Origin: an uncultured Fretibacterium sp.
GTDB taxonomy: Bacteria; Synergistota; Synergistia; Synergistales; Aminobacteriaceae
DNA length: 64,000 nucleotides
Assembly (NCBI GenBank): GCA_946183145.1
Contig: CAMGZM010000006.1
Span: 62,001-126,000 of the forward strand
Direction: 5' to 3'
Part shown: one piece after another, positions 1 to 64,000 of the stretch
Layout of the letters: the number at the start of each line of letters is the position of its first letter
Position numbering within the stretch: position 1 is the first letter of the stretch
Program-made: the position numbers and the translations under genes
Notes under the pieces: model-generated
Database searches by the model: none
Told to the model about the DNA's origin: nothing
Seen by the model: only the letters and a program-made list of their open reading frames with translations

Positions 1-219
1 AAGCGCAAATGTTCCGTCATAACTTTCTATCGGGAATACTTCCTCTAATAATTCCTGAAGCCCCTGCGTTTTCCTTTCTTCCGGCAAAACATTGTCCTGA
101 TAAAACCAATGATAAGAATCTCTCTGTACACCTATCATATCAGGCATATCAACTAAATCACGAGCGCGGCCGAAAGTGTATCTCTTCCTGGTCTTGCTGA
201 TTGGCACAAATTCAGGCAT
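1..219 (-). CDS. rpoB: RNA polymerase beta subunit, N-terminal fragment
   Basis: The reverse strand opens at 219 and reads 73 codons without a stop to the window edge, so only the amino terminus is present. The translation begins MPEFVPISKTRKRYTFGRA and continues with a MPDMIGVQRDSYHWF segment and an L-x-E-x-F-P-I-E-S-Y-D-G stretch, which matches the start of bacterial RpoB (protrusion region), the catalytic beta subunit of RNA polymerase. A GGAGG ribosome site lies 6 bases before the ATG and a strong promoter is upstream. The usual rplL neighbour is not upstream: the adjacent gene is tRNA-Leu. Identification is confident, although only about 6 percent of the protein is visible. Confidence 0.9.
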   Translation of the reverse strand, partial: MPEFVPISKTRKRYTFGRARDLVDMPDMIGVQRDSYHWFYQDNVLPEERKTQGLQELLEEVFPIESYDGTFAL

Positions 220-266
220 TTTATACCTCCCCTGATGGTCTGGCTTTGCTTTTGGTGCAATGACGC

Positions 267-295
267 ATGATAACAAAAGGATATAACCATGTCAA
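267..295 (-). promoter_or_regulatory. Promoter of rpoB
   Basis: On the reverse strand a perfect -35 TTGACA (290-295) is followed after 17 bases by TATCAT (267-272), about 45 bases upstream of the rpoB start. It indicates that rpoB is transcribed here from its own promoter and not only by read-through from ribosomal protein genes. Confidence 0.75.
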
Positions 296-336
296 GCAAA
301 ACACGATTATACCCTCATTAACTTTCATTCTTATTA

Positions 337-420
337 TGCCCGAGAGAGGACTCGAACCTCCACGAACTTGCGCCCACTAGAACCTGAATCTAGCGCGTCT
401 ACCAATTCCGCCACCCGGGC
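337..420 (-). tRNA. tRNA-Leu (CAG)
   Basis: Reverse-strand GCCCGGG...CTCGGGC folds as a class II tRNA with a long variable arm. The anticodon stem CTAGA/TCTAG encloses loop TTCAGGT, giving anticodon CAG (leucine). The T-arm GGTTCGAGTCC is standard. Discriminator base is A and CCA is not encoded. Confidence 0.95.
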
Positions 421-445
421 GACTGATTTTTTCAGCGCGGAAGTA

Positions 446-473
446 ATTTTATCAGCCTATGAATTTTTTGCAA
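446..473 (-). promoter_or_regulatory. Promoter of tRNA-Leu
   Basis: Reverse-strand TTGCAA (468-473), 16-base spacer, TAAAAT (446-451), about 25 bases upstream of the tRNA. The remaining sequence between tRNA and ugd (421-691) shows no credible gene. Confidence 0.6.
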
Positions 474-619
474 CCCCTTTCACATTTGTGTGCTTAGTGC
501 TAAAGACTCAAAAATTAATCGGCATTGAAGAGTCAAAAACATCAAAAACGAATCGAGTCCGGCGGGAAAAAATTTCGGTTTCATTCTGACATTTTTATTC
601 TCACAACATCAAATTCAAA

Positions 620-647
620 CTGGCTGAAAAATTATCAAGTGTATAAT
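620..647 (+). promoter_or_regulatory. Possible promoter of ugd
   Basis: A perfect TATAAT at 642-647 lies 44 bases before the ugd start. The -35 candidate CTGGCT at 620-625 (16-base spacer) is poor, so only the -10 is well supported. Confidence 0.4.
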
Positions 648-691
648 TCACAACTGTATATCCCAGAAATTCAAGAGGGTGTTTTGTTTTC

Positions 692-2017
692 ATGAAAATT
701 GCTGTGATTGGTACGGGTTATGTAGGACTTGTTACGGGTACTTGCCTAGCTCGTTACGGGAATAATGTAGTCTGTGTTGATGTTAATGCAGAGAGAGTCG
801 AGAATCTCCGAAAAGGTATCGTGCCATTCTATGAACCTGGCCTCGAAGAAATGATGAAGCGCAACATGAGCGAAGGGCGGCTGTCATTCACAGAATCAAC
901 AGCAGAATCCCTCACAGGCACGGAGGCTTGTTTTGTCTGCGTTGGGACTCCTCAGAATCCCGACGGAAGCGCAAATATGTCCTATATTGATAGCGCGGCT
1001 CATGACATCGGCGCGGGAATGTCCGATAACCTTCTTGTTGTCGTGAAGTCTACAGTCCCGGCAGGAACTAACAAGAGAGTCCGCGAGATTATTGCATCAG
1101 AGCTTGAAGCCCGGAATGTTCCTCACAAATTATTCATGGCCTCGAACCCGGAATTTCTGCGCGAGGGATCATCACTGAATGATTTTCTTGAGCCTGACAG
1201 GGTTATTATCGGCGCGGACTCACCTGAAGGAAGGAGAATACTTGAGGAAATATATTCATTCCTTGAGCCGTCAAAACTAATCTTCATGGATACGGTGTCT
1301 GCTGAAATGTCGAAATACGCCGCGAATGCCATGCTCGCAACACGTATATCATTCATGAACGAGATAGCCGGAATCTGTGAGCATGTCGGCGCAGATGTCG
1401 AAAGCGTAAGAAGAGGAATCGGACTCGATGAGAGAATCGGCAGGAAATTTCTCCGGGCCGGGTGCGGTTACGGCGGTTCATGCTTCCCGAAAGATGTACG
1501 GGCATTGCGTGATTTCGCACGGGCGGCAGGTTATGAGCCTCAAATACTTACAGCCGTTGACGATGTAAACGAACGCGCAAAAGCGGCCATATTCATAAAG
1601 CTGTCAGCAAAATTCGACTCTCTCGCCGGAAAAGTTATAGCCGTCTGGGGATTGTCATTCAAGCCGAAAACTTCCGACATACGAGAAGCCCCCGCGCAGG
1701 TGTTAATACGTTCGCTTCTTGAGGCAGGCGCAAAAGTTCAGGCTTCAGACCCGCGCGCAATAGATGAAACACGCTCGGTTTTGGGTGAAAGAAAAGGACT
1801 CGTATACGTCTCTGATATGTACGACGCTGTGAACGGTGCGGACGCTCTTGCAGTAATGACAGAATGGGACATCTACAGAAAGCCCGATTTCAGTCGCATG
1901 AAAAAATTGATGAACACGCCGCTGATTATTGACGGAAGAAATCTCTATTCACCCGATGAAATGAAACGTAAAGGCTTCATGTATATATCAGTAGGAAGGC
2001 CGGAGGTGAACATATAA
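692..2017 (+). CDS. ugd: UDP-glucose 6-dehydrogenase
   Basis: A 441-residue enzyme oxidising UDP-glucose to UDP-glucuronate with two NAD+, supplying acidic sugar for capsule or other surface polysaccharide. Seen: the N-terminal Rossmann motif GTGYVGL (residues 7-13), the conserved SNPEFLREG segment, the lysine in MSKYAANA, and the catalytic cysteine in GYGGSCFPKD near residue 260, followed by the C-terminal UDP-binding domain with W-G-L-S-F-K-P. Length is typical of the Ugd/TuaD family. Start is ATG 692 preceded by GAGGG. A small exported-protein gene follows after 2 bases, so the two are probably cotranscribed. UDP-mannuronate dehydrogenase is a less likely alternative. Confidence 0.93.
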   Translation: MKIAVIGTGYVGLVTGTCLARYGNNVVCVDVNAERVENLRKGIVPFYEPGLEEMMKRNMSEGRLSFTESTAESLTGTEACFVCVGTPQNPDGSANMSYIDSAAHDIGAGMSDNLLVVVKSTVPAGTNKRVREIIASELEARNVPHKLFMASNPEFLREGSSLNDFLEPDRVIIGADSPEGRRILEEIYSFLEPSKLIFMDTVSAEMSKYAANAMLATRISFMNEIAGICEHVGADVESVRRGIGLDERIGRKFLRAGCGYGGSCFPKDVRALRDFARAAGYEPQILTAVDDVNERAKAAIFIKLSAKFDSLAGKVIAVWGLSFKPKTSDIREAPAQVLIRSLLEAGAKVQASDPRAIDETRSVLGERKGLVYVSDMYDAVNGADALAVMTEWDIYRKPDFSRMKKLMNTPLIIDGRNLYSPDEMKRKGFMYISVGRPEVNI

Positions 2018-2019
2018 AT

Positions 2020-2460
2020 ATGAAGACAAAAATTTTTGCGCTGCTCTTGATGCTGATAATGCCGGTATGCTCATACGGTGCTGATATTTCCGCAATTGAA
2101 CGTGAAGGGCTGATTATGCGGGTTGAGCTTAACACTTTGGGCGCGGACGCTGAACCCTCAGAACGTGAAGAGATCCTGAAGAAAATTGCTGAGAGATGCA
2201 GAGGCACAGAAGAAGGCGAGTCGGCGTATTGGGATTTGGCTGATTTATATCTTGGCGGATTCCCGGAGGAAATGAGGAAGGAAGCACAAGAGACTCTGGA
2301 ATTATGCCTGAAGAATTACCCAAATTCGCGCCGTTCCGTGATGGTGAAATGCAAGCTCGCTGAACTTTACGACGCAGGCACACCGAGAAGGGCGGAGCTG
2401 ATAAGACAGATAAAGAATGACGGAACACTCCCCAATGTTTTGCGTTCAACTCTTAATTAG
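2020..2460 (+). CDS. Small exported protein with TPR-like helices
   Basis: 146 residues. The first ~20 residues form a signal peptide (MKTKIFALLLMLIMPVCSYG then AD), so the product should leave the cytoplasm. The mature part is mostly helical with alternating pattern A-x-W-D-L-A-D-L-Y-L-G and A-x-E-T-L-E-L-C-L-K-N-Y-P-N-S, resembling tetratricopeptide units. The start lies 2 bases after the ugd stop, with GGAGGTGA inside the end of ugd as ribosome site. No catalytic motif is visible. Its link to polysaccharide synthesis rests on position only. Specific function unknown. Confidence 0.7.
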   Translation: MKTKIFALLLMLIMPVCSYGADISAIEREGLIMRVELNTLGADAEPSEREEILKKIAERCRGTEEGESAYWDLADLYLGGFPEEMRKEAQETLELCLKNYPNSRRSVMVKCKLAELYDAGTPRRAELIRQIKNDGTLPNVLRSTLN

Positions 2461-2522
2461 AAGACAGGATTTTTCTGCGTAATTATACGGGGAAAAAGAT
2501 ACAAAGTTTTTTCACAGACTTG

Positions 2523-2550
2523 TTGACAAGGTAACAACACGGTGTAAAAT
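2523..2550 (+). promoter_or_regulatory. Promoter of sorted surface protein 1
   Basis: Perfect TTGACA (2523-2528), 16-base spacer, TAAAAT (2545-2550). Predicted transcription begins near 2557, leaving a leader of about 70 bases that contains a T-rich run (2596-2609) before the ribosome site at 2611-2616. Confidence 0.75.
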
Positions 2551-2629
2551 GTGCAATGTAGTTCTGCGTGTATTACTTAGTTCAGTACCACAAGTTTTTA
2601 TTATTTTTTGGAAGGAGTGCTTTTCTTTC

Positions 2630-4393
2630 ATGAAGAAGTTTTTTGCGTTATTCTTAGTTGTTGCCATGCTCTCAGTTGCGGGTACGGCAATGGCTACATC
2701 AATCACAGCCAGTCCCTCAGATGTTACAGCGCAGAGGGGTTCGACCGTTACGGTAACTTTAACAGGTACGGCATCACATACTGGAACTCTGTCGTATACC
2801 AAGGTCAGCGGTGCCAGCTGGTTATCGGTGAACGGTACTACATTAAGCGGGACTGTTCCTTCGGACGCATTAGCAGGGGACTACGAAGTAATCGCTCGTG
2901 TTGTTGAGACCTATGTTGACACAGATGCACAAGGGCATATAGCAGAAAAAACGGATACCAGCGATGTACAAATAACTGTGCACGTAACAGTTCCTGTTAC
3001 CCCCAAGACAGAGGGCGGCTCGCAGTCTGCAAGTTCTCAGACAGTTGTTATAATAGTCGAGACAGTTAAAACCGTTGTGGTAAAAGTTCCTGCCGTTGAA
3101 AAGGTCAATCAGGTAACAGTGGCGCAGGCAAGGACAGAATCGACACGTAAGCAGACAGTTACAAGCACAAAGTCCACGCTTGCAGCAAAGATACGCAACG
3201 CAGTAGCCAGTGCGCCAGTCCTGAGCAATACAAGCCTTCTGATTGCTGTAGTTACTGAGACAAAGGCACAGCTTGTTGAGAATTTCGCGGCGGTAATTCA
3301 GGATAAGTTATCAAAAATAACGACACCTGTACTCGGTGCGCCTGTCAAGAAGCTCGCGCAGGTTATTCCTCCTATGTCAACCACAGAATCAGGTTTTGTG
3401 GCGCAGGATATGACTTTCGGCACAGAGTATTACGGGAAGAAAATCGGCTATGACCTTAACCCCAAAGGTTTAGTGAGCGGTGCTTTCTTCGCGGCGGATG
3501 CTGAGGGCAACAATGACGCTGCATTCCTTGACAGCACAGGCGCGGAGACCGAAATTATTCCTGACGGTACGGGAAGCGCGGATGCAGGCGTTGTTACGGC
3601 AGTCGTTTACCTTCAGGCGGGGGAGGAATATGAGCCTTACGTGTTCGTTGAAGTGCCTCAGGCAGAAGAAGCATCGTTTGACGCGGCGACTGGCGCAGAA
3701 GAGAAATCAGTTGAACTCACCACAACAGAGGCTACATCAGTATCAGTCAATACAACTGACACGTTTAACCCTATAGTTACAGCATCGGCACTCGCAGCGA
3801 TTTCCAACGATTACGGCAAGCCGGTTAAGGAACTTCCCTATGATGCGGCCTCAACGACAGCAACATGGGCAGCCACAGATGATGAGAAAGCGTATATGAC
3901 AGCTCAGAGCATGGATTTTGTCTGCTCACTTCCTGTTCTGAATGTGGTAAGCGATGGCGTTTATGTTGCTAACATAAAGTTCGATAACACTCCTTCGGCC
4001 AGCACATTCAGTGCTCCTATGTTCTATCCTAACGGTGTGAATGCGAGCGGTCTGGCAAAATCAACACTTTACACAATCAGCGAGGGTTCAGCAACCAAAG
4101 TAACAGACGCGAACGCAAAGGACATCGTAGTCAACGGCCGTTCAGTGTACTTGGTATTCGAGGTAGTGAACAATGTGGTAGCAGCAGACTTTGAGGCGGC
4201 GGCAGTTACGCTCAGCAAGCCCGCGCTCGTAGTCAAAGAGACCTCAACGACACCGACACCCACACCTGGCCCGACACCCACACCAAGCGGAGACATATAC
4301 GGCGTAGGAAGTTCAAGCGGTGGATGCTCAGCAGGAAGCGCAGTTCTCGCACTCGCCCTTCTTGGGACATTCATAGCAGCACGCAAAAAGTAG
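2630..4393 (+). CDS. Synergist-CTERM surface protein with Ig-like domain
   Basis: 587 residues. The start is ATG 2630, where GGAAGGAG precedes and a clear signal peptide begins (MKKFFALFLVVAMLSVAGTAMA); upstream in-frame ATGs lack both. Residues ~25-110 form a putative Ig-like module (P-S-D-V-T-A-Q-R-G-S-T-V ... L-S-G-T-V-P). The middle is low-complexity Val/Thr/Ser-rich. Residues ~270-350 hold a beta-rich module resembling the end of the giant protein at 35308-39996. A TPTPTPGPTPTP linker leads to the tail GSSSGGCSAGS, a ~17-residue hydrophobic helix and ARKK, which matches the Synergist-CTERM sorting signal. Expected fate: export, then tail processing and surface anchoring. Ligand unknown; no sorting enzyme is encoded nearby. 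Confidence 0.85.
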   Translation: MKKFFALFLVVAMLSVAGTAMATSITASPSDVTAQRGSTVTVTLTGTASHTGTLSYTKVSGASWLSVNGTTLSGTVPSDALAGDYEVIARVVETYVDTDAQGHIAEKTDTSDVQITVHVTVPVTPKTEGGSQSASSQTVVIIVETVKTVVVKVPAVEKVNQVTVAQARTESTRKQTVTSTKSTLAAKIRNAVASAPVLSNTSLLIAVVTETKAQLVENFAAVIQDKLSKITTPVLGAPVKKLAQVIPPMSTTESGFVAQDMTFGTEYYGKKIGYDLNPKGLVSGAFFAADAEGNNDAAFLDSTGAETEIIPDGTGSADAGVVTAVVYLQAGEEYEPYVFVEVPQAEEASFDAATGAEEKSVELTTTEATSVSVNTTDTFNPIVTASALAAISNDYGKPVKELPYDAASTTATWAATDDEKAYMTAQSMDFVCSLPVLNVVSDGVYVANIKFDNTPSASTFSAPMFYPNGVNASGLAKSTLYTISEGSATKVTDANAKDIVVNGRSVYLVFEVVNNVVAADFEAAAVTLSKPALVVKETSTTPTPTPGPTPTPSGDIYGVGSSSGGCSAGSAVLALALLGTFIAARKK

Positions 4394-4425
4394 TACAACG
4401 CAGAAACGTACATACTAAATAACAG

Positions 4426-4463
4426 CGTCCTCCTTGTTCGAGAGTGAACAGGGAGGGCGTTTT
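4426..4463 (+). terminator. Intrinsic terminator
   Basis: A 14-bp uninterrupted stem (4426-4439 with 4446-4459, two G-U pairs), 6-base loop, then TTTT. It closes the surface protein 1 transcript. Confidence 0.85.
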
Positions 4464-4499
4464 CTTATGGGCGTATAATTGCCTCAGGAGGTTTGATAG

Positions 4500-5969
4500 A
4501 TGAAACACTATGTATGTTTTGACGCGGGGACTCAGAGCGTGAAAGTTGCGGTTTATGATGAAGCGGGGAATCAGGTTGCAGTAGACGTAAATCCCACAAC
4601 GCTGAATTATCCTAATCCGGGATGGGTTGAGATGGAAGTTGAAGAATATTTCCGGCTCGCCTTGAAGGGAATGAAGAAATGCGCGGAGATAATGCGGGGG
4701 AAAAATATCGATCCTTCAACAGTACGCGCTGTAATGGGGGACGGAATAATCTGCGGGATTGCAGGAGCTGACGAAAACGGACGGGCAATTACTCCGTATA
4801 TCAACTATCTTGACTCACGGACGCAGGAAGATGCAGACAATCTTTCAGCACAAAATCTCGATATTTGGGCGAATGAGACAGGAAACCCGGGGCCGCTTTG
4901 CTTGTTCCCGGCGTTACATGCAAGATGGCTTCTCAGAAATTCACCGAATACCGCGAAAATCAAAAAGTTCATCCACAACGCTCCGTATATCTTAATGCAC
5001 TTGGCCGGACTAAAGGCTGATGACGCTTTCATAGACTGGGGCGCAATGTCGGGATGGGGACTCGGCTATGATGTCGTCAAAAAATCGTGGTCAGATGAGC
5101 AGCTCGCCATTCTCGGAATCAATCGCGATCTCATGCCGCGAATCGTTAAGCCTTGGGACATTATCGGCGGACTCTCGGCTAAATGCGCAAAGATTACAGG
5201 CTTCCCGGAAGGCACTCCGATTTGCGCGGGCGCGGGTGATACTATGCAGTCATTGCTTGCGTGCGGAGTTCATGAGCCGGGTCATGCGGTTGACGTTGCC
5301 GGAACGTGCTCGATGTTCTGCATTTCAACGGGCGGAATCATTCCAGGCCTCAGCAAAAAGGGAAATGGACTCATCTTCAACAGCGGGACTCTTCCTGACA
5401 CATATTTTTACTGGGGCTTTGTGCGTACGGGCGGGCTTGCGTTAAGATGGTTCAGGGATAACGTCTGCAACAAAGCAGGGGATGACTCGTACTATGATTT
5501 TCTCAGCGAGGGCGCGGAAAAATTGATCAACGGCTCAGAGGGAGTCAGATTTTTGCCTTGGCTCACGGGAGGCCCTGAAGGATTCCGGGACGTTCACGGC
5601 TGCTTCATCAACATGGGAATGAACACGAATCAGTTTGTGCTTTGGCGCGCTGTCCTTGAGGCTATTGCGGGAGAATATTCCGAGATCGCTGAACGTTCAC
5701 GCATGGCCGGGACTCCTGTCGACAGAGTAATCATCACTGAGGGAGGAAGCAAATCTAAACTCTGGAATCAAATCAAGGCCGACATGATTCAGGCGGAAAC
5801 TCTCACGCTCAAAACTGGCGGCGCGCTCGCAATGAATGCCGTTACGGGTGCTTACGCTGTCGGTGATGTTCCTGACATGGCCGCAAAAGTTCATGAGGGA
5901 CTCAGCGTTACCGGGAAATTCACGCCGGGTGAAAAACTCACTTTGCCGGATATACCTTTCAAGCTGTAA
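4500..5969 (+). CDS. FGGY-family carbohydrate kinase (xylulokinase-like)
   Basis: 489 residues, the usual length for FGGY kinases that phosphorylate ketoses or polyols with ATP. Seen: N-terminal phosphate motif FDAGTQSVK (residues 6-14), GDGIICGI and an arginine in YLDSRTQEDADN, the DVAGTCSMF motif of the second domain, and the C-terminal ITEGGSKSKLWNQIKADM segment that contacts nucleotide. Ribosome site AGGAGG (4486-4491) supports ATG 4500. A TATAAT at 4474-4479 would give a very short leader. No sugar transporter or isomerase is adjacent, so the substrate (xylulose, erythritol-like or other) cannot be named. A terminator closes it as a single-gene unit. Confidence 0.85.
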   Translation: MKHYVCFDAGTQSVKVAVYDEAGNQVAVDVNPTTLNYPNPGWVEMEVEEYFRLALKGMKKCAEIMRGKNIDPSTVRAVMGDGIICGIAGADENGRAITPYINYLDSRTQEDADNLSAQNLDIWANETGNPGPLCLFPALHARWLLRNSPNTAKIKKFIHNAPYILMHLAGLKADDAFIDWGAMSGWGLGYDVVKKSWSDEQLAILGINRDLMPRIVKPWDIIGGLSAKCAKITGFPEGTPICAGAGDTMQSLLACGVHEPGHAVDVAGTCSMFCISTGGIIPGLSKKGNGLIFNSGTLPDTYFYWGFVRTGGLALRWFRDNVCNKAGDDSYYDFLSEGAEKLINGSEGVRFLPWLTGGPEGFRDVHGCFINMGMNTNQFVLWRAVLEAIAGEYSEIAERSRMAGTPVDRVIITEGGSKSKLWNQIKADMIQAETLTLKTGGALAMNAVTGAYAVGDVPDMAAKVHEGLSVTGKFTPGEKLTLPDIPFKL

Positions 5970-5972
5970 ACG

Positions 5973-6011
5973 CAAAAAAAATTGCCTCCTCACAAAACGC
6001 GGGGAGGCTTT
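5973..6011. terminator. Bidirectional intrinsic terminator
   Basis: 8-bp stem GCCTCCTC (5984-5991) with GGGGAGGC (6001-6008). The A8 run at 5973-5980 gives a strong T tract for the reverse-strand carrier gene; TTTCT on the forward side serves the kinase gene. Confidence 0.75.
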
Positions 6012-6027
6012 CTATTTATCACAAACT

Positions 6028-7353
6028 CTATAACATCGTGCTTATCACATAGTTGAACGCCGCGCACAAAATCACGCTCACAGGAACAGCCAAGAATAAT
6101 AGACGGTTGAAGACGCTGACTCGTTCGTCCTCTTTTCCGCATGAGGCCATAATCAGACTCCCGCCGGATGAAAACGGACTAATCGCACTGCTCTGCGCTC
6201 CCAATACTGTGCAGGCAAAAAGTGATTCCGCACTGAGTCCCGTTGACGCTGCGAGGGCAGGAATCAGAGGGAATAACGCCGGAGCAACGACTCCCGTTGT
6301 CGAGCTGAAGAATGACATGAACGCCGCTACAATGCTGAACGCTATAGGCACTAACGCAACTGCTACATTTGAGCTTATCCACGACGATAACATATTGATC
6401 GTTCCGGCCTTAACTGCTACTGCGATTAACATTCCAGCTCCCGCAATCATGATTATTGTGTTCCAGGGCACGCGGGCTATTGCTTCCTTCTGCGGCGCAA
6501 GTTTCATCAGCAACGCAATCACCGCGAAAATTATTCCCACAAGTCCGACATCTATCTTGCTGTTCAGTGTTGAGATTGTCGCGTTCTTCGGCATAATCAT
6601 TTTCAGAATCGGGAACGCTAACAGAACAATCATCATCAATATCATCAAGGTGAATGTCTGACGCTGCTTTTTGTCAAACGGCTCAGGCTTTGAGAATGTT
6701 ACGCCCTTCCCTATGTGCCAGTTTGAAGGAAGGCAGAAACGAAATACAGCTATGATTATCACCGAGAAGATTACAGCGTAAACAAAAATTTTCATCTCCA
6801 TATTGAAACTGTCAACAGCCTTTAACGTTTTGTCAGCCTCGTAAGCATTATCAGCAAGCCCGCGGAATATTACGCCCAAATTTGACGTGGGGAAATTTCC
6901 GCCCGCCAATGCTCCGCAGTTTATCGCGACTCCTCCCGTAAGTTTATCCATGTTCGCCTCGTCGCAAATCGCAAGCGTTATCGGTGCCATGAACGCCATT
7001 ACAGTGAAGAATGTAGCTCCCATTATCGACAGAATCACAGCAACAGCAAACAGCGCAAAAGGAAGCATTCCGGGAAATTTACGGCAGGCATACAGCAGTG
7101 CGCCCGACAATTTTTCGAGAGTGCCGTTTATCGCCGCAAAGTTGTAGAAGAGTGAGACCGACAATATGACAAACATCGTGTTCACAGGCCAGAAGCCAAT
7201 CACCTGCGAGGGCTTGAGACCCATAACGAAACAGCCGATCACGTAAGCAAAAACCATGCAGAAAAGGCCCGTGTTTATGCCCGTCTTGTAACCGAGAATT
7301 ATCGCAACCGCTATGCAGATTATTATCGCGAGACTCAATCCTGCCTCTGTCAT
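6028..7353 (-). CDS. MatC-type dicarboxylate carrier
   Basis: 441 residues, strongly hydrophobic with about 11-12 predicted membrane helices, in the ion-transporter superfamily that includes malonate carrier MatC and SLC13-like proteins. The N-terminal part (residues ~1-150, including the GATFFTVMAFMAPITLAICDE region) resembles the MatC N-terminal domain; N-C-G-A-L-A-G-G-N-F-P-T-S-N and F-S-S-T-T-G are the two re-entrant signatures typical of the superfamily. Likely imports a small carboxylate with cations. It starts 2 bases after the stop of the DUF6282 hydrolase gene, sharing its AAGGAGG ribosome site, so they form an operon. The exact substrate is not deducible. Confidence 0.8.
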   Translation of the reverse strand: MTEAGLSLAIIICIAVAIILGYKTGINTGLFCMVFAYVIGCFVMGLKPSQVIGFWPVNTMFVILSVSLFYNFAAINGTLEKLSGALLYACRKFPGMLPFALFAVAVILSIMGATFFTVMAFMAPITLAICDEANMDKLTGGVAINCGALAGGNFPTSNLGVIFRGLADNAYEADKTLKAVDSFNMEMKIFVYAVIFSVIIIAVFRFCLPSNWHIGKGVTFSKPEPFDKKQRQTFTLMILMMIVLLAFPILKMIMPKNATISTLNSKIDVGLVGIIFAVIALLMKLAPQKEAIARVPWNTIIMIAGAGMLIAVAVKAGTINMLSSWISSNVAVALVPIAFSIVAAFMSFFSSTTGVVAPALFPLIPALAASTGLSAESLFACTVLGAQSSAISPFSSGGSLIMASCGKEDERVSVFNRLLFLAVPVSVILCAAFNYVISTML

Positions 7354-7355
7354 GA

Positions 7356-8225
7356 CTATTCAGCCTCCTTTATGCCTAAAAGATTGTACGGTATTGTCCG
7401 CGTCATGTGGTATATATGTTCCTCCGGGATTCCGTTGTCCGCAAGATACTGCATGTACTCTTTCAGCGCAATCTCCCAGTGAGGATTCTCCGTCTGTCCT
7501 CCGTCTGTGTCGACCATAACATTTTTGTAGCCGACTTTGCGTATGATTTCGAGGTTGTCAGGGAGATTTGACTTGTATTTTCCGCCGCCCATGTTCTGAG
7601 CGTAACAGCGTTCGAGGATTACGTCATAATCTTTCACGACTCTGATTTGATCCTCGTGGGACATTCCGACAATCCACCATTCAGGATGAGTCAAAACGAT
7701 TTTGCGGACTCCCGCGTTCCGTGCCGCCTCAATCACTACAAACGCTTCTTCAGGCGAGCAGTGTGCAGTACCTAATACAGCGTCGTAATCCTTCACCATC
7801 TTGAAGACTTCAAGCAGTTCCGGGACAACCTTCCAGCCGATGACAATATCAACGCCCGCTGAAGGATCTTTGCCCATCTTGTGAATGTGATTCTTTGCTG
7901 ACTGAGTCGGAAGCCATACTACTTTTGCTCCGAGCTTCAACGCTGTCTCAACCGCTGAAGGATTTATCCCGCCTATTGATTTGTTCATGGTAACAGAACC
8001 GTACATTGTGAAGCCGGTATTTTCCCCGTGAATTTTCCTGACATATTCATTCGTGAGAAATGCCCGGTTTGCTGTGAATCCCTGATGTGATTTGATGACG
8101 ATTGCCCGCGCTTTTACCCGTATTGCCGCCTCCGCTAACTCGAAATCGTTATATGCCCTGAGCCGCAAATCAGGATTCGTGTGAACGTGCATATCACATA
8201 CGCCATTTAATGACACTTCCGGCAT
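7356..8225 (-). CDS. DUF6282-family metal-dependent hydrolase
   Basis: 289 residues. The N-terminal D-M-H-V-H-T-N-P motif (residues ~11-18), an I-K-S-H-Q-G-F segment, a T-A-H-C-S-P-E-E-A motif and T-H-P-E-W-W mark an amidohydrolase/PHP-like TIM barrel with several metal-binding histidines and a late D-T-D-G. This is the pattern of the DUF6282 family, whose reaction is not established. It is first gene of a two-gene operon with the MatC-type carrier, so it plausibly hydrolyses the imported compound or a product. GAGGGGG precedes ATG 8225. The divergent LysR gene is its probable regulator. Confidence 0.75.
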   Translation of the reverse strand: MPEVSLNGVCDMHVHTNPDLRLRAYNDFELAEAAIRVKARAIVIKSHQGFTANRAFLTNEYVRKIHGENTGFTMYGSVTMNKSIGGINPSAVETALKLGAKVVWLPTQSAKNHIHKMGKDPSAGVDIVIGWKVVPELLEVFKMVKDYDAVLGTAHCSPEEAFVVIEAARNAGVRKIVLTHPEWWIVGMSHEDQIRVVKDYDVILERCYAQNMGGGKYKSNLPDNLEIIRKVGYKNVMVDTDGGQTENPHWEIALKEYMQYLADNGIPEEHIYHMTRTIPYNLLGIKEAE

Positions 8226-8279
8226 GTGTTTAGCCCCCTCGTTAATATTTTTGTGGAATGATGGAATTATATACGCGGT

Positions 8280-8307
8280 TTGCTATCACCGAAACTGGAA
8301 ATATAAT
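8280..8307 (+). promoter_or_regulatory. Promoter of the LysR gene in a divergent control region
   Basis: TTGCTA (8280-8285), 16-base spacer, perfect TATAAT (8302-8307). The 120-base region 8226-8345 also carries a reverse-strand TATAAT with a weak -35 for the hydrolase/carrier operon, the standard arrangement for a LysR regulator and its target. Confidence 0.65.
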
Positions 8308-8345
8308 ATCTTCCGTATCACAAAAAATGATAGTGAGGGTTGCTG

Positions 8346-9263
8346 ATGGAAGTCAAAGAGATGAATTACATTGTCGCAATTTCTGAGGAAGGGAGCATAT
8401 CAAAAGCTGCTGAACGTTTATTCATGGCGCAATCGGGATTGAGTCAGTTTTTGATGAGACTTGAGAATGAGATTAACGCAAAATTATTCGTGAGGACTTC
8501 AACGGGAGTCAGGCCGACAGAAGCAGGACGGCTCATGATTGAGTATGCTTACCGCGAATTGTCAGAGTATCACAGAGTCCGCGACAAGATTCAGGACGTG
8601 AATAACCTTGAGGGAGGGAGAGTCATTGCGGGGATAAGCACATTCCGGGGGACGTTCTTAATGCCGCGAGTGCTTGAGGCTTTCAGGCGCGAATATCCGA
8701 ACATACACGTGATTATTGTTGAAGCTAATTCTATGGCTCTTGAAGAAATGCTGCGTAACGGAACAATTGATATTGCGTTAATCATTCTTCCGGCAAAAAC
8801 TCTCAGGCATGAAATCACCCCGGCCATGCAGGACGAAATCTGTATCATCACAAACTCATCTCATCCAGTCATGAAGCACGCTAAAATTTCCCCGCCTCAC
8901 ACAAAATCACGAATCGCAAAATATATCGACATCAACGACACAGCGGGCTATGAATTTCTCCTCAGCGATTACGACACAATATTAGGACGTGAGAGCAGAA
9001 GAATTTTCCGTGAGCATGGCATTATCCCGAAAGCGTACAACGAAAAGTTATCGGCGTTCTTTGCGGCCTCAATGGGTGCTGCGGGATTGGGATTAGCGTT
9101 CACGTATTACTGTGCGAGGGCTGCATATCCTGAAGCTGAATTTCTGTCGCTCGGTGAAGAAGGGACTCTTGTTGACTTGGGTGTGTCGCTCGCGCCGGGG
9201 CGGTATCACTCAAAGGCGGCTGTAGCATTGTGTGAAGTTATGACTCGTGTATTAGGGCAGTGA
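8346..9263 (+). CDS. LysR-family transcriptional regulator
   Basis: 305 residues. An N-terminal winged helix-turn-helix spans residues ~1-60 (E-E-G-S-I-S-K-A-A-E-R-L-F-M-A-Q-S-G-L-S-Q, then G-V-R-P-T-E-A-G), followed by a periplasmic-binding-protein-like effector domain (A-G-I-S-T-F-R-G-T-F-L, A-L-I-I-L-P). ATG 8346 is chosen because GAGGG at 8335-8339 is ideally spaced; an in-frame TTG at 8340 is too close. It is transcribed away from the hydrolase/carrier pair across a short shared region, so it most likely controls that pair and itself in response to the transported acid or a derivative. Confidence 0.88.
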   Translation: MEVKEMNYIVAISEEGSISKAAERLFMAQSGLSQFLMRLENEINAKLFVRTSTGVRPTEAGRLMIEYAYRELSEYHRVRDKIQDVNNLEGGRVIAGISTFRGTFLMPRVLEAFRREYPNIHVIIVEANSMALEEMLRNGTIDIALIILPAKTLRHEITPAMQDEICIITNSSHPVMKHAKISPPHTKSRIAKYIDINDTAGYEFLLSDYDTILGRESRRIFREHGIIPKAYNEKLSAFFAASMGAAGLGLAFTYYCARAAYPEAEFLSLGEEGTLVDLGVSLAPGRYHSKAAVALCEVMTRVLGQ

Positions 9264-9265
9264 AA

Positions 9266-9293
9266 CGGAGGGAGCTTTTACGGACTCCCCCCG
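9266..9293. terminator. Hairpin between convergent genes
   Basis: Stem 9266-9274 with 9285-9293 (9 positions, one A-C mismatch), 10-base loop, between the ends of the LysR and antiporter genes. The T tracts are short on both strands, so termination strength is uncertain. Confidence 0.45.
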
Positions 9294-9301
9294 GAAAATT
9301 C

Positions 9302-10597
9302 CTAGTGTGAAAGAAGGCTCCTTCTGCGGTATAAGTCTTCTTCTATTTCGTCGGCCTGTTCGTCAAGCATAAATCTATCCTCAAATACTGTGCTTCCGAT
9401 TTCGTCCTTTGCGCCCTTGAACGCCCTCTTGAGGAATATCGGCGTGATTATCGTGCATACTATTATCATTATGATTATCGGGCCTAACTCGCTTTCCTCG
9501 ATGAGATGCATTGATACGCCTTTTCCCGCGACGATAAGCGCAACTTCTCCCCTGCAAACCATGCCCAACCCTACAACGTAGCTTTGATGATTGTCCATTC
9601 CGCAAATTTTCGCGCCCAATCCGCAGCCAACGAGCTTTGAGATTATGCTTACGATGATTAACACAGCTGTGAAGATTACTATCTCAGACGAAAACGCAGG
9701 GAGGGTAACTTCAAGCCCTATATTAGCGAAAAATACAGGGGTTAGCAAAAGGAAGGCTATTGAGTCAAACTTGCTTGCGATATATTGTCCTTTGGGCGAA
9801 ATTGAGATTATCATTCCCGCCGCAAATGCCCCGATTATGTCAGCGATTCCGAAAATCACCTCAGCAGCCCACGCCATAAACAGGCACAAAGCGAATCCCA
9901 TCACAGGATAACGGCGCAAATTTCTCGACTCCTGAACGCGGTCAGACCATATCATAGCGCGGTTGTATGCTATTCCCACGAGCCATATGAACACGAAGAA
10001 CCCCGCAATCTTCACGAAAACGAGTCCGATGTTCGTATTTCCGCCCGCGATTCCCGTAACAATAGTCAGGCATATCAACCCTAAAATATCGTCTATCAAC
10101 GCCGCCGCTAATATCGTGTTGCCTGCTTTTGTTGACATTTTGCCGAGTTCCTTCAGGGCTTCAACGGTGATTGACACTGACGTAGCCGTTAATACCGCGC
10201 CGATGAAAATTGCTGACGGGAAAGAAATATCAGGCTGAAAGAAGTACATCATTCCCGCGCCCATTCCCAGAGGAAACACAACGCCCAATAACGCAACGAC
10301 AAAGCCGACTCCCCCGGACGCTTTAAGCTCGTCAAGATTCGTCTCCATTCCTGCCGTGAACATTATGACGATAACTCCAAGCTCGGCCATTCGCGACAAC
10401 AACGGACTCGGCATCAAGCAGAACTGTACGCCGAATAGATTTGACGTGATTGCACCGAGTACAGCAGGGCCGAAAAACAATCCCGCCATCAACGCACCGA
10501 CAACTTGAGGCAGTTGCGCCCGCCGTGAAAGCAGGCTGAAAATTTTTGTGGACAACAATATTACGCAAAGACTCAACAGATAGTTGTAGCCTTCCAT
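9302..10597 (-). CDS. CPA2-family cation:proton antiporter
   Basis: 431 residues with about 12 membrane helices, ending in a charged cytoplasmic tail (residues ~390-431). The family core is visible: A-L-M-A-G-L-F-F-G-P-A near residue 35, A-L-I-D-D-I-L-G-L-I with the paired aspartates of ion-binding helix 5, and G-A-F-A-A-G-M. This is the KefB/NapA/GerN group, which exchanges Na+ or K+ for protons across the inner membrane. No KTN/RCK nucleotide-binding domain follows, so it lacks Kef-type gating. The start ATG lies 28 bases after the ribokinase stop, suggesting joint transcription. Confidence 0.85.
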   Translation of the reverse strand: MEGYNYLLSLCVILLSTKIFSLLSRRAQLPQVVGALMAGLFFGPAVLGAITSNLFGVQFCLMPSPLLSRMAELGVIVIMFTAGMETNLDELKASGGVGFVVALLGVVFPLGMGAGMMYFFQPDISFPSAIFIGAVLTATSVSITVEALKELGKMSTKAGNTILAAALIDDILGLICLTIVTGIAGGNTNIGLVFVKIAGFFVFIWLVGIAYNRAMIWSDRVQESRNLRRYPVMGFALCLFMAWAAEVIFGIADIIGAFAAGMIISISPKGQYIASKFDSIAFLLLTPVFFANIGLEVTLPAFSSEIVIFTAVLIIVSIISKLVGCGLGAKICGMDNHQSYVVGLGMVCRGEVALIVAGKGVSMHLIEESELGPIIIMIIVCTIITPIFLKRAFKGAKDEIGSTVFEDRFMLDEQADEIEEDLYRRRSLLSH

Positions 10598-10625
10598 TTA
10601 TGAATTTACCTCCCTGACATAAGGA

Positions 10626-11561
10626 TTAAAGCTCGTAATCGTCCCCGTGAGCCTCACCAAGAAGCGCGCTGACCTGATGTCGCCAAGGCATTGAAGGATG
10701 CGCCCCGATTTTCGTACACGCCAATGCACCGCAGGCAGAAGCGAATCTCGCGGCTCTCTTCAGCGGCATTCCCTCGCAGAGTCCAACGCAGAAACCAGCG
10801 CAGAAAGCATCTCTTGCCCCGGTGTTGTCGACTGCGCGAATGTTGAAGGAGTCGAACGCGAAATCATCACCGCTCCTCGTGAAAATCATTCCGCCTTTTG
10901 CGCTCTGTGTTACGACTAGGCACTTTACTCCGCGCTTGAGAATCTCCCCGGCCATTTCGCTTGTGGATTTGTGCTGCTTGCGTCCTGCGTAAAAGCTCAA
11001 AGCCTTCTCGTTAAGTATCAAGTAATCGATATCAGTCCACGAATCAGACGGCAATGAAAACGGAGGCTCAGCGGATAAAAATGTTCTGCAGCCGTGCTTG
11101 CGTGAAAGTTTCAGGCCTTTAATGACAGTTTTTACGGGGCTTTCCATCTGGAACAATGCAGCGTCAGACGACTCAAAAATTTCTGTTGCTTTCGTCATTG
11201 CGTTTTCGTCAAGAAGTGAGTTAGCTCCCTGCGAAATTATTACGGAGTTCCCCCCGTCATCCGTTACTGTGATAACCGCCGTCCCTGTAGGTGCTTTGTT
11301 CATTGTGCGTAACTGTGAGCAGTCTACGCCGTTTTCAGTGAGTACAGATTTGAGCTTCCTTCCGAAATCATCACTGCCAACACAGCCGATAATGTGAGAT
11401 GTTGCGCTAAGTCTTGCAGCTGCTAAAGCCTGGTTAGATCCTTTTCCGCCCCCGGCCATTCCGAATGTGCCGCCGATAACAGTCTCACCTTTACCGGGGC
11501 AATGCGGCGCGCGTATAACCAAATCAATATTCAACGAACCTACTACAGCAATATCTGACAT
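10626..11561 (-). CDS. Ribokinase-like PfkB carbohydrate kinase
   Basis: 311 residues, typical for ribokinase (D-ribose + ATP to ribose 5-phosphate). Seen: VGSLNIDLV (residues ~7-15), the substrate loop M-A-G-G-G-K-G-S-N-Q-A (~35-45), L-N-E-K-A (~190), and the C-terminal signature D-N-T-G-A-R-D-A-F. In the family this last motif reads G-A-G-D, with its glycines forming the anion hole next to the catalytic aspartate. Here residue 250 is Arg (AGA at 10812-10814) and Asp251 is kept, so activity may be altered. No ribose transporter is nearby, so another sugar or nucleoside is possible. Confidence 0.82.
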   Translation of the reverse strand: MSDIAVVGSLNIDLVIRAPHCPGKGETVIGGTFGMAGGGKGSNQALAAARLSATSHIIGCVGSDDFGRKLKSVLTENGVDCSQLRTMNKAPTGTAVITVTDDGGNSVIISQGANSLLDENAMTKATEIFESSDAALFQMESPVKTVIKGLKLSRKHGCRTFLSAEPPFSLPSDSWTDIDYLILNEKALSFYAGRKQHKSTSEMAGEILKRGVKCLVVTQSAKGGMIFTRSGDDFAFDSFNIRAVDNTGARDAFCAGFCVGLCEGMPLKRAARFASACGALACTKIGAHPSMPWRHQVSALLGEAHGDDYEL

Positions 11562-11677
11562 TTTATTTTCCTCCTAAATATTTATTGCAGCTAGTAATTT
11601 ATAGTTGGCTAGAATTTTCGTATAATATCACAATTACCCTATTTAGCTAATTTTCACATTTTCAGGAGGGATTCACA

Positions 11678-13096
11678 TTGCAGAACTTCTTAGATTTCCT
11701 TAACGCTGTGGATGATTTTCTCTATTACCCGGTGTTAATCGTTGTGCTTATTTTCGCGGGAATATATTTCTCTTTTAGGTCAAAATTTGCGCAGGTTCGA
11801 CTCGCTTTTGACTCTGTGAAATTGATCGCAGAACGTCCCGGCAACAAACACGCAATCTCATCATTTGGCGCGCTGATGGTCTCTACAGCCTCGCGAGTCG
11901 GAACAGGGAACATCATCGGAGTGTCAACCGCAATATGTCTCGGCGGGCCCGGTGCTGTTTTCTGGATGTGGGTGCTTGCGATTATCGGAGGTGCGAGCGC
12001 ATTGGCTGAAAGTACGTTAGCGCAGATCTTCAAGCACAGGAATCACGAAACGGGACATAGTTACGGCGGACCGGCATATTACATCGAGGCAATAATTCAC
12101 AGCAAGGCAACGGCGGTAATATTCTCGGTGTTCCTCATTGCTACGTATGCTTTCGGCTTCAACGCGTTATGCTCGTACAATCTTCAGTCAACATTCAGCG
12201 TTTACAGTTTCTATGACGCGTCAACAACGCCGTTAATCATCGGAGGAATCGCGGCGGCCATGACAGCATGGTGTTTGTTCGGAGGCGCGAAAAGAGTCGT
12301 CCGTGTTGCGGAGATTCTTGTTCCTGCTATGGGAGTAATTTACGTTCTTACGGCAATAGGCATAATGATTCTGAGAATCGATATGCTTGCGGATGTGATG
12401 AAGATGATTTTTGCGGACGCGTTCAACTTCAAGGCCATCGGGAGCGGTATTGCTGGGTCATGCTTAGTATACGGAATCAAACGCGGGCTTTACTCGAACG
12501 AAGCGGGAGTCGGTTCTGCTCCGAATGCGGCGGCTTCTGCTGAGACTTCACACCCCGTAAAGCAAGGGCTGATTCAGATGCTCTCAGTCTACATTGATAC
12601 GATAATGATATGTTCTGCGACTGCGTTCATGTGCCTCATGTCCGGGACTCCGATAACCCGCGAGGCGGCCGGGGCGCAATACGTTCAGGACTCTTTGAGG
12701 GCTGTGCTTGGTGAGTCGGGGCCTGTATTCATCACGGTGATAATGGTGCTGTTCGCGTTCACGACTCTTCTTGGGAATCTCTTTTACGTTGACAACGCAT
12801 TAGCATACATCAACGGAAAGAAAATGCCCGGCGAAAAATTCATGCGCGGATTCAAAATCGTCTGCGCTCTCGTGATACTTGTCGGAGCTGTAATGCCTAT
12901 GTCTACTGCCTGGGCAGTCGCTGATATATTCATGGGAGGAATGGCACTGATAAATATCCCGTGCATCATGGCCGGAAGCGGTATAGTTTTGAGGGCGTTG
13001 GCTGACTACGAAAAGCAGAGGCGCGAGCATGGCAACCCCGTATTCAAAGCGTCATCAATCGGACTCAACTCGGAAAAATTAGACTACTGGAAGTGA
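11678..13096 (+). CDS. Alanine/glycine:cation symporter (AGCS family)
   Basis: 472 residues, about 11 membrane helices. Family signatures include the S-R-V-G-T-G-N-I-I-G-V-S segment near residue 75, G-G-P-G-A-V-F-W-M-W and the K-R-G-L-Y-S-N-E-A-G-V-G-S-A-P-N-A-A motif near residue 270. AGCS proteins import alanine or glycine with Na+ or H+. The start is TTG 11678: AGGAGGG at 11664-11670 is 7 bases upstream and the translation begins at the family N terminus. A TATAAT lies at 11621-11626. The 2-hydroxyacid dehydrogenase gene follows 6 bases later, suggesting an operon linking amino-acid uptake to 2-oxoacid/2-hydroxyacid interconversion. Confidence 0.9.
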   Translation: MQNFLDFLNAVDDFLYYPVLIVVLIFAGIYFSFRSKFAQVRLAFDSVKLIAERPGNKHAISSFGALMVSTASRVGTGNIIGVSTAICLGGPGAVFWMWVLAIIGGASALAESTLAQIFKHRNHETGHSYGGPAYYIEAIIHSKATAVIFSVFLIATYAFGFNALCSYNLQSTFSVYSFYDASTTPLIIGGIAAAMTAWCLFGGAKRVVRVAEILVPAMGVIYVLTAIGIMILRIDMLADVMKMIFADAFNFKAIGSGIAGSCLVYGIKRGLYSNEAGVGSAPNAAASAETSHPVKQGLIQMLSVYIDTIMICSATAFMCLMSGTPITREAAGAQYVQDSLRAVLGESGPVFITVIMVLFAFTTLLGNLFYVDNALAYINGKKMPGEKFMRGFKIVCALVILVGAVMPMSTAWAVADIFMGGMALINIPCIMAGSGIVLRALADYEKQRREHGNPVFKASSIGLNSEKLDYWK

Positions 13097-13102
13097 TGAG
13101 TC

Positions 13103-14089
13103 ATGAAAGTTTGCTTTTACGCCTTAAGGGATGACGAGCTTCAATTCTGCCCTGAGATGAAAGAGAAATACGGCGTTGATTTCATTTACACGTCAGAATA
13201 TCCGAACGCTGAAAATATTTCTCTTGCTGAAGGTTGCGATGGAATCAGCTGCACTCCCTGCGACATGTCAAGGAAAGTGCTTGAGTCATTCCGCAATGTC
13301 GGAGTCAAATACATTCTTACGCGCTCAATAGGCTACGACCATATAGACAGAGCCGCCGCCCGTGAGTTAGGACTCAAAGTTGACACAGTGAGCTACACAC
13401 CGACGGGAGTCGCTGACTATGCAATTATGTTGATGCTTGCGAGCGTGAGAAGATTCGCGCACATTCTGAGGCGTGCAGACCTTCAAGACTATTCGCTGAA
13501 GAACAAACTCGGCCGGGATTTTTCCGCGTGTACTGTCGGCGTAATGGGCATAGGGAGAATCGGAACAACCGTAATACAGCATTTGTCCGGGTTCGGCTGT
13601 CGTATTCTTGCGTATGACGTTTACGAGAACGAGACCGCAAAGAGATTCGCAAAGTATGTTGACCGTGATACGATATTCCGCGAGTCTGACATTATCACCC
13701 TTCACATGAACGCAAACGATGACAACTATCACATAATCTGTCATGACTCAATCGCAAAGATGAAACCCGGCGCGTATATCATCAACACAGCACGGGGGAA
13801 GCTCGTAGACTCTGACGCGATAATAGCGGGAATTGAGTCCGGCAAACTCGGAGGGGCTGCGCTTGATGTCCTGGAGTACGAGAACGGATTGTACTACTAT
13901 AACCGAATGGGCGAAGTGATGGTGAATCAGAAGCTGGCGATTCTGCGCTCATTCCCTAACGTGATATTGAGTCCTCACACGGCGTTCTACACTGCTGAAG
14001 ATGTCCGCGACATGGTAGAAGGAATTTTCAGAAGCTGTTACGAGTTCGGAACGGGGAAAAAACTTCACGGCGTTGAAGCTCAAGAGTAA
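13103..14089 (+). CDS. D-2-hydroxyacid dehydrogenase (D-lactate dehydrogenase/VanH-like)
   Basis: 328 residues. The NAD-binding motif G-I-G-R-I-G (~residues 150-155) is followed by the catalytic set of the D-isomer family: Arg in N-T-A-R-G-K-L-V-D, Glu in A-L-D-V-L-E-Y-E-N-G and His in L-S-P-H-T-A-F-Y. It should reduce a 2-oxoacid such as pyruvate to the D-2-hydroxyacid using NADH in the cytoplasm. The L-T-R-S-I-G-Y-D-H-I-D segment resembles D-LDH and VanH more than phosphoglycerate dehydrogenase, and no ACT domain is present. It follows the AGCS symporter gene and is closed by a good terminator. Exact substrate uncertain. Confidence 0.85.
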   Translation: MKVCFYALRDDELQFCPEMKEKYGVDFIYTSEYPNAENISLAEGCDGISCTPCDMSRKVLESFRNVGVKYILTRSIGYDHIDRAAARELGLKVDTVSYTPTGVADYAIMLMLASVRRFAHILRRADLQDYSLKNKLGRDFSACTVGVMGIGRIGTTVIQHLSGFGCRILAYDVYENETAKRFAKYVDRDTIFRESDIITLHMNANDDNYHIICHDSIAKMKPGAYIINTARGKLVDSDAIIAGIESGKLGGAALDVLEYENGLYYYNRMGEVMVNQKLAILRSFPNVILSPHTAFYTAEDVRDMVEGIFRSCYEFGTGKKLHGVEAQE

Positions 14090-14095
14090 CAAAAA

Positions 14096-14131
14096 GCGGG
14101 ACTCCCTTTTGAGGAATCCCGCAAATTTTTT
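14096..14131 (+). terminator. Intrinsic terminator
   Basis: Stem 14096-14105 with 14113-14122 (10 positions, one C-A mismatch) followed by AAA and T6 (14126-14131), just after the dehydrogenase stop. Confidence 0.8.
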
Positions 14132-14137
14132 CTTCTG

Positions 14138-15580
14138 CTATTTCTTCTTCTCGATTACCTGATAATTTGTAGTTCCTTCACGCTCAAACTTGATTACTAT
14201 CTTGCTGTCTGAGTCTTTAACCGCGTCTGAAATGTCGCTAACCCTCTTCAGCTCGTGGAGATTGATTTCGAGAAGCATATCGCCTTCATGCAGTCCGTTT
14301 TCATACGAGGCGGGCGAGTCTTTGTCGATGTCGGTGATTACGAGTCCGTTCTCTGAAGTCAGCTTGTATTTCTTCCTGAGTGAGTCTGTGATCTCTGTTA
14401 CTTCATTGATGCCGTAATCCTTGAGTGCCTCGCTGCCCTTTGAGGATTTCTCATCGCCTTTGAGGGTAATATTCTCGGACTGCGAATCATTCGGGCGTTC
14501 TCCGAGCTTCACTGTGATGTTGAGGGCTTTGCGGTTTCTGTAGACTTTGAGTCTTGCGTCAGATTTCGGAGGAAGTGAGCCGATCTTCTGCCGTAATTCT
14601 ACAGTGTTTTTCACCTTCTGGCCGTTGACCTCGACAATAATATCTCCTGCTTTGAGGCCGGATTTCTCTGCGGGTTCACCGGGCATTACTTTTGCGACAA
14701 CAATCCCGGTGCCGTCGGGGACTCCGTACATTTTCGCGACTTCTGAATTTGCGTCAGAGATGCTCACACCTAACCAGCCGCGGCTGACTCTTCCTTTGTC
14801 GACAAGATCTCCCATGATTTCTTTTGCTTTGTTGACGGGAATCGCGAATCCTAATCCCTGCGCGTAGGGCATAATCGCGGTGTTGATTCCGATGACTTTC
14901 CCGGCCATGTCGAGAAGAGGCCCGCCCGAATTGCCCGGATTAATTGCCGCGTCAGTCTGAAGGAAGTCGTCAAAATCTATATCCTGTGCGTGAATGCTTC
15001 TGTTTTTCGCGCTGATTACTCCGGCTGTAACAGTGTGTTCAAAGCCGTAAGGATTCCCAATCGCAACAACAAATTCACCGACTTCAAGAGCGTCCGAGTC
15101 ACCGAGTTCGAGAACTGGCAAATCTCTGTCAGGCTCAATCTTTATCACAGCAAGGTCATATTCTCTGTCATGGCCTTTTATCGTCGCGGGGTAAGTCTTC
15201 TTGCTTCCGTCCTCAAGCTGAAGTGATACCGTGATTTTGTCTACTCCGTCAACAACATGATTGTTCGTGAGTATCAAGCCTTCTTTTGACACTATGAATC
15301 CTGAGCCGCGGCCCTTCATAGGTACTGAGCGGTTGAACTCCTTGAAGCTGTCCCCGAAAAATCTCTTGAAGAACGGATCATCATCAAACGGGAACGGTGA
15401 TACGGATCTCTTTGCTGTCTTCTCAACGTCAATATTCACGACTGCGGGAGATGCTTTCTTGACGATTGGGACAATTGGATTCGCACTGCTCATATTAAGC
15501 GGTGAAAGAGCAAATGAACTCCCTGCACACACAACGATTAACGCAAGCGCGAATGTGAACGCTAAAATTTTTCTTCTCAT
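14138..15580 (-). CDS. degP: Do/DegQ-family serine protease (HtrA)
   Basis: 480 residues from ATG 15580, which has GGAGG upstream and opens a signal peptide (RRKILAFTFALALIVV...SSFA); a longer in-frame ATG at 15640 lacks both. The trypsin-like domain carries the triad: His in L-T-N-N-H-V-V-D-G, Asp in R-E-Y-D-L-A-V-I-K-I and Ser in N-P-G-N-S-G-G-P-L. Two PDZ domains follow: A-E-K-S-G-L-K-A-G-D-I-I-V-E-V-N-G and a diverged one with G-L-H-E-G-D-M-L-L-E-I-N. It acts in the periplasm on misfolded envelope proteins, as protease and chaperone. It lies downstream of the Lgt-like gene on the same strand and is probably cotranscribed. Paralogues degQ/degS are alternatives for the name. Confidence 0.92.
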   Translation of the reverse strand: MRRKILAFTFALALIVVCAGSSFALSPLNMSSANPIVPIVKKASPAVVNIDVEKTAKRSVSPFPFDDDPFFKRFFGDSFKEFNRSVPMKGRGSGFIVSKEGLILTNNHVVDGVDKITVSLQLEDGSKKTYPATIKGHDREYDLAVIKIEPDRDLPVLELGDSDALEVGEFVVAIGNPYGFEHTVTAGVISAKNRSIHAQDIDFDDFLQTDAAINPGNSGGPLLDMAGKVIGINTAIMPYAQGLGFAIPVNKAKEIMGDLVDKGRVSRGWLGVSISDANSEVAKMYGVPDGTGIVVAKVMPGEPAEKSGLKAGDIIVEVNGQKVKNTVELRQKIGSLPPKSDARLKVYRNRKALNITVKLGERPNDSQSENITLKGDEKSSKGSEALKDYGINEVTEITDSLRKKYKLTSENGLVITDIDKDSPASYENGLHEGDMLLEINLHELKRVSDISDAVKDSDSKIVIKFEREGTTNYQVIEKKK

Positions 15581-15652
15581 GAATTTATACCTCCAATAAA
15601 TTTTTACGGCCATGTATTTTAACTGCGAGTTATGAATCATTCATGGCAATTT

Positions 15653-16447
15653 TTACTTAGCTTGACTATGTGATTTTAACTGAATCAAACTGTACGCAAG
15701 CCACACGCACATAAACGGAAGCATAAGCAATATCCCTTTGTACGTCAGAGAGTGAGTCAAAATCCACGTGAAGGCCTGACGATCTCTGAACGGAATCATT
15801 GCAAGCCTCATAAGCGAGTAAAGAATCAAAGCAAGAGGAGTAACAACGGAATAATGTTTCTTCTGCTGAGATTGAAGAGGAATGACTCTGCGTTCAGCCC
15901 ATAACAATATAGCGATAATGACGAACGCAATCACCGAGTAATATATCTGCACAGGATGACGGAAGACTTCTGCGCGGTCAAAAGGAAAATGAACGCCTAA
16001 GAATGAATCTGTATGGACACCAACGCAGCAGCCATTGAGGAAACATCCCCAGCGGCCTAAAGCGATTGCGAACATTGCGGCGGGTGAAACAGTATCACAT
16101 ATTTTTGAGAATGAGACTTTCCGGGGATATATGAAGCACATAATCATTGCTGTTATGAATGCTCCCGAAATTGCGCCGAACTCATGAACGCCCCCGCGAT
16201 TAATGTCGAGGAACAATGAAGGATTGCTCATGTATGAGTTCCAGTGAATTATGTACTCGAATGATTTTGCGCCCACAAGCATGAAGAAGAATGACACGGC
16301 CATTACGCGGCGGGATTCGTACTCGTCAAGGTGATAGATTTCGAGCCGCCGAATGCTCCACAATATGCACAGCGATAACGCGATGAACCATATCACGCTG
16401 TAAGTGTCGACTCTGAATCCGAATATGTGAAACAATGTCGGGTACAT
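15653..16447 (-). CDS. Prolipoprotein diacylglyceryl transferase-like protein
   Basis: 264 residues, about 7 membrane helices. The start MYPTLFHIFGFRVDTYSVIW and the signature A-L-G-R-W-G-C-F-L-N-G-C-C-V-G (~residue 130) fit the Lgt fold, which moves diacylglycerol from phosphatidylglycerol to the lipobox cysteine of prolipoproteins. The classical core is H-G-G with G-R-x-G-N-F-x-N-x-E; here N-x-E is replaced by N-G-C-C and the expected H-G-G reads V-H-E-F-G-A-I-S-G-A. This variant is common in Lgt-family paralogues, so transferase activity is likely but not certain. It starts 2 bases after the DUF2442 stop and precedes degP, an envelope-maturation grouping. Confidence 0.72.
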   Translation of the reverse strand: MYPTLFHIFGFRVDTYSVIWFIALSLCILWSIRRLEIYHLDEYESRRVMAVSFFFMLVGAKSFEYIIHWNSYMSNPSLFLDINRGGVHEFGAISGAFITAMIMCFIYPRKVSFSKICDTVSPAAMFAIALGRWGCFLNGCCVGVHTDSFLGVHFPFDRAEVFRHPVQIYYSVIAFVIIAILLWAERRVIPLQSQQKKHYSVVTPLALILYSLMRLAMIPFRDRQAFTWILTHSLTYKGILLMLPFMCVWLAYSLIQLKSHSQAK

Positions 16448-16449
16448 GA

Positions 16450-16740
16450 TTAAAGCGTCTCCGAGTCGTAAGGGTAACTCATGGCGTAAACGGTTTCGGG
16501 CGCGATGTCAATATTTCCGTTGTCCCATGTGATTGTGCCGTATGCGATTACGGGATGACGGAAAATTTCAGGGTCTGCAAGAGGCTTGAAGACTTCCCCG
16601 TCAATTTCTGTTGTGTCGAACAAACGCTTTTCACCTGTCGAGAATGTTACAAGCACCATACCACCGTCAAGCGGTTTTGCTTCTGTTATGGTGATTCCCT
16701 GCTCTAATTCTCCGTAACATACTCCGTTTTTGATGTACAT
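16450..16740 (-). CDS. DUF2442 domain protein
   Basis: 96 residues. The pattern I-T-E-A-K-P-L-D-G-G-M-V-L-V-T-F-S-T-G-E-K-R-L-F-D (shown here residue by residue), followed by a short helix and W-D-N-G-N-I-D-I-A-P-E-T-V-Y, is the compact beta-rich DUF2442 fold. Its biochemical role is not known. A strong AGGAGGAAG site precedes ATG 16740. It is tightly packed between the acyl-CoA synthetase and the Lgt-like gene, which indicates cotranscription but not a shared function. Confidence 0.8.
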   Translation of the reverse strand: MYIKNGVCYGELEQGITITEAKPLDGGMVLVTFSTGEKRLFDTTEIDGEVFKPLADPEIFRHPVIAYGTITWDNGNIDIAPETVYAMSYPYDSETL

Positions 16741-16773
16741 TATCTTCCTCCTATTTTGTGCGCGTCTCTGACA

Positions 16774-18426
16774 TTATTTCGCGTCTTCCTCGCTGAAAAA
16801 GCTGCTGCCTTTTCCGTATTTCTCGCGGAGTTTGGGCTTCTCAATTTTCCCCGTTGGGTTTCTCGGAACGTCAGCAAAAATTATCTTTCTCGGCCTCTTG
16901 TAGCGTGGTAATCCTAAGCAGAAGTGATTGATCTCTTCCTCCGTGCAGGTCATTCCCTTTTTCACCTGAATAACCGCCGCGGCAATCTCGCCTAACCTCG
17001 GTTCAGGCAATCCGATAACAGCGACATCGTGAATTTTCGGGTGCGTTATGAGGAAGTTTTCGACCTGAACAGGATATATATTTTCCCCGCCGGTGATAAC
17101 TACATCTTTTTTGCGGTCAACAAGCCACACGAATCCGTCCTCGTCCATCATGGCCATATCTCCAGTGAACAGCCATCCGTCTCGCAGAGTCTCATGAGTC
17201 GCGCCGGGGTTGTGATAGTAGCAGAGCATAACGCCCGGACCTTTCACGCATAATTCACCCGTCTCACCCTGAGGAATGTTTTTGCCGTCATTGTCGACTA
17301 TCTTCAATTCCCAGCCGTAACCGGGGACTCCAATCGCGCCGACCTTGTGAATGTTCTCCATTCCCAAATGAACACAGCCCGGCCCGGTTGACTCTGAGAG
17401 TCCGTAATTCGTATCGTATTTGTGATTCGGGAAATATTCCAGCCAATGACGAATCAATGAAGGCGGAACAGGCTGCGCGCCAATGTGCATTAAACGCCAC
17501 TGTGAGAGGTTGCGCCCTTCAAGTTTCAGTTCTCCCGTGTCTAATGCCGTCAAAATATCCTGGCACCATGGGACTAAAAGCCAAACGATAGTACAGCGTT
17601 CCCACGAAACAACATCAAGAATCGCTTTCGGTGATGTCCCTTTGAGGATTACCGCCCGGCTTCCTGTGTAGAGCGATCCGAACCAGTGCATTTTTGCCCC
17701 CGTGTGATAGAGAGGAGGAATGCACAAGAATACGTCATTGTGAGTCGTCTCATGGTGAACCGCTTCCATCTTTGCCGACTGCATTAACGCTGTGTGATTG
17801 TGAAGAATAGCTTTCGGGAATCCCGTTGTGCCTGATGAGAAATATATTGCGGCTTCGTCTGAGTCTTCAACCAAAATTTTTGGCGCGGAAGAATGGCAGT
17901 TATTCACGGCTTCATTGTAGCTTTCGGCGAATGAAGGACAATTGTTGCCGACAAAAAATAATAGGCATGACTCACCGAGAGCAAGCACAGTATTTTCTAC
18001 ACGACCAATAAACTCAGGGCCGAAAAATAGTATGTCAACGTCAGCAAGTTTCACGCAGTATTCTATTTCTTCAGATGAGTAACGGAAATTCAGAGGGACT
18101 GCAATAGCTCCAGTCTTCAGAATCCCGAAATATATCGGCAGCCATTCGAGGCAGTTCATCAACAATATTGCTACCTTCTGGCCTTTCTTTACGCCCCGTG
18201 ATAAAAGCATGTTGGCGACTCTGTTGGCTTTTTCGTCAAATACTCCCCATGTTATTTCGCGGCGGTATGGCTTTGATGATGTCGGCTGAATGAGCGCGTA
18301 TTCTTTCCACGTTATTCGGACTGGCTCTGTCTGCTCTGGGTTAATCTCAACGAGCGCAACTTCATCGCCGTAAAGTTTTGCGTTGCGTTCAAGCAAATCT
18401 GTTATAGGCATGTGGGGGAAAATCAT
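16774..18426 (-). CDS. AMP-forming acyl-CoA synthetase
   Basis: 550 residues with the ANL superfamily motifs in order: the P-loop Y-F-S-S-G-T-T-G-F-P-K-A (~residue 195), Y-G-L-S-E-S-T-G (~340), W-L-F-T-G-D (~420), the hinge D-R-K-K-D (~440) and the C-terminal P-T-G-K-I-E-K lysine motif (~530). It activates a carboxylate as acyl-AMP, then transfers it to CoA; overall it most resembles medium/long-chain fatty-acyl-CoA ligases. ATG 18426 is taken as start, but AAAGGA abuts it directly, and ATG 18411 is an alternative. First gene of the reverse-strand run to degP, with an acyl-lipid or envelope connection only inferred. Confidence 0.85.
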   Translation of the reverse strand: MIFPHMPITDLLERNAKLYGDEVALVEINPEQTEPVRITWKEYALIQPTSSKPYRREITWGVFDEKANRVANMLLSRGVKKGQKVAILLMNCLEWLPIYFGILKTGAIAVPLNFRYSSEEIEYCVKLADVDILFFGPEFIGRVENTVLALGESCLLFFVGNNCPSFAESYNEAVNNCHSSAPKILVEDSDEAAIYFSSGTTGFPKAILHNHTALMQSAKMEAVHHETTHNDVFLCIPPLYHTGAKMHWFGSLYTGSRAVILKGTSPKAILDVVSWERCTIVWLLVPWCQDILTALDTGELKLEGRNLSQWRLMHIGAQPVPPSLIRHWLEYFPNHKYDTNYGLSESTGPGCVHLGMENIHKVGAIGVPGYGWELKIVDNDGKNIPQGETGELCVKGPGVMLCYYHNPGATHETLRDGWLFTGDMAMMDEDGFVWLVDRKKDVVITGGENIYPVQVENFLITHPKIHDVAVIGLPEPRLGEIAAAVIQVKKGMTCTEEEINHFCLGLPRYKRPRKIIFADVPRNPTGKIEKPKLREKYGKGSSFFSEEDAK

Positions 18427-18520
18427 TCCTTTGCGTAAAAATTAGAGTCCTGCTGTGTGTCAACAGGACTCCGCGCAAGTTACATTAAACGCGAAATTAT
18501 GTCAAGGATTCAAATGTGCG

Positions 18521-20983
18521 CTAAAGTTTCTTCACTGCTTCCGTGTCATCAAGCCTGTAATTTTTCGCCGCGTAATCTGATGCCCTATGCCCCGCAAGAT
18601 TCGTTATGTCTTTGTCCGCTCCTGCGTCAATGAGAGTGTCAACAACATCATCATTGTTGTACGAGGCCGCGTAAATCAGCGCAGTGTTCCCGCTTCTGTC
18701 CTGAGCGTTGACGGCTGCCCCCGCGTGAATGAGAATCTCAACAGCTCCGGCGGTGTTGCTTTTTGCCGCAAACATCAAGGCAGTTGCTTCTGCTCTGTTC
18801 GTTACGTTCACGTCAACACCTGCTGAAACGGCTTCTGCTATTTCGTCCTCGCTTCCTGAACGGCATATCCTCAAGAAATCACGCTGCAATTCTTCACGGT
18901 GTACGCTGAGTGCTTCAATCTCTTCTTTTGTGGGAATTTCGGAGGCTTCATACTCGTAAATTTCAGGCTCTTCATCATTGCTTTCAGTCTGTGAAATCTT
19001 TGCGGCCATGTTTGTATTCTCCTGTTCGGATTCTGACTCGTGGGATTCTGTTTGCGGTTCTGCGTTATCGTTTTGCAACTCTGTTTCCTGAGACTCCGTT
19101 TGTGATTGCGAGTCTGCGTTTTCGGTTTGCGATTCTGACTCGTGAGACTCTGTTTGCGGTTGATGCTCTGCGTTTTCGGTCTGTGATTCTGACTCGTGGG
19201 ACTCTGTTTGCGTTTGAGACTCTGCGTTATCGGTCTGCGATTCTGACTCGTGGGACTCTGTTTGCGTTTGAGACTCTGCGTTATCGGTCTGCGATTGTGA
19301 TTCGTCAGGCTCAATTTCTCCCTTAATGCGTTTGAGAATCTCCGTTCCGTTAAGCCTTCTGTTTGTTACGGCGTAATCCGCTGCGTTTTTCCCCTCAGAG
19401 TTTACCACGTCAATGTCTGCTCCTGCCTCGTAAAGTATTCTCACTGCCTCCGTGCTGTTCCTCATGGCCGCGAACATTAATGCGGTGTTTCCTTTGCGGT
19501 TGCGTGCGTTTACGTCCGCTCCTGCCTCGACTAATGCACGTATGACTCTCGCGTTAGTGTTATGTTCTGCTGCTGTCATTAGGGCGGTTGTTCCGTTGCT
19601 GTTTGCTGAATTTGGGTTTGCTCCCTCGTCAAGTGCCTGAATGACTTTCTCATACGGGGCATTCCTGCACATTCTGTAAAAATCAATATCAGACATGGCC
19701 GGTTTTCCTTCATGAGTGAACGCGGCTATAGCTTTCTGTCTTCTTTCCTCATCGATGGCTTTCACCGAGAGAATTATAGGCGGGTATTCCGTGAGGCTGA
19801 ACCATTTTACGCGGGCTGTAACGTCATATCTCATCATTCGCTGTTTAGAGTCTTTGTCGTAATGCGAGATTTTCCGGCCAAGCTCGGCGGGAGGGATTCG
19901 CGCTTCGAGTCCGTCTTTGAGTTCGACAATTGCGCCTGTTGATTTGCTTACGCTCTTAATTTTCACCTTCACTTTCTGACCGGGCTTGTATTTAGCGTAT
20001 AGCCTTCCGACTGAAAGATTATAATCACGTTCGGCATCACTCAGACTCAGAATCACAATATCATTTTCAGCGTCTACGATTTTGAACACGTATTTTTTTC
20101 CGGGAATGCAGGAATGTCCTTCAGGTATTTCACACGCAGGAACTTCCGCAGAAATTCTCCCTATAGCCGCAGAATATCCGCCTTCATTCTCAGCAGTAAT
20201 TCTCGCTTTCACGACATACCCGGCTTTCATTGTGAGTCTGAATATCCATTCGCACAGAGTCAAAGCGTCATCGAGGAGTCTTTTTCCTTCTGACTCTGAT
20301 GTGTACTCGTCATTGTAGCGTTCGTGAATTGCTTTGTTCCGCGCCATTCTGAGATCGTGAAGTATATTCCGTATGTCGTCCGGGATTATGTGTTTTTCCG
20401 AAAGCATGTCGATTCGGTCTATCTGGTCGCGCTCCCGTATATCGATTCTGTTTCCTGTTATGAGGCTCACTACAACAGCTTCTCCGATGTCGCCCAAACA
20501 TATGAAACAGTAACGTGTATTTGAGCATAAATTCTCTTCAGCTTCCCGGCCAAGCACAGAGAGATTCATCAATATAGGCGCGGGCTTGTCCGGGGGGTAA
20601 AGGTCAGCAAGAAAACTGAATCTCCCTTCCTCGCCTTCATTTGCGAACCACAAGCATAACTCTTCAGCCGTAATCATTAGCCGTGAACATGCCATCTCAG
20701 AATCATATTCATCATTAGCGGCCTCGTTCTTTATTTCTGTGAGTGCTGTTATCTTCCGGGAAATTTCATCTGTTATCAGTCCGCGTGAAAGCAGCACGTG
20801 AACTTTGTCTGAATCATTCGGAATATTATTTCTCCTGCAAAGATTATCCGTAATATTCTCCGCTATTCTTCCGAGATTCAGCAGGCAAATATTAGGGTCA
20901 GTACTTATACATTCTTCAGCCTTCCTCCCATACTCAAAAAGTTTTGGGAACTGGTCTTCAAGAAAATCAAACCTGCTCGGCAT
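18521..20983 (-). CDS. Composite DUF4145-like, S1-like and ankyrin-repeat protein
   Basis: 820 residues from ATG 20983 (AGGAG upstream; a longer in-frame start lacks a ribosome site). Order seen: two helical modules (~1-100 and ~115-235), each with F-D-F-L-E or L-x-x-L-G-R-E-A-E and R-N-K-A-x-H/N-E-A type ends, resembling the DUF4145 region of type I restriction subunits; an S1/OB-like stretch (~240-400) with Y-K-P-G-Q-K-V-K-V-K-I-K; ankyrin repeats (~430-550); an acidic Ser/Gln/Glu linker of 18-residue repeats (~558-654); and more ankyrin repeats (~700-815). No signal peptide. It may be a nucleic-acid or RNP scaffold, but this is inference; no close full-length family is recognised. Confidence 0.7.
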   Translation of the reverse strand: MPSRFDFLEDQFPKLFEYGRKAEECISTDPNICLLNLGRIAENITDNLCRRNNIPNDSDKVHVLLSRGLITDEISRKITALTEIKNEAANDEYDSEMACSRLMITAEELCLWFANEGEEGRFSFLADLYPPDKPAPILMNLSVLGREAEENLCSNTRYCFICLGDIGEAVVVSLITGNRIDIRERDQIDRIDMLSEKHIIPDDIRNILHDLRMARNKAIHERYNDEYTSESEGKRLLDDALTLCEWIFRLTMKAGYVVKARITAENEGGYSAAIGRISAEVPACEIPEGHSCIPGKKYVFKIVDAENDIVILSLSDAERDYNLSVGRLYAKYKPGQKVKVKIKSVSKSTGAIVELKDGLEARIPPAELGRKISHYDKDSKQRMMRYDVTARVKWFSLTEYPPIILSVKAIDEERRQKAIAAFTHEGKPAMSDIDFYRMCRNAPYEKVIQALDEGANPNSANSNGTTALMTAAEHNTNARVIRALVEAGADVNARNRKGNTALMFAAMRNSTEAVRILYEAGADIDVVNSEGKNAADYAVTNRRLNGTEILKRIKGEIEPDESQSQTDNAESQTQTESHESESQTDNAESQTQTESHESESQTENAEHQPQTESHESESQTENADSQSQTESQETELQNDNAEPQTESHESESEQENTNMAAKISQTESNDEEPEIYEYEASEIPTKEEIEALSVHREELQRDFLRICRSGSEDEIAEAVSAGVDVNVTNRAEATALMFAAKSNTAGAVEILIHAGAAVNAQDRSGNTALIYAASYNNDDVVDTLIDAGADKDITNLAGHRASDYAAKNYRLDDTEAVKKL
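19030..19310 (-). repeat. 54-bp coding tandem repeat in the ankyrin protein linker
   Basis: About five copies of an 18-codon unit with consensus E-S-Q-T-[DE]-N-A-E-S-Q-T-Q-T-E-S-H-E-S; the first two are nearly identical and the last is shortened by two codons. The period keeps the reading frame, so copy changes would only alter linker length between the two ankyrin blocks. Confidence 0.85.
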
Positions 20984-21140
20984 AATTTGTCTCCTGTGAA
21001 AATTTTTCTGTGAAATGATTATTGATTCTAACATTCAGCACAAGAAATCGTTTTTGAAGTTTGCGTTAATTAATGAGCGATTAAGAAGACAAAGTATAAT
21101 GTTAAAATTCAGCACAATTCAGAAGGGGGATAAAATTTTC

Positions 21141-22871
21141 ATGAAAAAGCTGATGCAGGGAAATACGGCGGCTGCAAGAGGGCTTTACGAGGCTGGCTGC
21201 TGTTTTGCATCAAGTTATCCGGGGACTCCAAGCACAGAGATAACAGAAGAGATTGCGAAATATGACGAAATATATTCCGAATGGTCGCCAAATGAAAAAG
21301 TCTCAATGGAGTCAGCGTTCGGAGCGTCATTAGCGGGAAAAAGATCTTTCTGCGGCATGAAGCATGTCGGGCTTAACGTTGCGGCGGATCCTCTTTTCAC
21401 TGTCTCATACACCGGGATTAATGCGGGAATGGTTATCTGTGTTGCGGATGATGCGGGAATGCACTCATCACAGAACGAGCAGGACTCCCGGCATTACGCG
21501 AGGGCGGCAAAACTTCCCATGCTTGAGCCTTCAGACTCACAGGAAGCACTAGAATTTTTCCGGCGGGCTTACGACATTTCAGAGGAATATGACTGCCCCG
21601 TAATCGTCAAAATGTGTACGAGAGTCGCGCATTCTCAATCATTAGTCAAAACAGGAGAACGCAAAGAGATTCCCGCGCGCCCTTACGAGAAAAACATAGC
21701 AAAGTATGTGATGATGCCGGGCAACGCGATAAAACGTCATCCTGTTGTTGAAGAGAGAATGAAACGCCTTCAGAAGTTCGCGGAAGAATCTGACATCAAC
21801 CGACTCGACTCCGGCAATGATTCATCAATAGGAATAATCACATCATCAACTTCATACCAGTATGTGAAGGAAGCATTAGGCGACAAGTACCCGGTCTTGA
21901 AGCTCGGAATGATTTGGCCGATGCCTGATGAAAAACTGCGCGAGTTTTCCGGCCATGTTGAAAGAGTCGTAATCGTTGAAGAGCTTGACGGATTCATAGA
22001 GGAACACTGCAAATCAATCGGGATTAACTGTGAGGGAAAATCGTTATTCGGCTGTCTCGGTGAACTGAGTCAGAATATTATTGCCGAAAAGTTAGGGCTT
22101 CCGACTCCTTCAGGTGTCAAGCTGCCGGACTCTGTGAAGATTCCTGCGCGGCCTCCGATGATGTGTGCAGGCTGTCCTCACAGGGGATTATTCTTCACGC
22201 TCAACCAGGCGAAATGCACGGTGCTTGGCGATATTGGCTGCTACACATTGGGAGCTGTTGCGCCGTTGTCAGCAATGGAGATGACTCTCTGCATGGGTGC
22301 TTCAGTGAGTGCGCTACACGGTTTCAGCAAAGCGGGCGGGAAAAATGTTGTCGCTGTTATCGGTGACTCAACGTTCATGCACTCAGGGATGACGGGACTC
22401 GCGAATATCGCCTACAATCAGAGCAAAGGAGTCGTAATAATCCTCGACAACTCTATAACGGGCATGACAGGACATCAGCAGAATCCCACTACAGGACTCA
22501 ACATTAAGGGAGATCCCGCCGGGAAAATTGATCTTGAGAGTCTTTGCAGGGCGATGGGATTTAACCGCGTGAGAGTCGTTGACCCGTATAACTTGCGTGA
22601 ATGCGCCGAAGCCTTGAAGGAAGAATTAGCCGCTGACGAGTCATCAGTGATAATTTCCCGCAGACCTTGCGCCCTCTTGAAGACCGTGAAACACAAGCCG
22701 CCTTTGAGGGTTGAGCCGTCATTGTGCATTGGGTGCAAAGCGTGCATGAAGATAGGCTGCCCGGCACTGTCGATTAAGGAAGGCAAAGCGCACGTTGACG
22801 AGACGTTATGCGTTGGGTGCGGTGTGTGCAAACAGCGTTGCAGGTTCGGTGCTTTCAGGGGAGATGATTAG
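21141..22871 (+). CDS. iorA: Indolepyruvate ferredoxin oxidoreductase, alpha subunit
   Basis: 576 residues. Oxidatively decarboxylates aryl pyruvates from Trp, Phe or Tyr to aryl-acetyl-CoA, reducing ferredoxin. Start ATG 21141 has AAGGGGG upstream and begins MKKLMQGNTAAARGLYEAG, the family N terminus. Seen: pyrimidine-binding domain (S-Y-P-G-T-P-S-T-E-I), the TPP/Mg site G-D-I-G-C-Y-T-L-G-A and G-D-S-T-F-M-H-S-G, and two C-terminal 4Fe-4S motifs (C-I-G-C-K-A-C-M-K-I-G-C-P and C-V-G-C-G-V-C-K-Q-R-C). Upstream TATAAT at 21096-21101. The beta subunit gene lies downstream, separated by a coiled-coil gene. Confidence 0.95.
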   Translation: MKKLMQGNTAAARGLYEAGCCFASSYPGTPSTEITEEIAKYDEIYSEWSPNEKVSMESAFGASLAGKRSFCGMKHVGLNVAADPLFTVSYTGINAGMVICVADDAGMHSSQNEQDSRHYARAAKLPMLEPSDSQEALEFFRRAYDISEEYDCPVIVKMCTRVAHSQSLVKTGERKEIPARPYEKNIAKYVMMPGNAIKRHPVVEERMKRLQKFAEESDINRLDSGNDSSIGIITSSTSYQYVKEALGDKYPVLKLGMIWPMPDEKLREFSGHVERVVIVEELDGFIEEHCKSIGINCEGKSLFGCLGELSQNIIAEKLGLPTPSGVKLPDSVKIPARPPMMCAGCPHRGLFFTLNQAKCTVLGDIGCYTLGAVAPLSAMEMTLCMGASVSALHGFSKAGGKNVVAVIGDSTFMHSGMTGLANIAYNQSKGVVIILDNSITGMTGHQQNPTTGLNIKGDPAGKIDLESLCRAMGFNRVRVVDPYNLRECAEALKEELAADESSVIISRRPCALLKTVKHKPPLRVEPSLCIGCKACMKIGCPALSIKEGKAHVDETLCVGCGVCKQRCRFGAFRGDD

Positions 22872-22872
22872 A

Positions 22873-23373
22873 ATGGCCGAAACTCAGGGAGATATTTACG
22901 TCCGCAAAGATGTATTTGACGCTCGCATGGATCGCATGGAAATGTTGCTTGAGAAAACTGTGATAGAGATTAAGTCATACGTTGACAAGTCGACAGGCGA
23001 AACAAAAGCGTACGTTGAGAAAGCTGTAGGAGAAATTAAAGCGGAAGTACAGAAGAACGGCAATGATATAAAAGCTCTGACAGCACGTGTTGATAATTTG
23101 GAGCAGAAATTTACTACACGAGTCGATGCCTTAGAACAGACACTCAGCGCACGTATTGGTTCTGTAGAAAACATGCTGACTTGGTGCATTGGGCTTTTTG
23201 CGGTGCTAATCGCTGTAACGGCATTCCTTACCCCGATAGCCGGAATCGTAAGAAAAGTATTTAAGCCGCTGACCATTAAGGATATGGAGCGGGTTGCCGA
23301 AAGCGTGTCGGAAAAAGTTGCCGAGCGTGTAGCAAATGCTGTTATCGAGCGTCATTTGAGCGGAGGAAAATAA
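22873..23373 (+). CDS. Coiled-coil membrane protein between iorA and iorB
   Basis: 166 residues starting ATG 22873, one base after the iorA stop; GGGGAG at the end of iorA is the likely ribosome site. Residues ~5-95 are heptad-like and charged (K-S-Y-V-D-K-S-T-G-E-T-K-A-Y-V-E-K-A-V-G-E-I-K, then V-D-N-L-E-Q-K-F), predicting a coiled coil. A membrane helix follows at ~100-125 (W-C-I-G-L-F-A-V-L-I-A-V-T-A-F-L), then a second amphipathic segment V-S-E-K-V-A-E-R-V-A-N-A-V. It ends one base before iorB, so it is fully embedded in the operon. It resembles in plan the 60689-61231 protein. It could tether the oxidoreductase to the membrane; this is inference. Confidence 0.75.
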   Translation: MAETQGDIYVRKDVFDARMDRMEMLLEKTVIEIKSYVDKSTGETKAYVEKAVGEIKAEVQKNGNDIKALTARVDNLEQKFTTRVDALEQTLSARIGSVENMLTWCIGLFAVLIAVTAFLTPIAGIVRKVFKPLTIKDMERVAESVSEKVAERVANAVIERHLSGGK

Positions 23374-23374
23374 C

Positions 23375-23950
23375 ATGACCACGAAAAATATTATGATTGT
23401 CGGAGTCGGCGGACAAGGAAGCGTACTCGCAAGCAAACTTTTGGGGCATCTCCTCACATCACAGGGATATGACGTAAAAGTCTCAGAGGTTCACGGAATG
23501 AGTCAGCGCGGTGGAAGCGTAGTAACTTACGTGCGTTACGGCGACAAAGTATATTCCCCCGTAATCGACAAAGGACAGGCGGATTTCATTGTGTCGTTTG
23601 AACTCTTAGAGGCCGCAAGATGGCTCGAATATCTTTCACCCAATGGCCAGATCGTAACATCAACACAGCAAATTGACCCGATGCCCGTTCTTACAGGAGC
23701 GATGAATTACCCGGAAAATTTGCTTGACGAAATCAGGAAGACAGGCGCAAAGGTTGACGCTCTCGACTGCCTGAAACTCGCTGAAACCGCCGGAAGCTCA
23801 AAGGCCGTCAATCTCGTCCTGCTTGGGAGATTGTCGCATTACTTCACGGACATTAAGCCGGAGTCATGGCAGGAAGCTATCACAGCATGTGTACCCCCGA
23901 AATTCTTGGAGCTTAACAGGAAGGCTTTTGACTTGGGGAGAAACGCATAA
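23375..23950 (+). CDS. iorB: Indolepyruvate ferredoxin oxidoreductase, beta subunit
   Basis: 191 residues, matching the usual IorB length. The N-terminal V-G-V-G-G-Q-G-S motif (residues ~10-17) and K-V-S-E-V-H-G-M-S-Q-R-G-G-S (~35-48) are the gamma-domain hallmarks of 2-oxoacid:ferredoxin oxidoreductases. It completes the enzyme with IorA. GGAGG in the last codons of the coiled-coil gene serves as ribosome site. Followed 26 bases later by paaK. Confidence 0.93.
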   Translation: MTTKNIMIVGVGGQGSVLASKLLGHLLTSQGYDVKVSEVHGMSQRGGSVVTYVRYGDKVYSPVIDKGQADFIVSFELLEAARWLEYLSPNGQIVTSTQQIDPMPVLTGAMNYPENLLDEIRKTGAKVDALDCLKLAETAGSSKAVNLVLLGRLSHYFTDIKPESWQEAITACVPPKFLELNRKAFDLGRNA

Positions 23951-23976
23951 ATTTATACGAGGAAGGTTTTATTTTT

Positions 23977-25278
23977 ATGGGAAATTATTATCAGCCCGAA
24001 ATTGAGACGATGCCCCGCGAACAGATTCGCAAGTTGCAGAATGAACGATTACTTAAACAGGTTCGACACGCATGGAATGATGTCCCCTATTACCGCAAGA
24101 AAATGCAGGAGAAAGGATTAACCCCTGACGACATAAAATCAATGGACGATCTTCACCTTCTCCCCTTCCTGACAAAAGCAGACTTGCGCGAGGCATACCC
24201 TTACGGCTTAATGGGTCGTCCCCTGAAAGACTGCGTGCGTATTCAGTCGACTTCAGGCACAACAGGACAGAGAGTCGTAGCTTTCTACACACTCAATGAC
24301 ATTCACATTTGGGAGACGATGTGCGCTCGTGCGATTATGGCGGCGGGCGGAACAAATGAAGACGTTGTGCAGGTCTCATACGGTTACGGACTCTTCACAG
24401 GCGGGCCGGGCTTAAACGGCGGGAGTCATCTTGTCGGTTCTCTCACAATTCCGGCATCATCAGGAAACACTGACAGGCAGATTATGTTCATCAAAGACTT
24501 ATCCGCAACAATATTATGCTGCACTCCTAGTTACGCGGCTTTCATTGGCGAACGCATGAAGGAAATGGGAATGTCCCCGAACGACATACCGCTTAAAGCC
24601 GGGATTTTCGGTGCTGAAGCATGGAGCGAGAGTATGCGCCGTGATATTGAGGCTACAATGGGAATAAAGGCTTACGACATTTACGGCCTCACGGAGCTTT
24701 GCGGGCCTGGCGTTTCGTTCGAATGCTCAGATCAGCACGGTATGCACATCAACGAGGATTACTTCATCGCAGAAATCATTGACCCTGAAACGGGAGAAGT
24801 TTTGCCTGAAGGCAGCGACGGAGAATTAGTTTTCACGACTCTTGAGAAGGAAGCATTCCCGCTGATTCGCTACAGGACTCGCGATATTACGAGCCTGAGT
24901 CATGAGCCATGCCCCTGCGGAAGGACTCACGTGAGAATGTCGCGGCTTAAGGGACGCACTGACGATATGCTTATCATTCGCGGCGTTAATGTATTCCCGT
25001 CTCAGATTGAAACCGTCCTCATCAATCAGGGTTACCCGGCGAACTATCAGATTATTGTTGACCGAGTGAACAACACAGACACACTTGACGTTAGAGTCGA
25101 AATGACACCGGAAATGTTCACGGACAATCTTGGAGTCGTCAATCAGCGTCAGGCGAAACTTGTCGAGGGCTTGCGCTCAATGTTAGGATTAACGGCGAAA
25201 GTTACTCTTGTTGCTCCGAAATCCATAACACGCAGTGAAGGAAAAGCAGTGCGGGTTATCGACAACAGAAAGATATAG
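23977..25278 (+). CDS. paaK: Phenylacetate-CoA ligase
   Basis: 433 residues, the length of the PaaK family. Motifs: Q-S-T-S-G-T-T-G-Q-R-V (P-loop, ~residue 90), Y-G-L-T-E-L-C-G-P-G (~235), Y-R-T-R-D-I-T (~305) and G-R-T-D-D-M-L-I-I-R-G-V-N-V-F-P (~330). It interconverts aryl acetate, CoA and ATP with aryl-acetyl-CoA, AMP and PPi. Downstream of indolepyruvate oxidoreductase it could run in the ATP-forming direction, releasing free aryl acetates during amino-acid fermentation; the direction is inference. GAGGAAGG precedes ATG 23977. ACT-domain genes follow 16 bases after its stop. Confidence 0.92.
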   Translation: MGNYYQPEIETMPREQIRKLQNERLLKQVRHAWNDVPYYRKKMQEKGLTPDDIKSMDDLHLLPFLTKADLREAYPYGLMGRPLKDCVRIQSTSGTTGQRVVAFYTLNDIHIWETMCARAIMAAGGTNEDVVQVSYGYGLFTGGPGLNGGSHLVGSLTIPASSGNTDRQIMFIKDLSATILCCTPSYAAFIGERMKEMGMSPNDIPLKAGIFGAEAWSESMRRDIEATMGIKAYDIYGLTELCGPGVSFECSDQHGMHINEDYFIAEIIDPETGEVLPEGSDGELVFTTLEKEAFPLIRYRTRDITSLSHEPCPCGRTHVRMSRLKGRTDDMLIIRGVNVFPSQIETVLINQGYPANYQIIVDRVNNTDTLDVRVEMTPEMFTDNLGVVNQRQAKLVEGLRSMLGLTAKVTLVAPKSITRSEGKAVRVIDNRKI

Positions 25279-25294
25279 AAAGGGTGAAAAATTC

Positions 25295-25729
25295 ATGAGC
25301 GTGAAGCAGATTTCAGTATTTCTTGAGAACAGGCCGGGCTGCCTCCACGAAATGACAAAGGCGCTCGCTGAAGCAAATATAGACTTGCGCGGACTCTCGC
25401 TTGCAGAAACGAGCGATTTCGGAATCGTGCGGCTTATCGTTGATGATGTTGCCGGGACTGCTGTAACTTTGCGTGATGCGGGATTCGTTGCGAGCTTGAC
25501 GGACGTACTTGCGGTTGAAGTCCCGAATGTTCCGGGCGGATTGAACAAGGTGCTTGAAGTTCTTGACGGAGCCGGGATTAATGTCGAGTATATGTACGCG
25601 ATTTTAGGCAACAAGAAATCAGACACAGCCTATATGATTTTCCGTGTGAGCGACAACGCAAAAGCATCATCCGCGCTTTCAGGTTCGGGAGTCAAGATTA
25701 TGGGAGCTGAGGAGCTTTCAGCACTGTAG
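25295..25729 (+). CDS. Tandem ACT-domain protein 1
   Basis: 144 residues. Two ACT folds: residues ~1-68 (M-S-V-K-Q-I-S-V-F-L-E-N-R-P-G-C-L-H-E) and ~70-144 (V-L-A-V-E-V-P-N-V-P-G-G-L-N-K-V-L-E-V-L). ACT domains bind amino acids and regulate enzymes. Start ATG 25295 has AAAGGGTGA upstream; an earlier in-frame ATG lies inside paaK. It is 16 bases after paaK and the first of three related genes. Such ACT proteins often accompany paaK in anaerobes, so it probably senses an aromatic amino acid or aryl acid. Ligand unknown. Confidence 0.88.
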   Translation: MSVKQISVFLENRPGCLHEMTKALAEANIDLRGLSLAETSDFGIVRLIVDDVAGTAVTLRDAGFVASLTDVLAVEVPNVPGGLNKVLEVLDGAGINVEYMYAILGNKKSDTAYMIFRVSDNAKASSALSGSGVKIMGAEELSAL

Positions 25730-25736
25730 GTGAATC

Positions 25737-26165
25737 ATGAACGTAAAGCAAGTATCAATATTCATTGAGCATGTGCCGGGAACTCTGTACAAAGTCGTGA
25801 AAAGCCTGATGGAGAATGACATACATATTCGCGCGTTCTCAGCTGCGGAGCTTGGCGGAATAGATGTATTGCGGCTAATTGTCGATAATATTTTGTGGAC
25901 GGCCTCACACTTGAAGACGCTCGGTTATCCTGCAACGTTCACAGAAGTAGTAGTAGTGAGCATACCAAATTCGGCGGAGAGATTCTGCAGCGTCCTCGAA
26001 ATAATGAGGAGTGCCGGAGCCAATATAGAATACTCATACTCAATTTTGCTGAACAATTCTGAGGCTGGCTTTATCTTTGAGGTTGACGACAGCGCAAAGG
26101 CTTCAGAAGCTCTCAACAATGCCGGAATACACGTAATCACTCAGGAAGAATTGCAGACGCTGTAA
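25737..26165 (+). CDS. Tandem ACT-domain protein 2
   Basis: 142 residues, two ACT folds, beginning M-N-V-K-Q-V-S-I-F-I-E-H-V-P-G-T-L-Y-K. It is paralogous to the genes on both sides: same length, same V-x-x-I-P-N-S mid-junction and the same end (I-T-Q-E-E-L-Q-T-L). The start is 7 bases after the previous stop with GTAGGTG as ribosome site. Here the second fold has diverged most (A-E-R-F-C-S-V-L-E-I-M), suggesting a different ligand from copies 1 and 3. Confidence 0.88.
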   Translation: MNVKQVSIFIEHVPGTLYKVVKSLMENDIHIRAFSAAELGGIDVLRLIVDNILWTASHLKTLGYPATFTEVVVVSIPNSAERFCSVLEIMRSAGANIEYSYSILLNNSEAGFIFEVDDSAKASEALNNAGIHVITQEELQTL

Positions 26166-26246
26166 AAACAAAACGGGGCTGTTGCAGTGAATGCGGCGGC
26201 CTCGTATAATTTTCTTCACAAAAACTTTTCAGGAGCGTTAATCACA

Positions 26247-26699
26247 ATGAGCATAAAGCAAATTTCAGTGATACTTGATGACCAGTCCGCAAAATTGAGC
26301 AAGGTTGCGGAAGTTCTTGCGTCAAAAAATGCAGACATGAGAGCGTTGACCGTAGAAGAGTCCGGGAATTTCCGAGTCGTGAGAATAATTGCTGATAATG
26401 TATTGTGGGCTACATCGGCATTATGGGAGGCGGGATTCACAGCTAACACTGCTGACGTTACAGCGGCTGAAGTTCCGAATGAGTCCGGCGGTCTTGCGAA
26501 ACTTCTGAACATAATCGAACGCGCAGGAATGGAGATAAAATACATGTACCCCGTTTTGAGCCGCAAAAAGTCATCAGCATTAGGCGGCGGGGGATTGCCT
26601 GTAGTAGTGTTCAAATTGTCGGGCAGTGAGAATCCTGAAGAAGTCCTCAAGGTTGAAGGCATAAAAGTTTTGACTCAAGGCGAGCTTTCATCGCTGTAA
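26247..26699 (+). CDS. Tandem ACT-domain protein 3
   Basis: 150 residues, two ACT folds, beginning M-S-I-K-Q-I-S-V-I-L-D-D-Q-S-A-K-L-S-K. Compared with the copies upstream it has a small insertion with glycines (S-A-L-G-G-G-G-L-P) near residue 115. ATG 26247 has CAGGAG upstream; an in-frame ATG at 26187 does not. The first fold has lost the P-G turn (D-D-Q-S-A-K in place of N-R-P-G), a common ligand-contact position in ACT domains. It closes the ior-paaK-ACT run. Confidence 0.86.
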   Translation: MSIKQISVILDDQSAKLSKVAEVLASKNADMRALTVEESGNFRVVRIIADNVLWATSALWEAGFTANTADVTAAEVPNESGGLAKLLNIIERAGMEIKYMYPVLSRKKSSALGGGGLPVVVFKLSGSENPEEVLKVEGIKVLTQGELSSL

Positions 26700-26781
26700 A
26701 AAATTCTTAACCATCACAAAATTATCCGAACGATAAAAATTTTTCGTGTATCATTCTTTCATTATCAAGGAGGATTAATAC

Positions 26782-27549
26782 ATGAAACAATTTCACATTG
26801 CATTAGACGAATCACAATCGGCGAAATACTGCATATTACCCGGAGACCCTAAACGCTGTGAGAAAATCGCAAAGCATTTCGAGAACCCTCACTTTGTAGC
26901 AGACAACCGCGAGTTCATGACGTGGGCGGGGACTCTCAGCAATGAGCGTGTACTCGCAACATCAACAGGAATCGGCGGGCCTTCAGCGGCTATAGCGATG
27001 GAGGAACTTACAGCGATCGGCGTAAAGACATTCATACGTGTAGGCACATGCGGCGGAATCAACATGAAGGTGAGAAGCTCTGATATTGTGATTGCGACGG
27101 GTGCAATACGTTTTGACGGAACAGGGAACGAATATGCGCCGATAGAGTTTCCTGCGGTCGCTGATTTCGGAGTAACTTCCGCGCTTGTTGAGGCTGCGAA
27201 AAGTTTCGGCGAGAGATGGCACACGGGAGTCGTTCAGTCAAAAGATTCGTTTTACGGCCAGCATTCACCCAGAAGAATGCCCGTAAGCTATGAGCTTCTC
27301 AGCAAGTGGGAAGCATGGAAGAGACTCGGAGTCCTCGCCAGCGAAATGGAGTCATCGACTCTCTTTGTCGTTGCGTCTGCTCTCGGCGTAAAATGCGGGA
27401 GCGTCCTCAATGTCATTTGGAATCAGGAGCGTGAATCAGCAGGGCTTATTGACCCGGATAATTTCGACACTGAGCGGGGAATAAGAGTCGCCGTGAAAGC
27501 AATCGAATCCCTGATAGAATATGACCGTAATCACAAAGAGGAGGAGTAA
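26782..27549 (+). CDS. udp: Uridine phosphorylase
   Basis: 255 residues, the length of the trimeric/hexameric nucleoside phosphorylase-I family. Seen: L-P-G-D-P-K-R (phosphate loop), [24 protein letters not shown] and [10 protein letters not shown] (ribose-binding Met-Glu). The uracil-recognition region Q-S-K-D-S-F-Y-G-Q and the overall pattern favour uridine phosphorylase over purine nucleoside phosphorylase. It splits uridine with phosphate into uracil and ribose 1-phosphate for nucleoside salvage. AAGGAGG precedes ATG 26782. The mrp gene follows after 6 bases. Confidence 0.88.
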
Positions 27550-27555
27550 ATCAAC

Positions 27556-28362
27556 ATGGCAAACTGCAATCATGACTGTGAGCATTGCGGCTCATCATGC
27601 GGAGAACGTAAAGCAGAGTCGTTAATGTTCGCGAATAACCCCGTAAGCAGTATCAAGAACGTAATCGGAGTCGTAAGCGGAAAAGGCGGTGTAGGTAAAT
27701 CACTTGTTACCGGCTTGCTTGCGTGCGAAATGAATCGGCGAGGCTACAAGACAGCAATACTTGACGCGGATATTACCGGACCTTCAATCCCGAAAATGTT
27801 CGGCATTCACGGAGCTGTTCTGTCTGACGGCCATTATATTCAGCCGGCAGTCAGCAAGAACGGGACGAAAATTATCTCGATGAACTTGTGCCTTCCTGAC
27901 GAGACTCAGCCGGTAGTGTGGCGCGGGCCTGTCTTGGGCGGAGTGCTTCAGCAGTTCTGGGAGGAAGTCGAATGGGGAAAAGTTGATTTCATGTTCGCTG
28001 ATATGCCTCCTGGTACTGGCGATGTGCCTTTGACGGTGTACCAGTCATTGCCGCTGAAAGGGATAATAATCGTAACAACACCGCAGGAACTCGTAAGCAT
28101 GATCGTGAAAAAAGCCGTGAACATGGCCGGGATAATGAATATTCCTGTATTGGGAATCGTGTCGAACATGGCATATTTTGAGTGTCCTGACTGCGGTAAG
28201 AAGCACTACATTTTCGGGCGCAATGAGTCCGGGCTTGATGTGATGTCGGAGATACCCATAATGCCGGGGCTTGCGGAGTTTTGTGACTCAGGTCGGATTG
28301 AGGAGTCTGACGCTGGGAAATATCTTTCGGCTGTCGCTGACTCGCTGGAGAAAATTTCATGA
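27556..28362 (+). CDS. mrp: Mrp/NBP35-family iron-sulfur carrier ATPase
   Basis: 268 residues. An N-terminal cysteine-rich segment (C-N-H-D-C-E-H-C-G-S-S-C, residues ~3-14) precedes the deviant Walker A V-S-G-K-G-G-V-G-K-S (~38-47); D-A-D-I-T-G-P-S-I-P-K is the switch I region and the C-terminal pair appears as F-E-C-P-D-C-G-K (CPxC). These fit ApbC/Mrp/Nbp35 scaffold proteins that bind a 4Fe-4S cluster between subunits and deliver it to apoproteins such as the ferredoxin-type enzymes upstream. Cytoplasmic dimer. Tight coupling to udp indicates cotranscription. Confidence 0.92.
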   Translation: MANCNHDCEHCGSSCGERKAESLMFANNPVSSIKNVIGVVSGKGGVGKSLVTGLLACEMNRRGYKTAILDADITGPSIPKMFGIHGAVLSDGHYIQPAVSKNGTKIISMNLCLPDETQPVVWRGPVLGGVLQQFWEEVEWGKVDFMFADMPPGTGDVPLTVYQSLPLKGIIIVTTPQELVSMIVKKAVNMAGIMNIPVLGIVSNMAYFECPDCGKKHYIFGRNESGLDVMSEIPIMPGLAEFCDSGRIEESDAGKYLSAVADSLEKIS

Positions 28363-28437
28363 TATAATCTCTCAAATTCCAGTCTCAAACCACAAAAAAT
28401 TTCAGCAGTTTCACAAAAAAATTCAGCAGAAAGGACG

Positions 28438-28466
28438 TAGACACAATGCGATTCGGCGGCTATAAT
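28438..28466 (+). promoter_or_regulatory. Promoter of sorted surface protein 2
   Basis: TAGACA (28438-28443, five of six consensus), 17-base spacer, perfect TATAAT (28461-28466). Transcription would start near 28473, inside the 7-bp repeat. No other good promoter is seen between the repeat and the gene. Confidence 0.65.
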
Positions 28467-28467
28467 C

Positions 28468-28527
28468 AAGCCACAAGCCACAAGCCACAAGCCACAAGCC
28501 ACAAGCCACAAGCCACAAGCCACAAGC
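28468..28527 (+). repeat. Heptanucleotide tandem repeat (AAGCCAC)8
   Basis: Eight perfect copies of AAGCCAC from 28468 to 28523 plus AAGC. The repeat begins one base after the -10 box and therefore occupies the start site and early leader. Both flanks carry TATAA. Confidence 0.95.
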
Positions 28528-28571
28528 TATAACTATGCCCTGATTGCTGAAAGAAAGAATACGGAGACCAA

Positions 28572-28619
28572 CGCTCTTATGTTTGGGAAAATTTTTCCTG
28601 AACGTGAGGGCGATTTTTT
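28572..28619 (+). terminator. Strong intrinsic terminator in the leader of surface protein 2
   Basis: A 16-bp uninterrupted stem (28572-28587 with 28597-28612; some G-U pairs), 9-base A/T loop, then A and T6 (28614-28619). It lies only 23 bases before the gene start, with no room for a promoter between, so expression from the upstream promoter must pass it. It could be a conditional attenuator, or simply end the mrp transcript. Confidence 0.85.
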
Positions 28620-28642
28620 ATGTCGGAAGGAGACGTATATCA

Positions 28643-30619
28643 ATGGTCAAAAAAGTTTTAGCGTGTTTGTTAGTAGTAGTGTTGTGGAGTTCTTGTGCGT
28701 TCGGTGAAGTTACTCTGTATCATTCTCACCGTTCAATTGCGAGTCTTACGGACGGACATTCGGATTACTCTGACGCAAGGTTTCTGAGTTTATATGTTGC
28801 TGCATCGGACTGGGACGGAAGCGCGACACAAGCAGATGTGAATCTCACAGGGACAATGACATTCTCAGGTGGTAATTATTCCTTCTGGGATGCAAGAAAC
28901 GGCGGTATGCTGACAAACTCAGGGACTCAGCGTACGTTCGGGCTTGCTGCTGTAAGCTGGATGCACATCGGCGACTCGCTTGAGTATGCGCCCATGACAG
29001 AAAGAGGAGATGATATAAATTTTTGTCTTGGTGCTGACGGGGGACTCAACGGCGTAAATGTCAGCTGGAATCTTTCTTCTCACAGCGGACAGGGCACAAT
29101 CCCGAATTACAAGACGACTCAGCAGCAGTTAGCCTCATGCGTGCCTTATATCGAGTTCATACGCTCAGGGACTCAGGTTACGGGAATTAGATGGCGGGCT
29201 GTGAATCCTTCAGACACTTCAAAACCAGCTCCGCAGAATTATGACATGAGCTTTTGCGTGCAGACAATCAGGGACAAGTCCGGCAATACAATTTACGATG
29301 GTAACGACTCGTGGCCATATATCGAGGCAAACACAACCCCGGAAGGCGTTATAACGTTTGACAGCCCGATAGAGGAGTCAGAGATATATAGGGCAGATGT
29401 TTATCTCAACAATAACTCGGACTCTTCAAACTGGGCTACTTACCTGTGGTACTTCTGCAAACCGTCAACGCCTGAGCCTTCTTTGTATCAGAGCAACTCC
29501 TTTAAGGCTTCAATCGTAAACGGAAAATCAGATTACAGCAATGCGCGATTTGATGGTCTCTTCTTCCTTATTGAAGCAAATAATGTAATGGTAGAAGCTC
29601 GTCATTTCACAGCAGAAGGAAGCGTAACAATCCCCGGCGGAGGCTACAGCTTGAGAGACGACAACACAGATGAAGAACTCGGCGTAACTATTCCTACAGG
29701 CACGGACAAGACATTCAAGCTGATGATGCACAGGTCAGCAGCTCCCGGCGATACTTATATTGAATATCAGCCCGTTGACGAAAACGACACAATTCTTAAT
29801 TTCGCAGGAGGAGCAGAAAATCTTGCGGGCAGGACTCTGACATGGACATTACCGGCAGAACTCAATCTCAGCGGAAGTGAAGCACTAAGCAACTTCAAAT
29901 CGACTTCACAGCAATTAGCGCAGGGAGTGCCATATGTTGAGCTTGTGAGCGCGGACGGAAAATTGACGGCCATCAACTACAAGATTGTTACAGCGTCAGA
30001 TACATCAACCGCAATAACTCCCTCATACAGGACAGATTTCCGGCTTCGTTTTGACCGCGTTACGCCTGACACAACAGGGGGCTATTACAATCAACCTTCT
30101 TGGATGAACAACACATCATCAGGAACGTGGACGCTCGAAAAGCCGCAAGATTTGAGCAACATGGATGCCATTACAGTGCGCTATCGGACTTGGGAAGATT
30201 CGAACAAATCAATAATTTATTTTTGGGTATTTTCCCCCGCCGAAGCTCCTTCAACACCCGCAATCACAACAACGTCCCTTCCCGCCGCAACCCTCAACAC
30301 CTCATATACAGCGACTCTCACGTCAAATATTTCCGGCGCAAGATGGTCTGTGTCATCCGGGACTCTCCCCGCTGGACTCAATCTCAACTCGTCAACAGGA
30401 GCAATCACGGGAACACCAACGGCAGCAGGGACATCAACATTCACTGTGAAGGCCGAATCGGGTTCAGTGAGCGCGGAAAAATCATTAAGCATAACCGTAA
30501 ACCGAAATTCAGGAGGCAGCACAGAGGTTACACTCCTCAATTCATCGGGCGGATGTGAATCGGGACTCGCAATTTCATCGGCGTTGCTTCTTCTCGCATT
30601 GTTCGTGAAAAAACGCTGA
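28643..30619 (+). CDS. Synergist-CTERM surface protein with duplicated beta-rich module
   Basis: 658 residues from ATG 28643 (GGAAGGAG upstream, signal peptide VKKVLACLLVVVLWSSCAFG). Two homologous ~250-residue modules follow (~25-270 and ~275-535), each opening L-Y-[HQ]-S with S-D-Y-S-[DN]-A-R-F and holding a T-[TS]-[QS]-Q-Q-L-A-x-[CG]-V-P-Y-[IV]-E-[FL] core. Next is one putative Ig domain (~540-630: A-T-L-N-T-S-Y, L-P-A-G-L-N-L, I-T-G-T-P), then N-S-S-G-G-C-E-S-G, a hydrophobic helix and V-K-K-R, the sorting tail. Expected to be displayed on the cell surface. The modules match no family I recognise. Confidence 0.85.
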   Translation: MVKKVLACLLVVVLWSSCAFGEVTLYHSHRSIASLTDGHSDYSDARFLSLYVAASDWDGSATQADVNLTGTMTFSGGNYSFWDARNGGMLTNSGTQRTFGLAAVSWMHIGDSLEYAPMTERGDDINFCLGADGGLNGVNVSWNLSSHSGQGTIPNYKTTQQQLASCVPYIEFIRSGTQVTGIRWRAVNPSDTSKPAPQNYDMSFCVQTIRDKSGNTIYDGNDSWPYIEANTTPEGVITFDSPIEESEIYRADVYLNNNSDSSNWATYLWYFCKPSTPEPSLYQSNSFKASIVNGKSDYSNARFDGLFFLIEANNVMVEARHFTAEGSVTIPGGGYSLRDDNTDEELGVTIPTGTDKTFKLMMHRSAAPGDTYIEYQPVDENDTILNFAGGAENLAGRTLTWTLPAELNLSGSEALSNFKSTSQQLAQGVPYVELVSADGKLTAINYKIVTASDTSTAITPSYRTDFRLRFDRVTPDTTGGYYNQPSWMNNTSSGTWTLEKPQDLSNMDAITVRYRTWEDSNKSIIYFWVFSPAEAPSTPAITTTSLPAATLNTSYTATLTSNISGARWSVSSGTLPAGLNLNSSTGAITGTPTAAGTSTFTVKAESGSVSAEKSLSITVNRNSGGSTEVTLLNSSGGCESGLAISSALLLLALFVKKR

Positions 30620-30631
30620 GAAATAATTTGC

Positions 30632-30660
30632 TTGCGGAAAAATTAATCATGCGCTAAAAT
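30632..30660 (+). promoter_or_regulatory. Promoter of tRNA-Gly and downstream operon
   Basis: TTGCGG (30632-30637), 17-base spacer, TAAAAT (30655-30660), 16 bases upstream of the tRNA. No separate promoter is visible between the tRNA and the DUF4910 gene. Confidence 0.65.
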
Positions 30661-30676
30661 TCTTCCGTCAAGCACT

Positions 30677-30751
30677 GCGGATGTAGTTCAACGGTAGAGC
30701 GTCAGCTTCCCAAGCTGAATGTTGCGGGTTCGAATCCCGTCATCCGCTCCA
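30677..30751 (+). tRNA. tRNA-Gly (CCC)
   Basis: Acceptor GCGGATG pairs with CATCCGC. Anticodon stem TCAGC/GCTGA encloses loop TTCCCAA, anticodon CCC. T-arm GGGTTCGAATCCC is standard. Discriminator T followed by encoded CCA (30749-30751). Confidence 0.95.
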
Positions 30752-30791
30752 TTATTCCAAATATACCATCAGACAAAGGACAGATATATTT

Positions 30792-32094
30792 ATGCAGGGA
30801 CAATTGATGTATGACTTTTGTGGCAAAATTTTCCCTCACTTCAGGAGTCTCACAGGAGAAGGAGTCCGCTCTACTCTCCATGAAATTCTCAGTAGTTTTA
30901 CGGTTGACGGGGGGGGGGGCAGAGATTTTTTCAGTTCCGTCAGGGACGAAAGTTTTTGACTGGACAGTCCCAAAGGAATGGCGAATCACTGAGGCGTATA
31001 TAGAGGACGAGAATCACACGCGCATTATTGACACCGCAAAGAATAATCTTCATGTCATGGGCTACTCGCTTCCCGTTGACGAATGGGTAGACCTTGAAGA
31101 ACTCAAGAAGCACATCTACACACAGCCCGATCAGCCTGACGTTATCCCCTACGTAACATCATACTACAAAGAAAGATTCGGCTTCTGCATGAGCCAGAAA
31201 CAGAAAGATTCCCTAAAGCCCGGAAAATATCACATGTTCATTGACAGCGAACTTTTTGACGGCGTACTGAACTATGCGGAGATCGTAATACCGGGAGAAT
31301 CTGACAGGGAAATATTTTTCTCAACATACATTTGTCATCCTTCAATGGCAAATAACGAATGCTCCGGCCCGGCGTTGGCTGTCGAGCTTTTGACGTACGT
31401 GAAGAATCTCAAGGCAAGACGATACACTTACCGCTTTATTTTTATCCCCGAAACAATCGGCTCAATAACATATCTCAGTCAGGGCGGCAATCTCGCTCAT
31501 CTCAAAGAGAAAATGACAGCGGGCTTCAATCTCTCGTGTGTCGGCGACAACAAAAATTACTCCATTGTCGAGTCACGTTACGGGAATACACTGGCTGACT
31601 CTGTGCTGAAGAATGTACTTCACTTTCACACGGGCGGTAATTATTCGTGCTACAGTTTCTTGCAGCGCGGCTCAGATGAAAGGCAGTACAACGCGCCGGG
31701 AATTGATCTTCCTGTTGTGTGTTTCTGCCGTTCAAAGTTCGGCGAATTTCCCGAATACCACACTTCAGCCGATAATATGTCGTTCGTCAGCCCCGAAGGC
31801 TTTCAGGGAAGCTATGACGTAATGACGAAAGTTATCAATGCTCTTGAGGCTAACAGAAAGTACAAAGTGAAAGTACTCGGCGAACCTCAGCTAGGCAGGC
31901 GCGGACTTTACCCGACAACGAGCCAGAAAGGAAGCTACGACGGCATAAGGGCATTGACGAATCTTATCGCGTATTCTGACGGAAATAATGACCTCATAGA
32001 CATAAGCAACAGAATCGGAGTCCCCGTTGACACTCTCATACCAATTTGTGAGACGCTCAGAGATAATAACCTTCTGGAGGCTGTGAATGAGTGA
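30792..32094 (+). CDS. DUF4910 aminopeptidase-like protein, frame broken at a G11 tract
   Basis: The conserved start (M-Y-D-F-C-G-K-I-F-P-H-F-R-S-L-T-G-E-G-V) is read from ATG 30792 or 30807, while the rest (V-P-S-G-T-K-V-F-D-W-T-V-P onwards) is in the +1 frame beyond the G11 run at 30909-30919. As written, translation stops at 30957-30959 after 55 residues; ten G would join a protein of about 433. The downstream part has M28-like zinc motifs (S-T-Y-I-C-H-P-S-M-A-N-N-E-C-S-G-P-A, I-P-E-T-I-G-S, E-Y-H-T-S-A-D-N) and a C-terminal winged-helix-like region, the DUF4910 layout common in surface-glycan loci. Its last 8 bases overlap the next gene. Phase-variable gene in the off state, or a homopolymer sequencing error. 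Confidence 0.82.
30909..30919 (+). repeat. Poly-G tract (G11) inside the DUF4910 gene
   Basis: Eleven consecutive G at 30909-30919. The next longest G run noted in the window is 7. A one-base loss or two-base gain restores the long reading frame. Confidence 0.95.
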
Positions 32095-32869
32095 GTATAT
32101 TCCGCTTCACGATTACGCCAAGGCAATGGGAGTCAGAAATGGCGATGTCGTTTTCATAAGCTCGGACGCGAAAATCATGCTTATGGACGCAATGACGAAT
32201 CACGCGGCTATAGATTTGAATCCGTTTATTGACGGGCTGATTGAGGCTGTTGGTTCTGAGGGTACGATTCTTTTTCCGACGTACAACTGGGATTTCTGTT
32301 CGGGAAAAACTTTCGACTATCTTAACACGCCGTGCATGACTGGTTCACTTGGTATTGCCGCGCTTAAAAGAAACGATTTCATACGCACGAAGCACCCGAT
32401 ATATTCATTCGCTGTTTACGGGAAGGACAAAGAATATCTTTCGGCCATGAGAAACACGGACTCTTTCGGCCTCGACTCGCCTTTCGCTTATCTCAGGGAG
32501 AAAAACGCCGTCAACTATGTCATTGATGTATCACTCATGCACAGTTTCACGTTTGTACATTTTGCGGAGGAACATTCCGGGGCAGTCAAGCATAGATTCA
32601 TCAAAAATTTTACGGCGGATTATGTTGACGAGTCCGGGAATTGCGAAAAGAGAACGTACTCAATGTTCGTCAGGGATCTCGATATGGATGTTCGCACGCT
32701 GATAGATCCGATTGAGGAAGATTTCACTGCGGGGGGAGCAGCAAGACGCTTCACGGTGAATCATTCAAGCATTCTGCGTGTTGAGCTGGGCAAAGCATAT
32801 CCGATACTCATTGATGACATACTCAACAACAACTCGCGCAAACTGTGCACGTTCAAAGGGCAAAATTGA
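32087..32869 (+). CDS. AAC(3)-family N-acetyltransferase
   Basis: 260 residues resembling aminoglycoside 3-N-acetyltransferases: G-D-V-V-F-I-S-S-D near the start, I-L-F-P-T-Y-N-W-D (~residue 60), a T-P-C-M-T-G-S-L-G-I-A loop and the late H-F-A-E-E-H-S-G-A. Beside DUF4910 genes this family usually belongs to surface-glycan synthesis, where it would acetylate an amino-sugar from acetyl-CoA; resistance is not implied. ATG 32087 overlaps the DUF4910 stop by 8 bases, so its translation may depend on ribosomes finishing the upstream frame and thus on the G tract. Confidence 0.8.
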   Translation: MSEYIPLHDYAKAMGVRNGDVVFISSDAKIMLMDAMTNHAAIDLNPFIDGLIEAVGSEGTILFPTYNWDFCSGKTFDYLNTPCMTGSLGIAALKRNDFIRTKHPIYSFAVYGKDKEYLSAMRNTDSFGLDSPFAYLREKNAVNYVIDVSLMHSFTFVHFAEEHSGAVKHRFIKNFTADYVDESGNCEKRTYSMFVRDLDMDVRTLIDPIEEDFTAGGAARRFTVNHSSILRVELGKAYPILIDDILNNNSRKLCTFKGQN

Positions 32870-32891
32870 AACCGTCAGCATAAAACTGGAA

Positions 32892-32921
32892 GGCTCTGTG
32901 TGAAAACGCAGGGTCTTTTTT
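32892..32921 (+). terminator. Intrinsic terminator
   Basis: 10-bp stem 32892-32901 with 32906-32915 (with G-U pairs), GAAA tetraloop, then T6. Closes the tRNA-Gly/DUF4910/acetyltransferase unit. Confidence 0.85.
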
Positions 32922-33010
32922 GTTGCTCATTGTTTGTATTTTCAGCCTTCATTGTTATATACTTTATCGCGTTTTAACCCCAGTAAAACAAAACAGGAGG
33001 AGTAATTTTC

Positions 33011-33232
33011 ATGCGTACATTATTGGCATTGATTCATATCGTTGTGTCGGTCATGATGATTTTCGCGGTACTTATTCAGCAGAGGAAGCAGGGAGGATTC
33101 TCAGGAGTTTTCGGCGGAGGAACTCAGGCTGACACAGGGCAGTGGCAGAGATTCACAGGACTCACGAAACTCACAATCATTCTTGCGATCGTCTTCATGA
33201 TAACTTCATTCTTCATCGTATTCATCAACTAA
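33011..33232 (+). CDS. secG: Preprotein translocase subunit SecG
   Basis: 73 residues with two membrane helices (~3-23 and ~52-72) around a polar loop. The loop carries the family features I-Q-Q-R-K-Q-G-G-F-S-G-V-F-G-G-G. SecG binds SecYE and assists preprotein export. ACAGGAGGAG precedes ATG 33011, and TATACT at 32958-32963 is a probable -10. The nicotinate phosphoribosyltransferase gene follows after 24 bases. Confidence 0.93.
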   Translation: MRTLLALIHIVVSVMMIFAVLIQQRKQGGFSGVFGGGTQADTGQWQRFTGLTKLTIILAIVFMITSFFIVFIN

Positions 33233-33256
33233 CAATACGCAAAGGAGAAATACACA

Positions 33257-34285
33257 GTGCTAAATTCCCTCAGAGATGTAACAGCCCTGAAGGTAAACCC
33301 AGCCCGGCTTCGCAGTGCCTCACATGACGAAATCAAATCAGGAGCAACAACAGATATATACTTCATCAACACACGCGATGTATTGTCGTCCGTTAGCAGG
33401 CTTGATACGCCCGTAACAGCAGAAATTTTCTCACGCGCAACGGGAATGTTCGCGGGACTCGGTGAAGTGTTAGAGCTTCTGAAAGATTCGCCCGTCAAGA
33501 TCGAGGCCATGAAGGAAGGCGAGTACTTTACCCCGAAAGAAGTCGTTATGAGAATCACCGGGCCTTATGGGGCATTCGGTTATCATGAGACAAATTTACT
33601 CGGACTCCTCGCAAGTTCATCGGCATGGGCGACTGCAGCGCGTGAATGTGTAGAGGCCGCCGGAGGAAAACCCGTTCTCGTTTTCGGTGCGCGTCATATT
33701 CACCCCGCAATCGCTCCCGTTATGGAGTCGGTTGCGGTTCAGTTCGGGGGATGTTCTGCCGCAAGCTGTATTTTAGGCGCAAAACTCGCAGGGCGTGAAC
33801 CGTCCGGGACTGTACCGCATGCAGCAGTTCTCATTATGGGCGATACTCTGAAACTTGCTGAGGCTTACGACAAAGTTATGCCCCCTGAAGTCGGGCGTAC
33901 GTTTTTGGTTGACACTTTCCACGACGAATGCGAAGAGGCATTGAGACTCGCTCATGCTATGGGTGAAAGACTCGGTGCTGTGAGACTCGATACCCCCGGC
34001 GAAAGGGGAGGAGTTACGGCGGAGCTTGTGCGTGAAATGCGCTATCGTCTCAATCATGAAGGCTTTGACCGCGTAAAAATCGTCGTGTCAGGCGGACTCA
34101 ATCCTGAACGCATAAAACTTCTGGCTGAAGCAGGAGCTGACATTTTCGGAGTCGGGAGCTACATTGCTCATGCTGTGCCTATGGATATGACGATGGATCT
34201 GAAAGTTGTTGACGGAAAAGATGTCGCAAAAAGAGGAAGACTCCCCGGCATTCTTGAAAACAAACGGCTGATTAAGGTAAAATAA
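33257..34285 (+). CDS. Nicotinate phosphoribosyltransferase
   Basis: 342 residues, the short form of the family. It joins nicotinate and PRPP to give nicotinate mononucleotide in NAD salvage. Seen: R-H-I-H-P-A-I-A-P near residue 152, [14 protein letters not shown] (~180), D-T-F-H-D-E-C-E-E (~215), and the phosphate-binding C-terminal barrel I-V-V-S-G-G-L-N and F-G-V-G-S-Y-I. The start is GTG 33257 with AAAGGAGA upstream. It sits between secG and rplM without a visible terminator, so cotranscription is likely. Quinolinate phosphoribosyltransferase is a weaker alternative, since nadA/nadB are not adjacent. Confidence 0.88.
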
Positions 34286-34346
34286 ATGTTCATGCGGGCA
34301 AGCCCCCGTCCGCAAAAAGAAAAACTCAGGAAGGAAAAATCACATC

Positions 34347-34778
34347 ATGACAGGCAGCAGTTCATACTTGGCGAAACCCGGCCAGGTAGAAAGAAAATGG
34401 TACGTAATAGACGCGGCTGACAGGTCAATAGGACGGCTTGCGGCTGTAATCTCGCGAATACTCACGGGCAAGAACAAGCCCACATACACCCCGCACGTTG
34501 ACACAGGCGACTACGTAATCGTAATCAACGCGGCAAAAGTCAAGCTCACAGGGCATAAGGCTTCCCAGTCAACATGGCACTATCATTCAGGACACCCCGG
34601 CGGCTACAAGTCGCGGACATGGGGTGATCTCGTGAAGGCAAAGCCCGCAGAATTATTCCGCCACGTCGTAAAAGGAATGCTTCCGCGCAACAGGCTGAAA
34701 TATGACAGCAAGCTCAAAGTTTACGCAGGCTCGGAGCATCCTCATTCAGCGCAGAATCCCGTAACGTTAGAGATTTAA
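34347..34778 (+). CDS. rplM: 50S ribosomal protein L13
   Basis: 143 residues, normal L13 length. The hallmark segments [27 protein letters not shown], and G-M-L-P-R-N-R-L are all present. It binds 23S rRNA early in 50S assembly. GGAAGGAA precedes ATG 34347. The standard rplM-rpsI pair follows, 16 bases apart. Confidence 0.97.
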
Positions 34779-34794
34779 GGAGGAATAATCGATT

Positions 34795-35190
34795 ATGGCA
34801 GAAGACAAATACATATGGGGAACAGGCAGAAGGAAGAACGCATTAGCCCGCGTAAGAATCTGCACAGGAACGGGCGAAGTGAAAATCAACGGGCGCGAGG
34901 TTGAGGAGTATTTTCCGCGCTTGGTGTGGCAGACGCAGGTTTACCAGTCATTGAAGACGGCAGGCGTTGAAGGGCGTGTTGACGTTTTCGTAAACGCTTC
35001 AGGCGGCGGACTCACAGGCCAGGCAGGAGCGGTGAAGCTCGGAATAGCGAGGGCGTTAATCAAACTCAATCCCGATTTCAGATCAGCTCTCAAGAAAGAA
35101 GGACTTTTGACGAGAGATCCGAGAATGGTTGAGCGCAAGAAGTTCGGCCAGAAGGGCGCAAGAGGAAAGAGACAGTACTCGAAGCGTTAA
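34795..35190 (+). CDS. rpsI: 30S ribosomal protein S9
   Basis: 131 residues ending in the conserved basic tail K-K-F-G-Q-K-G-A-R-G-K-R-Q-Y-S-K-R, which reaches the P site tRNA. G-T-G-R-R-K-N-A-L-A-R-V and G-G-G-L-T-G-Q-A-G-A are diagnostic. Translation follows rplM with an AAGGAGG site. A strong terminator follows the stop. Confidence 0.97.
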   Translation: MAEDKYIWGTGRRKNALARVRICTGTGEVKINGREVEEYFPRLVWQTQVYQSLKTAGVEGRVDVFVNASGGGLTGQAGAVKLGIARALIKLNPDFRSALKKEGLLTRDPRMVERKKFGQKGARGKRQYSKR

Positions 35191-35206
35191 GAGAGAAGGA
35201 GAATTT

Positions 35207-35238
35207 TCCCCTGTCATTACGGCGGGGGATTTTTTTTT
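35207..35238 (+). terminator. Intrinsic terminator of the ribosomal protein pair
   Basis: 9-bp stem 35207-35215 with 35221-35229, 5-base loop, followed by T9 (35230-35238). Confidence 0.9.
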
Positions 35239-35307
35239 CTGCGTATATTAATGATATAATGCGGTCATTTAATTTCCCAAAAATTTACACATAAAGGAGA
35301 GTTTCTT

Positions 35308-38300
35308 ATGCGTAGGAAGCTGTTGTGTTTTGTAATATTCTCCGTGCTTCTTCTAATGTCTGCTTCGTCTTTGTTAGCCTACAGTATCTTCATATTTGAT
35401 AATTTCAGCGGCACCCAATATGCCACCGTAGGAAAAACTTTCTCTTTGGATTTTGAAGCCAGTGTTTACGGAACATATGCCCGATCATGGACATTGAGCG
35501 GCTATGTACCCGGCTTAACATTCTGGAGCAGGGGAGAAGTCGCGCAGCTTTCAGGGGTACCTACTGTACCGGGATACTATAGTCTCACAGTAAAGGTATA
35601 TGGGGCAGACGGTAATCTGGATGGGAAGGCATTCTCAATAATCGTAAGAGAGGACAAGCCAGAAATCACAGGCACTCTTGATGAGGGGCTTGTCGGTGAG
35701 GAATACTCTTCTTCCCTGAAAGCAAGCGATGGCACCGCGCCTTACACATGGGCGATAACCAGCGGAGATTTACCGCCCGGCCTCGGTTTAAGCGTGTTAG
35801 GAGACAAGGCAGAACTCAAGGGGATTCCCACAAAGGGTGGCACATATTCCTTTGAGCTTACAGTTTCAGACTCAGCGGGCAAGACAGAAACAAAACAGTT
35901 TACGCTGCTTATACGCCCCGTTCTGATCGGAGGCACGCTTGGTGATGGACTCACAGCGGAAGAATATTCAGGCGATCTTTCTGTGAAGGGAGGCATCGCG
36001 CCTTTCTTGTGGGAAGTTTGCGAGGGAGCAATGCCGCCGGGTCTGTCTGTCATCAGCTCAGGGAACAGCGCGAAAATCTCCGGGACTCCTCCGCTCGAAT
36101 CCGAAGGGACGTACAAATTCACGCTGAGAGTTACGGATTCACAGGGCTGGCGGGACGAAAAGAAGTTCACCGTTGCCGTAAATACTCTGAGTATCACCGC
36201 TGAGTGGTTTGGGTATACACCGAAAAACGGTACGCCTCCTTATACATGGAAAATTATCGGGGGACACCTTGCGCACGGCATTTTGACTGTTTCAGGGGAC
36301 TCTGCTGTTATTTCATGCCCGGAATATTCCGAAGTGGCAGACGATATGCACTACACACTCAGCGTAACTGACAGCAAAGGCAGGACTGCGGAATACAATG
36401 GCCAATGCAAAACAAGCGAGAAGTCAGGGTTATATATATGGACGGATTCCTCCCTTCCGCAGATGGACTATTCTGTTTATTGGGCTAATTACAAAGACAC
36501 TAAGTATACATACAGATATTGGGAGTACAAAGAAAACATATATCTCCGCGGCGGAGTGCCTCCTTACACATGGTCTCTAGTGGCCGGAGAACTTCCTTAT
36601 CCGCTTGAATTTGTCTGGAGCAATACACACATAATATCAATTAAGGGTCATGAGCACCGAATTTTTGCGCCGTCAGGGAAGAGATACTACTTCATTCTGA
36701 AAGCTGTTGACTCATTAGGTACATCAGTCAGGAAAAAGTTCGAGATATTAAAGCAAGGATACTCCGATGGCCCATATCCATCTTTAGATGCTGTGGCGGA
36801 CTACACTGACCCGGTAATAAGCGGTGATTTTTCTGACGGCTATGCAGGAGCGGAATATTTCAGCTCAGTAACAGCTTTTGAGGGAATTCCGCCGTACACA
36901 TGGAGCATGGCGAGCGGCGAGATTCTTCCTTCCGGGTTAAAGCTGACGGCCTCAGACTTAGAAACGGGTACAGGGTCAGGAATGACGGGGAAATACGCTC
37001 ATGTCTCAGGAAAGCACAGCGCGAGCGGTGTTTCATACACTTTCAGGCTTAAAGTAACAGATTCTGAAGGCAACACAAACACAAAAGCGTTTCTTGTGAA
37101 ATTCTTCCAGAAGCCGACAATAACAGGTAAATTTTCCTCAGGTGCTGCCGGAAAAACTTACAGCGAAAACATAAAGGTATATGGCGGGATCGATTCGCCG
37201 GATTGTTCATTTACCGGGACTCTCCCAGCAGGTCTGGCACTGACAGCTTCAGGGGACAATCTCATACTCTCAGGGACTCCATCTCAGGCAGGGCAGTTCA
37301 AGTTCACCATCAAAGCCTCTAACAGCGCAGGGGAAGACTCAAAGGATTTCACAGTTGACATTGCGTCAGCCCCGGAAATTTCCCCCGCCGAACTCGGAAC
37401 AATCACGGCGGGAAGACCGTACACATACCAGCTGAAAGCGTCAGGAACAGCCCCGGTATTGTGGAATTGCGGAGAAGGACTCCCGGAGGGACTCATTCTC
37501 ATGACTTCAGGCATAATTTCAGGCTCGCCAGCTGCTGAAGGAAGCTATACTTTCACCGTTACGGCCTCGAATATTGCGGGAGCTGACTCGAAAGATTTCA
37601 CACTTAACGTTGTCGCACTCCCGGGAATTTCAGAGCTGAGTCCTGATTCGGCAGTCGCGGGACGGGAATATACATGCCAGATCACAGCCTCAGGCACAAC
37701 GCCTATAACATTCTCATGCGGCGGAGGGCTTCCGGAAGGTCTCACGTTCTCGGAAGACGGGCTTTTGTCTGGGACTCCTGTCAAGGATGGAATATATACT
37801 TTCACTGTTACAGCCTCAAATACTGCCGGGACTGTCTCGAAAGATTTTACTCTCAGTGTTTTTGCGCTCCCGGAAATTTCAACAGCAAGCCTCGATAACA
37901 CTTTTGCGGGCCAGGCGTATACTTTCCAGTTTGAAGCATCAGGCACAACACCTATAATATGGACTTGCACGGGAGATATTCCAGCGGGATTAACTTTCAG
38001 TGAAGCCGGACTGCTATCTGGGACTCCAGAGAAGATAGGAAATTATACCTTCAGCGTTACAGCCTCCAATGATGTCGGGATTGATACAAGAGAATTTACG
38101 CTGAGTATTTCTGAAATGCCAGTGAAGCCGGATATTTCAGCCTCAAATCTCGGTTCAGCGACAAAGGGACAGCCTTACGCATTCCAGTTTGAAGCATTCG
38201 GAACAGCTCCGATAACATGGACTTATGAAGGCTCTCTTCCGCAGGGACTCGCTTTGAGTGCTTTGGGACTTCTTTACGGCACGCCCACAAAAGGCGGGAA

Positions 38301-39996
38301 TTACACGATAACCGTTAAGGCTCTTAACAGTGTTGGAGATGATACAAAAAGTTTCACCCTGAATATTTTGGTGCCGCCGGAAATTTCGGACGCAAAACCC
38401 GGAGCAGCCACAGAAGGACAGCCCTACACATTCCAGTTTTCAGCTTCGGGAACTGACACAATAACGTGGACTCATACAGGCGATCTTCCCGAAGGACTCA
38501 CATTCAGCAATGCCGGCCTTCTTTCAGGCACTCCCGCAAAGGCTGGAAATTATACGTTCACTGTAACAGCGTCAAATACTGCCGGAACTGACACAAAAGA
38601 ATTTTCCCTTAATGTTGCTGAAAAACAGGAACAGCCCGAAATCACAACAGACTCCATCACGAACGCAGTCACGAATCAAGCATACTCGTTACAGCTAACA
38701 GCATCAGGCACAACTCCGCTCACATGGACGCACAAAGGCAATCTCCCGAAAGGACTCACGCTCGACTCTTCCGGCGTAATCTCAGGGACTCCCACAAAAG
38801 CGGGCAAGTATACATTCACCGTTACAGCGTCAAATACTTACGGCGAATCCTCGCAGAAATTTACGCTTCAGGTTTATGACCCCGTGAGCATCACAACATC
38901 AAGCCTCAAAGCCGGGACAATCGGCAAAAGCTATAACGTAACAATGAAGGCTAAAGGCTCAAAGGCTATAACATGGAGCGCAGAAGGACTCCCCAATGGA
39001 CTCACGATTAACGAGAAAGGGAAAATTTCCGGCAAGCCAACAGCACACGGAGATTTCACCGTCAAAATTACAGCCACAAACCCGGCAGGAAGCGTAACGG
39101 AAAGTTTGCAGCTCGAAATAAAAGGAATCGCACCGAAAATTTCAGGCTCTCTCACGAAAGCAACGCTCAACGAATCGTACTCTTCAGCCCTCAAAGTTAC
39201 AGGAAGCACGCCGCTTACATTAAGCATTGCGGGAAATTTGCCGGAAGGACTCACTTTCGACACTTCAACAGGAATTATCTCAGGCATTCCGACATCATAC
39301 GAGAGAAGCGGCTACAAGATCGTAATCACAGCATCAAATGACGAGAGCATAAAGTCGAAAAAAATTACGCTCATGGTTAAAGGCACTGCACCGAGAATCA
39401 CGACAGCAAAACTCCCTGAAGCTACAGTCAATCAGTCTTACTCGTTCACACTGAACGCAACAGGAAGCGAGCCGATAACTTTCACGGCTGAAAATCTCCC
39501 TGAAGGTCTCACGTTAAACAACGGCGTAATCTCAGGGAAACCAACAGAAGCCGCAAAATCATTCCGCATTGTGATTTACGCTGAAAACCCCGTTAAAACT
39601 GTCAGAAAATCTTTCACGCTCAAGATTAACGATGATAAAGATGATACAAAACTCCCTGTCGCAATGTCCAGCAATGAGAATACGAATCCCGCATTAACAG
39701 ATGAAGTTTTTGCGGGCGCAATTGCAGGAGAATATATATTCCCGCTCGGTGAAGTTTCCTGTGATGTTCCGGGCATGTATGATTTTTCGCTTGAACTGCC
39801 TGATTACGTCCCGGAAGATTCAGAACTCGTTTACGCCGCGAACTCTGAAAGCCCGTCTGATGATGATGACATTGCAGAATTTTTTGATGACACGGGAGAA
39901 GAGATTTCCGCCGTTCCTGAGAGCCGCAAGATTACCGTCTCAATCTGGCTCAATGAAGGAGTAATCTACAAGCCTGTTGTTGTCGTGAAGAAATGA
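35308..39996 (+). CDS. Giant exported protein with about 16 Ig-like repeats
   Basis: 1562 residues. Signal peptide at 1-24 (RRKLLCFVIFSVLLLMSASS). About 16 putative Ig (He_PIG-like) modules of 75-95 residues follow, with core S-A-G-x-x-Y, G-x-x-P-x-x-W, L-P-x-G-L and S-G-T-P. Modules 1-6 are diverged and carry P-P-Y-T-W; modules 8-13 (~nt 37370-38880) are much more alike. The last ~85 residues form a beta-rich module (F-F-D-D-T-G-E-E-I, V-P-E-S-R, Y-K-P-V-V-V-V-K-K) akin to a module in surface protein 1. No sorting tail, lipobox or membrane helix ends the protein, so it may be secreted or attach indirectly. AAAGGAG precedes ATG 35308. Adhesin or cell-surface fibre likely; ligand unknown. Confidence 0.82.
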   Translation: MRRKLLCFVIFSVLLLMSASSLLAYSIFIFDNFSGTQYATVGKTFSLDFEASVYGTYARSWTLSGYVPGLTFWSRGEVAQLSGVPTVPGYYSLTVKVYGADGNLDGKAFSIIVREDKPEITGTLDEGLVGEEYSSSLKASDGTAPYTWAITSGDLPPGLGLSVLGDKAELKGIPTKGGTYSFELTVSDSAGKTETKQFTLLIRPVLIGGTLGDGLTAEEYSGDLSVKGGIAPFLWEVCEGAMPPGLSVISSGNSAKISGTPPLESEGTYKFTLRVTDSQGWRDEKKFTVAVNTLSITAEWFGYTPKNGTPPYTWKIIGGHLAHGILTVSGDSAVISCPEYSEVADDMHYTLSVTDSKGRTAEYNGQCKTSEKSGLYIWTDSSLPQMDYSVYWANYKDTKYTYRYWEYKENIYLRGGVPPYTWSLVAGELPYPLEFVWSNTHIISIKGHEHRIFAPSGKRYYFILKAVDSLGTSVRKKFEILKQGYSDGPYPSLDAVADYTDPVISGDFSDGYAGAEYFSSVTAFEGIPPYTWSMASGEILPSGLKLTASDLETGTGSGMTGKYAHVSGKHSASGVSYTFRLKVTDSEGNTNTKAFLVKFFQKPTITGKFSSGAAGKTYSENIKVYGGIDSPDCSFTGTLPAGLALTASGDNLILSGTPSQAGQFKFTIKASNSAGEDSKDFTVDIASAPEISPAELGTITAGRPYTYQLKASGTAPVLWNCGEGLPEGLILMTSGIISGSPAAEGSYTFTVTASNIAGADSKDFTLNVVALPGISELSPDSAVAGREYTCQITASGTTPITFSCGGGLPEGLTFSEDGLLSGTPVKDGIYTFTVTASNTAGTVSKDFTLSVFALPEISTASLDNTFAGQAYTFQFEASGTTPIIWTCTGDIPAGLTFSEAGLLSGTPEKIGNYTFSVTASNDVGIDTREFTLSISEMPVKPDISASNLGSATKGQPYAFQFEAFGTAPITWTYEGSLPQGLALSALGLLYGTPTKGGNYTITVKALNSVGDDTKSFTLNILVPPEISDAKPGAATEGQPYTFQFSASGTDTITWTHTGDLPEGLTFSNAGLLSGTPAKAGNYTFTVTASNTAGTDTKEFSLNVAEKQEQPEITTDSITNAVTNQAYSLQLTASGTTPLTWTHKGNLPKGLTLDSSGVISGTPTKAGKYTFTVTASNTYGESSQKFTLQVYDPVSITTSSLKAGTIGKSYNVTMKAKGSKAITWSAEGLPNGLTINEKGKISGKPTAHGDFTVKITATNPAGSVTESLQLEIKGIAPKISGSLTKATLNESYSSALKVTGSTPLTLSIAGNLPEGLTFDTSTGIISGIPTSYERSGYKIVITASNDESIKSKKITLMVKGTAPRITTAKLPEATVNQSYSFTLNATGSEPITFTAENLPEGLTLNNGVISGKPTEAAKSFRIVIYAENPVKTVRKSFTLKINDDKDDTKLPVAMSSNENTNPALTDEVFAGAIAGEYIFPLGEVSCDVPGMYDFSLELPDYVPEDSELVYAANSESPSDDDDIAEFFDDTGEEISAVPESRKITVSIWLNEGVIYKPVVVVKK

Positions 39997-40009
39997 ATTG
40001 CTGAAATGC

Positions 40010-40048
40010 GCCCTGCCGGATAAATTTCTGACAGGGCAATTTTTTTTT
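40010..40048 (+). terminator. Intrinsic terminator
   Basis: GCCCTG (40010-40015) pairs with CAGGGC (40032-40037), followed by T9 (40040-40048), directly after the giant protein gene. The T tract overlaps the end of the convergent DUF4230 gene. Confidence 0.8.
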
Positions 40049-40691
40049 ACTGTGCTGTTGTCTCAAGCTGTATCATTGATTCATTTCCGTGAAGCTGCGC
40101 GCGTTCGTTGTCCGTGAAAACTATTTCCGCTTCCATTCCTGTTGAAGCTACGACTGACGTTAATATTTTCCTCACATTGTCATCCGACTGCATCAAGATT
40201 CCTTTCTCAAGCTCATGAGCCTTCACTTTTTCGAGGTCTGATGTTACTTCCCTGTTCTGGTCGTCAAGTTTTATGCTCGTGAAAATTCCTGAATGCTGAT
40301 CGTACACTTCAAAGCTGTGAACATCCGCGTAAACGTCAAGTACTTCACTGTGAGGAATCGTGATTCTGACTCTGTTCACGTCAAAACGTTCTGAAACTTT
40401 TGCTTTCGACAGGTCGCACCCGCATACTATTGTGCCGTAATATTTCAGCATAAATTTCCGTGTTGTCCCGGGAAAATTCATGTTGAGGCCGGGTATCTTC
40501 ATTCCGTCAGAATATGAGATTATCGACTGGAATCTTTCGCGTATCGTCGCAAGCTCGCTGACATTCTCAATGCCCGATAATATTGCCGTGCGTACTGAGC
40601 GGTTCTGATTCACTTTCTTGCGTAAAACGAGCATTACATTTACGGTGATTGAGACTGCGAGGGCTAACACTAATGCTATTGCTGCCGTCAA
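40047..40691 (-). CDS. DUF4230 membrane-anchored protein
   Basis: 214 residues. An N-terminal membrane helix (~2-22) leads to a soluble part with L-A-T-I-R-E-R-F-Q-S-I-I-S-Y-S-D, F-M-L-K-Y-Y-G-T-I-V-C-G-C-D-L and V-R-I-T-I-P-H-S-E-V-L-D-V, the usual layout of DUF4230 proteins. Biochemical role unknown; the soluble part should face outward if the helix acts as an uncleaved signal. GGAGG precedes ATG 40691. It is divergent from the J-domain gene and convergent with the giant surface protein gene. Confidence 0.8.
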   Translation of the reverse strand: MTAAIALVLALAVSITVNVMLVLRKKVNQNRSVRTAILSGIENVSELATIRERFQSIISYSDGMKIPGLNMNFPGTTRKFMLKYYGTIVCGCDLSKAKVSERFDVNRVRITIPHSEVLDVYADVHSFEVYDQHSGIFTSIKLDDQNREVTSDLEKVKAHELEKGILMQSDDNVRKILTSVVASTGMEAEIVFTDNERAQLHGNESMIQLETTAQ

Positions 40692-40781
40692 AATTTTTTA
40701 CCTCCTGAAAATATATATTAGAATCATTACATGACGAGAAATTTTTGACAACGCGAATTATCACGAAAGGAGGAATCCCAC

Positions 40782-41690
40782 ATAGACAGCCGCGAAATAA
40801 TATCAAGCCTTCACACATTGGGACTCGAAATTGGCGCGACTCCTGATGATGTTCATTCGGCGTTCAGAAAATTAGCGCGTGAGCTTCACCCTGATGTTAC
40901 GGGGCAGAAAAGCAATTTGCGTTTTCAGCAGATTACGGGAGCATATACAACGCTGAAGAATCTTTCACCGGAAGAATTATCATCTCTCACTGAAAGTTTA
41001 TCCGACAACGAGAAAGAACGAATACAAAACGCAGAGAAGAAACGCAGAGAAGAAACCGCGAGACTCGAACGTTCAGCAAAAATTGACGGGATAATCACGA
41101 AATACGAGTCAGATTTCCGGGACTATTACACGAACAGGAAATCAGGCGACGACTCCGAGATGAAAGCAATAATTCTCCGCATGAAGTCGCAGAAGCCCGG
41201 AGTCATTAACGCAGCACTGAAACATTCCGCGCCATTCGCAAACCGTGTAGAGTTCCGCAAGGCTTTAACCGAAATCCTCAAACGCCCCGAAATCGACTCA
41301 GCAACAGCAGACATTGCCGGATCACTTCCCTTTGACGCAAGCACACGGAAGACTATCGCCCTTGACACGTCATCAAATGCCGCGAATTTCCCCGCAGGAC
41401 TAATCATAAGCCTGATGGGCAATGACACAGCGTCAATGGAGAGCATGTTATTGCACGCGTCGCCCGAAAATGTTTCAGTGATATTGCGGAGATGGCCAGC
41501 CGGAAAAATCATGACGGACTCTGTGATACGGACTCTTCTGTCATCTGACGACATGAGAATACTTGTTCCGTTGTTGGGCGCGATGAGGATAAATTTTCCA
41601 CGTTCATCTGCAAATCACAGGAAAAGGCTTCAGGAGCTTGAGAATCACCCCGCCGCAGCCGTAAGAGCATGGGCGAGGAAGTTATTATGA
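40782..41690 (+). CDS. J-domain protein with apparent AUA start
   Basis: 302 residues. A J domain occupies residues ~8-70: L-H-T-L-G-L-E-I-G-A-T, F-R-K-L-A-R-E-L-H-P-D (HPD at 36-38), then an F-Q-Q-I-T-G-A-Y-T-T-L-K helix. The rest is helical, with HEAT-like character near the C terminus (N-H-P-A-A-A-V-R-A-W-A-R-K). An ideal AAAGGAGG site ends 8 bases before ATA 40782, which opens the frame so that the first J-domain helix is complete; the next usable codon, TTG 40818, has no ribosome site and would cut into the domain. It should stimulate an Hsp70 ATPase. The exported-protein gene follows closely. Confidence 0.75.
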   Translation: MDSREIISSLHTLGLEIGATPDDVHSAFRKLARELHPDVTGQKSNLRFQQITGAYTTLKNLSPEELSSLTESLSDNEKERIQNAEKKRREETARLERSAKIDGIITKYESDFRDYYTNRKSGDDSEMKAIILRMKSQKPGVINAALKHSAPFANRVEFRKALTEILKRPEIDSATADIAGSLPFDASTRKTIALDTSSNAANFPAGLIISLMGNDTASMESMLLHASPENVSVILRRWPAGKIMTDSVIRTLLSSDDMRILVPLLGAMRINFPRSSANHRKRLQELENHPAAAVRAWARKLL

Positions 41691-41706
41691 CGAGGAGGAA
41701 TTATCG

Positions 41707-42381
41707 ATGAGAAAAATTTTGTGTATCATGGCCGTGTTAATGCTTGCGTGTATTTCTTTTGCTGACGTTATGCCGCCTTATGTCGTAATCACGAACGCAG
41801 AGAAAATTTCCGGCGGCAATGATTATGTCTACGTAAGCGAGAATGACGGAGGGAATTTTGTTGACGGAATGCCAGTCCCGGACATAACGATAATGGGTCA
41901 TTTGCGCTCAACTCTTCCCATAACACGCGGGAATGTTCCGACAAGACAAAACAGCCTCCTGAATCCCTCCCAGCCTGTCGAAATCACATCAAGAGGAAAC
42001 ACCGTAACAATTTTAGACTGGGGCGGAGATGATGTTTACTCTGTGAGGCTTTTTGACGCGAACGGAGAACTAATAGAAGTGAACTCAGAAGAGGACAGCA
42101 GGAAATTTCCCGTAACAGTGAATCTCACATCAGAGCCGAGAGATTATTACCTCGAAATCATGCAGAAAGACACGAAATATGATACCGACTCAGACACTGA
42201 ATTTTGCTACGTGTTACTGAGAATGAAATCCGGCCATGACTCAGCAATAACTTCACCGAATGAACGCGGCAATAACACGAGCAATGACAGAGCGGTGAAA
42301 TCACGAACGGGGAATCCTCTCGACACAATCGGCGAAATCTACAGGCGTTACAGAAAAGAAGCCGAAGAGAATCCGTACTAA
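41707..42381 (+). CDS. Exported protein of unknown function
   Basis: 224 residues with a signal peptide (RKILCIMAVLMLACISFA, then DV). The mature part has a beta-rich stretch (E-I-T-S-R-G-N-T-V-T-I-L-D-W-G, Y-S-V-R-L-F-D-A-N-G-E-L, Y-Y-L-E-I-M) that could be an Ig-like or surface-binding fold, and a polar, Asn/Arg-rich C terminus. GACGAGGAGG lies upstream of ATG 41707, 16 bases after the J-domain gene. No family recognised. Confidence 0.65.
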   Translation: MRKILCIMAVLMLACISFADVMPPYVVITNAEKISGGNDYVYVSENDGGNFVDGMPVPDITIMGHLRSTLPITRGNVPTRQNSLLNPSQPVEITSRGNTVTILDWGGDDVYSVRLFDANGELIEVNSEEDSRKFPVTVNLTSEPRDYYLEIMQKDTKYDTDSDTEFCYVLLRMKSGHDSAITSPNERGNNTSNDRAVKSRTGNPLDTIGEIYRRYRKEAEENPY

Positions 42382-42391
42382 GATAACGAAA

Positions 42392-42420
42392 GGGGCAGGA
42401 GTCAAAAAGATTCCCGCCCC
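42392..42420. terminator. Hairpin between convergent genes
   Basis: GGGGC (42392-42396) pairs with GCCCC (42416-42420), with further inner pairing around a mismatch. T tracts are weak on both sides. Confidence 0.45.
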
Positions 42421-42427
42421 GGAATTT

Positions 42428-43339
42428 TCACGCAGAAACTTCTGAGCCGTCCATTGTTCCTTTCTTCTGCATTCTCACGGCTAAATCCTCAGAGAGATTC
42501 TTCATATCGTCATTCGTCCAGTCTTTTGACGCTCGTCCGCCCGTAACTCTCTGCATTGCCGCCTGCGCCGCCGCTGAATCCTGCCCGAACAAGTCCATAT
42601 ATCCCCGGTAAAGCCTGTTGATAGTGCCGCGAATCTCGTTTGCGTCCGGGGGAACTTCCGCGCCTGTTTCGAGCCATTTACGGAGAATTTTCCCGGTCTC
42701 CTGAGTTATCGTGAATATCTGCCTGTCGAAAAGACTCGTCCTGTCTTTGCTGACCGTAACAGAATGCTCCATGCTCAAGTCGAAAACTATCGTGAACTCG
42801 TAATCCATTCCGTCGCGCTGAACTGGTGCGAGTCCTACTTTGCGGATTTCCGTCCTGCCTCTGTCATTCTGCAATTGAGCGTAATCAGTCTTGCTTCTCA
42901 TTGTCGCGATGATATGACATTTTGACGCGAGCATTGTTTCAATCAGCCTGTTGTGCCACGGGGTAATCTTGTTCCACGCAGCGTATGAATTTCCGCTCTT
43001 CATGCTGCTTGTGAGCTGGTTGTGCATGTCGAGCAATCCGCCCTCGCCGACCCACGCATGAGAAAGAGAGTCGATTATGAGAACGTCATAGCCCTCGTCT
43101 TCAGCCTCGTGGATGGCCGCAAGATATTTCTGGATGCTGTAAGGCGCGGTGAGAGTCTGAACATCATAGTCGCAAATGTCCGAGTACAAATCCCCGCTTC
43201 CGTTCTCGGTGTCAATCATGGCGATACGTCCTCCGAGTCCCTGCGCTATCTGCAACGCTCCGTAAGTTTTTCCTGAACCTGCAGGGCCTGTGATGGCGAG
43301 CCTGAGTTTTGCTTTCCGGCGTTCTGCTTTTCTGAACAT
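42428..43339 (-). CDS. Phage-type RecA-like ATPase (AAA_24/Sak4-like)
   Basis: 303 residues. Walker A I-T-G-P-A-G-S-G-K-T-Y-G (~residues 16-27) and Walker B Y-D-V-L-I-I-D-S-L-S-H-A-W (~83-95) mark a RecA-fold ATPase; T-M-R-S-K-T-D-Y and the M-D-Y-E-F-T-I-V-F-D-L segment are typical of phage proteins annotated AAA_24 or Sak4, which assist single-strand annealing. No phage integrase, capsid or recombinase gene lies within view, and it sits beside tRNA-Lys and tRNA-Glu, frequent integration targets. It may be a relic or a domesticated gene. The frame is intact, with AGGAGGC upstream of ATG 43339. Confidence 0.75.
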   Translation of the reverse strand: MFRKAERRKAKLRLAITGPAGSGKTYGALQIAQGLGGRIAMIDTENGSGDLYSDICDYDVQTLTAPYSIQKYLAAIHEAEDEGYDVLIIDSLSHAWVGEGGLLDMHNQLTSSMKSGNSYAAWNKITPWHNRLIETMLASKCHIIATMRSKTDYAQLQNDRGRTEIRKVGLAPVQRDGMDYEFTIVFDLSMEHSVTVSKDRTSLFDRQIFTITQETGKILRKWLETGAEVPPDANEIRGTINRLYRGYMDLFGQDSAAAQAAMQRVTGGRASKDWTNDDMKNLSEDLAVRMQKKGTMDGSEVSA

Positions 43340-43395
43340 TTTATGCCTCCTGAGAAAAAGAATATGTGATTATGCGTAAAATGATAACATGCGAT

Positions 43396-43424
43396 TTGCT
43401 TTTTTTGAGAGGTGATAATATAAT
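43396..43424 (+). promoter_or_regulatory. Promoter of the tRNA-Lys/tRNA-Glu unit
   Basis: TTGCTT (43396-43401), 17-base spacer, perfect TATAAT (43419-43424), about 30 bases before tRNA-Lys. Confidence 0.7.
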
Positions 43425-43454
43425 ACCCTTCGTTGTTTTGCGAATTGACAAAAT

Positions 43455-43527
43455 GAATCGCTAGCTCAGTCGGTAGAGCACCGGACTTTTAATCCGGGTG
43501 TCGCGGGTTCAAGTCCCGCGCGATTCA
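43455..43527 (+). tRNA. tRNA-Lys (TTT)
   Basis: Acceptor GAATCGC pairs with GCGATTC. Anticodon stem CCGGA/TCCGG encloses CTTTTAA, anticodon TTT. T-arm GCGGGTTCAAGTCCCGC. Discriminator A; CCA not encoded. Confidence 0.95.
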
Positions 43528-43538
43528 CTGGTAACACG

Positions 43539-43614
43539 GGTCCCATCGTCCAGAGGCCTAGGACACAGCCCTTTCAAGGCTGCGACGCGGGTTCGAATCC
43601 CGCTGGGACCGCCA
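43539..43614 (+). tRNA. tRNA-Glu (TTC)
   Basis: Acceptor GGTCCCA pairs with TGGGACC. Anticodon stem CAGCC/GGCTG encloses CTTTCAA, anticodon TTC. Discriminator G at 43611 followed by encoded CCA. Lies 11 bases after tRNA-Lys, one transcript. Confidence 0.95.
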
Positions 43615-43622
43615 CATAATAT

Positions 43623-45425
43623 TCATTCCCTGTCTATCAAGTAATACTGTAGTACGTCCCTCACTGTTTCCGATGCGTGATTGATTTCGTCCGACGTGAA
43701 TGTGCTTCGCTGTATTATTGTCCGTGCTTCAAGTGAGTCTGATTCGTCAAGAGCGCGGAATTTCGACAGCCATTCTTCAGCAAGCGTATGTTTGTATTTC
43801 TCGCGGTAAATTATGAACGTCTCAGGCATATACATTATTTCGTGAAATTCGTTGATGTCGCGCCCGAATGCGGCCTCAAAAAATTGTACCCCTCTTCCGA
43901 TTTTCCCCTTTGTCGAGTTCATTACGGCCTGAACAGCACGGATAAATTTCTTGTTCCAGTGTATGCCGATATAGTCCCGGTTTCGGAAATATTGCGGGTC
44001 TCTCACAGGGTGATATTTCATCGGGAATGAATATATTTTCACGTCTAACTCCTCGCAAAGATCAACGTTGATTCTCATTCGGTAATACAATTCTTCCGGC
44101 TCATCGTCATAGTTGTACAGCAGGTAGTCTGACAAGTCATCAATTCCCCATCTCGCGGCAGTCCTCACGGCGTTAATGTATATTTCACGCTGGTCGTAAT
44201 GGTCGAATGCGATTCTCAGAGGGCGTATGTTTATCTCGGCGAGGCGTTTCATGTTCGAGTCGGTTATGAGTCTCGCGTCAATTCCTTGGTTGAAGTCTAC
44301 GTATCTCGCTCGTTTTGCAGGGTGAAAATATTTTGTCCTCAATGGACGGAAGTATGAGTCAGCCGCAAGAATCGATTCCGGCGCTGCTGTTTCCGGGTAA
44401 AGTAATCCGTTTTTCTCCCGGAAAATGCAGAACTCCCCTGCGTCTTTGTCGTGCATTCTTGAGGCTGTGAAGTCGTATATGCTGATGATTTTGCGGACGT
44501 ATGCGCGCTGATTGAAGCCTTCCTGCAAATTCCTCAGTGCAATATCATATTCATCGGGCGGAATGTATGAGGCGTTTTTCGCGAACCCGCACCGCTTAAT
44601 CTCGTCAATAATTTCATCAAACATATCTGACGCTAAAACATTATTGTCCATCAGAAGCAAATCTTTTCTCATACCGTAATGTTCATCGATATACTTTATC
44701 TGCTCATAGATTCCGCAAAATTTCTTGTATTCAGGCTCAAGAATCGGAACGGCGCAGAAAGAGCAGTTTCGTATACAGCCCCTTGTAGTGTAAGCAAAGT
44801 ACGCATCTTTTGACGGATATTCGTATTCAGTCTCTTCAAGTATGGAGTAATCCTGCGGGAATGTGTCTATTATGTCGTCATTATCGCTGTCAATCATTCC
44901 CGGCCTGTTAAGAAGTCCTGTTACGGGGAAAATTTTTGTCTCACGGAAAATTTCTTCAGGAACGAGACTCGCCGCGACTCCTCCGACAAGTATGCGGCCT
45001 TCAGGTTGGAGGAATGATTTTGCGCCGTTGATCGTGTCAATTGTTTCCTTCCAGCAGAATGTGAAGAGAGTCGTGATTGCTATGATGTCAAATTTCGGGT
45101 AGTCCTGAGACCTGAATCGCTTCCTGTAATCCTGTATCAAGATTTCGTTCCTCAGGTTGCAGAAGTCTGGAATGTTATCGAGGAGGAAAGATTTTCCGGT
45201 TCTTATGTATTCGCGGATGTCAGGAAAATATTTCGAGAATGATTTGCCGTCAATTTCCGCAAAAAATTCTTCACTCAGCAAACTTAACGCAAGGTCGCGC
45301 AAATTTCCCTTGAAGAATCGTACACTATCATTGCATTTTCTGAAGTATGCAGCAAGTTTCATGAGTCCCATAGGGGGATATTTATTCTTGTAGGGAGGCT
45401 CTAAGAGGAGGACTTTGCGATTCAT
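43623..45425 (-). CDS. B12-binding-type radical SAM protein
   Basis: 600 residues from ATG 45425. The N terminus (K-V-L-L-L-E-P-P-Y, Y-P-P-M-G-L-M-K-L-A-A-Y-F) resembles a cobalamin-binding-like Rossmann domain, and the radical SAM cluster is T-R-G-C-I-R-N-C-S-F-C (~residues 215-225), binding a 4Fe-4S cluster and S-adenosylmethionine. A second region with L-L-M-D-N-N-V-L-A and D-F-N-Q-G-I-D-A-R-L follows the SAM barrel pattern. Substrate unknown. A strong ribosome site is not visible. An upstream in-frame start at 45476 would lie in the promoter. The gene ends only 9 bases from tRNA-Glu, convergent with it. Confidence 0.8.
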   Translation of the reverse strand: MNRKVLLLEPPYKNKYPPMGLMKLAAYFRKCNDSVRFFKGNLRDLALSLLSEEFFAEIDGKSFSKYFPDIREYIRTGKSFLLDNIPDFCNLRNEILIQDYRKRFRSQDYPKFDIIAITTLFTFCWKETIDTINGAKSFLQPEGRILVGGVAASLVPEEIFRETKIFPVTGLLNRPGMIDSDNDDIIDTFPQDYSILEETEYEYPSKDAYFAYTTRGCIRNCSFCAVPILEPEYKKFCGIYEQIKYIDEHYGMRKDLLLMDNNVLASDMFDEIIDEIKRCGFAKNASYIPPDEYDIALRNLQEGFNQRAYVRKIISIYDFTASRMHDKDAGEFCIFREKNGLLYPETAAPESILAADSYFRPLRTKYFHPAKRARYVDFNQGIDARLITDSNMKRLAEINIRPLRIAFDHYDQREIYINAVRTAARWGIDDLSDYLLYNYDDEPEELYYRMRINVDLCEELDVKIYSFPMKYHPVRDPQYFRNRDYIGIHWNKKFIRAVQAVMNSTKGKIGRGVQFFEAAFGRDINEFHEIMYMPETFIIYREKYKHTLAEEWLSKFRALDESDSLEARTIIQRSTFTSDEINHASETVRDVLQYYLIDRE

Positions 45426-45462
45426 ATTGTGAATTTCTGCTTTCTTGTGGAATGTGAGTCGG

Positions 45463-45471
45463 ATTATAGCA
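45463..45471 (-). promoter_or_regulatory. Extended -10 promoter of the radical SAM gene
   Basis: Reverse-strand TGC followed by TATAAT, an extended -10 element, immediately after the clpB terminator and about 38 bases before the gene start. The -35 is poor. Confidence 0.55.
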
Positions 45472-45474
45472 CAC

Positions 45475-45498
45475 AAAAAAAGAGAGGCCGTTACAGCC
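45475..45498 (-). terminator. Intrinsic terminator of clpB
   Basis: Reverse-strand stem GGGGCTG/CGGCCTC (45492-45498 with 45482-45488), 3-base loop, followed by TCT and a run of T down to 45475. Confidence 0.75.
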
Positions 45499-45534
45499 CC
45501 CCTGTTTTAGTGTTCAGTGTGAAGTGTGAAGTGA

Positions 45535-48147
45535 TTAGATGAATGAGAATACGAGATTTCCCGATTTCACGCTGATGTTGACGATAGTTTTCTCCTTGAT
45601 GCCTCCGCCAATCATAGCGCGCGCTAATTTTGTCTCTACGTTGTGAGTGATGTATCTTTTCAGCGGCCTGGCACCGTAAACAGGATCATAGCCCGCCTCC
45701 GCAATGAACGCTATTGCCTCATCGGAAAAATTCAGCTCTATCTGCCTGTCAGCGAGTCTTTCCTGCAAACGCGAAATGAGAATCTTCACGATCTCTTTCA
45801 CCTCGGCCATGCTAAGAGGCTTGAACAGAACAATATCATCAACACGATTAAGGAACTCAGGCCGGAAATGTTCCCTCAATGACTGCATTACTTCAGCGCG
45901 TGCTGTGGGAGTTATTGCGCCGTCAGAAATTCCCTCTATGAGACTCTGAGATCCTATATTGCTCGTCATGATTATCACAGTGTTCTTGAAGTCCACAATA
46001 TGGCCGTGTGAGTCCGTAATTCTCCCGTCGTCAAGAACCTGTAACAGAATGTTGAAGACATCAGGGTGAGCCTTCTCTATTTCGTCAAAAAGTATCACGC
46101 TGTAAGGCCGTCTTCTTACTGCTTCCGTTAATTGTCCGCCCTCGTCAAAACCTATATATCCGGGAGGAGCTCCGACGAGTCTTGAGACTGAATGTTTCTC
46201 CATATACTCGCTCATATCGATTCGTATCATGTTGTCTTCAGAGTCGAATAATGCCTCAGCGAGTGTGCGTGCTAATTCCGTTTTTCCGACTCCTGTAGGC
46301 CCCAAGAATATGAATGAACCGATCGGGCGTTTTGGGTCTTTGATACCGCTTCTTGCACGGAGTACAGCATCAGCAACGAGACTCACGGCTTCATCCTGGC
46401 CGATTACGCGCTTGTGTAAAATCTCGTCAAGTTTGAGGAGTTTTTCGCGCTCGCCTTCAAGGAGTCTTGTTACGGGGATTCCTGTCCAGCGGCTTACGAT
46501 GTCAGCAATTTCATCATCTGTTACTTCAACGCGCAGTAATTTATTGTCGTCCGAGCCTTTGAGAATGTCAGAGCGTTTTGCTTCCTGCCCGGCTAATACT
46601 CTCTGCAAACGGGGCAATTCTCCGTTCTGCAACTCTGAAACTAATTCCCAGTTGCCGTTTCTTTGTGCCTCATCGATTTTTGCTTTCGTCTCTTCTATCT
46701 GCCGTCTGAAATTCTGTATGTCAGCAATTGCTTTCTTCTCGTTCTCGTATTGAGTCCTGAGGGTATTTTCTTCTGACTCTGCTTCCTGCAACTCTTTCTG
46801 CAAAACTTTAAGGCGTTCCTTGCTGGCTTCATCATCTTCATGCTTTAGTGAGACTTCCTCAATCTTGAGCTGCATAACTTTACGTGCTGCCGCGTCAAGC
46901 TCTGAGGGCTGGGAGTCAATCTCCGTGCGAATCTTAGCGCAGGCTTCATCAACGAGATCTATTGCTTTGTCAGGCAAAAATCGATTCGTTATGTACCTGT
47001 TCGACAAAACTGCCGCCGCAACAAGAGCGTTATCACGAATCACAACACCGTGATGTACCTGCAACTTTTCACGAATGCCCCGGAGAATCGATATTGTGTC
47101 CTCAACTGAAGGCTGTTCAACGTCAACGGGCTGGAACCTTCTCGCTAATGCCGCGTCTTTCTCGATGTATTTGCGGTATTCGTCAGTCGTTGTTGCTCCG
47201 ATGCAATGAAGCTCGCCGCGTGCTAACATCGGCTTCAGCATATTACCCGCGTCAACAGCACCCTCGGCGGCTCCTGCTCCCACAATCGTATGAAGCTCAT
47301 CAATGAAGAGTATTATTCTCCCGTCGCTGTTCTTTATCTCATTGAGTACGGCTTTCAGTCTCTCTTCAAATTCTCCCCTGTACTTTGCGCCCGCGATTAA
47401 CGATCCCATGTCGAGCGCAAATACTGTACGTTCTTTGAGTCCTTCAGGAACATCACCGCGAACGATTCTTTGTGCGAGTCCCTCAACGATTGCAGTTTTT
47501 CCGACACCAGGATCACCGATTAACACGGGGTTGTTCTTTGTCTTGCGTGAAAGTATGCGTATAACCCTGCGTATTTCGTCATCACGTCCGATTACTGGAT
47601 CAAGTTTGTTGTTTTTCGCGGCCTGAACCAAATCGCGCCCGTACTTTTCGAGAGCTTCATATGTTGCTTCAGGGTCTGCGCTCTGGACTCTCTGAGAACC
47701 TCTTACGGCGTTTAGTGTTGACAGGAATTTTTCTTCCGTGAGTCCGTAACGTGAAAAAATTTTCCCGCAAGGTGTGTTATTGCCCTCTGTGAGCATAGCA
47801 AGAAACAAATGCTCAACGGAAATATATTCATCCTTGAGGGCTTTTGCTCTTTCCTCTGCGCGGGTAAAAAGTCTTTCGAGCCTCTGAGTGATGTAGATTT
47901 TTCCCTGCTCTGTTCCTGAGAATGTTACGCGGGGAAGTTTCGACAGCTCATCTTCTGCTGCCTTCATCATTTCGGCGGGATCAATGTTCATTTTTCGGAG
48001 CAATTGCGGGATTAGTCCTTCTGAATCACGGAGCAATGCGCACAATAAATGCTCGCAGTCTACTTGCTGATGATTGTATTCTGACGCTATAGCCTGTGAA
48101 GCGTTCAATGCCTCCTGGCTTTTGCGTGTCAGTCTGTTAATGTCCAT
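45535..48147 (-). CDS. clpB: ATP-dependent disaggregase ClpB
   Basis: 870 residues from ATG 48147 (AAGGGTG upstream). Order: double Clp N domain (~1-145), AAA1 with G-D-P-G-V-G-K-T (~205), a middle coiled-coil domain of about 120 residues (~400-530) that separates ClpB from ClpA/ClpC, AAA2 with [10 protein letters not shown] (~610), and the C-terminal D2-small domain. It extracts proteins from aggregates together with DnaK/DnaJ/GrpE in the cytoplasm. Its own promoter and terminator make it a single-gene unit. The noncanonical Hsp70 operon lies about 3 kb away. Confidence 0.96.
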
Positions 48148-48181
48148 ATCGAAATCACACCCTTTTAACCAAGTCTGACTA

Positions 48182-48209
48182 ATTATAGCTGACAATAATT
48201 TTATTGCAA
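48182..48209 (-). promoter_or_regulatory. Promoter of clpB
   Basis: Reverse-strand TTGCAA (48204-48209), 16-base spacer, perfect TATAAT (48182-48187). No CIRCE-type inverted repeat was noticed. Confidence 0.7.
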
Positions 48210-48294
48210 GGGATATTTTAATTCAGCGCATAATTTTGCAGAATATAGGATAATTAGCGCAATATAATCAAGCATCAGGAGGAACAAACGCTTA

Positions 48295-49746
48295 ATGGCA
48301 AAGAGCATAAAGAGAAATTACGTTTACAGCACACTGTACAACGTATTGATGGTTATCACGCCGCTTATTACGGCACCATATACTTCACGTGTTCTTGAGG
48401 CTGACGGAATCGGCGCGGTGAGTTTTGCAGCGTCTATAGTGGCGTACTTCGGTCTTTTCGCTAACATGGGTACAGGAAGTTACGCCCAGCGAGAAATATC
48501 GTACGTGCGGGATGACCCGGAGAAGCGCAGCATTGTCTTCTGGGAGACGCAGATACTCCGCATGATCAATACATCAATCGCGCTTGTGGTTTATCTTTCG
48601 TTTGTGCTTCTTTACGCGAAATCTTACCGCACAATATTCTTAGTGTTCACGATAAATCTTTTTTCTACAGCCTGCAATGTCTCGTGGTTTCTTACAGGTC
48701 TTGAGGAGTTCGGGAAAATAGCTCTCAGGAATATAGCAGTAAGGCTTATTGATGTTGTGTTCGTTTTCATGTTCATAAAGTCAAAGTCAGATGTTGCGCT
48801 TTATGCTTTCGGCTATTCTTTCTTCAGTATTGCAGCAGCTATAGTGATGTGGAAATATATTCCCGCCTATGTTCATAAGCCGGACTTCAAATCACTTCAC
48901 CCCTTCCGCAACATGAAAACCATATTGTCTCTTTTTGTTCCCGGAATAGCTGTTCAGGTGTATACAGTTCTGGATAAAACTATGATAGGAATCTTCACGG
49001 AAGGCACACTTGAGAACGGATATTATGAGCAGTCGCTGAAAATCTCAAATGCGGTTCTTCCCCTTGTAGTTTCGTTAGCTGGTGTAATATCTCCGAGAAT
49101 AGGCTATCTTTTCGGCAAAAATGACCGCGAGCAGATTAATGCTTATATGTACAGGAGCTACAATTTTGTTTTGTTTCTCAGCATACCGCTTTGTCTTGGG
49201 CTTATAGGAGTATCAGGCAATTTTGTTCCGTGGTTCTTCGGGCCCGGTTATGAGAAAGTCGCGGGACTCATGAAGATTTCCAGTTTGTTGATTATCATAA
49301 TAGGTCTCCATAATGCAACCGGCGGGCAGTACCTTATACCTACAAAGCGTCAGAACCTTTACACACGCGCTGTAACTATCGGTGCAATTGTGAACTTCTC
49401 AATGAATATCGTATTTATCAGAATATATCAGTCATATGGGGCTATTATCGCATCAGTTCTCGCTGAAGCAATAATTATAGCTGTTGAATTTTATTATATA
49501 CACGGGGAAATCAGCCTGGGACGAATAATTGCATCAGGCAAAAATTATTACATTGCCGGGGGAATTATGCTCGCAGTTCTTCTCTTCATGAACGCGAAAT
49601 TTACACCTTCAATTATTCACACATTCACGATGATATTCACGGGAGCGGCAATATATATCTCATTGCTTTTCATTCTGAAGGATAAATTTTTCCTCGAATA
49701 TTCCGCAAAACCCATAGCATTCCTCAAGAGAAAATTCTCACGCTGA
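48295..49746 (+). CDS. Wzx-type polysaccharide flippase
   Basis: 483 residues, about 14 predicted membrane helices. The start S-I-K-R-N-Y-V-Y-S-T-L-Y-N-V-L-M-V-I-T-P-L-I-T-A-P-Y-T-S-R-V-L (listed by residue) is the usual N terminus of oligosaccharide flippases of the MOP superfamily, with G-I-G-A-V-S-F-A next. It should move lipid-linked O-unit or capsule repeat across the inner membrane. AGGAGG precedes ATG 48295. A MATE-type gene follows 14 bases later. Together with ugd and the DUF4910 operon it implies a surface polysaccharide, though the genes are dispersed. Confidence 0.88.
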   Translation: MAKSIKRNYVYSTLYNVLMVITPLITAPYTSRVLEADGIGAVSFAASIVAYFGLFANMGTGSYAQREISYVRDDPEKRSIVFWETQILRMINTSIALVVYLSFVLLYAKSYRTIFLVFTINLFSTACNVSWFLTGLEEFGKIALRNIAVRLIDVVFVFMFIKSKSDVALYAFGYSFFSIAAAIVMWKYIPAYVHKPDFKSLHPFRNMKTILSLFVPGIAVQVYTVLDKTMIGIFTEGTLENGYYEQSLKISNAVLPLVVSLAGVISPRIGYLFGKNDREQINAYMYRSYNFVLFLSIPLCLGLIGVSGNFVPWFFGPGYEKVAGLMKISSLLIIIIGLHNATGGQYLIPTKRQNLYTRAVTIGAIVNFSMNIVFIRIYQSYGAIIASVLAEAIIIAVEFYYIHGEISLGRIIASGKNYYIAGGIMLAVLLFMNAKFTPSIIHTFTMIFTGAAIYISLLFILKDKFFLEYSAKPIAFLKRKFSR

Positions 49747-49760
49747 AAGGGGAGTATTGA

Positions 49761-51104
49761 TTGAGCCGTTACGAGCTTAACATGACGGACGGAAAAATAT
49801 GGTCTGTCCTTCTTGCTTTCACATGGCCGCTTCTGCTTGAGAATTTGTTGCAGCTCCTATACTACACAGCAGACAGCGTAATAGTCGGGCGTTATGTCGG
49901 AGTCTCAGCACTTGCCGCCGTAAGCGCAACGACTCACATCTGCGGGATGCTAGTGCGATTCTTCAACGGAACAGCAACAGGAGCAGGAGTCGTAATCAGC
50001 CGTGCATTTGGCGCGAATGACCGCGAGAAATTATCACAGTCCGTAAAGACCGCGTTAATCCTCACCTTCATAGGCTGTGTGATTCTGACTCTCATCGGCG
50101 TAACATTGTCGCGTTTCTTCCTCGAAAGAATGTCTACTCCTCCTGACGTTATAGGCGAGGCGGATATTTATCTCAGAATATATTTCGGCGGGATTTCGGG
50201 CTTGCTCTTCTACAACATAGGCGGGGCGATATTGCGTGCAATGGGAGACACTAAGAGGCCGTTATTCTTCCTGATAGTTTGCAGTGCGCTGAATATCTTT
50301 CTCGATTTGGCGTTCGTGAAAATCGGCTGGGGAATCGCAGGAGTCGCAATCGCTACGATAACAGCACAGGCATTGTCAGCATGTCTTGTGATTCGTTCTG
50401 TGATTCGTTCTGCGGGACTCTCTCATGAATGGCGTATTGATTCCGAAATTGCGCGCGAGATTCTGAGGATCGGACTTCCTTTCGGGGTTCAAATGGCTGT
50501 CGTTGCGTTCTCGAATGTTTTTGTCCAAGGATATATCAACGTTTTCGGCACTGCGTGTATTGCGGGATGGGGCGTTTATGTGAAGTTAGACCAGTATATG
50601 ATGCTTCCGATTCAGAGCATGGGTCAGGCCGTTACGGTCTTCACGGGCCAGAATTTAGGCGCTGGCAAACATGGCCGGGCTGTTTCGGGAACATGGACGG
50701 CACTCGGAATGATGCTCGGAATTTCATCCGCAATATCTCTCACGTTATGTGTGAATGCTCCTGTGATGTCGTCATTCTTCAGCCCTGATTCAGGCGTAAT
50801 ACGATACGGCTCAATGTTCATCAGAATGTGTACTCCTGTTGCGGTAATCTGCTGCTTCAACAACATACTTGCAGGGTATCTTCGCGGCGACGGAAATTCA
50901 CGAACTCCGATGATTATCACGCTGTGCACACATGTATTTTTCCGGCAGATATATCTGTTCGTCATCACAAGAATCATCACAGATAATGTTTACGCTGTGG
51001 GATTCGGCTATCCTGCGGGCTGGATTCTCTGCGCGTTAAGCATGACGCTGTACTATTTTTACTGGCAGAAGAAACGCGCTTCAACGTTCATCGAGAAGGC
51101 TTGA
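49761..51104 (+). CDS. MATE-family efflux transporter
   Basis: 447 residues, 12 predicted helices in two MATE halves. W-P-L-L-L-E-N-L-L-Q-L-L-Y-Y-T-A-D-S-V-I-V-G-R-Y-V-G (by residue, ~20-45) and A-L-A-A-V-S-A-T are diagnostic, with R-A-M-G-D-T-K-R-P in the middle. These export cationic compounds using Na+ or H+. TTG 49761 is the start, with AAGGGGAG just upstream. The C-terminal 24 bases overlap the convergent J-like gene (starting at 51081). Physiological substrate unknown. Confidence 0.87.
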   Translation: MSRYELNMTDGKIWSVLLAFTWPLLLENLLQLLYYTADSVIVGRYVGVSALAAVSATTHICGMLVRFFNGTATGAGVVISRAFGANDREKLSQSVKTALILTFIGCVILTLIGVTLSRFFLERMSTPPDVIGEADIYLRIYFGGISGLLFYNIGGAILRAMGDTKRPLFFLIVCSALNIFLDLAFVKIGWGIAGVAIATITAQALSACLVIRSVIRSAGLSHEWRIDSEIAREILRIGLPFGVQMAVVAFSNVFVQGYINVFGTACIAGWGVYVKLDQYMMLPIQSMGQAVTVFTGQNLGAGKHGRAVSGTWTALGMMLGISSAISLTLCVNAPVMSSFFSPDSGVIRYGSMFIRMCTPVAVICCFNNILAGYLRGDGNSRTPMIITLCTHVFFRQIYLFVITRIITDNVYAVGFGYPAGWILCALSMTLYYFYWQKKRASTFIEKA

Positions 51105-52682
51105 GAGTCTCGGCGGGCAGGGATAAATTTCGCGGTGCCGTCTGAGTATCGCTTCAAGAATGTGCGTGTTCATGTCGTAAATGTATGATGCTGACGCTGA
51201 ATAATCGCCTGATTTGATGATGAACATTCCGTTGTCGCTGTATGTGAAAATTTCCGGCCATGTGAAAAATTGCACGTCAGAAGAAAACCAGCCTGATTTT
51301 TTCAGATAGACTCCATTGTCCTTAATCTTTATCCCGCCGAAAAACAATAATTCACCGCTTTGAAGATGCCTGAGTATTCTCTCTGAAATTGAGCCTGCCA
51401 ATGCCCGCCAAAGACGCTGGACAATATCATTATACTTTTCTTCATTTGGTGAAAGATTGATATTGATATACGGAGTCTGAATCGTTACATTGTAGGACGT
51501 ACCTGTATATATTCCGTTGACGTATGTCCTTGTTCCGCCCCATTTCATTCCGTAAACTTCATCAAGCGGCGTATTGACTCCCTTCCACGATATGCCGTCA
51601 GCCGAGATGATTAATTTATCCTTGAAGATTAGTCCGAACTCCGTCTCATAATACAGGCTGGCTTTGTACCGTTCGTATTCCCTTTCTGTTTCCTGCCGTT
51701 TCCGCTCAAGAGACTCTAACTCCTTTATGTCTTTGTCTATCATCCCGGAGATTTGTCCGGAAATATCAGCAAGCGGTTCTTTCAGCAGGAGAATCATATT
51801 CAGGGCTTCCCTTGTCTTTTGATGTTCGTTGTGAAGATTCACGGCTTTTTCACGGACAGAGGCAAAAATTTCCTCAGCCTGATTCCGTATCCTGACATTC
51901 TCAATCCCTAAACTTTTTGCGGCCATCAGAAGCGGACGTATTAAGCTCCTCCATTCTTTGAGGCTTGACGAGATCTTAAAGTTATAGGGAGTATCAATGA
52001 TTATCCCGGTCAGTTCCTCAAGGCGCGTTGAAATTTTCAGCTCATATGACGAAATCAGATCAGCAAGGAGAAACGACCCGTAATATTTTCCGCCCTCCCT
52101 CGAATATTCAGCGGCAAATTTTTCAACAAGCTCAAAGTATTCATTCTGAGGAAGAGCCGACAATTTACCCTCAATCACTCCGAGAATATCAGCGCGGTAA
52201 TCATTCATTTCACGCTCAATATCATTTTCATCAGCCTGCGGAAATCCTGAAGAAAGCCTGTCATTGTTGATTACTCTGCATATTTCTTCAGTGCTGAAGC
52301 TGTCAATACATCCGCAAATTTCGAGAATTAACTCTGAAATCTCTGACGTGTAATGAAACTTCCTGAAGCCGAAAATACAGACGGCAAAATTCATCTGAGC
52401 CAGAGTCTTGAAGCCCGTAAAGCTCTTTTTCAGCAAAAATTCTCCCCTGTTTATCTTTTGCAGGAAATTCACGAGTTCTTTCACCTTTTTGTCGCCGACT
52501 CCGGGAAACCAGCGAATCTCCGCCGCGAGCCTCCGTCCGGGATTTGTCAGTATGCTCCGCGCTTCCCTTATCGATTCCGAGTCGTCAAGGAATGATTTTT
52601 CCTCTGCCGCTTCTGCTATCTGTCGTCTGCTGTCCCTTGCTGAGACTCCAAGAACGCAGAAAGGATTCTCAAGCATATTCAT
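51081..52682 (-). CDS. Hsp70-operon partner with degenerate J-like domain and PH-like C terminus
   Basis: 533 residues. N terminus (~3-60) reads N-P-F-C-V-L-G-V-S-A-R-D-S-R-R-Q-I-A-E-A-A-E-E-K, then I-R-E-A-R-S-I-L-T-N-P-G-R-R: a J-domain outline, but with no HPD. The middle is helical. From ~330 there are two beta-rich stretches (L-I-I-S-A-D-G-I-S-W-K-G-V-N-T-P-L-D-E-V and G-I-K-I-K-D-N-G-V-Y-L-K-K) that look like PH-type folds. It begins just after the Hsp70 stop, without a clear ribosome site, which suggests translational coupling. Likely an Hsp70 co-factor or client adapter; that role is inference. Confidence 0.68.
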   Translation of the reverse strand: MNMLENPFCVLGVSARDSRRQIAEAAEEKSFLDDSESIREARSILTNPGRRLAAEIRWFPGVGDKKVKELVNFLQKINRGEFLLKKSFTGFKTLAQMNFAVCIFGFRKFHYTSEISELILEICGCIDSFSTEEICRVINNDRLSSGFPQADENDIEREMNDYRADILGVIEGKLSALPQNEYFELVEKFAAEYSREGGKYYGSFLLADLISSYELKISTRLEELTGIIIDTPYNFKISSSLKEWRSLIRPLLMAAKSLGIENVRIRNQAEEIFASVREKAVNLHNEHQKTREALNMILLLKEPLADISGQISGMIDKDIKELESLERKRQETEREYERYKASLYYETEFGLIFKDKLIISADGISWKGVNTPLDEVYGMKWGGTRTYVNGIYTGTSYNVTIQTPYININLSPNEEKYNDIVQRLWRALAGSISERILRHLQSGELLFFGGIKIKDNGVYLKKSGWFSSDVQFFTWPEIFTYSDNGMFIIKSGDYSASASYIYDMNTHILEAILRRHREIYPCPPRLSSLLDER

Positions 52683-52685
52683 TCG

Positions 52686-55169
52686 TCATGACCCGATTAT
52701 GTTCACATTCAAACGCTGGTCATCTGATGATACATTCTTCATTATCCCGAAAAGCCCGGAGATTACTTCACGCAGGCCGTCAATATCCCCGCGATTAATG
52801 CACTTCAGCCCCTCCGCTTTAAGCTCCTCGAATCGTTTCCTGTCGCGGTAATCATTAGGACGCTGTATCTTGTCCCGGAATAAATCTGTGATGAACCATT
52901 CCTGCCGGAAAAGTATCGCGTAAATTTTGTTCCACAGCTCACGGAGATAACGTTCAAAGCCGGGATCATTCACGAATCTTTTCGCTGTCCTCGCAAGATT
53001 GTTGAAGGATGCTTTTTCGGACTCTGTTGCGTGCGGTTCTGCTGTTGCGGTGAAACATCCTATGCAGTCGTCTAAATCTGCCTGGTTCACTTCACTGTAA
53101 TAATCTCTGCGGATGTCGGACAAAATTTTTCTTGCCTCGTAAAGTTCGCCGCTTGCCTCTTGTATTTCTTCTTTGTCGGGCGGATTTTCATCGTCAATAT
53201 ACGCTGCTGACTCTGCTTTTTCCCTCGCTGTGTCAAGCCGTGAGTCATCGATTCTTTCTGACATTCCGTCAATGCGTTCTATCAATGCGAGCCCGTCATG
53301 TGAAAGTTTATCCGTGTCATTCAAATCTAGTGCAGCGTCATCATGGACGTAAAAATTTTTCTGTGAAAAGTCAGTGCCGAGACAAGGAACAGAAGCCGAC
53401 ATAGTGAGCGCGCCTCCGTCTGAAATTTCGTACTCGCAAATAATCTCGCTTCCAGCCGGAATAATATCGCCAGCCGTCAAATCACTTCCCGAAATTTTGT
53501 ACACTCCTATGAATCTGTTGTCGTCATACGGAGTCTCTATCTCGCCCTCCCAAAGGTTGAAATTCAGAGATGAGTCCGGCCTTGCGCGTAAAGTCTGAGC
53601 TGCCTTGAATGTTAATGTGCCTTTCTTGGGGAGTGCTTCATCTTTTCTGACGAGGTAAACAAGTTTTTCCGAGCCGCCTAATTTGTCGAGGGCTGTTACT
53701 GCTATTGAGTGCGACGCGGGAATCGATTCGACTGACGCGAGAGTCTTTGTGATTGTGATTTTCGGTTGGGGAATTGGTATCGGCCTTCCGAGTTTGTCAT
53801 AAACGATCACTTTGAAGGTGTTATCTCCGTTTTTGGCGAGGGGAATTTCTGCCTTTGCTCCGTCATGAAGAGGAAGCCTTCCCGATGTCCATCCCGTATC
53901 ACTGCTGACGATCTCGAACATTAACTCAGCGGATATTGTGAGCCTGCAAAGAATCCGGGCTTTTGTCCCCGTAACCCTCGACTCATATTTGAACGTTAAC
54001 GCCGTGCCTATATTGATGTCTGCTTTCTGCGGCTTTCGTCCGTGATGTATGCTGCTCCAGTCTATAGACTCTGCGAATATGCTCGCTCCTTCTGCTACTG
54101 CCGTCATAGGATTAACCCCGGTGTCAGCCCTCACTGCTAACTCTGCCGAAACTTTTTCCCGCAAATATCCGTAATGCGTAGGCCCTCCCACAAATACAAG
54201 GCGTTCAATGTCCGCTGAATTTAGCCCGGCTTTTTTCATGGCCGAACGTGAAATTTCTATTGTCTCGTTCAGAAGGTCATCAATAAGAGGGTTAAGCGAA
54301 TTGCGTGAAAGGGGTATATCAAGGTAAATATCTTTTCCGTTGAGGTCAGCGCATGAAATATCATCAGACTGAATTAATGACTCCTGTGATGAAGTTTTCT
54401 GTGAGAGTTCTATTTTCGCCTGTTCAATCGCAAAAAGAGTAATGCGCCGCAACTTTCTGTACTTCTCATCAGCCAAAAAATTATCAGGGAGCGCAAAATT
54501 TTCCCTGAGCCAAGGAGCCGCAATGCTGTCAAAAATTCTTCTGTCCCAATCACGGCCGCCGCACATTTCTTTTCCTTCCTGAGCCAGGAGATTCACTTTT
54601 CCGTTTATGCTCTCTGCTATAGATACGTCGAATGTTCCCCCGCCCAAGTCGTAAATCACAAAAACACCGTCAGAATTTCCCCCGGAATTTTTCATCACGC
54701 TCATCACTGCCGCTACTGGTTCCTGCATTAATGCTGTCCTGCCTATCCCGGCCATGTTCGCGGCTTTAACGGTTGCTTCTTTCTTCACTTGGTTGAACGC
54801 TGCCGGAACTGTAATAACTGCTGCGGTTTGAGGGTCATTCCGAATCTCTTCAGGAAGATAGCCATAAAGAACCCTCAATATTTCCGCGCTGCATTCTTCC
54901 GGCGACAAAATGACTCCTGCATCCTTGAAGCTGAACATGTTGCTTGTTCCCATATATCGCTTGAAGAGTACAGCAACATTTTCCTCATCAACTGAAGCCC
55001 GGCTGTATGCCTTGTACCCGTAATACCTGTTACCCCTTTTGCCGATGTAAATTGCTGACGGCGTTACATCATTCTGTTCGGGACTCTTCCAGATACGCGG
55101 AGAGGTTATCCCGTCATAAGAACATATAACGCTGTTCGTTGTGCCTAAGTCAATGCCGATATAGTTCAT
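52686..55169 (-). CDS. Hsp70-family chaperone, noncanonical
   Basis: 827 residues, longer than DnaK (~640). The ATPase domain is intact: Y-I-G-I-D-L-G-T-T-N-S (~3-13), V-I-Y-D-L-G-G-G-T-F-D-V-S (~170-182) and L-V-F-V-G-G-P-T (~330-337). After ~390 comes a beta-rich region longer than a normal substrate-binding domain, including an inserted Ig-like stretch (F-K-V-I-V-Y-D-K-L-G-R-P-I-P-I-P), then a helical C terminus (~610-827). The family I-L-x-G-D substrate-binding signature is not evident. Stop and start codons interlock with both neighbours (4-base overlap with the GrpE-like gene). It presumably folds or disassembles a specific client. Confidence 0.85.
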   Translation of the reverse strand: MNYIGIDLGTTNSVICSYDGITSPRIWKSPEQNDVTPSAIYIGKRGNRYYGYKAYSRASVDEENVAVLFKRYMGTSNMFSFKDAGVILSPEECSAEILRVLYGYLPEEIRNDPQTAAVITVPAAFNQVKKEATVKAANMAGIGRTALMQEPVAAVMSVMKNSGGNSDGVFVIYDLGGGTFDVSIAESINGKVNLLAQEGKEMCGGRDWDRRIFDSIAAPWLRENFALPDNFLADEKYRKLRRITLFAIEQAKIELSQKTSSQESLIQSDDISCADLNGKDIYLDIPLSRNSLNPLIDDLLNETIEISRSAMKKAGLNSADIERLVFVGGPTHYGYLREKVSAELAVRADTGVNPMTAVAEGASIFAESIDWSSIHHGRKPQKADINIGTALTFKYESRVTGTKARILCRLTISAELMFEIVSSDTGWTSGRLPLHDGAKAEIPLAKNGDNTFKVIVYDKLGRPIPIPQPKITITKTLASVESIPASHSIAVTALDKLGGSEKLVYLVRKDEALPKKGTLTFKAAQTLRARPDSSLNFNLWEGEIETPYDDNRFIGVYKISGSDLTAGDIIPAGSEIICEYEISDGGALTMSASVPCLGTDFSQKNFYVHDDAALDLNDTDKLSHDGLALIERIDGMSERIDDSRLDTAREKAESAAYIDDENPPDKEEIQEASGELYEARKILSDIRRDYYSEVNQADLDDCIGCFTATAEPHATESEKASFNNLARTAKRFVNDPGFERYLRELWNKIYAILFRQEWFITDLFRDKIQRPNDYRDRKRFEELKAEGLKCINRGDIDGLREVISGLFGIMKNVSSDDQRLNVNIIGS

Positions 55170-55513
55170 GAATCTTCAGCCCTTTCAAGAATTACAGTCC
55201 CGGTTTTGATGACAGTATCACCGCTTATTATGATTGGCTCAATCATATTCATGACACAAAGAGAGTCCCCCGCGTCAAAATCTTCAATGTTGACGGGAGT
55301 AACGGCCATGCCAATATCGTAAGCAGTTCCCGGGCTTATCTCAATAATTTTCAGTCCCATATTGTCGGAAATCTCTTCAAGCCTTCTGCAAAACCACGAA
55401 TAACGCCCCTTGAAGCGCGCAGAGTCTTCATCATTCAGCTTTGGCAGAATATCCCGGAAAATTCTGGAGAAACGCCACGACTCAATAACAAGACTCACAA
55501 TATTATTGTCCAT
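55166..55513 (-). CDS. Small GrpE-like nucleotide-exchange factor candidate
   Basis: 115 residues from ATG 55513; TTG 55534 is an alternative. Residues ~1-50 are helical (V-S-L-V-I-E-S-W-R-F-S-R-I-F-R-D-I-L). Residues ~60-110 resemble the GrpE beta domain: L-K-I-I-E-I-S-P-G-T-A-Y-D-I-G-M-A-V-T-P, then E-P-I-I-I-S-G-D-T-V-I-K-T-G-T-V-I-L. In GrpE this domain opens the Hsp70 nucleotide site; here the long dimer helix is much shortened. First gene of the Hsp70 operon, overlapping it by 4 bases. Assignment rests on pattern and context. Confidence 0.6.
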   Translation of the reverse strand: MDNNIVSLVIESWRFSRIFRDILPKLNDEDSARFKGRYSWFCRRLEEISDNMGLKIIEISPGTAYDIGMAVTPVNIEDFDAGDSLCVMNMIEPIIISGDTVIKTGTVILERAEDS

Positions 55514-55555
55514 GTGAAAATCTTTCTTTGTCAAAAATTTTTGGGTGTTGATGAA

Positions 55556-55564
55556 ATTATAGCA
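55556..55564 (-). promoter_or_regulatory. Extended -10 promoter of the Hsp70 operon
   Basis: Reverse-strand TGC plus perfect TATAAT about 43 bases before the GrpE-like start; -35 is poor. No heat-shock operator was noticed. Confidence 0.5.
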
Positions 55565-55636
55565 TGATGAATTTTTTGGCGTGAAAGTGTGTTATCATTT
55601 GCAGTAATCCCAAAGCAAACGAGGTTAAAATTTCTC

Positions 55637-56734
55637 ATGGACGCTACGACAAAAGCAGCGTTGCTCCTAAATAACATAAGAGCGTCAATTAACATCTTCA
55701 AACGTTTGTGCGCTGATTACGATCCGGCGGAATTGTGGCACTCCGAATCTTTATGGGATGAGCTGAGACTCACTGACAGAATGAAGGAGAGACTCGCAAA
55801 GTTCCTCGCAAAAGATTGGGCGGAAAATGAAGACGAGAAAATTTACTCATTCGGCGCAAGATTCATTTCAGCAAACGATATAGATTACCCCGCAAGACTT
55901 TCTGACCTCAAAAACCCCCCTGTAGGATTATACGTAAAAGGCAATGTGAATTTGTCCCTCCCGTCAGTCGCAATTGTAGGAACGCGGAAATGTTCAGCAT
56001 ATGCAGAGGGAGTCGCCGCGAATCTGGGCAAAGCATTAGCCCGGGCAGGAATAACCACAATAAGCGGAGGTGCAAAAGGAATCGACACAGCAGGCCACCG
56101 GGGGACTCTCAATGAGAACGGCAAAACGGTTGTAGTTTTCGGCACAGGACTCGACAAAACATATCCCGTTGAGAACAAAGACTTGTTTGCAGAAATCCTC
56201 GCGCAAAATGGTGCGTGGGTTACTGAGTACTCATTCGGAACTGACGGAAATATATGGAGATTCCCGGAACGCGATCGACTCATTGCCGCAATTGCTTCAC
56301 GTGTAGTTGTCGCTGAATCACCTGAAGACGGCGGAGCAATGCACACAGCACGGAAAGCCGTAGAGCTTGGGCGCGACATGTGGTCAATCCCCGGAAGAAT
56401 CATTGATGAAGTCGCAAAAGGCACAAATATGCTCATGCGCGAGGGAAAAATTTTCGTCAGCATTGAGGATTTCATCAGCAAAATTACTTCAGGGCGCGTG
56501 CAAATAAATATGTCATTTGACGACTCAATTCAGGACTCATCTTCTCAGGCTTCAGACTTGACCGACGACGCAAAGAGAATTTACTCACTCATTCAGGGTA
56601 GAACAGGAATCACTACGGATAATTTATTGTCAGAAAGCGGACTCGATTTCATTAACCTTCAGACAGTGTTGAATGAGCTTGAATTTGACGGGCTTATAAC
56701 GAACTCAGGAGGACGATATTCAGCCGGAATTTGA
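55637..56734 (+). CDS. dprA: DNA processing protein DprA
   Basis: 365 residues, the DprA length. Rossmann-like core: V-A-I-V-G-T-R-K-C-S-A-Y-A (~115-127), S-G-G-A-K-G-I-D-T-A-G-H-R-G (~145-158), F-G-T-G-L-D-K-T-Y-P (~172-181) and R-F-P-E-R-D-R-L-I-A (~215). A small winged-helix domain ends the protein (~300-360). It loads RecA on single-stranded DNA during transformation. ATG 55637 with GAGG upstream; the earlier ATG at 55589 is in the divergent promoter. The CsaA-like gene follows after a strong AAGGAGG site. Confidence 0.93.
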   Translation: MDATTKAALLLNNIRASINIFKRLCADYDPAELWHSESLWDELRLTDRMKERLAKFLAKDWAENEDEKIYSFGARFISANDIDYPARLSDLKNPPVGLYVKGNVNLSLPSVAIVGTRKCSAYAEGVAANLGKALARAGITTISGGAKGIDTAGHRGTLNENGKTVVVFGTGLDKTYPVENKDLFAEILAQNGAWVTEYSFGTDGNIWRFPERDRLIAAIASRVVVAESPEDGGAMHTARKAVELGRDMWSIPGRIIDEVAKGTNMLMREGKIFVSIEDFISKITSGRVQINMSFDDSIQDSSSQASDLTDDAKRIYSLIQGRTGITTDNLLSESGLDFINLQTVLNELEFDGLITNSGGRYSAGI

Positions 56735-56757
56735 CAGCGGAAGGAGGATTAATGCAC

Positions 56758-57093
56758 ATGGCAGTATATGATGACTTTGCTAAACTCGACATCAGAGCCG
56801 GAACAATCATAAACGCAGAACGATTCCCGAAAGCAAGAAAGCCCGCGTACAAACTCACGATAGATTTCGGAGCTGAAATAGGCATAAAGCATTCAAGCGC
56901 ACAAATCACAGATTACTACACGCCGGAGAATCTCATCGGCAAAAAGATTCTTGCTGTCGTGAATTTCCCGCCCCGTCAAATCGCTGACTTCATGAGCGAA
57001 GTGTTAGTGCTTGGGACTGAAAGCAACGGCGGAATCATTCTCGCAGTCCCGGACATGGCCGGAAAAGTTTCGGACGGCGATAAACTTTGCTGA
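56758..57093 (+). CDS. csaA: CsaA-like tRNA-binding-domain protein
   Basis: 111 residues, close to CsaA of other bacteria. Begins M-A-V-Y-D-D-F-A-K-L-D-I-R-A-G-T-I, has K-H-S-S-A-Q-I-T near residue 50 and ends N-G-G-I-I-L-A-V-P-D. The fold is the OB-type tRNA-binding domain also found on methionyl-tRNA synthetase; CsaA is reported as a chaperone-like protein aiding export. ATG 56758 matches the family start; AAGGAGG at 56741-56747 also fits ATG 56752 (two residues longer). Follows dprA by 23 bases. Confidence 0.85.
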   Translation: MAVYDDFAKLDIRAGTIINAERFPKARKPAYKLTIDFGAEIGIKHSSAQITDYYTPENLIGKKILAVVNFPPRQIADFMSEVLVLGTESNGGIILAVPDMAGKVSDGDKLC

Positions 57094-57120
57094 CATTTTG
57101 CCATAAATCGCGGTTGAACA

Positions 57121-57129
57121 TGCTATGAT
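57121..57129 (+). promoter_or_regulatory. Extended -10 promoter of the alcohol dehydrogenase gene
   Basis: TGC plus TATGAT (57124-57129), 34 bases before ATG 57163; weak -35. Confidence 0.45.
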
Positions 57130-57162
57130 TCATTCATCACACACAAAAAAGGAAGATGAATC

Positions 57163-58329
57163 ATGTTAGGCGATTTCACATACTCAAATCCCACTCGCTT
57201 GTATTTCGGGAAAAACGCCCTTGAAGGACTCGCAAAGGAACTCCCGAATTACGGCAGAAATATTCTACTCACATACGGCGGAGGAAGCATCAAGAAAAAC
57301 GGCGTTTATGACTCAGTCACAGTAATCCTCAAATCAGCCGGAAAAAACATCATCGAATTACCCGGCGTAATGGCAAATCCCACATCAGAAAAGCTCATTG
57401 AGGGCGCGAAATTGGCGCGTGAAAACAACGTTGATTTGATTCTCGCTGTCGGCGGCGGAAGTGTCTGCGATTACTCGAAAGCCGTATCAGTCTCAGCATA
57501 TTATGACGGCGATCCGTGGGAAAAATATTTCCTCAAGATGGAAGAACCCGAATGCAAAATTATTCCCGTCGGCTGTGTCTTGACGATGGTCGGAACAGGA
57601 AGCGAAATGAACGGCGGAAGCGTCATAACGAATCACGCTCAGAAGCTCAAGATCGGCCATGTATTTGGCGACAATGTATTTCCGAAATTCTCAATCCTCA
57701 ACCCTGAATACACGTTCACCGTTCCACAGTACCAAATGACAGCGGGATTTTTCGACATCATGTGCCACATCTTGGAGCAATATTTATCCGGCAATGACGA
57801 CAACACATCAGACTACATTTCAGAAGGCTTGATGAAGTCCCTCGTAAACAGCTCGCGAATCGCCGTCAAGAATCCTCACGACTACGAAGCGCGCAGTAAT
57901 ATCATGTGGACAGCTACATGGGCGTTGAACACTCTCATAGCAAAAGCAAAGTCTACAGACTGGGAAGTACACATGTTAGGGCAGGCAGTAGGAGCTTACA
58001 CGAACGCAACGCACGGTATGACACTCTCAGCCGTAACACTCGCGTATTACCGCCATATTCTGAAAGACGGCCTGAAGAGATTCGCACGTTTCGCCGTAAA
58101 TGTCTGGGGCGTTAATCCTGAGGGAAAATCTGACTCCGAACTCGCTGAAGCGGGACTCAAAGCGTTAGAGTCATGGATGAATGAGATCGGAGTCGTTATG
58201 CACCTGAAGGAACTCGGCGTAACTCCTGACATGTTCGAGGGACTCGCGGACGCTACATTCATTCTTGGGGGCGGCTACAGGAAATTGACACGCGATGAAG
58301 TGATAGAGATCTTCAGGGAGAGCATGTAA
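57163..58329 (+). CDS. Iron-containing alcohol dehydrogenase (YqhD/BDH type)
   Basis: 388 residues. Motifs: L-L-T-Y-G-G-G-S-I-K (~residue 36), A-V-G-G-G-S-V-C-D-Y-S-K (dinucleotide binding, ~96), V-G-T-G-S-E-M-N (~145), and metal ligands D in F-F-D-I-M-C-H-I (with the family His) and H in N-A-T-H-G-M (~277). It reduces aldehydes or ketones with NAD(P)H to alcohols in fermentation. AAGGAAG precedes ATG 57163. A flavodoxin gene starts 2 bases after the stop, implying one transcript. Confidence 0.92.
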   Translation: MLGDFTYSNPTRLYFGKNALEGLAKELPNYGRNILLTYGGGSIKKNGVYDSVTVILKSAGKNIIELPGVMANPTSEKLIEGAKLARENNVDLILAVGGGSVCDYSKAVSVSAYYDGDPWEKYFLKMEEPECKIIPVGCVLTMVGTGSEMNGGSVITNHAQKLKIGHVFGDNVFPKFSILNPEYTFTVPQYQMTAGFFDIMCHILEQYLSGNDDNTSDYISEGLMKSLVNSSRIAVKNPHDYEARSNIMWTATWALNTLIAKAKSTDWEVHMLGQAVGAYTNATHGMTLSAVTLAYYRHILKDGLKRFARFAVNVWGVNPEGKSDSELAEAGLKALESWMNEIGVVMHLKELGVTPDMFEGLADATFILGGGYRKLTRDEVIEIFRESM

Positions 58330-58331
58330 CA

Positions 58332-58811
58332 ATGAGCAAAATACTTGTGGCGTATTTCTCAGCAAGCGGTGTTACGGGTTCAGTCGCAAAGAAATTAGCG
58401 CAGGCAATCGGAGCTGACATCTACGAGATTCGCCCGGCCGTAAAATACACGTCAGAAGATCTCAACTGGAACAACTCAAGCTCACGTTCAAGCGTTGAGA
58501 TGAGAGACAAGACTTCACGCCCCGAACTTGCGGACAAGAACGCAGATATTTCCGGCCATGATGTGATATTCTTGGGCTTCCCTATTTGGTGGTACGTTGC
58601 TCCGACAATCATCAATACTTTCCTTGAGGCTTACGACTTCAGCGGGAAGAAAATCATTCTCTTTGCGACATCGGGCGGCTCAGGTTTCGGAAAAGCTGTT
58701 GACGGACTCAAACCCAGCGCGCCGGGAGCGTCAATACAGGAAGGAAAATTATTCCGTTCGTCAGTCTCAGAAAATGACCTCAAGAAATGGGCTGAAAGTT
58801 TCATACGTTAA
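58332..58811 (+). CDS. Flavodoxin
   Basis: 159 residues, flavodoxin length. The phosphate loop A-Y-F-S-A-S-G-V-T-G-S-V (residues ~7-18) and the flavin-flanking F-P-I-W-W-Y-V-A-P-T (~82-91) and A-T-S-G-G-S-G-F-G (~112) loops are clear. The W-W-Y pattern places it with the short flavodoxins often encoded beside aldo/keto or alcohol dehydrogenases. Carries electrons by FMN. GAGAGCATGTAACA spans the coupling point with the preceding gene. Terminator follows. Confidence 0.9.
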   Translation: MSKILVAYFSASGVTGSVAKKLAQAIGADIYEIRPAVKYTSEDLNWNNSSSRSSVEMRDKTSRPELADKNADISGHDVIFLGFPIWWYVAPTIINTFLEAYDFSGKKIILFATSGGSGFGKAVDGLKPSAPGASIQEGKLFRSSVSENDLKKWAESFIR

Positions 58812-58821
58812 GCGTAATCCC

Positions 58822-58858
58822 TTCTCCCTTGTGTGAAAAGCAGGGGAGAATTTTTTTT
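58822..58858 (+). terminator. Intrinsic terminator
   Basis: Stem TTCTCCCTTG (58822-58831) with CAGGGGAGAA (58841-58850), then T8 (58851-58858). Nearly the same 27-base core recurs at 59751. Confidence 0.88.
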
Positions 58859-58911
58859 GCGCTCACTGCGATATAATTACCGTCATATTTTCCCGGAAGG
58901 AGCATTCATAC

Positions 58912-59730
58912 ATGAAGAAGATAATTTTTGCGTCATTCATTGCCGTATTGATTGCCTCATGCGTTTATGCCAGCGTTGTTATGACAGCGAGAGTCGGTTT
59001 TCTCACGAGGCTCAACACATCGGAGGAAGAATTTTCCCGGATAATTCAGGACAGCTCACGCACTACAGGCTGGAATCTTCTCTCAAACCGTCATGAGCTT
59101 TACGGCGTGAAATTCTATGACTCTCTCAACCAAATGTTAATGGCGATGGACAAAGGCGAGATTGATGAAGCTGCTTTGCCTGAAGTTGTAGCTGAGTATG
59201 TAGTGAGGAATAATCCTGCGTATGAGATTTGCTGCATGGCGATGACAAGAGTCCCGATGAGTCTCTCGTTCGGTTTCAGGAAGGATAACCCCGAGCTTCT
59301 GTGGAAGTTTGACCGTGCAATAAAGGAGATGGAAGATGACTGGTCATTGCCCGAAATACAGGGAGCGTACATCTACACAACAGGCCGCGTAAAGCCCGTA
59401 ACGTTCGCGAAATTTGACGGAGCCGAAACGGTGAAAGTTGCAGTAACAGGAGACATGCCCCCGGTAGATTATGTTGACGAGGGGGGGAATCCTTCAGGGT
59501 TCAACACTGCGCTTCTTGCGGAGATCGGCAAACGTCTCAAGATGAATTTTGAGCTTGTTCACATTGACGCGGGCGCGAGGAATGCCGCTCTGTTGTCAGG
59601 AAGAGTCGATTTAGTGTTCTGGTATGAGACTGCCGCAAATGGCGCGTGGACTCTTGATGCTCCTGAAGGCGTAATATTGTCGAGGCCGTATTACAGCTGG
59701 AACAAGTTTTTCCACATCAGGAAGAAATAA
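58912..59730 (+). CDS. Exported solute-binding-protein-like protein
   Basis: 272 residues with signal peptide (KKIIFASFIAVLIASCVYA; the cysteine does not form a clean lipobox). The second half resembles a family 3 extracellular solute-binding protein (V-K-V-A-V-T-G-D-M-P-P-V-D-Y-V, G-F-N-T-A-L-L-A-E-I-G-K-R-L, V-D-L-V-F-W). The first half has a related but diverged fold (A-R-V-G-F-L-T-R, M-D-K-G-E-I-D-E-A-A-L-P). No permease or ATPase gene is close, so an orphan receptor role is possible. GGAAGGAG precedes ATG 58912. A G7 run at 59481-59487 encodes E-G-G-N in frame. Confidence 0.8.
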   Translation: MKKIIFASFIAVLIASCVYASVVMTARVGFLTRLNTSEEEFSRIIQDSSRTTGWNLLSNRHELYGVKFYDSLNQMLMAMDKGEIDEAALPEVVAEYVVRNNPAYEICCMAMTRVPMSLSFGFRKDNPELLWKFDRAIKEMEDDWSLPEIQGAYIYTTGRVKPVTFAKFDGAETVKVAVTGDMPPVDYVDEGGNPSGFNTALLAEIGKRLKMNFELVHIDAGARNAALLSGRVDLVFWYETAANGAWTLDAPEGVILSRPYYSWNKFFHIRKK

Positions 59731-59750
59731 TCTGCGTGAAGAAAACGAAT

Positions 59751-59786
59751 CTCCCTTGCGCGTGAATTGCAGGGGAGTTTTTTTTT
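59751..59786 (+). terminator. Intrinsic terminator
   Basis: 9-bp stem CTCCCTTGC (59751-59759) with GCAGGGGAG (59769-59777), then T9 (59778-59786). Confidence 0.9.
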
Positions 59787-59797
59787 ACAGCATGGAT

Positions 59798-60211
59798 TCA
59801 GATTTCAGCACTAACATTTACGCTGAGGCTTTTTATCCCGCGAATTTTCCTCAGCGCGTCAACAAATTTCTGTATCTCCTGTGAATTTCCCTTTGTGATT
59901 ATGCACTCAAGGCAGGAAGTATGACTCAAGTGTACGTGCGTCGAGCATATTATTACGTCCCCTGAGTCATGCTGTGCTGAAGTCAGGCTGCGAGTCAGTT
60001 CCGGGAGATGATGATCGTAAATTATTGTTACTGTCGCGCAGATTTCGCCCTCACTGAGCCGCCATCGTTCACCCGAAACATATTCACGCATGAGGCTTCT
60101 TACGGCCTCCGAACGGTTATCCCTGTGATTCTCGTACCAGCTTGCTTCAAACTCGGACAATAATTCTTCCGGGACTGTTATGCTGAAGCGCACGAGATTT
60201 TCATTTTGCAT
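59798..60211 (-). CDS. nikR: Nickel-responsive regulator NikR
   Basis: 137 residues from ATG 60211. N-terminal ribbon-helix-helix (~5-45: R-F-S-I-T-V-P-E-E-L-L, R-S-E-A-V-R) and C-terminal ACT-like metal domain. The square-planar nickel ligands of NikR are visible: His81, His92, His94 (T-H-V-H-L-S-H) and Cys100 in S-C-L-E-C. With nickel it binds DNA and represses nickel uptake genes. The start overlaps the end of the upstream membrane-protein gene by 11 bases. No nik transporter or nickel enzyme is in view, so its target is elsewhere or is this operon itself. Confidence 0.92.
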   Translation of the reverse strand: MQNENLVRFSITVPEELLSEFEASWYENHRDNRSEAVRSLMREYVSGERWRLSEGEICATVTIIYDHHLPELTRSLTSAQHDSGDVIICSTHVHLSHTSCLECIITKGNSQEIQKFVDALRKIRGIKSLSVNVSAEI

Positions 60212-60587
60212 CTGATTTCCCGCTTGATGATTTTGATGTTGTCTCGGTAAATTCTGCGTCAATAATATTCTTGTCGACCGTTTTAATCTCTTTTCCCGTG
60301 AAATATTTGTAGCAGTATTTTCCCCCTGCGCCGAATAACGCCGTTAATATCCCCCATCCCAAAAAGCTGAAAAGGTACGACGGCAATACGAACAGCACGA
60401 AATATATTATCGTAAAGATGAATCCTCCCAAGCTCACGAACATAGGAATGAATACGAGAAGGAGAATGCCTCTGTCTTTCGCTTCAGCCTCGCGCCAGAT
60501 GTTGAGGACGAAATCAAGACCGCCCATATACAACGAGGGTTTGAGGAATTTGGCCGCGTACTCGCGTATTTTGTCGAATGAAAACAT
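60201..60587 (-). CDS. Small membrane protein upstream of nikR
   Basis: 128 residues. Two hydrophobic segments (~42-65: L-L-L-V-F-I-P-M-F-V-S-L-G-G-F-I, and ~66-90: L-P-S-Y-L-F-S-F-L-G-W-G-I-L-T-A-L-F) predict a hairpin in the membrane, with a charged, Lys/Ser-rich C-terminal tail. GGAGG is 14 bases from ATG 60587, rather far. It overlaps nikR by 11 bases, so it shares its transcript and perhaps nickel control. No family recognised. Confidence 0.7.
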   Translation of the reverse strand: MFSFDKIREYAAKFLKPSLYMGGLDFVLNIWREAEAKDRGILLLVFIPMFVSLGGFIFTIIYFVLFVLPSYLFSFLGWGILTALFGAGGKYCYKYFTGKEIKTVDKNIIDAEFTETTSKSSSGKSDAK

Positions 60588-60631
60588 TTTTGTGATTGTG
60601 CCTCCGTTTTTATGCGTATATTTTTCTGCAC

Positions 60632-60659
60632 ATTATAGCGCAGGCGTTCGCTGTGTTAA
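60632..60659 (-). promoter_or_regulatory. Promoter of the membrane protein/nikR operon
   Basis: Reverse-strand TTAACA (60654-60659, five of six), 16-base spacer, perfect TATAAT (60632-60637). No clear NikR dyad was found. Confidence 0.65.
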
Positions 60660-60688
60660 TATTTCCGTGTGAAAGGCGGTGTAATATT

Positions 60689-61231
60689 ATGGCTGACAGT
60701 GATATATCGCGGCTTGAGTTATTGCTGAGGGAACATTTTGCGAAGACTGACAAACAGCTTTCCGACATGAGAGCGGATAACGCAGAATTTCGCACCGAGA
60801 TGATAAAAGAGTTTCAGACGTTCACGGAGAAAATTGATTCGAGAATTGGCGCGTTTGAGACAAGAGTTGATGCGAAAATTGACGCGCTTGACAAGAAGTT
60901 TGACGCAAAGATTGACGCGCTTGACAAGAAAGTTGACGCAAAAATTGATGCGCTCGACAAAAAGTTTGAGGCAAAATTTGATGCTCTCGACAAAAAATTT
61001 GAGACTAAGTTTGACACAGTTCAGGATCAGATTCACACAGTGCAGAACGACATAACGGGCCTGAAACATGATGTAGGCAATCTGTTCACGTGGAACTACT
61101 GGATGCTGTCAATAATTCTCGCGCTAATGGTAATGCCTCATATAACGGAGGGGATTAAGTCTCTTTTCTCAGCACTGATAGAAGGAATATCAGCGTTAAT
61201 AGGATTGTTCCGCCGCAAAGATAAAAATTGA
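60689..61231 (+). CDS. Hendecad coiled-coil membrane protein
   Basis: 180 residues from ATG 60689 (AAAGGCGG upstream). After a short helix, residues ~55-115 contain five near-copies of an 11-residue unit, D-A-K-I-D-A-L-D-K-K-F, a hendecad spacing typical of right-handed coiled coils. A predicted membrane helix follows (~148-168: W-M-L-S-I-I-L-A-L-M-V-M) with a short amphipathic tail. The plan (N-terminal coil, then one C-terminal membrane helix) matches the iorA-iorB spacer protein. Divergent from the nikR operon. Function unknown. Confidence 0.75.
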   Translation: MADSDISRLELLLREHFAKTDKQLSDMRADNAEFRTEMIKEFQTFTEKIDSRIGAFETRVDAKIDALDKKFDAKIDALDKKVDAKIDALDKKFEAKFDALDKKFETKFDTVQDQIHTVQNDITGLKHDVGNLFTWNYWMLSIILALMVMPHITEGIKSLFSALIEGISALIGLFRRKDKN

Positions 61232-61238
61232 TGCGCAT

Positions 61239-61273
61239 AAAAATTCCCTCCCCCAAAAATTTCAGAGGAGGGA
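61239..61273 (-). terminator. Intrinsic terminator of the GH57 gene
   Basis: Reverse-strand TCCCTCC (61267-61273) pairs with GGAGGGA (61244-61250), followed by ATTTTT. Forward-strand T tract is weak. Confidence 0.7.
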
Positions 61274-61281
61274 CAATCTTT

Positions 61282-63711
61282 CTACACTTTCAGCATTCCG
61301 AGTATTTCATCCGCAAATTTCAGCTCATGGCCGAGTTCGTAAAGTGCTTTTCTCATTCTTTCAGGCTCATTCTTCAGTTTGTCGCCGTATTTCTTGAGAA
61401 GTTCATAGTACAAATTCTGAGCGTCTGACAAGCTCAAATGCCAGTCAAATTTTTCGTTGAATATGCTGCTAAGCTCATTGAGATTCTCTATCGACTCCAA
61501 ATCGAGTCCGCCGACGCACATCGATGTGAGAATTTCTGTCATGCAGTCTGAAAACGCAAAACGTATTCTCTCCTCGTCAGGCTTTACGCGCCAGAACGTA
61601 GCAAGCTCAAAATCACGCCTAATCCCTGCGATATCGGGCAATCCGTCCTCAAGTTTCTTCACAATTTCGCTCGTCAATGTGTATTCAGCGGCAACGGTCA
61701 AAATTGCGGGAGGTTTCGCGCCGAGTAATGTCAAATGCTCCAATAACTGATCGTAATTCTTGACTTTGTTCTTCAGCGTGGCTTCAAGGCTGTGCATGTC
61801 ATGACGCAGAAGAGCGTTGATTATCCTGTGGCGTGAATTTGACGGTATATTGTTGATTGTGTACTGGTCATAGCCGAATTTCTCGAACAATAATTTTTCG
61901 CGGTCTTCACTCTCGTACATTGCTGAAAGCTCGAAAACTTCATCCGGCGTAAGCTCCCTCGTTATGTCGGTCTCGCAGATTCCGCACGAGATTAACGCGC
62001 CGCCGCCCTCTTCACCCTCGTTTATGTTGACGGCAAAAAGATAATCCCCTTCAAGCCCTGTGATGTTTGAGCGCACGTGAACTTTTCCCGCCGAGAATGA
62101 TGAGCCTTCACCCTCTGTTTCTACGTTCATCGCGCTCCCGGCCATGTCCCAGCAGCCTTCGGAAAATTCGTACCTGAAATCGTCAAACAATGATGTGATT
62201 CCGTAATATGCTGCCATCTGTTTGCGGTCTGCGCGTCCCTGTTTTGCACGTAATTCGTAGATTTTCCCGCCGTCCTGAAGTTCGGGTACGTTGCTCGGTG
62301 CTTCAGACAACATTTTGATGAAGTCAGGCTCTAAATCTTTTCCCGTGAGAATTTTTGCGAGTTCGATCGCCCGCGCCGCGTATCTCATAATCTGCACAGG
62401 CTCAATGCGTGAAATCTCGTCAAAGAACCATCCGCATGACGTAAACATGAGCAATGAATCACGCTGCATTTCGAGGAACATTAACGCCCTGACTCTTTCT
62501 TCCTGCGATAATTTTTTCACGCAGTGTTTCTTGAGGAATGAGTCTGTATTTTCGTCTGACCTGTCAAGAATCACGCTGATGTAGTCATTCCGTGCGTCCC
62601 AAACGTCATGGAAGAATCCGCAGGACTCGTAAATTTCCGCAAGATTGTCGCGCAAGTTGTTCATTGCGTCCCTTAATGGTTTTCGCCATTTGTGATGGTA
62701 ACCGGGAGTCCCGTCCCCGCAAGGGCAGTCATCGCACCATCGCTTTACGCCGTGTGAACAGCTCCATGATGACTCCTCAATGATCTTCACTTCCGACTCA
62801 GGCGGGTAAAACTTCAGGAACTCACCGTATACTGTCAATTGCGCCCCGGCTGTATGCTCTAACGTTTCGAGGCAGTATGCGAGTGCCATATCACCGTGTG
62901 CGTGATGATGTCCGTATGACTCTCCGTCCGTCGCAATGTTGCAGAGCACCGGCTTCCCGGGAGCGGCGTTCACTGTAGCGAGTTCGTGAGCGAAAAATCC
63001 CCCGTCATCAAGCAGTCCTTCAAACGCGACTCTCTGCGACAAAACACCGTCGTAAAAGAATATGCTTATCTCACGCCCTGAAGGCAATACGCATGTATAC
63101 GCCCCCCGTGTGTCAACTCTTCCGCCTGAAACATCCTGCCATCCTCCCCAGCCTTTTACGCGGGCTGATTTTGCCTGATACGGTGAAAGTACTGTGAACG
63201 TGATCCCGTTTTCAGCAAGGACTTCAAGAGTCTCTGTGTCAACAGCGCATTCAGCGAGCCACATTCCTTCCGGCATTCGTCCGAAACGTTTCTCAAAGTC
63301 TGCTATGCCCCATTTGACTTGGGTCTCTTTGTCGCGCCTTGATGCTAACGGCATAATTATGTGATTGTAGACTTGAGCCATTGCCGGGCCGTGTCCTGAA
63401 AATCTTTTCATGCCCATTTTGTCGGCCTCAAGTATTGCGCTGTAGCAGAGAGGATCATTTTCCTCAAGCCATGTCAGTAAAGTCGGCCCTATGTTGAAGC
63501 TGATTCGTGAATAGTTGTTGCAGATACGGCGGATATAGCCCTGTTCATTGAGGATACGTGATGCGGCATTGCGGCTGTAACATTCTGCGGAGATTCTTGC
63601 GTTCCAGTCATGCCATGGTGCGGCGGATTCTTGAAGCTCTACTGTTTCGAGCCAGGGATTCTCGCGGGGCGGCTGGTAAAAATGTCCGTGAATACATATA
63701 TAGCGCGGCAA
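61282..63711 (-). CDS. GH57/DUF3536-family glycoside hydrolase-like protein
   Basis: 809 residues. TTG 63711 is chosen because AAAGGGG lies 8 bases before it and the translation then opens P-R-Y-I-C-I-H-G-H-F-Y-Q-P-P-R-E-N-P-W-L-E, the usual start of this family; TTG 63732 is an upstream alternative without that spacing. The (beta/alpha)7 GH57 barrel holds I-C-I-H-G-H-F-Y-Q, G-M-W-L-A-E-C-A-V-D (probable nucleophile Glu) and a late C-N-I-A-T-D-G-E-S-Y-G-H-H-H (acid Asp). The DUF3536 C-terminal region (~400-809) is present. Such proteins act on alpha-glucans, usually in the cytoplasm. Single-gene unit with terminator. Confidence 0.85.
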   Translation of the reverse strand: MPRYICIHGHFYQPPRENPWLETVELQESAAPWHDWNARISAECYSRNAASRILNEQGYIRRICNNYSRISFNIGPTLLTWLEENDPLCYSAILEADKMGMKRFSGHGPAMAQVYNHIIMPLASRRDKETQVKWGIADFEKRFGRMPEGMWLAECAVDTETLEVLAENGITFTVLSPYQAKSARVKGWGGWQDVSGGRVDTRGAYTCVLPSGREISIFFYDGVLSQRVAFEGLLDDGGFFAHELATVNAAPGKPVLCNIATDGESYGHHHAHGDMALAYCLETLEHTAGAQLTVYGEFLKFYPPESEVKIIEESSWSCSHGVKRWCDDCPCGDGTPGYHHKWRKPLRDAMNNLRDNLAEIYESCGFFHDVWDARNDYISVILDRSDENTDSFLKKHCVKKLSQEERVRALMFLEMQRDSLLMFTSCGWFFDEISRIEPVQIMRYAARAIELAKILTGKDLEPDFIKMLSEAPSNVPELQDGGKIYELRAKQGRADRKQMAAYYGITSLFDDFRYEFSEGCWDMAGSAMNVETEGEGSSFSAGKVHVRSNITGLEGDYLFAVNINEGEEGGGALISCGICETDITRELTPDEVFELSAMYESEDREKLLFEKFGYDQYTINNIPSNSRHRIINALLRHDMHSLEATLKNKVKNYDQLLEHLTLLGAKPPAILTVAAEYTLTSEIVKKLEDGLPDIAGIRRDFELATFWRVKPDEERIRFAFSDCMTEILTSMCVGGLDLESIENLNELSSIFNEKFDWHLSLSDAQNLYYELLKKYGDKLKNEPERMRKALYELGHELKFADEILGMLKV

Positions 63712-63732
63712 AGTAACATCCCCTTTCGGCAA

Positions 63733-64000
63733 ATTTAATTATTTCATCAATTATACTCACTGTGAAAAATTATGCTTTACGCTATAATTCGGCGGATAAA
63801 AATTCATACTTCATCACAAAAAACTTCACGCAGAAATTTCACCCTCAGAATTAATTTTTACAGCTACATTTACAGCTGCAAAAAGCAAGACTCAATTTTG
63901 ATTCTGTAATCGTTCGCAGGACATTCACAAAAAATAGAATCAGCGTTTGATTTTATGACTGAATGATTTAATATTTACGCGTATAAAAATTTTCACATCG
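63733..64000. other. A/T-rich intergenic region at the right edge
   Basis: No open reading frame of interest. It carries promoter-like boxes: reverse-strand TATAAT at 63750-63755 (possible GH57 -10) and forward TATAAT at 63783-63788, both with poor -35 elements. A rightward gene may begin beyond 64000. Confidence 0.5.

Follow-up and report, generated by a model that had tools for sequence, protein, structure and literature searches.

The locus described here raised the question of whether a gene interrupted by a run of guanines was decaying, misassembled or switched on and off by changes in the length of the run. Long homopolymeric G tracts drive slipped-strand on/off switching of surface genes in Campylobacter, Helicobacter and Neisseria, and a preliminary description of the locus, which lies in a 64,000-nt stretch of an uncultured Fretibacterium genome (the window), had proposed such a switch of a surface sugar modification. 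Slipped-strand switching was strongly supported by the enrichment of G tracts across the genome and the genus, by length differences between orthologous tracts, by their even distribution over reading frames and by tracts placed in promoter spacers. The support came from this setting of the tract in its genome and genus, and not from the locus alone. Taken together, the comparisons mark the G11 tract as a very probable slipped-strand switch for the phase variation of a putative sugar-modifying gene.

The DUF4910 gene is split between two reading frames at a G11 tract

The run was exactly 11 nt long on the forward strand and was the sole run of at least eight guanines in the whole window (Table 1). 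The DUF4910 frame opened at the ATG at 30792, read through 39 codons before entering the tract and, as assembled, ended at the TGA at 30957-30959 after 55 residues. The downstream frame was open to the TGA at 32092-32094, and the two frames would be joined at tract lengths of 1 mod 3 to encode a product of 433 aa. In profile searches the upstream frame matched positions 1-28 of the DUF4910 profile (E 2.5e-4), while the other frame matched positions 33-247 (Pfam, E 8e-84) and also contained DUF2172 and a C-terminal winged helix; the DUF4910 and DUF2172 domains spanned the whole joined protein. In an alignment with intact homologs, the frame changed at the tract, within a loop whose length varies naturally. 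These profile matches and the alignment confirmed the earlier claim that the N terminus and the rest of the protein lie in different frames on the two sides of the run, and translation of the window sequence returned the two product lengths given there (55 residues with 11 G, about 433 with 10 G). The idea that the tract had been carried in by an insertion within the gene was rejected because the loop length fell inside the range of the family and no inserted block was found.

Table 1. Positions of the gene pair, the tract and the flanking features in the window.
Feature	Position	Strand	Basis or remark
tRNA-Gly (CCC)	30677..30751	+	ARAGORN; gene pair directly behind
Inserted segment of ~2.1 kb with DUF4910 and AAC(3)-type genes	30758..32887	.	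Empty site in G041 and others; boundaries accurate to ~15 bp
5' part of DUF4910 gene	30792..30908	+	Sequence; DUF4910 profile 1-28
GTA-GTTT-TAC, exact match to GTA-N4-TAC, ending 7 nt before G11	30892..30901	+	Motif statistics
G11 tract, proposed slippage switch	30909..30919	+	Sequence, run statistics
Rest of DUF4910 gene (DUF4910 + DUF2172, M28-peptidase-like), other frame	30922..32094	+	Pfam; 3k9t E 3e-90
HTH_47, C-terminal winged-helix domain of DUF4910 protein	31861..32079	+	Pfam E 2e-22
GGAGG, Shine-Dalgarno-like, for second gene, within end of first	32076..32080	+	Sequence
AAC(3)-fold N-acyltransferase-type gene (Antibiotic_NAT)	32087..32869	+	Pfam E 3e-23
Terminator-like hairpin	32888..32919	+	Directly after tRNA-Gly in relatives without insert

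The start of the AAC(3)-type ORF at 32087 overlapped the end of the DUF4910 gene by 8 nt, the overlap that the preliminary description had reported. Translational coupling of the two genes is possible but not required, because the second carries its own GGAGG six nt 5' of its ATG. A role of this gene in aminoglycoside resistance was not supported, since it scored 31.7 bits against the cut-off of 270 of the NCBIfam resistance model and belongs to the broad fold family only. About 2.4 kb downstream, a protein of 1562 residues with ~13 putative Ig (He_PIG) repeats (35308-39996) is likely a large surface protein; the end of the neighbouring surface protein gave a sub-threshold Synerg-CTERM match (14.2 bits, cut-off 22.5), which points to Synergistota as the probable phylum.

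Long G tracts are a trait of the genus

The genome of the window contained 33 runs of at least eight guanines. Runs of at least ten, counted within contigs, numbered 23, whereas a first-order Markov model of the whole 2.55-Mb genome predicted 0.6 (and 0.12 for runs of at least eleven). Run lengths in the fetched tract loci were bimodal, with a geometric fall to G7 (9 runs) and G8 (1 run) followed by 128 runs of G9-G14. Runs of at least nine guanines were present in all 43 congeners, at 2 to 59 per species, while most other genera of the phylum had 0-3 runs of at least ten, with few exceptions. The window tract is one of about 30 putative on/off tracts in its genome, and the trait marks the whole genus; it was unreported in the papers searched, and a search of the literature for phase variation in this phylum returned nothing relevant. 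Loss of mismatch repair, as far as its MutS1 part is concerned, was rejected as the cause of the tracts, because full-length MutS1 was encoded in the window genome and in most congeners. Three species of other genera in the phylum (G159, G076 and G096) carried 45, 24 and 18 runs of at least ten guanines. None of these runs matched the element described below, and as judged from sequence this set is a separate expansion.

The genes that carried tracts were mostly surface-polysaccharide genes. They included glycosyltransferases, LicD, cytidylyltransferases, polysaccharide pyruvyl transferase, FkbM methyltransferase, Caps_synth, MBOAT and O-antigen ligase; an amino-acid permease was hit as well. 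The permease tract lay near the 3' end of the gene in several species (L076 ~4963, L209 and L538, with G12, G10 and G18), where it would switch the C terminus and not turn the gene off. An HsdS-like gene (type I restriction specificity), so assigned by its sequence likeness only, had a G9 on the antisense strand in the window genome (L075; G000 C3 ~61028) and a G19 in the sister species G041 (L532), and the specificity of DNA methylation may therefore also be subject to phase variation. Between genes, a TTGACA-like hexamer on the opposite strand abutted 15 of the 52 tracts (~2 expected) and was perfect in nine (0.1 expected), and a TATAAT-like box was commonly found 16-21 nt from it, across the C run. 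Such intergenic tracts are, by prediction from these boxes, contingency loci of the promoter-spacer type.

A conserved element precedes many of the tracts

A pattern of the form TMMGTAAWWnTA recurred 5' of the tracts on the G strand, with its GTAA starting ~17 nt before the first G. The tracts examined came from seven of the 43 species and included some orthologous sites, and expectations were estimated at randomly chosen positions of these loci. The strict form GTA-N4-TAC was found within 26 nt upstream of 21.9% of 155 tracts, compared with 0.29% of random positions; with the looser GTA-N3-5-TRC, the end of the element lay mostly 6-7 nt from the G run. When one tract was taken per homology cluster, about 51 of 100 had TMMGTAAWW with one mismatch allowed (3.5 expected), so that shared ancestry of the tracts was rejected as the origin of the element. 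The share of tracts with the element differed between species (30/40 in G005, 3/20 in G002 and 12/27 in the window genome), a weaker mirror-image enrichment was present 3' of the tracts (28/147), and away from tracts the element occurred at about chance frequency. One set of tracts served both to find the motif and to count it; a scan of 188 genomes and the added tracts of G041 provided partly independent checks. In that scan the pattern was essentially confined to this genus, with almost no matches in the reversed control for singly counted orientations only. No matches were found at the tracts of the many-tract species G159 and G076 outside the genus, and none was seen in a handful of G tracts inspected in other bacteria. 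A scan of viral contigs gave 64 matches against 111 in the reversed control, and the full element was present in none. One viral contig (IMGVR_UViG_3300018479_000107, L314) carried G tracts (1331 and 2294) where several short tandem genes begin, which resemble one another and look like phase-variable appendage genes.

Inside genes, the G of GTAA fell in codon phase 0 in 13 cases and in phase 1 in 13 cases, but hardly ever in phase 2, in which the TAA would be read as a stop codon. A protein-level motif was rejected on these grounds, and the element is therefore a DNA signal. As to its role, we put forward tentatively that the tract is part of a dedicated element, made up of GTA-N4-TAC, a gap of usually 6-7 nt and G9-14, in which a factor bound to the quasi-palindrome might seed, maintain or destabilise the G run. 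The element could instead be nothing more than the -10 box of C-strand promoters, kept by selection for expression and unlinked to the tract. This would suit the 15 of 52 intergenic tracts with a TTGACA-like hexamer beyond the C run, where the TATAAT-like box overlapped the element or lay at it. However, the element was about as frequent in genic tracts, where no -35 was seen, as in intergenic ones (52/100 and 31/55), its best-kept letters were the outer GTA and TAC instead of the -10 core, and the equal use of two codon phases also spoke against a promoter box, which makes this explanation rather unlikely. Promoter function accounts for at most part of the intergenic elements.

Tract lengths and reading frames argue for a switch

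The DUF4910/AAC(3) pair was absent from the sister species G041, and orthologous tracts elsewhere in the genome were compared instead. Six of seven pairs differed in length between the window genome and G041 (G11/G10, G11/G13, G9/G19, G9/G12, G11/G12 and G12/G18), and one was equal (11/11). The flanks of these orthologs were ~85-93% identical, and the 12/18 pair was set by the context of the permease gene. In more distant species, tracts were retained at orthologous sites with flanks down to 65-80% identity, which implied selection for the tract. The 75 tracts located inside genes, with gene boundaries set by ORF lengths and not by a gene finder, left the gene in frame in 23 cases, in the +1 frame in 27 and in the +2 frame in 25; these even thirds are the random distribution expected of a switch. 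At one further site a G12 in the sister species (L528) corresponded to GGGCAGAGGGGG in the window genome (L092), where the tract seems to be interrupted. Counted against a switch were the equal pair, the position of the DUF4910/AAC(3) pair outside any glycan cluster, and two tracts 5' of unexpected genes. One of these, a G11 (G10 in the sister species), lay 76 nt upstream of a gene of the IF-2B family (methylthioribose-1-phosphate isomerase-like; L068 ~4973), and the other, a G11 (G12 in the sister species), 83 nt upstream of a leuB-like gene (L093 ~10014). For phase variation both genes are odd targets, unless the true promoter is the one on the opposite strand.

An error of sequencing or assembly, with a true run of another length and a DUF4910 gene that is simply intact, was considered because homopolymers are error-prone and the window species is represented by a single assembly. 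Five of 50 contig ends lay within ~40 nt of a tract, a suggestive figure that fits heterogeneity of length among the reads but also poor sequencing of homopolymers. The recurrence of orthologous tracts with different lengths in separately assembled species and the even spread of genic tracts over three frames made such an error very unlikely, and even a true run of ten would be a G10 tract of the same class. Just as improbable was a decaying pseudogene in which the tract is a chance frameshift on the way out. The pair was recently acquired, stands outside a glycan cluster and is out of frame as assembled, which spoke for decay, but the 390 codons beyond the tract were open and conserved with the family motifs intact, there was no other lesion, the partner AAC(3)-type gene was intact, and the tract belonged to a genome-wide class with a common 5' element. 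It was barely plausible that programmed frameshifting at the G run, ribosomal or transcriptional, yields the full-length protein constitutively: a polymerase or a ribosome can be made to slip by long homopolymers and one shift would suffice for the full protein, but a programmed site would hold one frame relation, whereas the tracts showed all three, drifted in length between species and in one third of cases lay outside genes; frameshifting could accompany the switch at a low level.

The gene pair lies in an insertion between tRNA-Gly and its terminator

In the sister species, which is 96% identical to the window genome in a neighbouring gene, the site of the pair was empty (L490), with window position 30757 corresponding to 1122 and 32890 to 1134. 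Only a few bases separated the tRNA-Gly from the terminator there, the same short junction was present in other congeners, and the same tRNA-Gly directly preceded secG in relatives. No direct repeat of at least 9 nt was found at the ends of the inserted segment. Comparison with these empty sites indicates that the pair is a clean insertion of ~2.1 kb between the tRNA gene and its terminator. Among the 43 congeners, a trace of the DUF4910 gene was found in one other only, as a fragment near a contig end. The nearest proteins to the DUF4910 product were from Lachnospiraceae (72-74% identity) and full-length homologs in the same phylum reached at most 56%, which makes transfer of the pair between phyla likely.

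Among the 80 best homologs, an AAC(3)-type gene was a frequent neighbour, on either side, and none of the 80 had a run of at least seven guanines at the site of the tract; the homolog at L117 had a G10, but ~80 nt further upstream. Inheritance of the tract together with the gene was rejected on this basis, and the tract probably arose after the transfer, or else in an unsampled donor. The loci of DUF4910 homologs in Veillonellaceae, Lachnospiraceae and Gastranaerophilales (L117, L140, L173 and L108) had G9-G12 runs of their own nearby, without the full element, and are possible further phase-variable glycan loci in gut bacteria. A consensus scan found no promoter of its own just 5' of the DUF4910 gene, and the position of the pair between tRNA-Gly and terminator suggests that its transcripts may start at the tRNA promoter and read through into the two genes.

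Function of the pair and proposed mechanism

Most members of the DUF4910 family, though not all, sit in clusters for sugar biosynthesis or flagellar glycosylation, while the pair in the window stood apart from any such cluster, with tRNA-Gly on one side and secG on the other; seven flagellin-domain genes and a NeuB-type synthase were present elsewhere in the genome. The solved structure 3k9t, a putative peptidase, was a DUF4910/DUF2172 sequence relative over most of the window protein (E 3e-90), but the entry assigns no function and says nothing on switching. The closest parallel in arrangement was Cj1295 of C. jejuni, which, to judge from its published description and general knowledge, belongs to the same Pfam family. 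In strain NCTC 11168 it is described as an aminopeptidase-like protein of 435 aa with a 5' poly-G tract that is off at eight and on at nine (PMC3068675, PMC3025981). The G tract in the 5' part of Cj1295 switches the di-O-methylglyceroyl modification of flagellin pseudaminic acid, and the protein has been proposed to remove an N-acyl group from the sugar and so allow the attachment of another (PMC3068675). The adjoining Cj1296/7 is an aminoglycoside-N3'-acetyltransferase-type gene that is phase-variable through a tract of its own (PMC3068675, PMC3025981), and the window pair likewise has an AAC(3)-type neighbour. The window pair differs in belonging to another phylum, in lying outside a flagellar glycosylation locus, in having a tract in the first gene only and in the presence of GTA-N4-TAC. 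Since the tract is missing from the Lachnospiraceae proteins that are closest to the window protein, the two switches are apparently convergent. By analogy, the window pair fits the N-acyl exchange chemistry proposed for Cj1295, and a surface sugar is a plausible target. At the level of the genome, the tracts resembled the contingency loci of Campylobacter, Helicobacter and Neisseria in their length (poly-G of ~9-14), their number (~30 per genome), their frame and promoter-spacer types and their targets, which comprise surface-glycan genes and a restriction-specificity-like gene; they differed in the phylum and in the genus-specific conserved element 5' of the tracts.

The following mechanism is proposed. 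A two-gene cassette would have been gained horizontally, landing between tRNA-Gly and its terminator, where the tRNA promoter may drive its transcription, and would have acquired its tract within this lineage to join the ~30 contingency tracts of the genome. We infer that, in living cells, the G run would gain or lose Gs during replication. At lengths of 1 mod 3 the frames would be joined and the DUF4910 enzyme of 433 residues made (ON), while other lengths, including the assembled G11, would leave a short stub (OFF). The DUF4910 enzyme and the AAC(3)-fold acyltransferase would probably carry out an N-acyl exchange on a surface sugar, with a nonulosonic acid as the likeliest substrate, in line with the proposal for Cj1295.

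These findings extend simple-sequence phase variation, genome-wide, to a genus without such a report in the papers searched. They suggest that, in unrelated bacteria, gene pairs of one glycan-modifying kind were independently brought under the control of a G tract. In these genomes, many functional genes would be called pseudogenes by annotation pipelines. With the element beside the tracts, it becomes a testable question whether hypermutable tracts are passive repeats or owe their placement or control to a dedicated factor; if the latter is true, a dedicated element with a sequence-specific factor would constitute a directed hypermutation system for phase variation.
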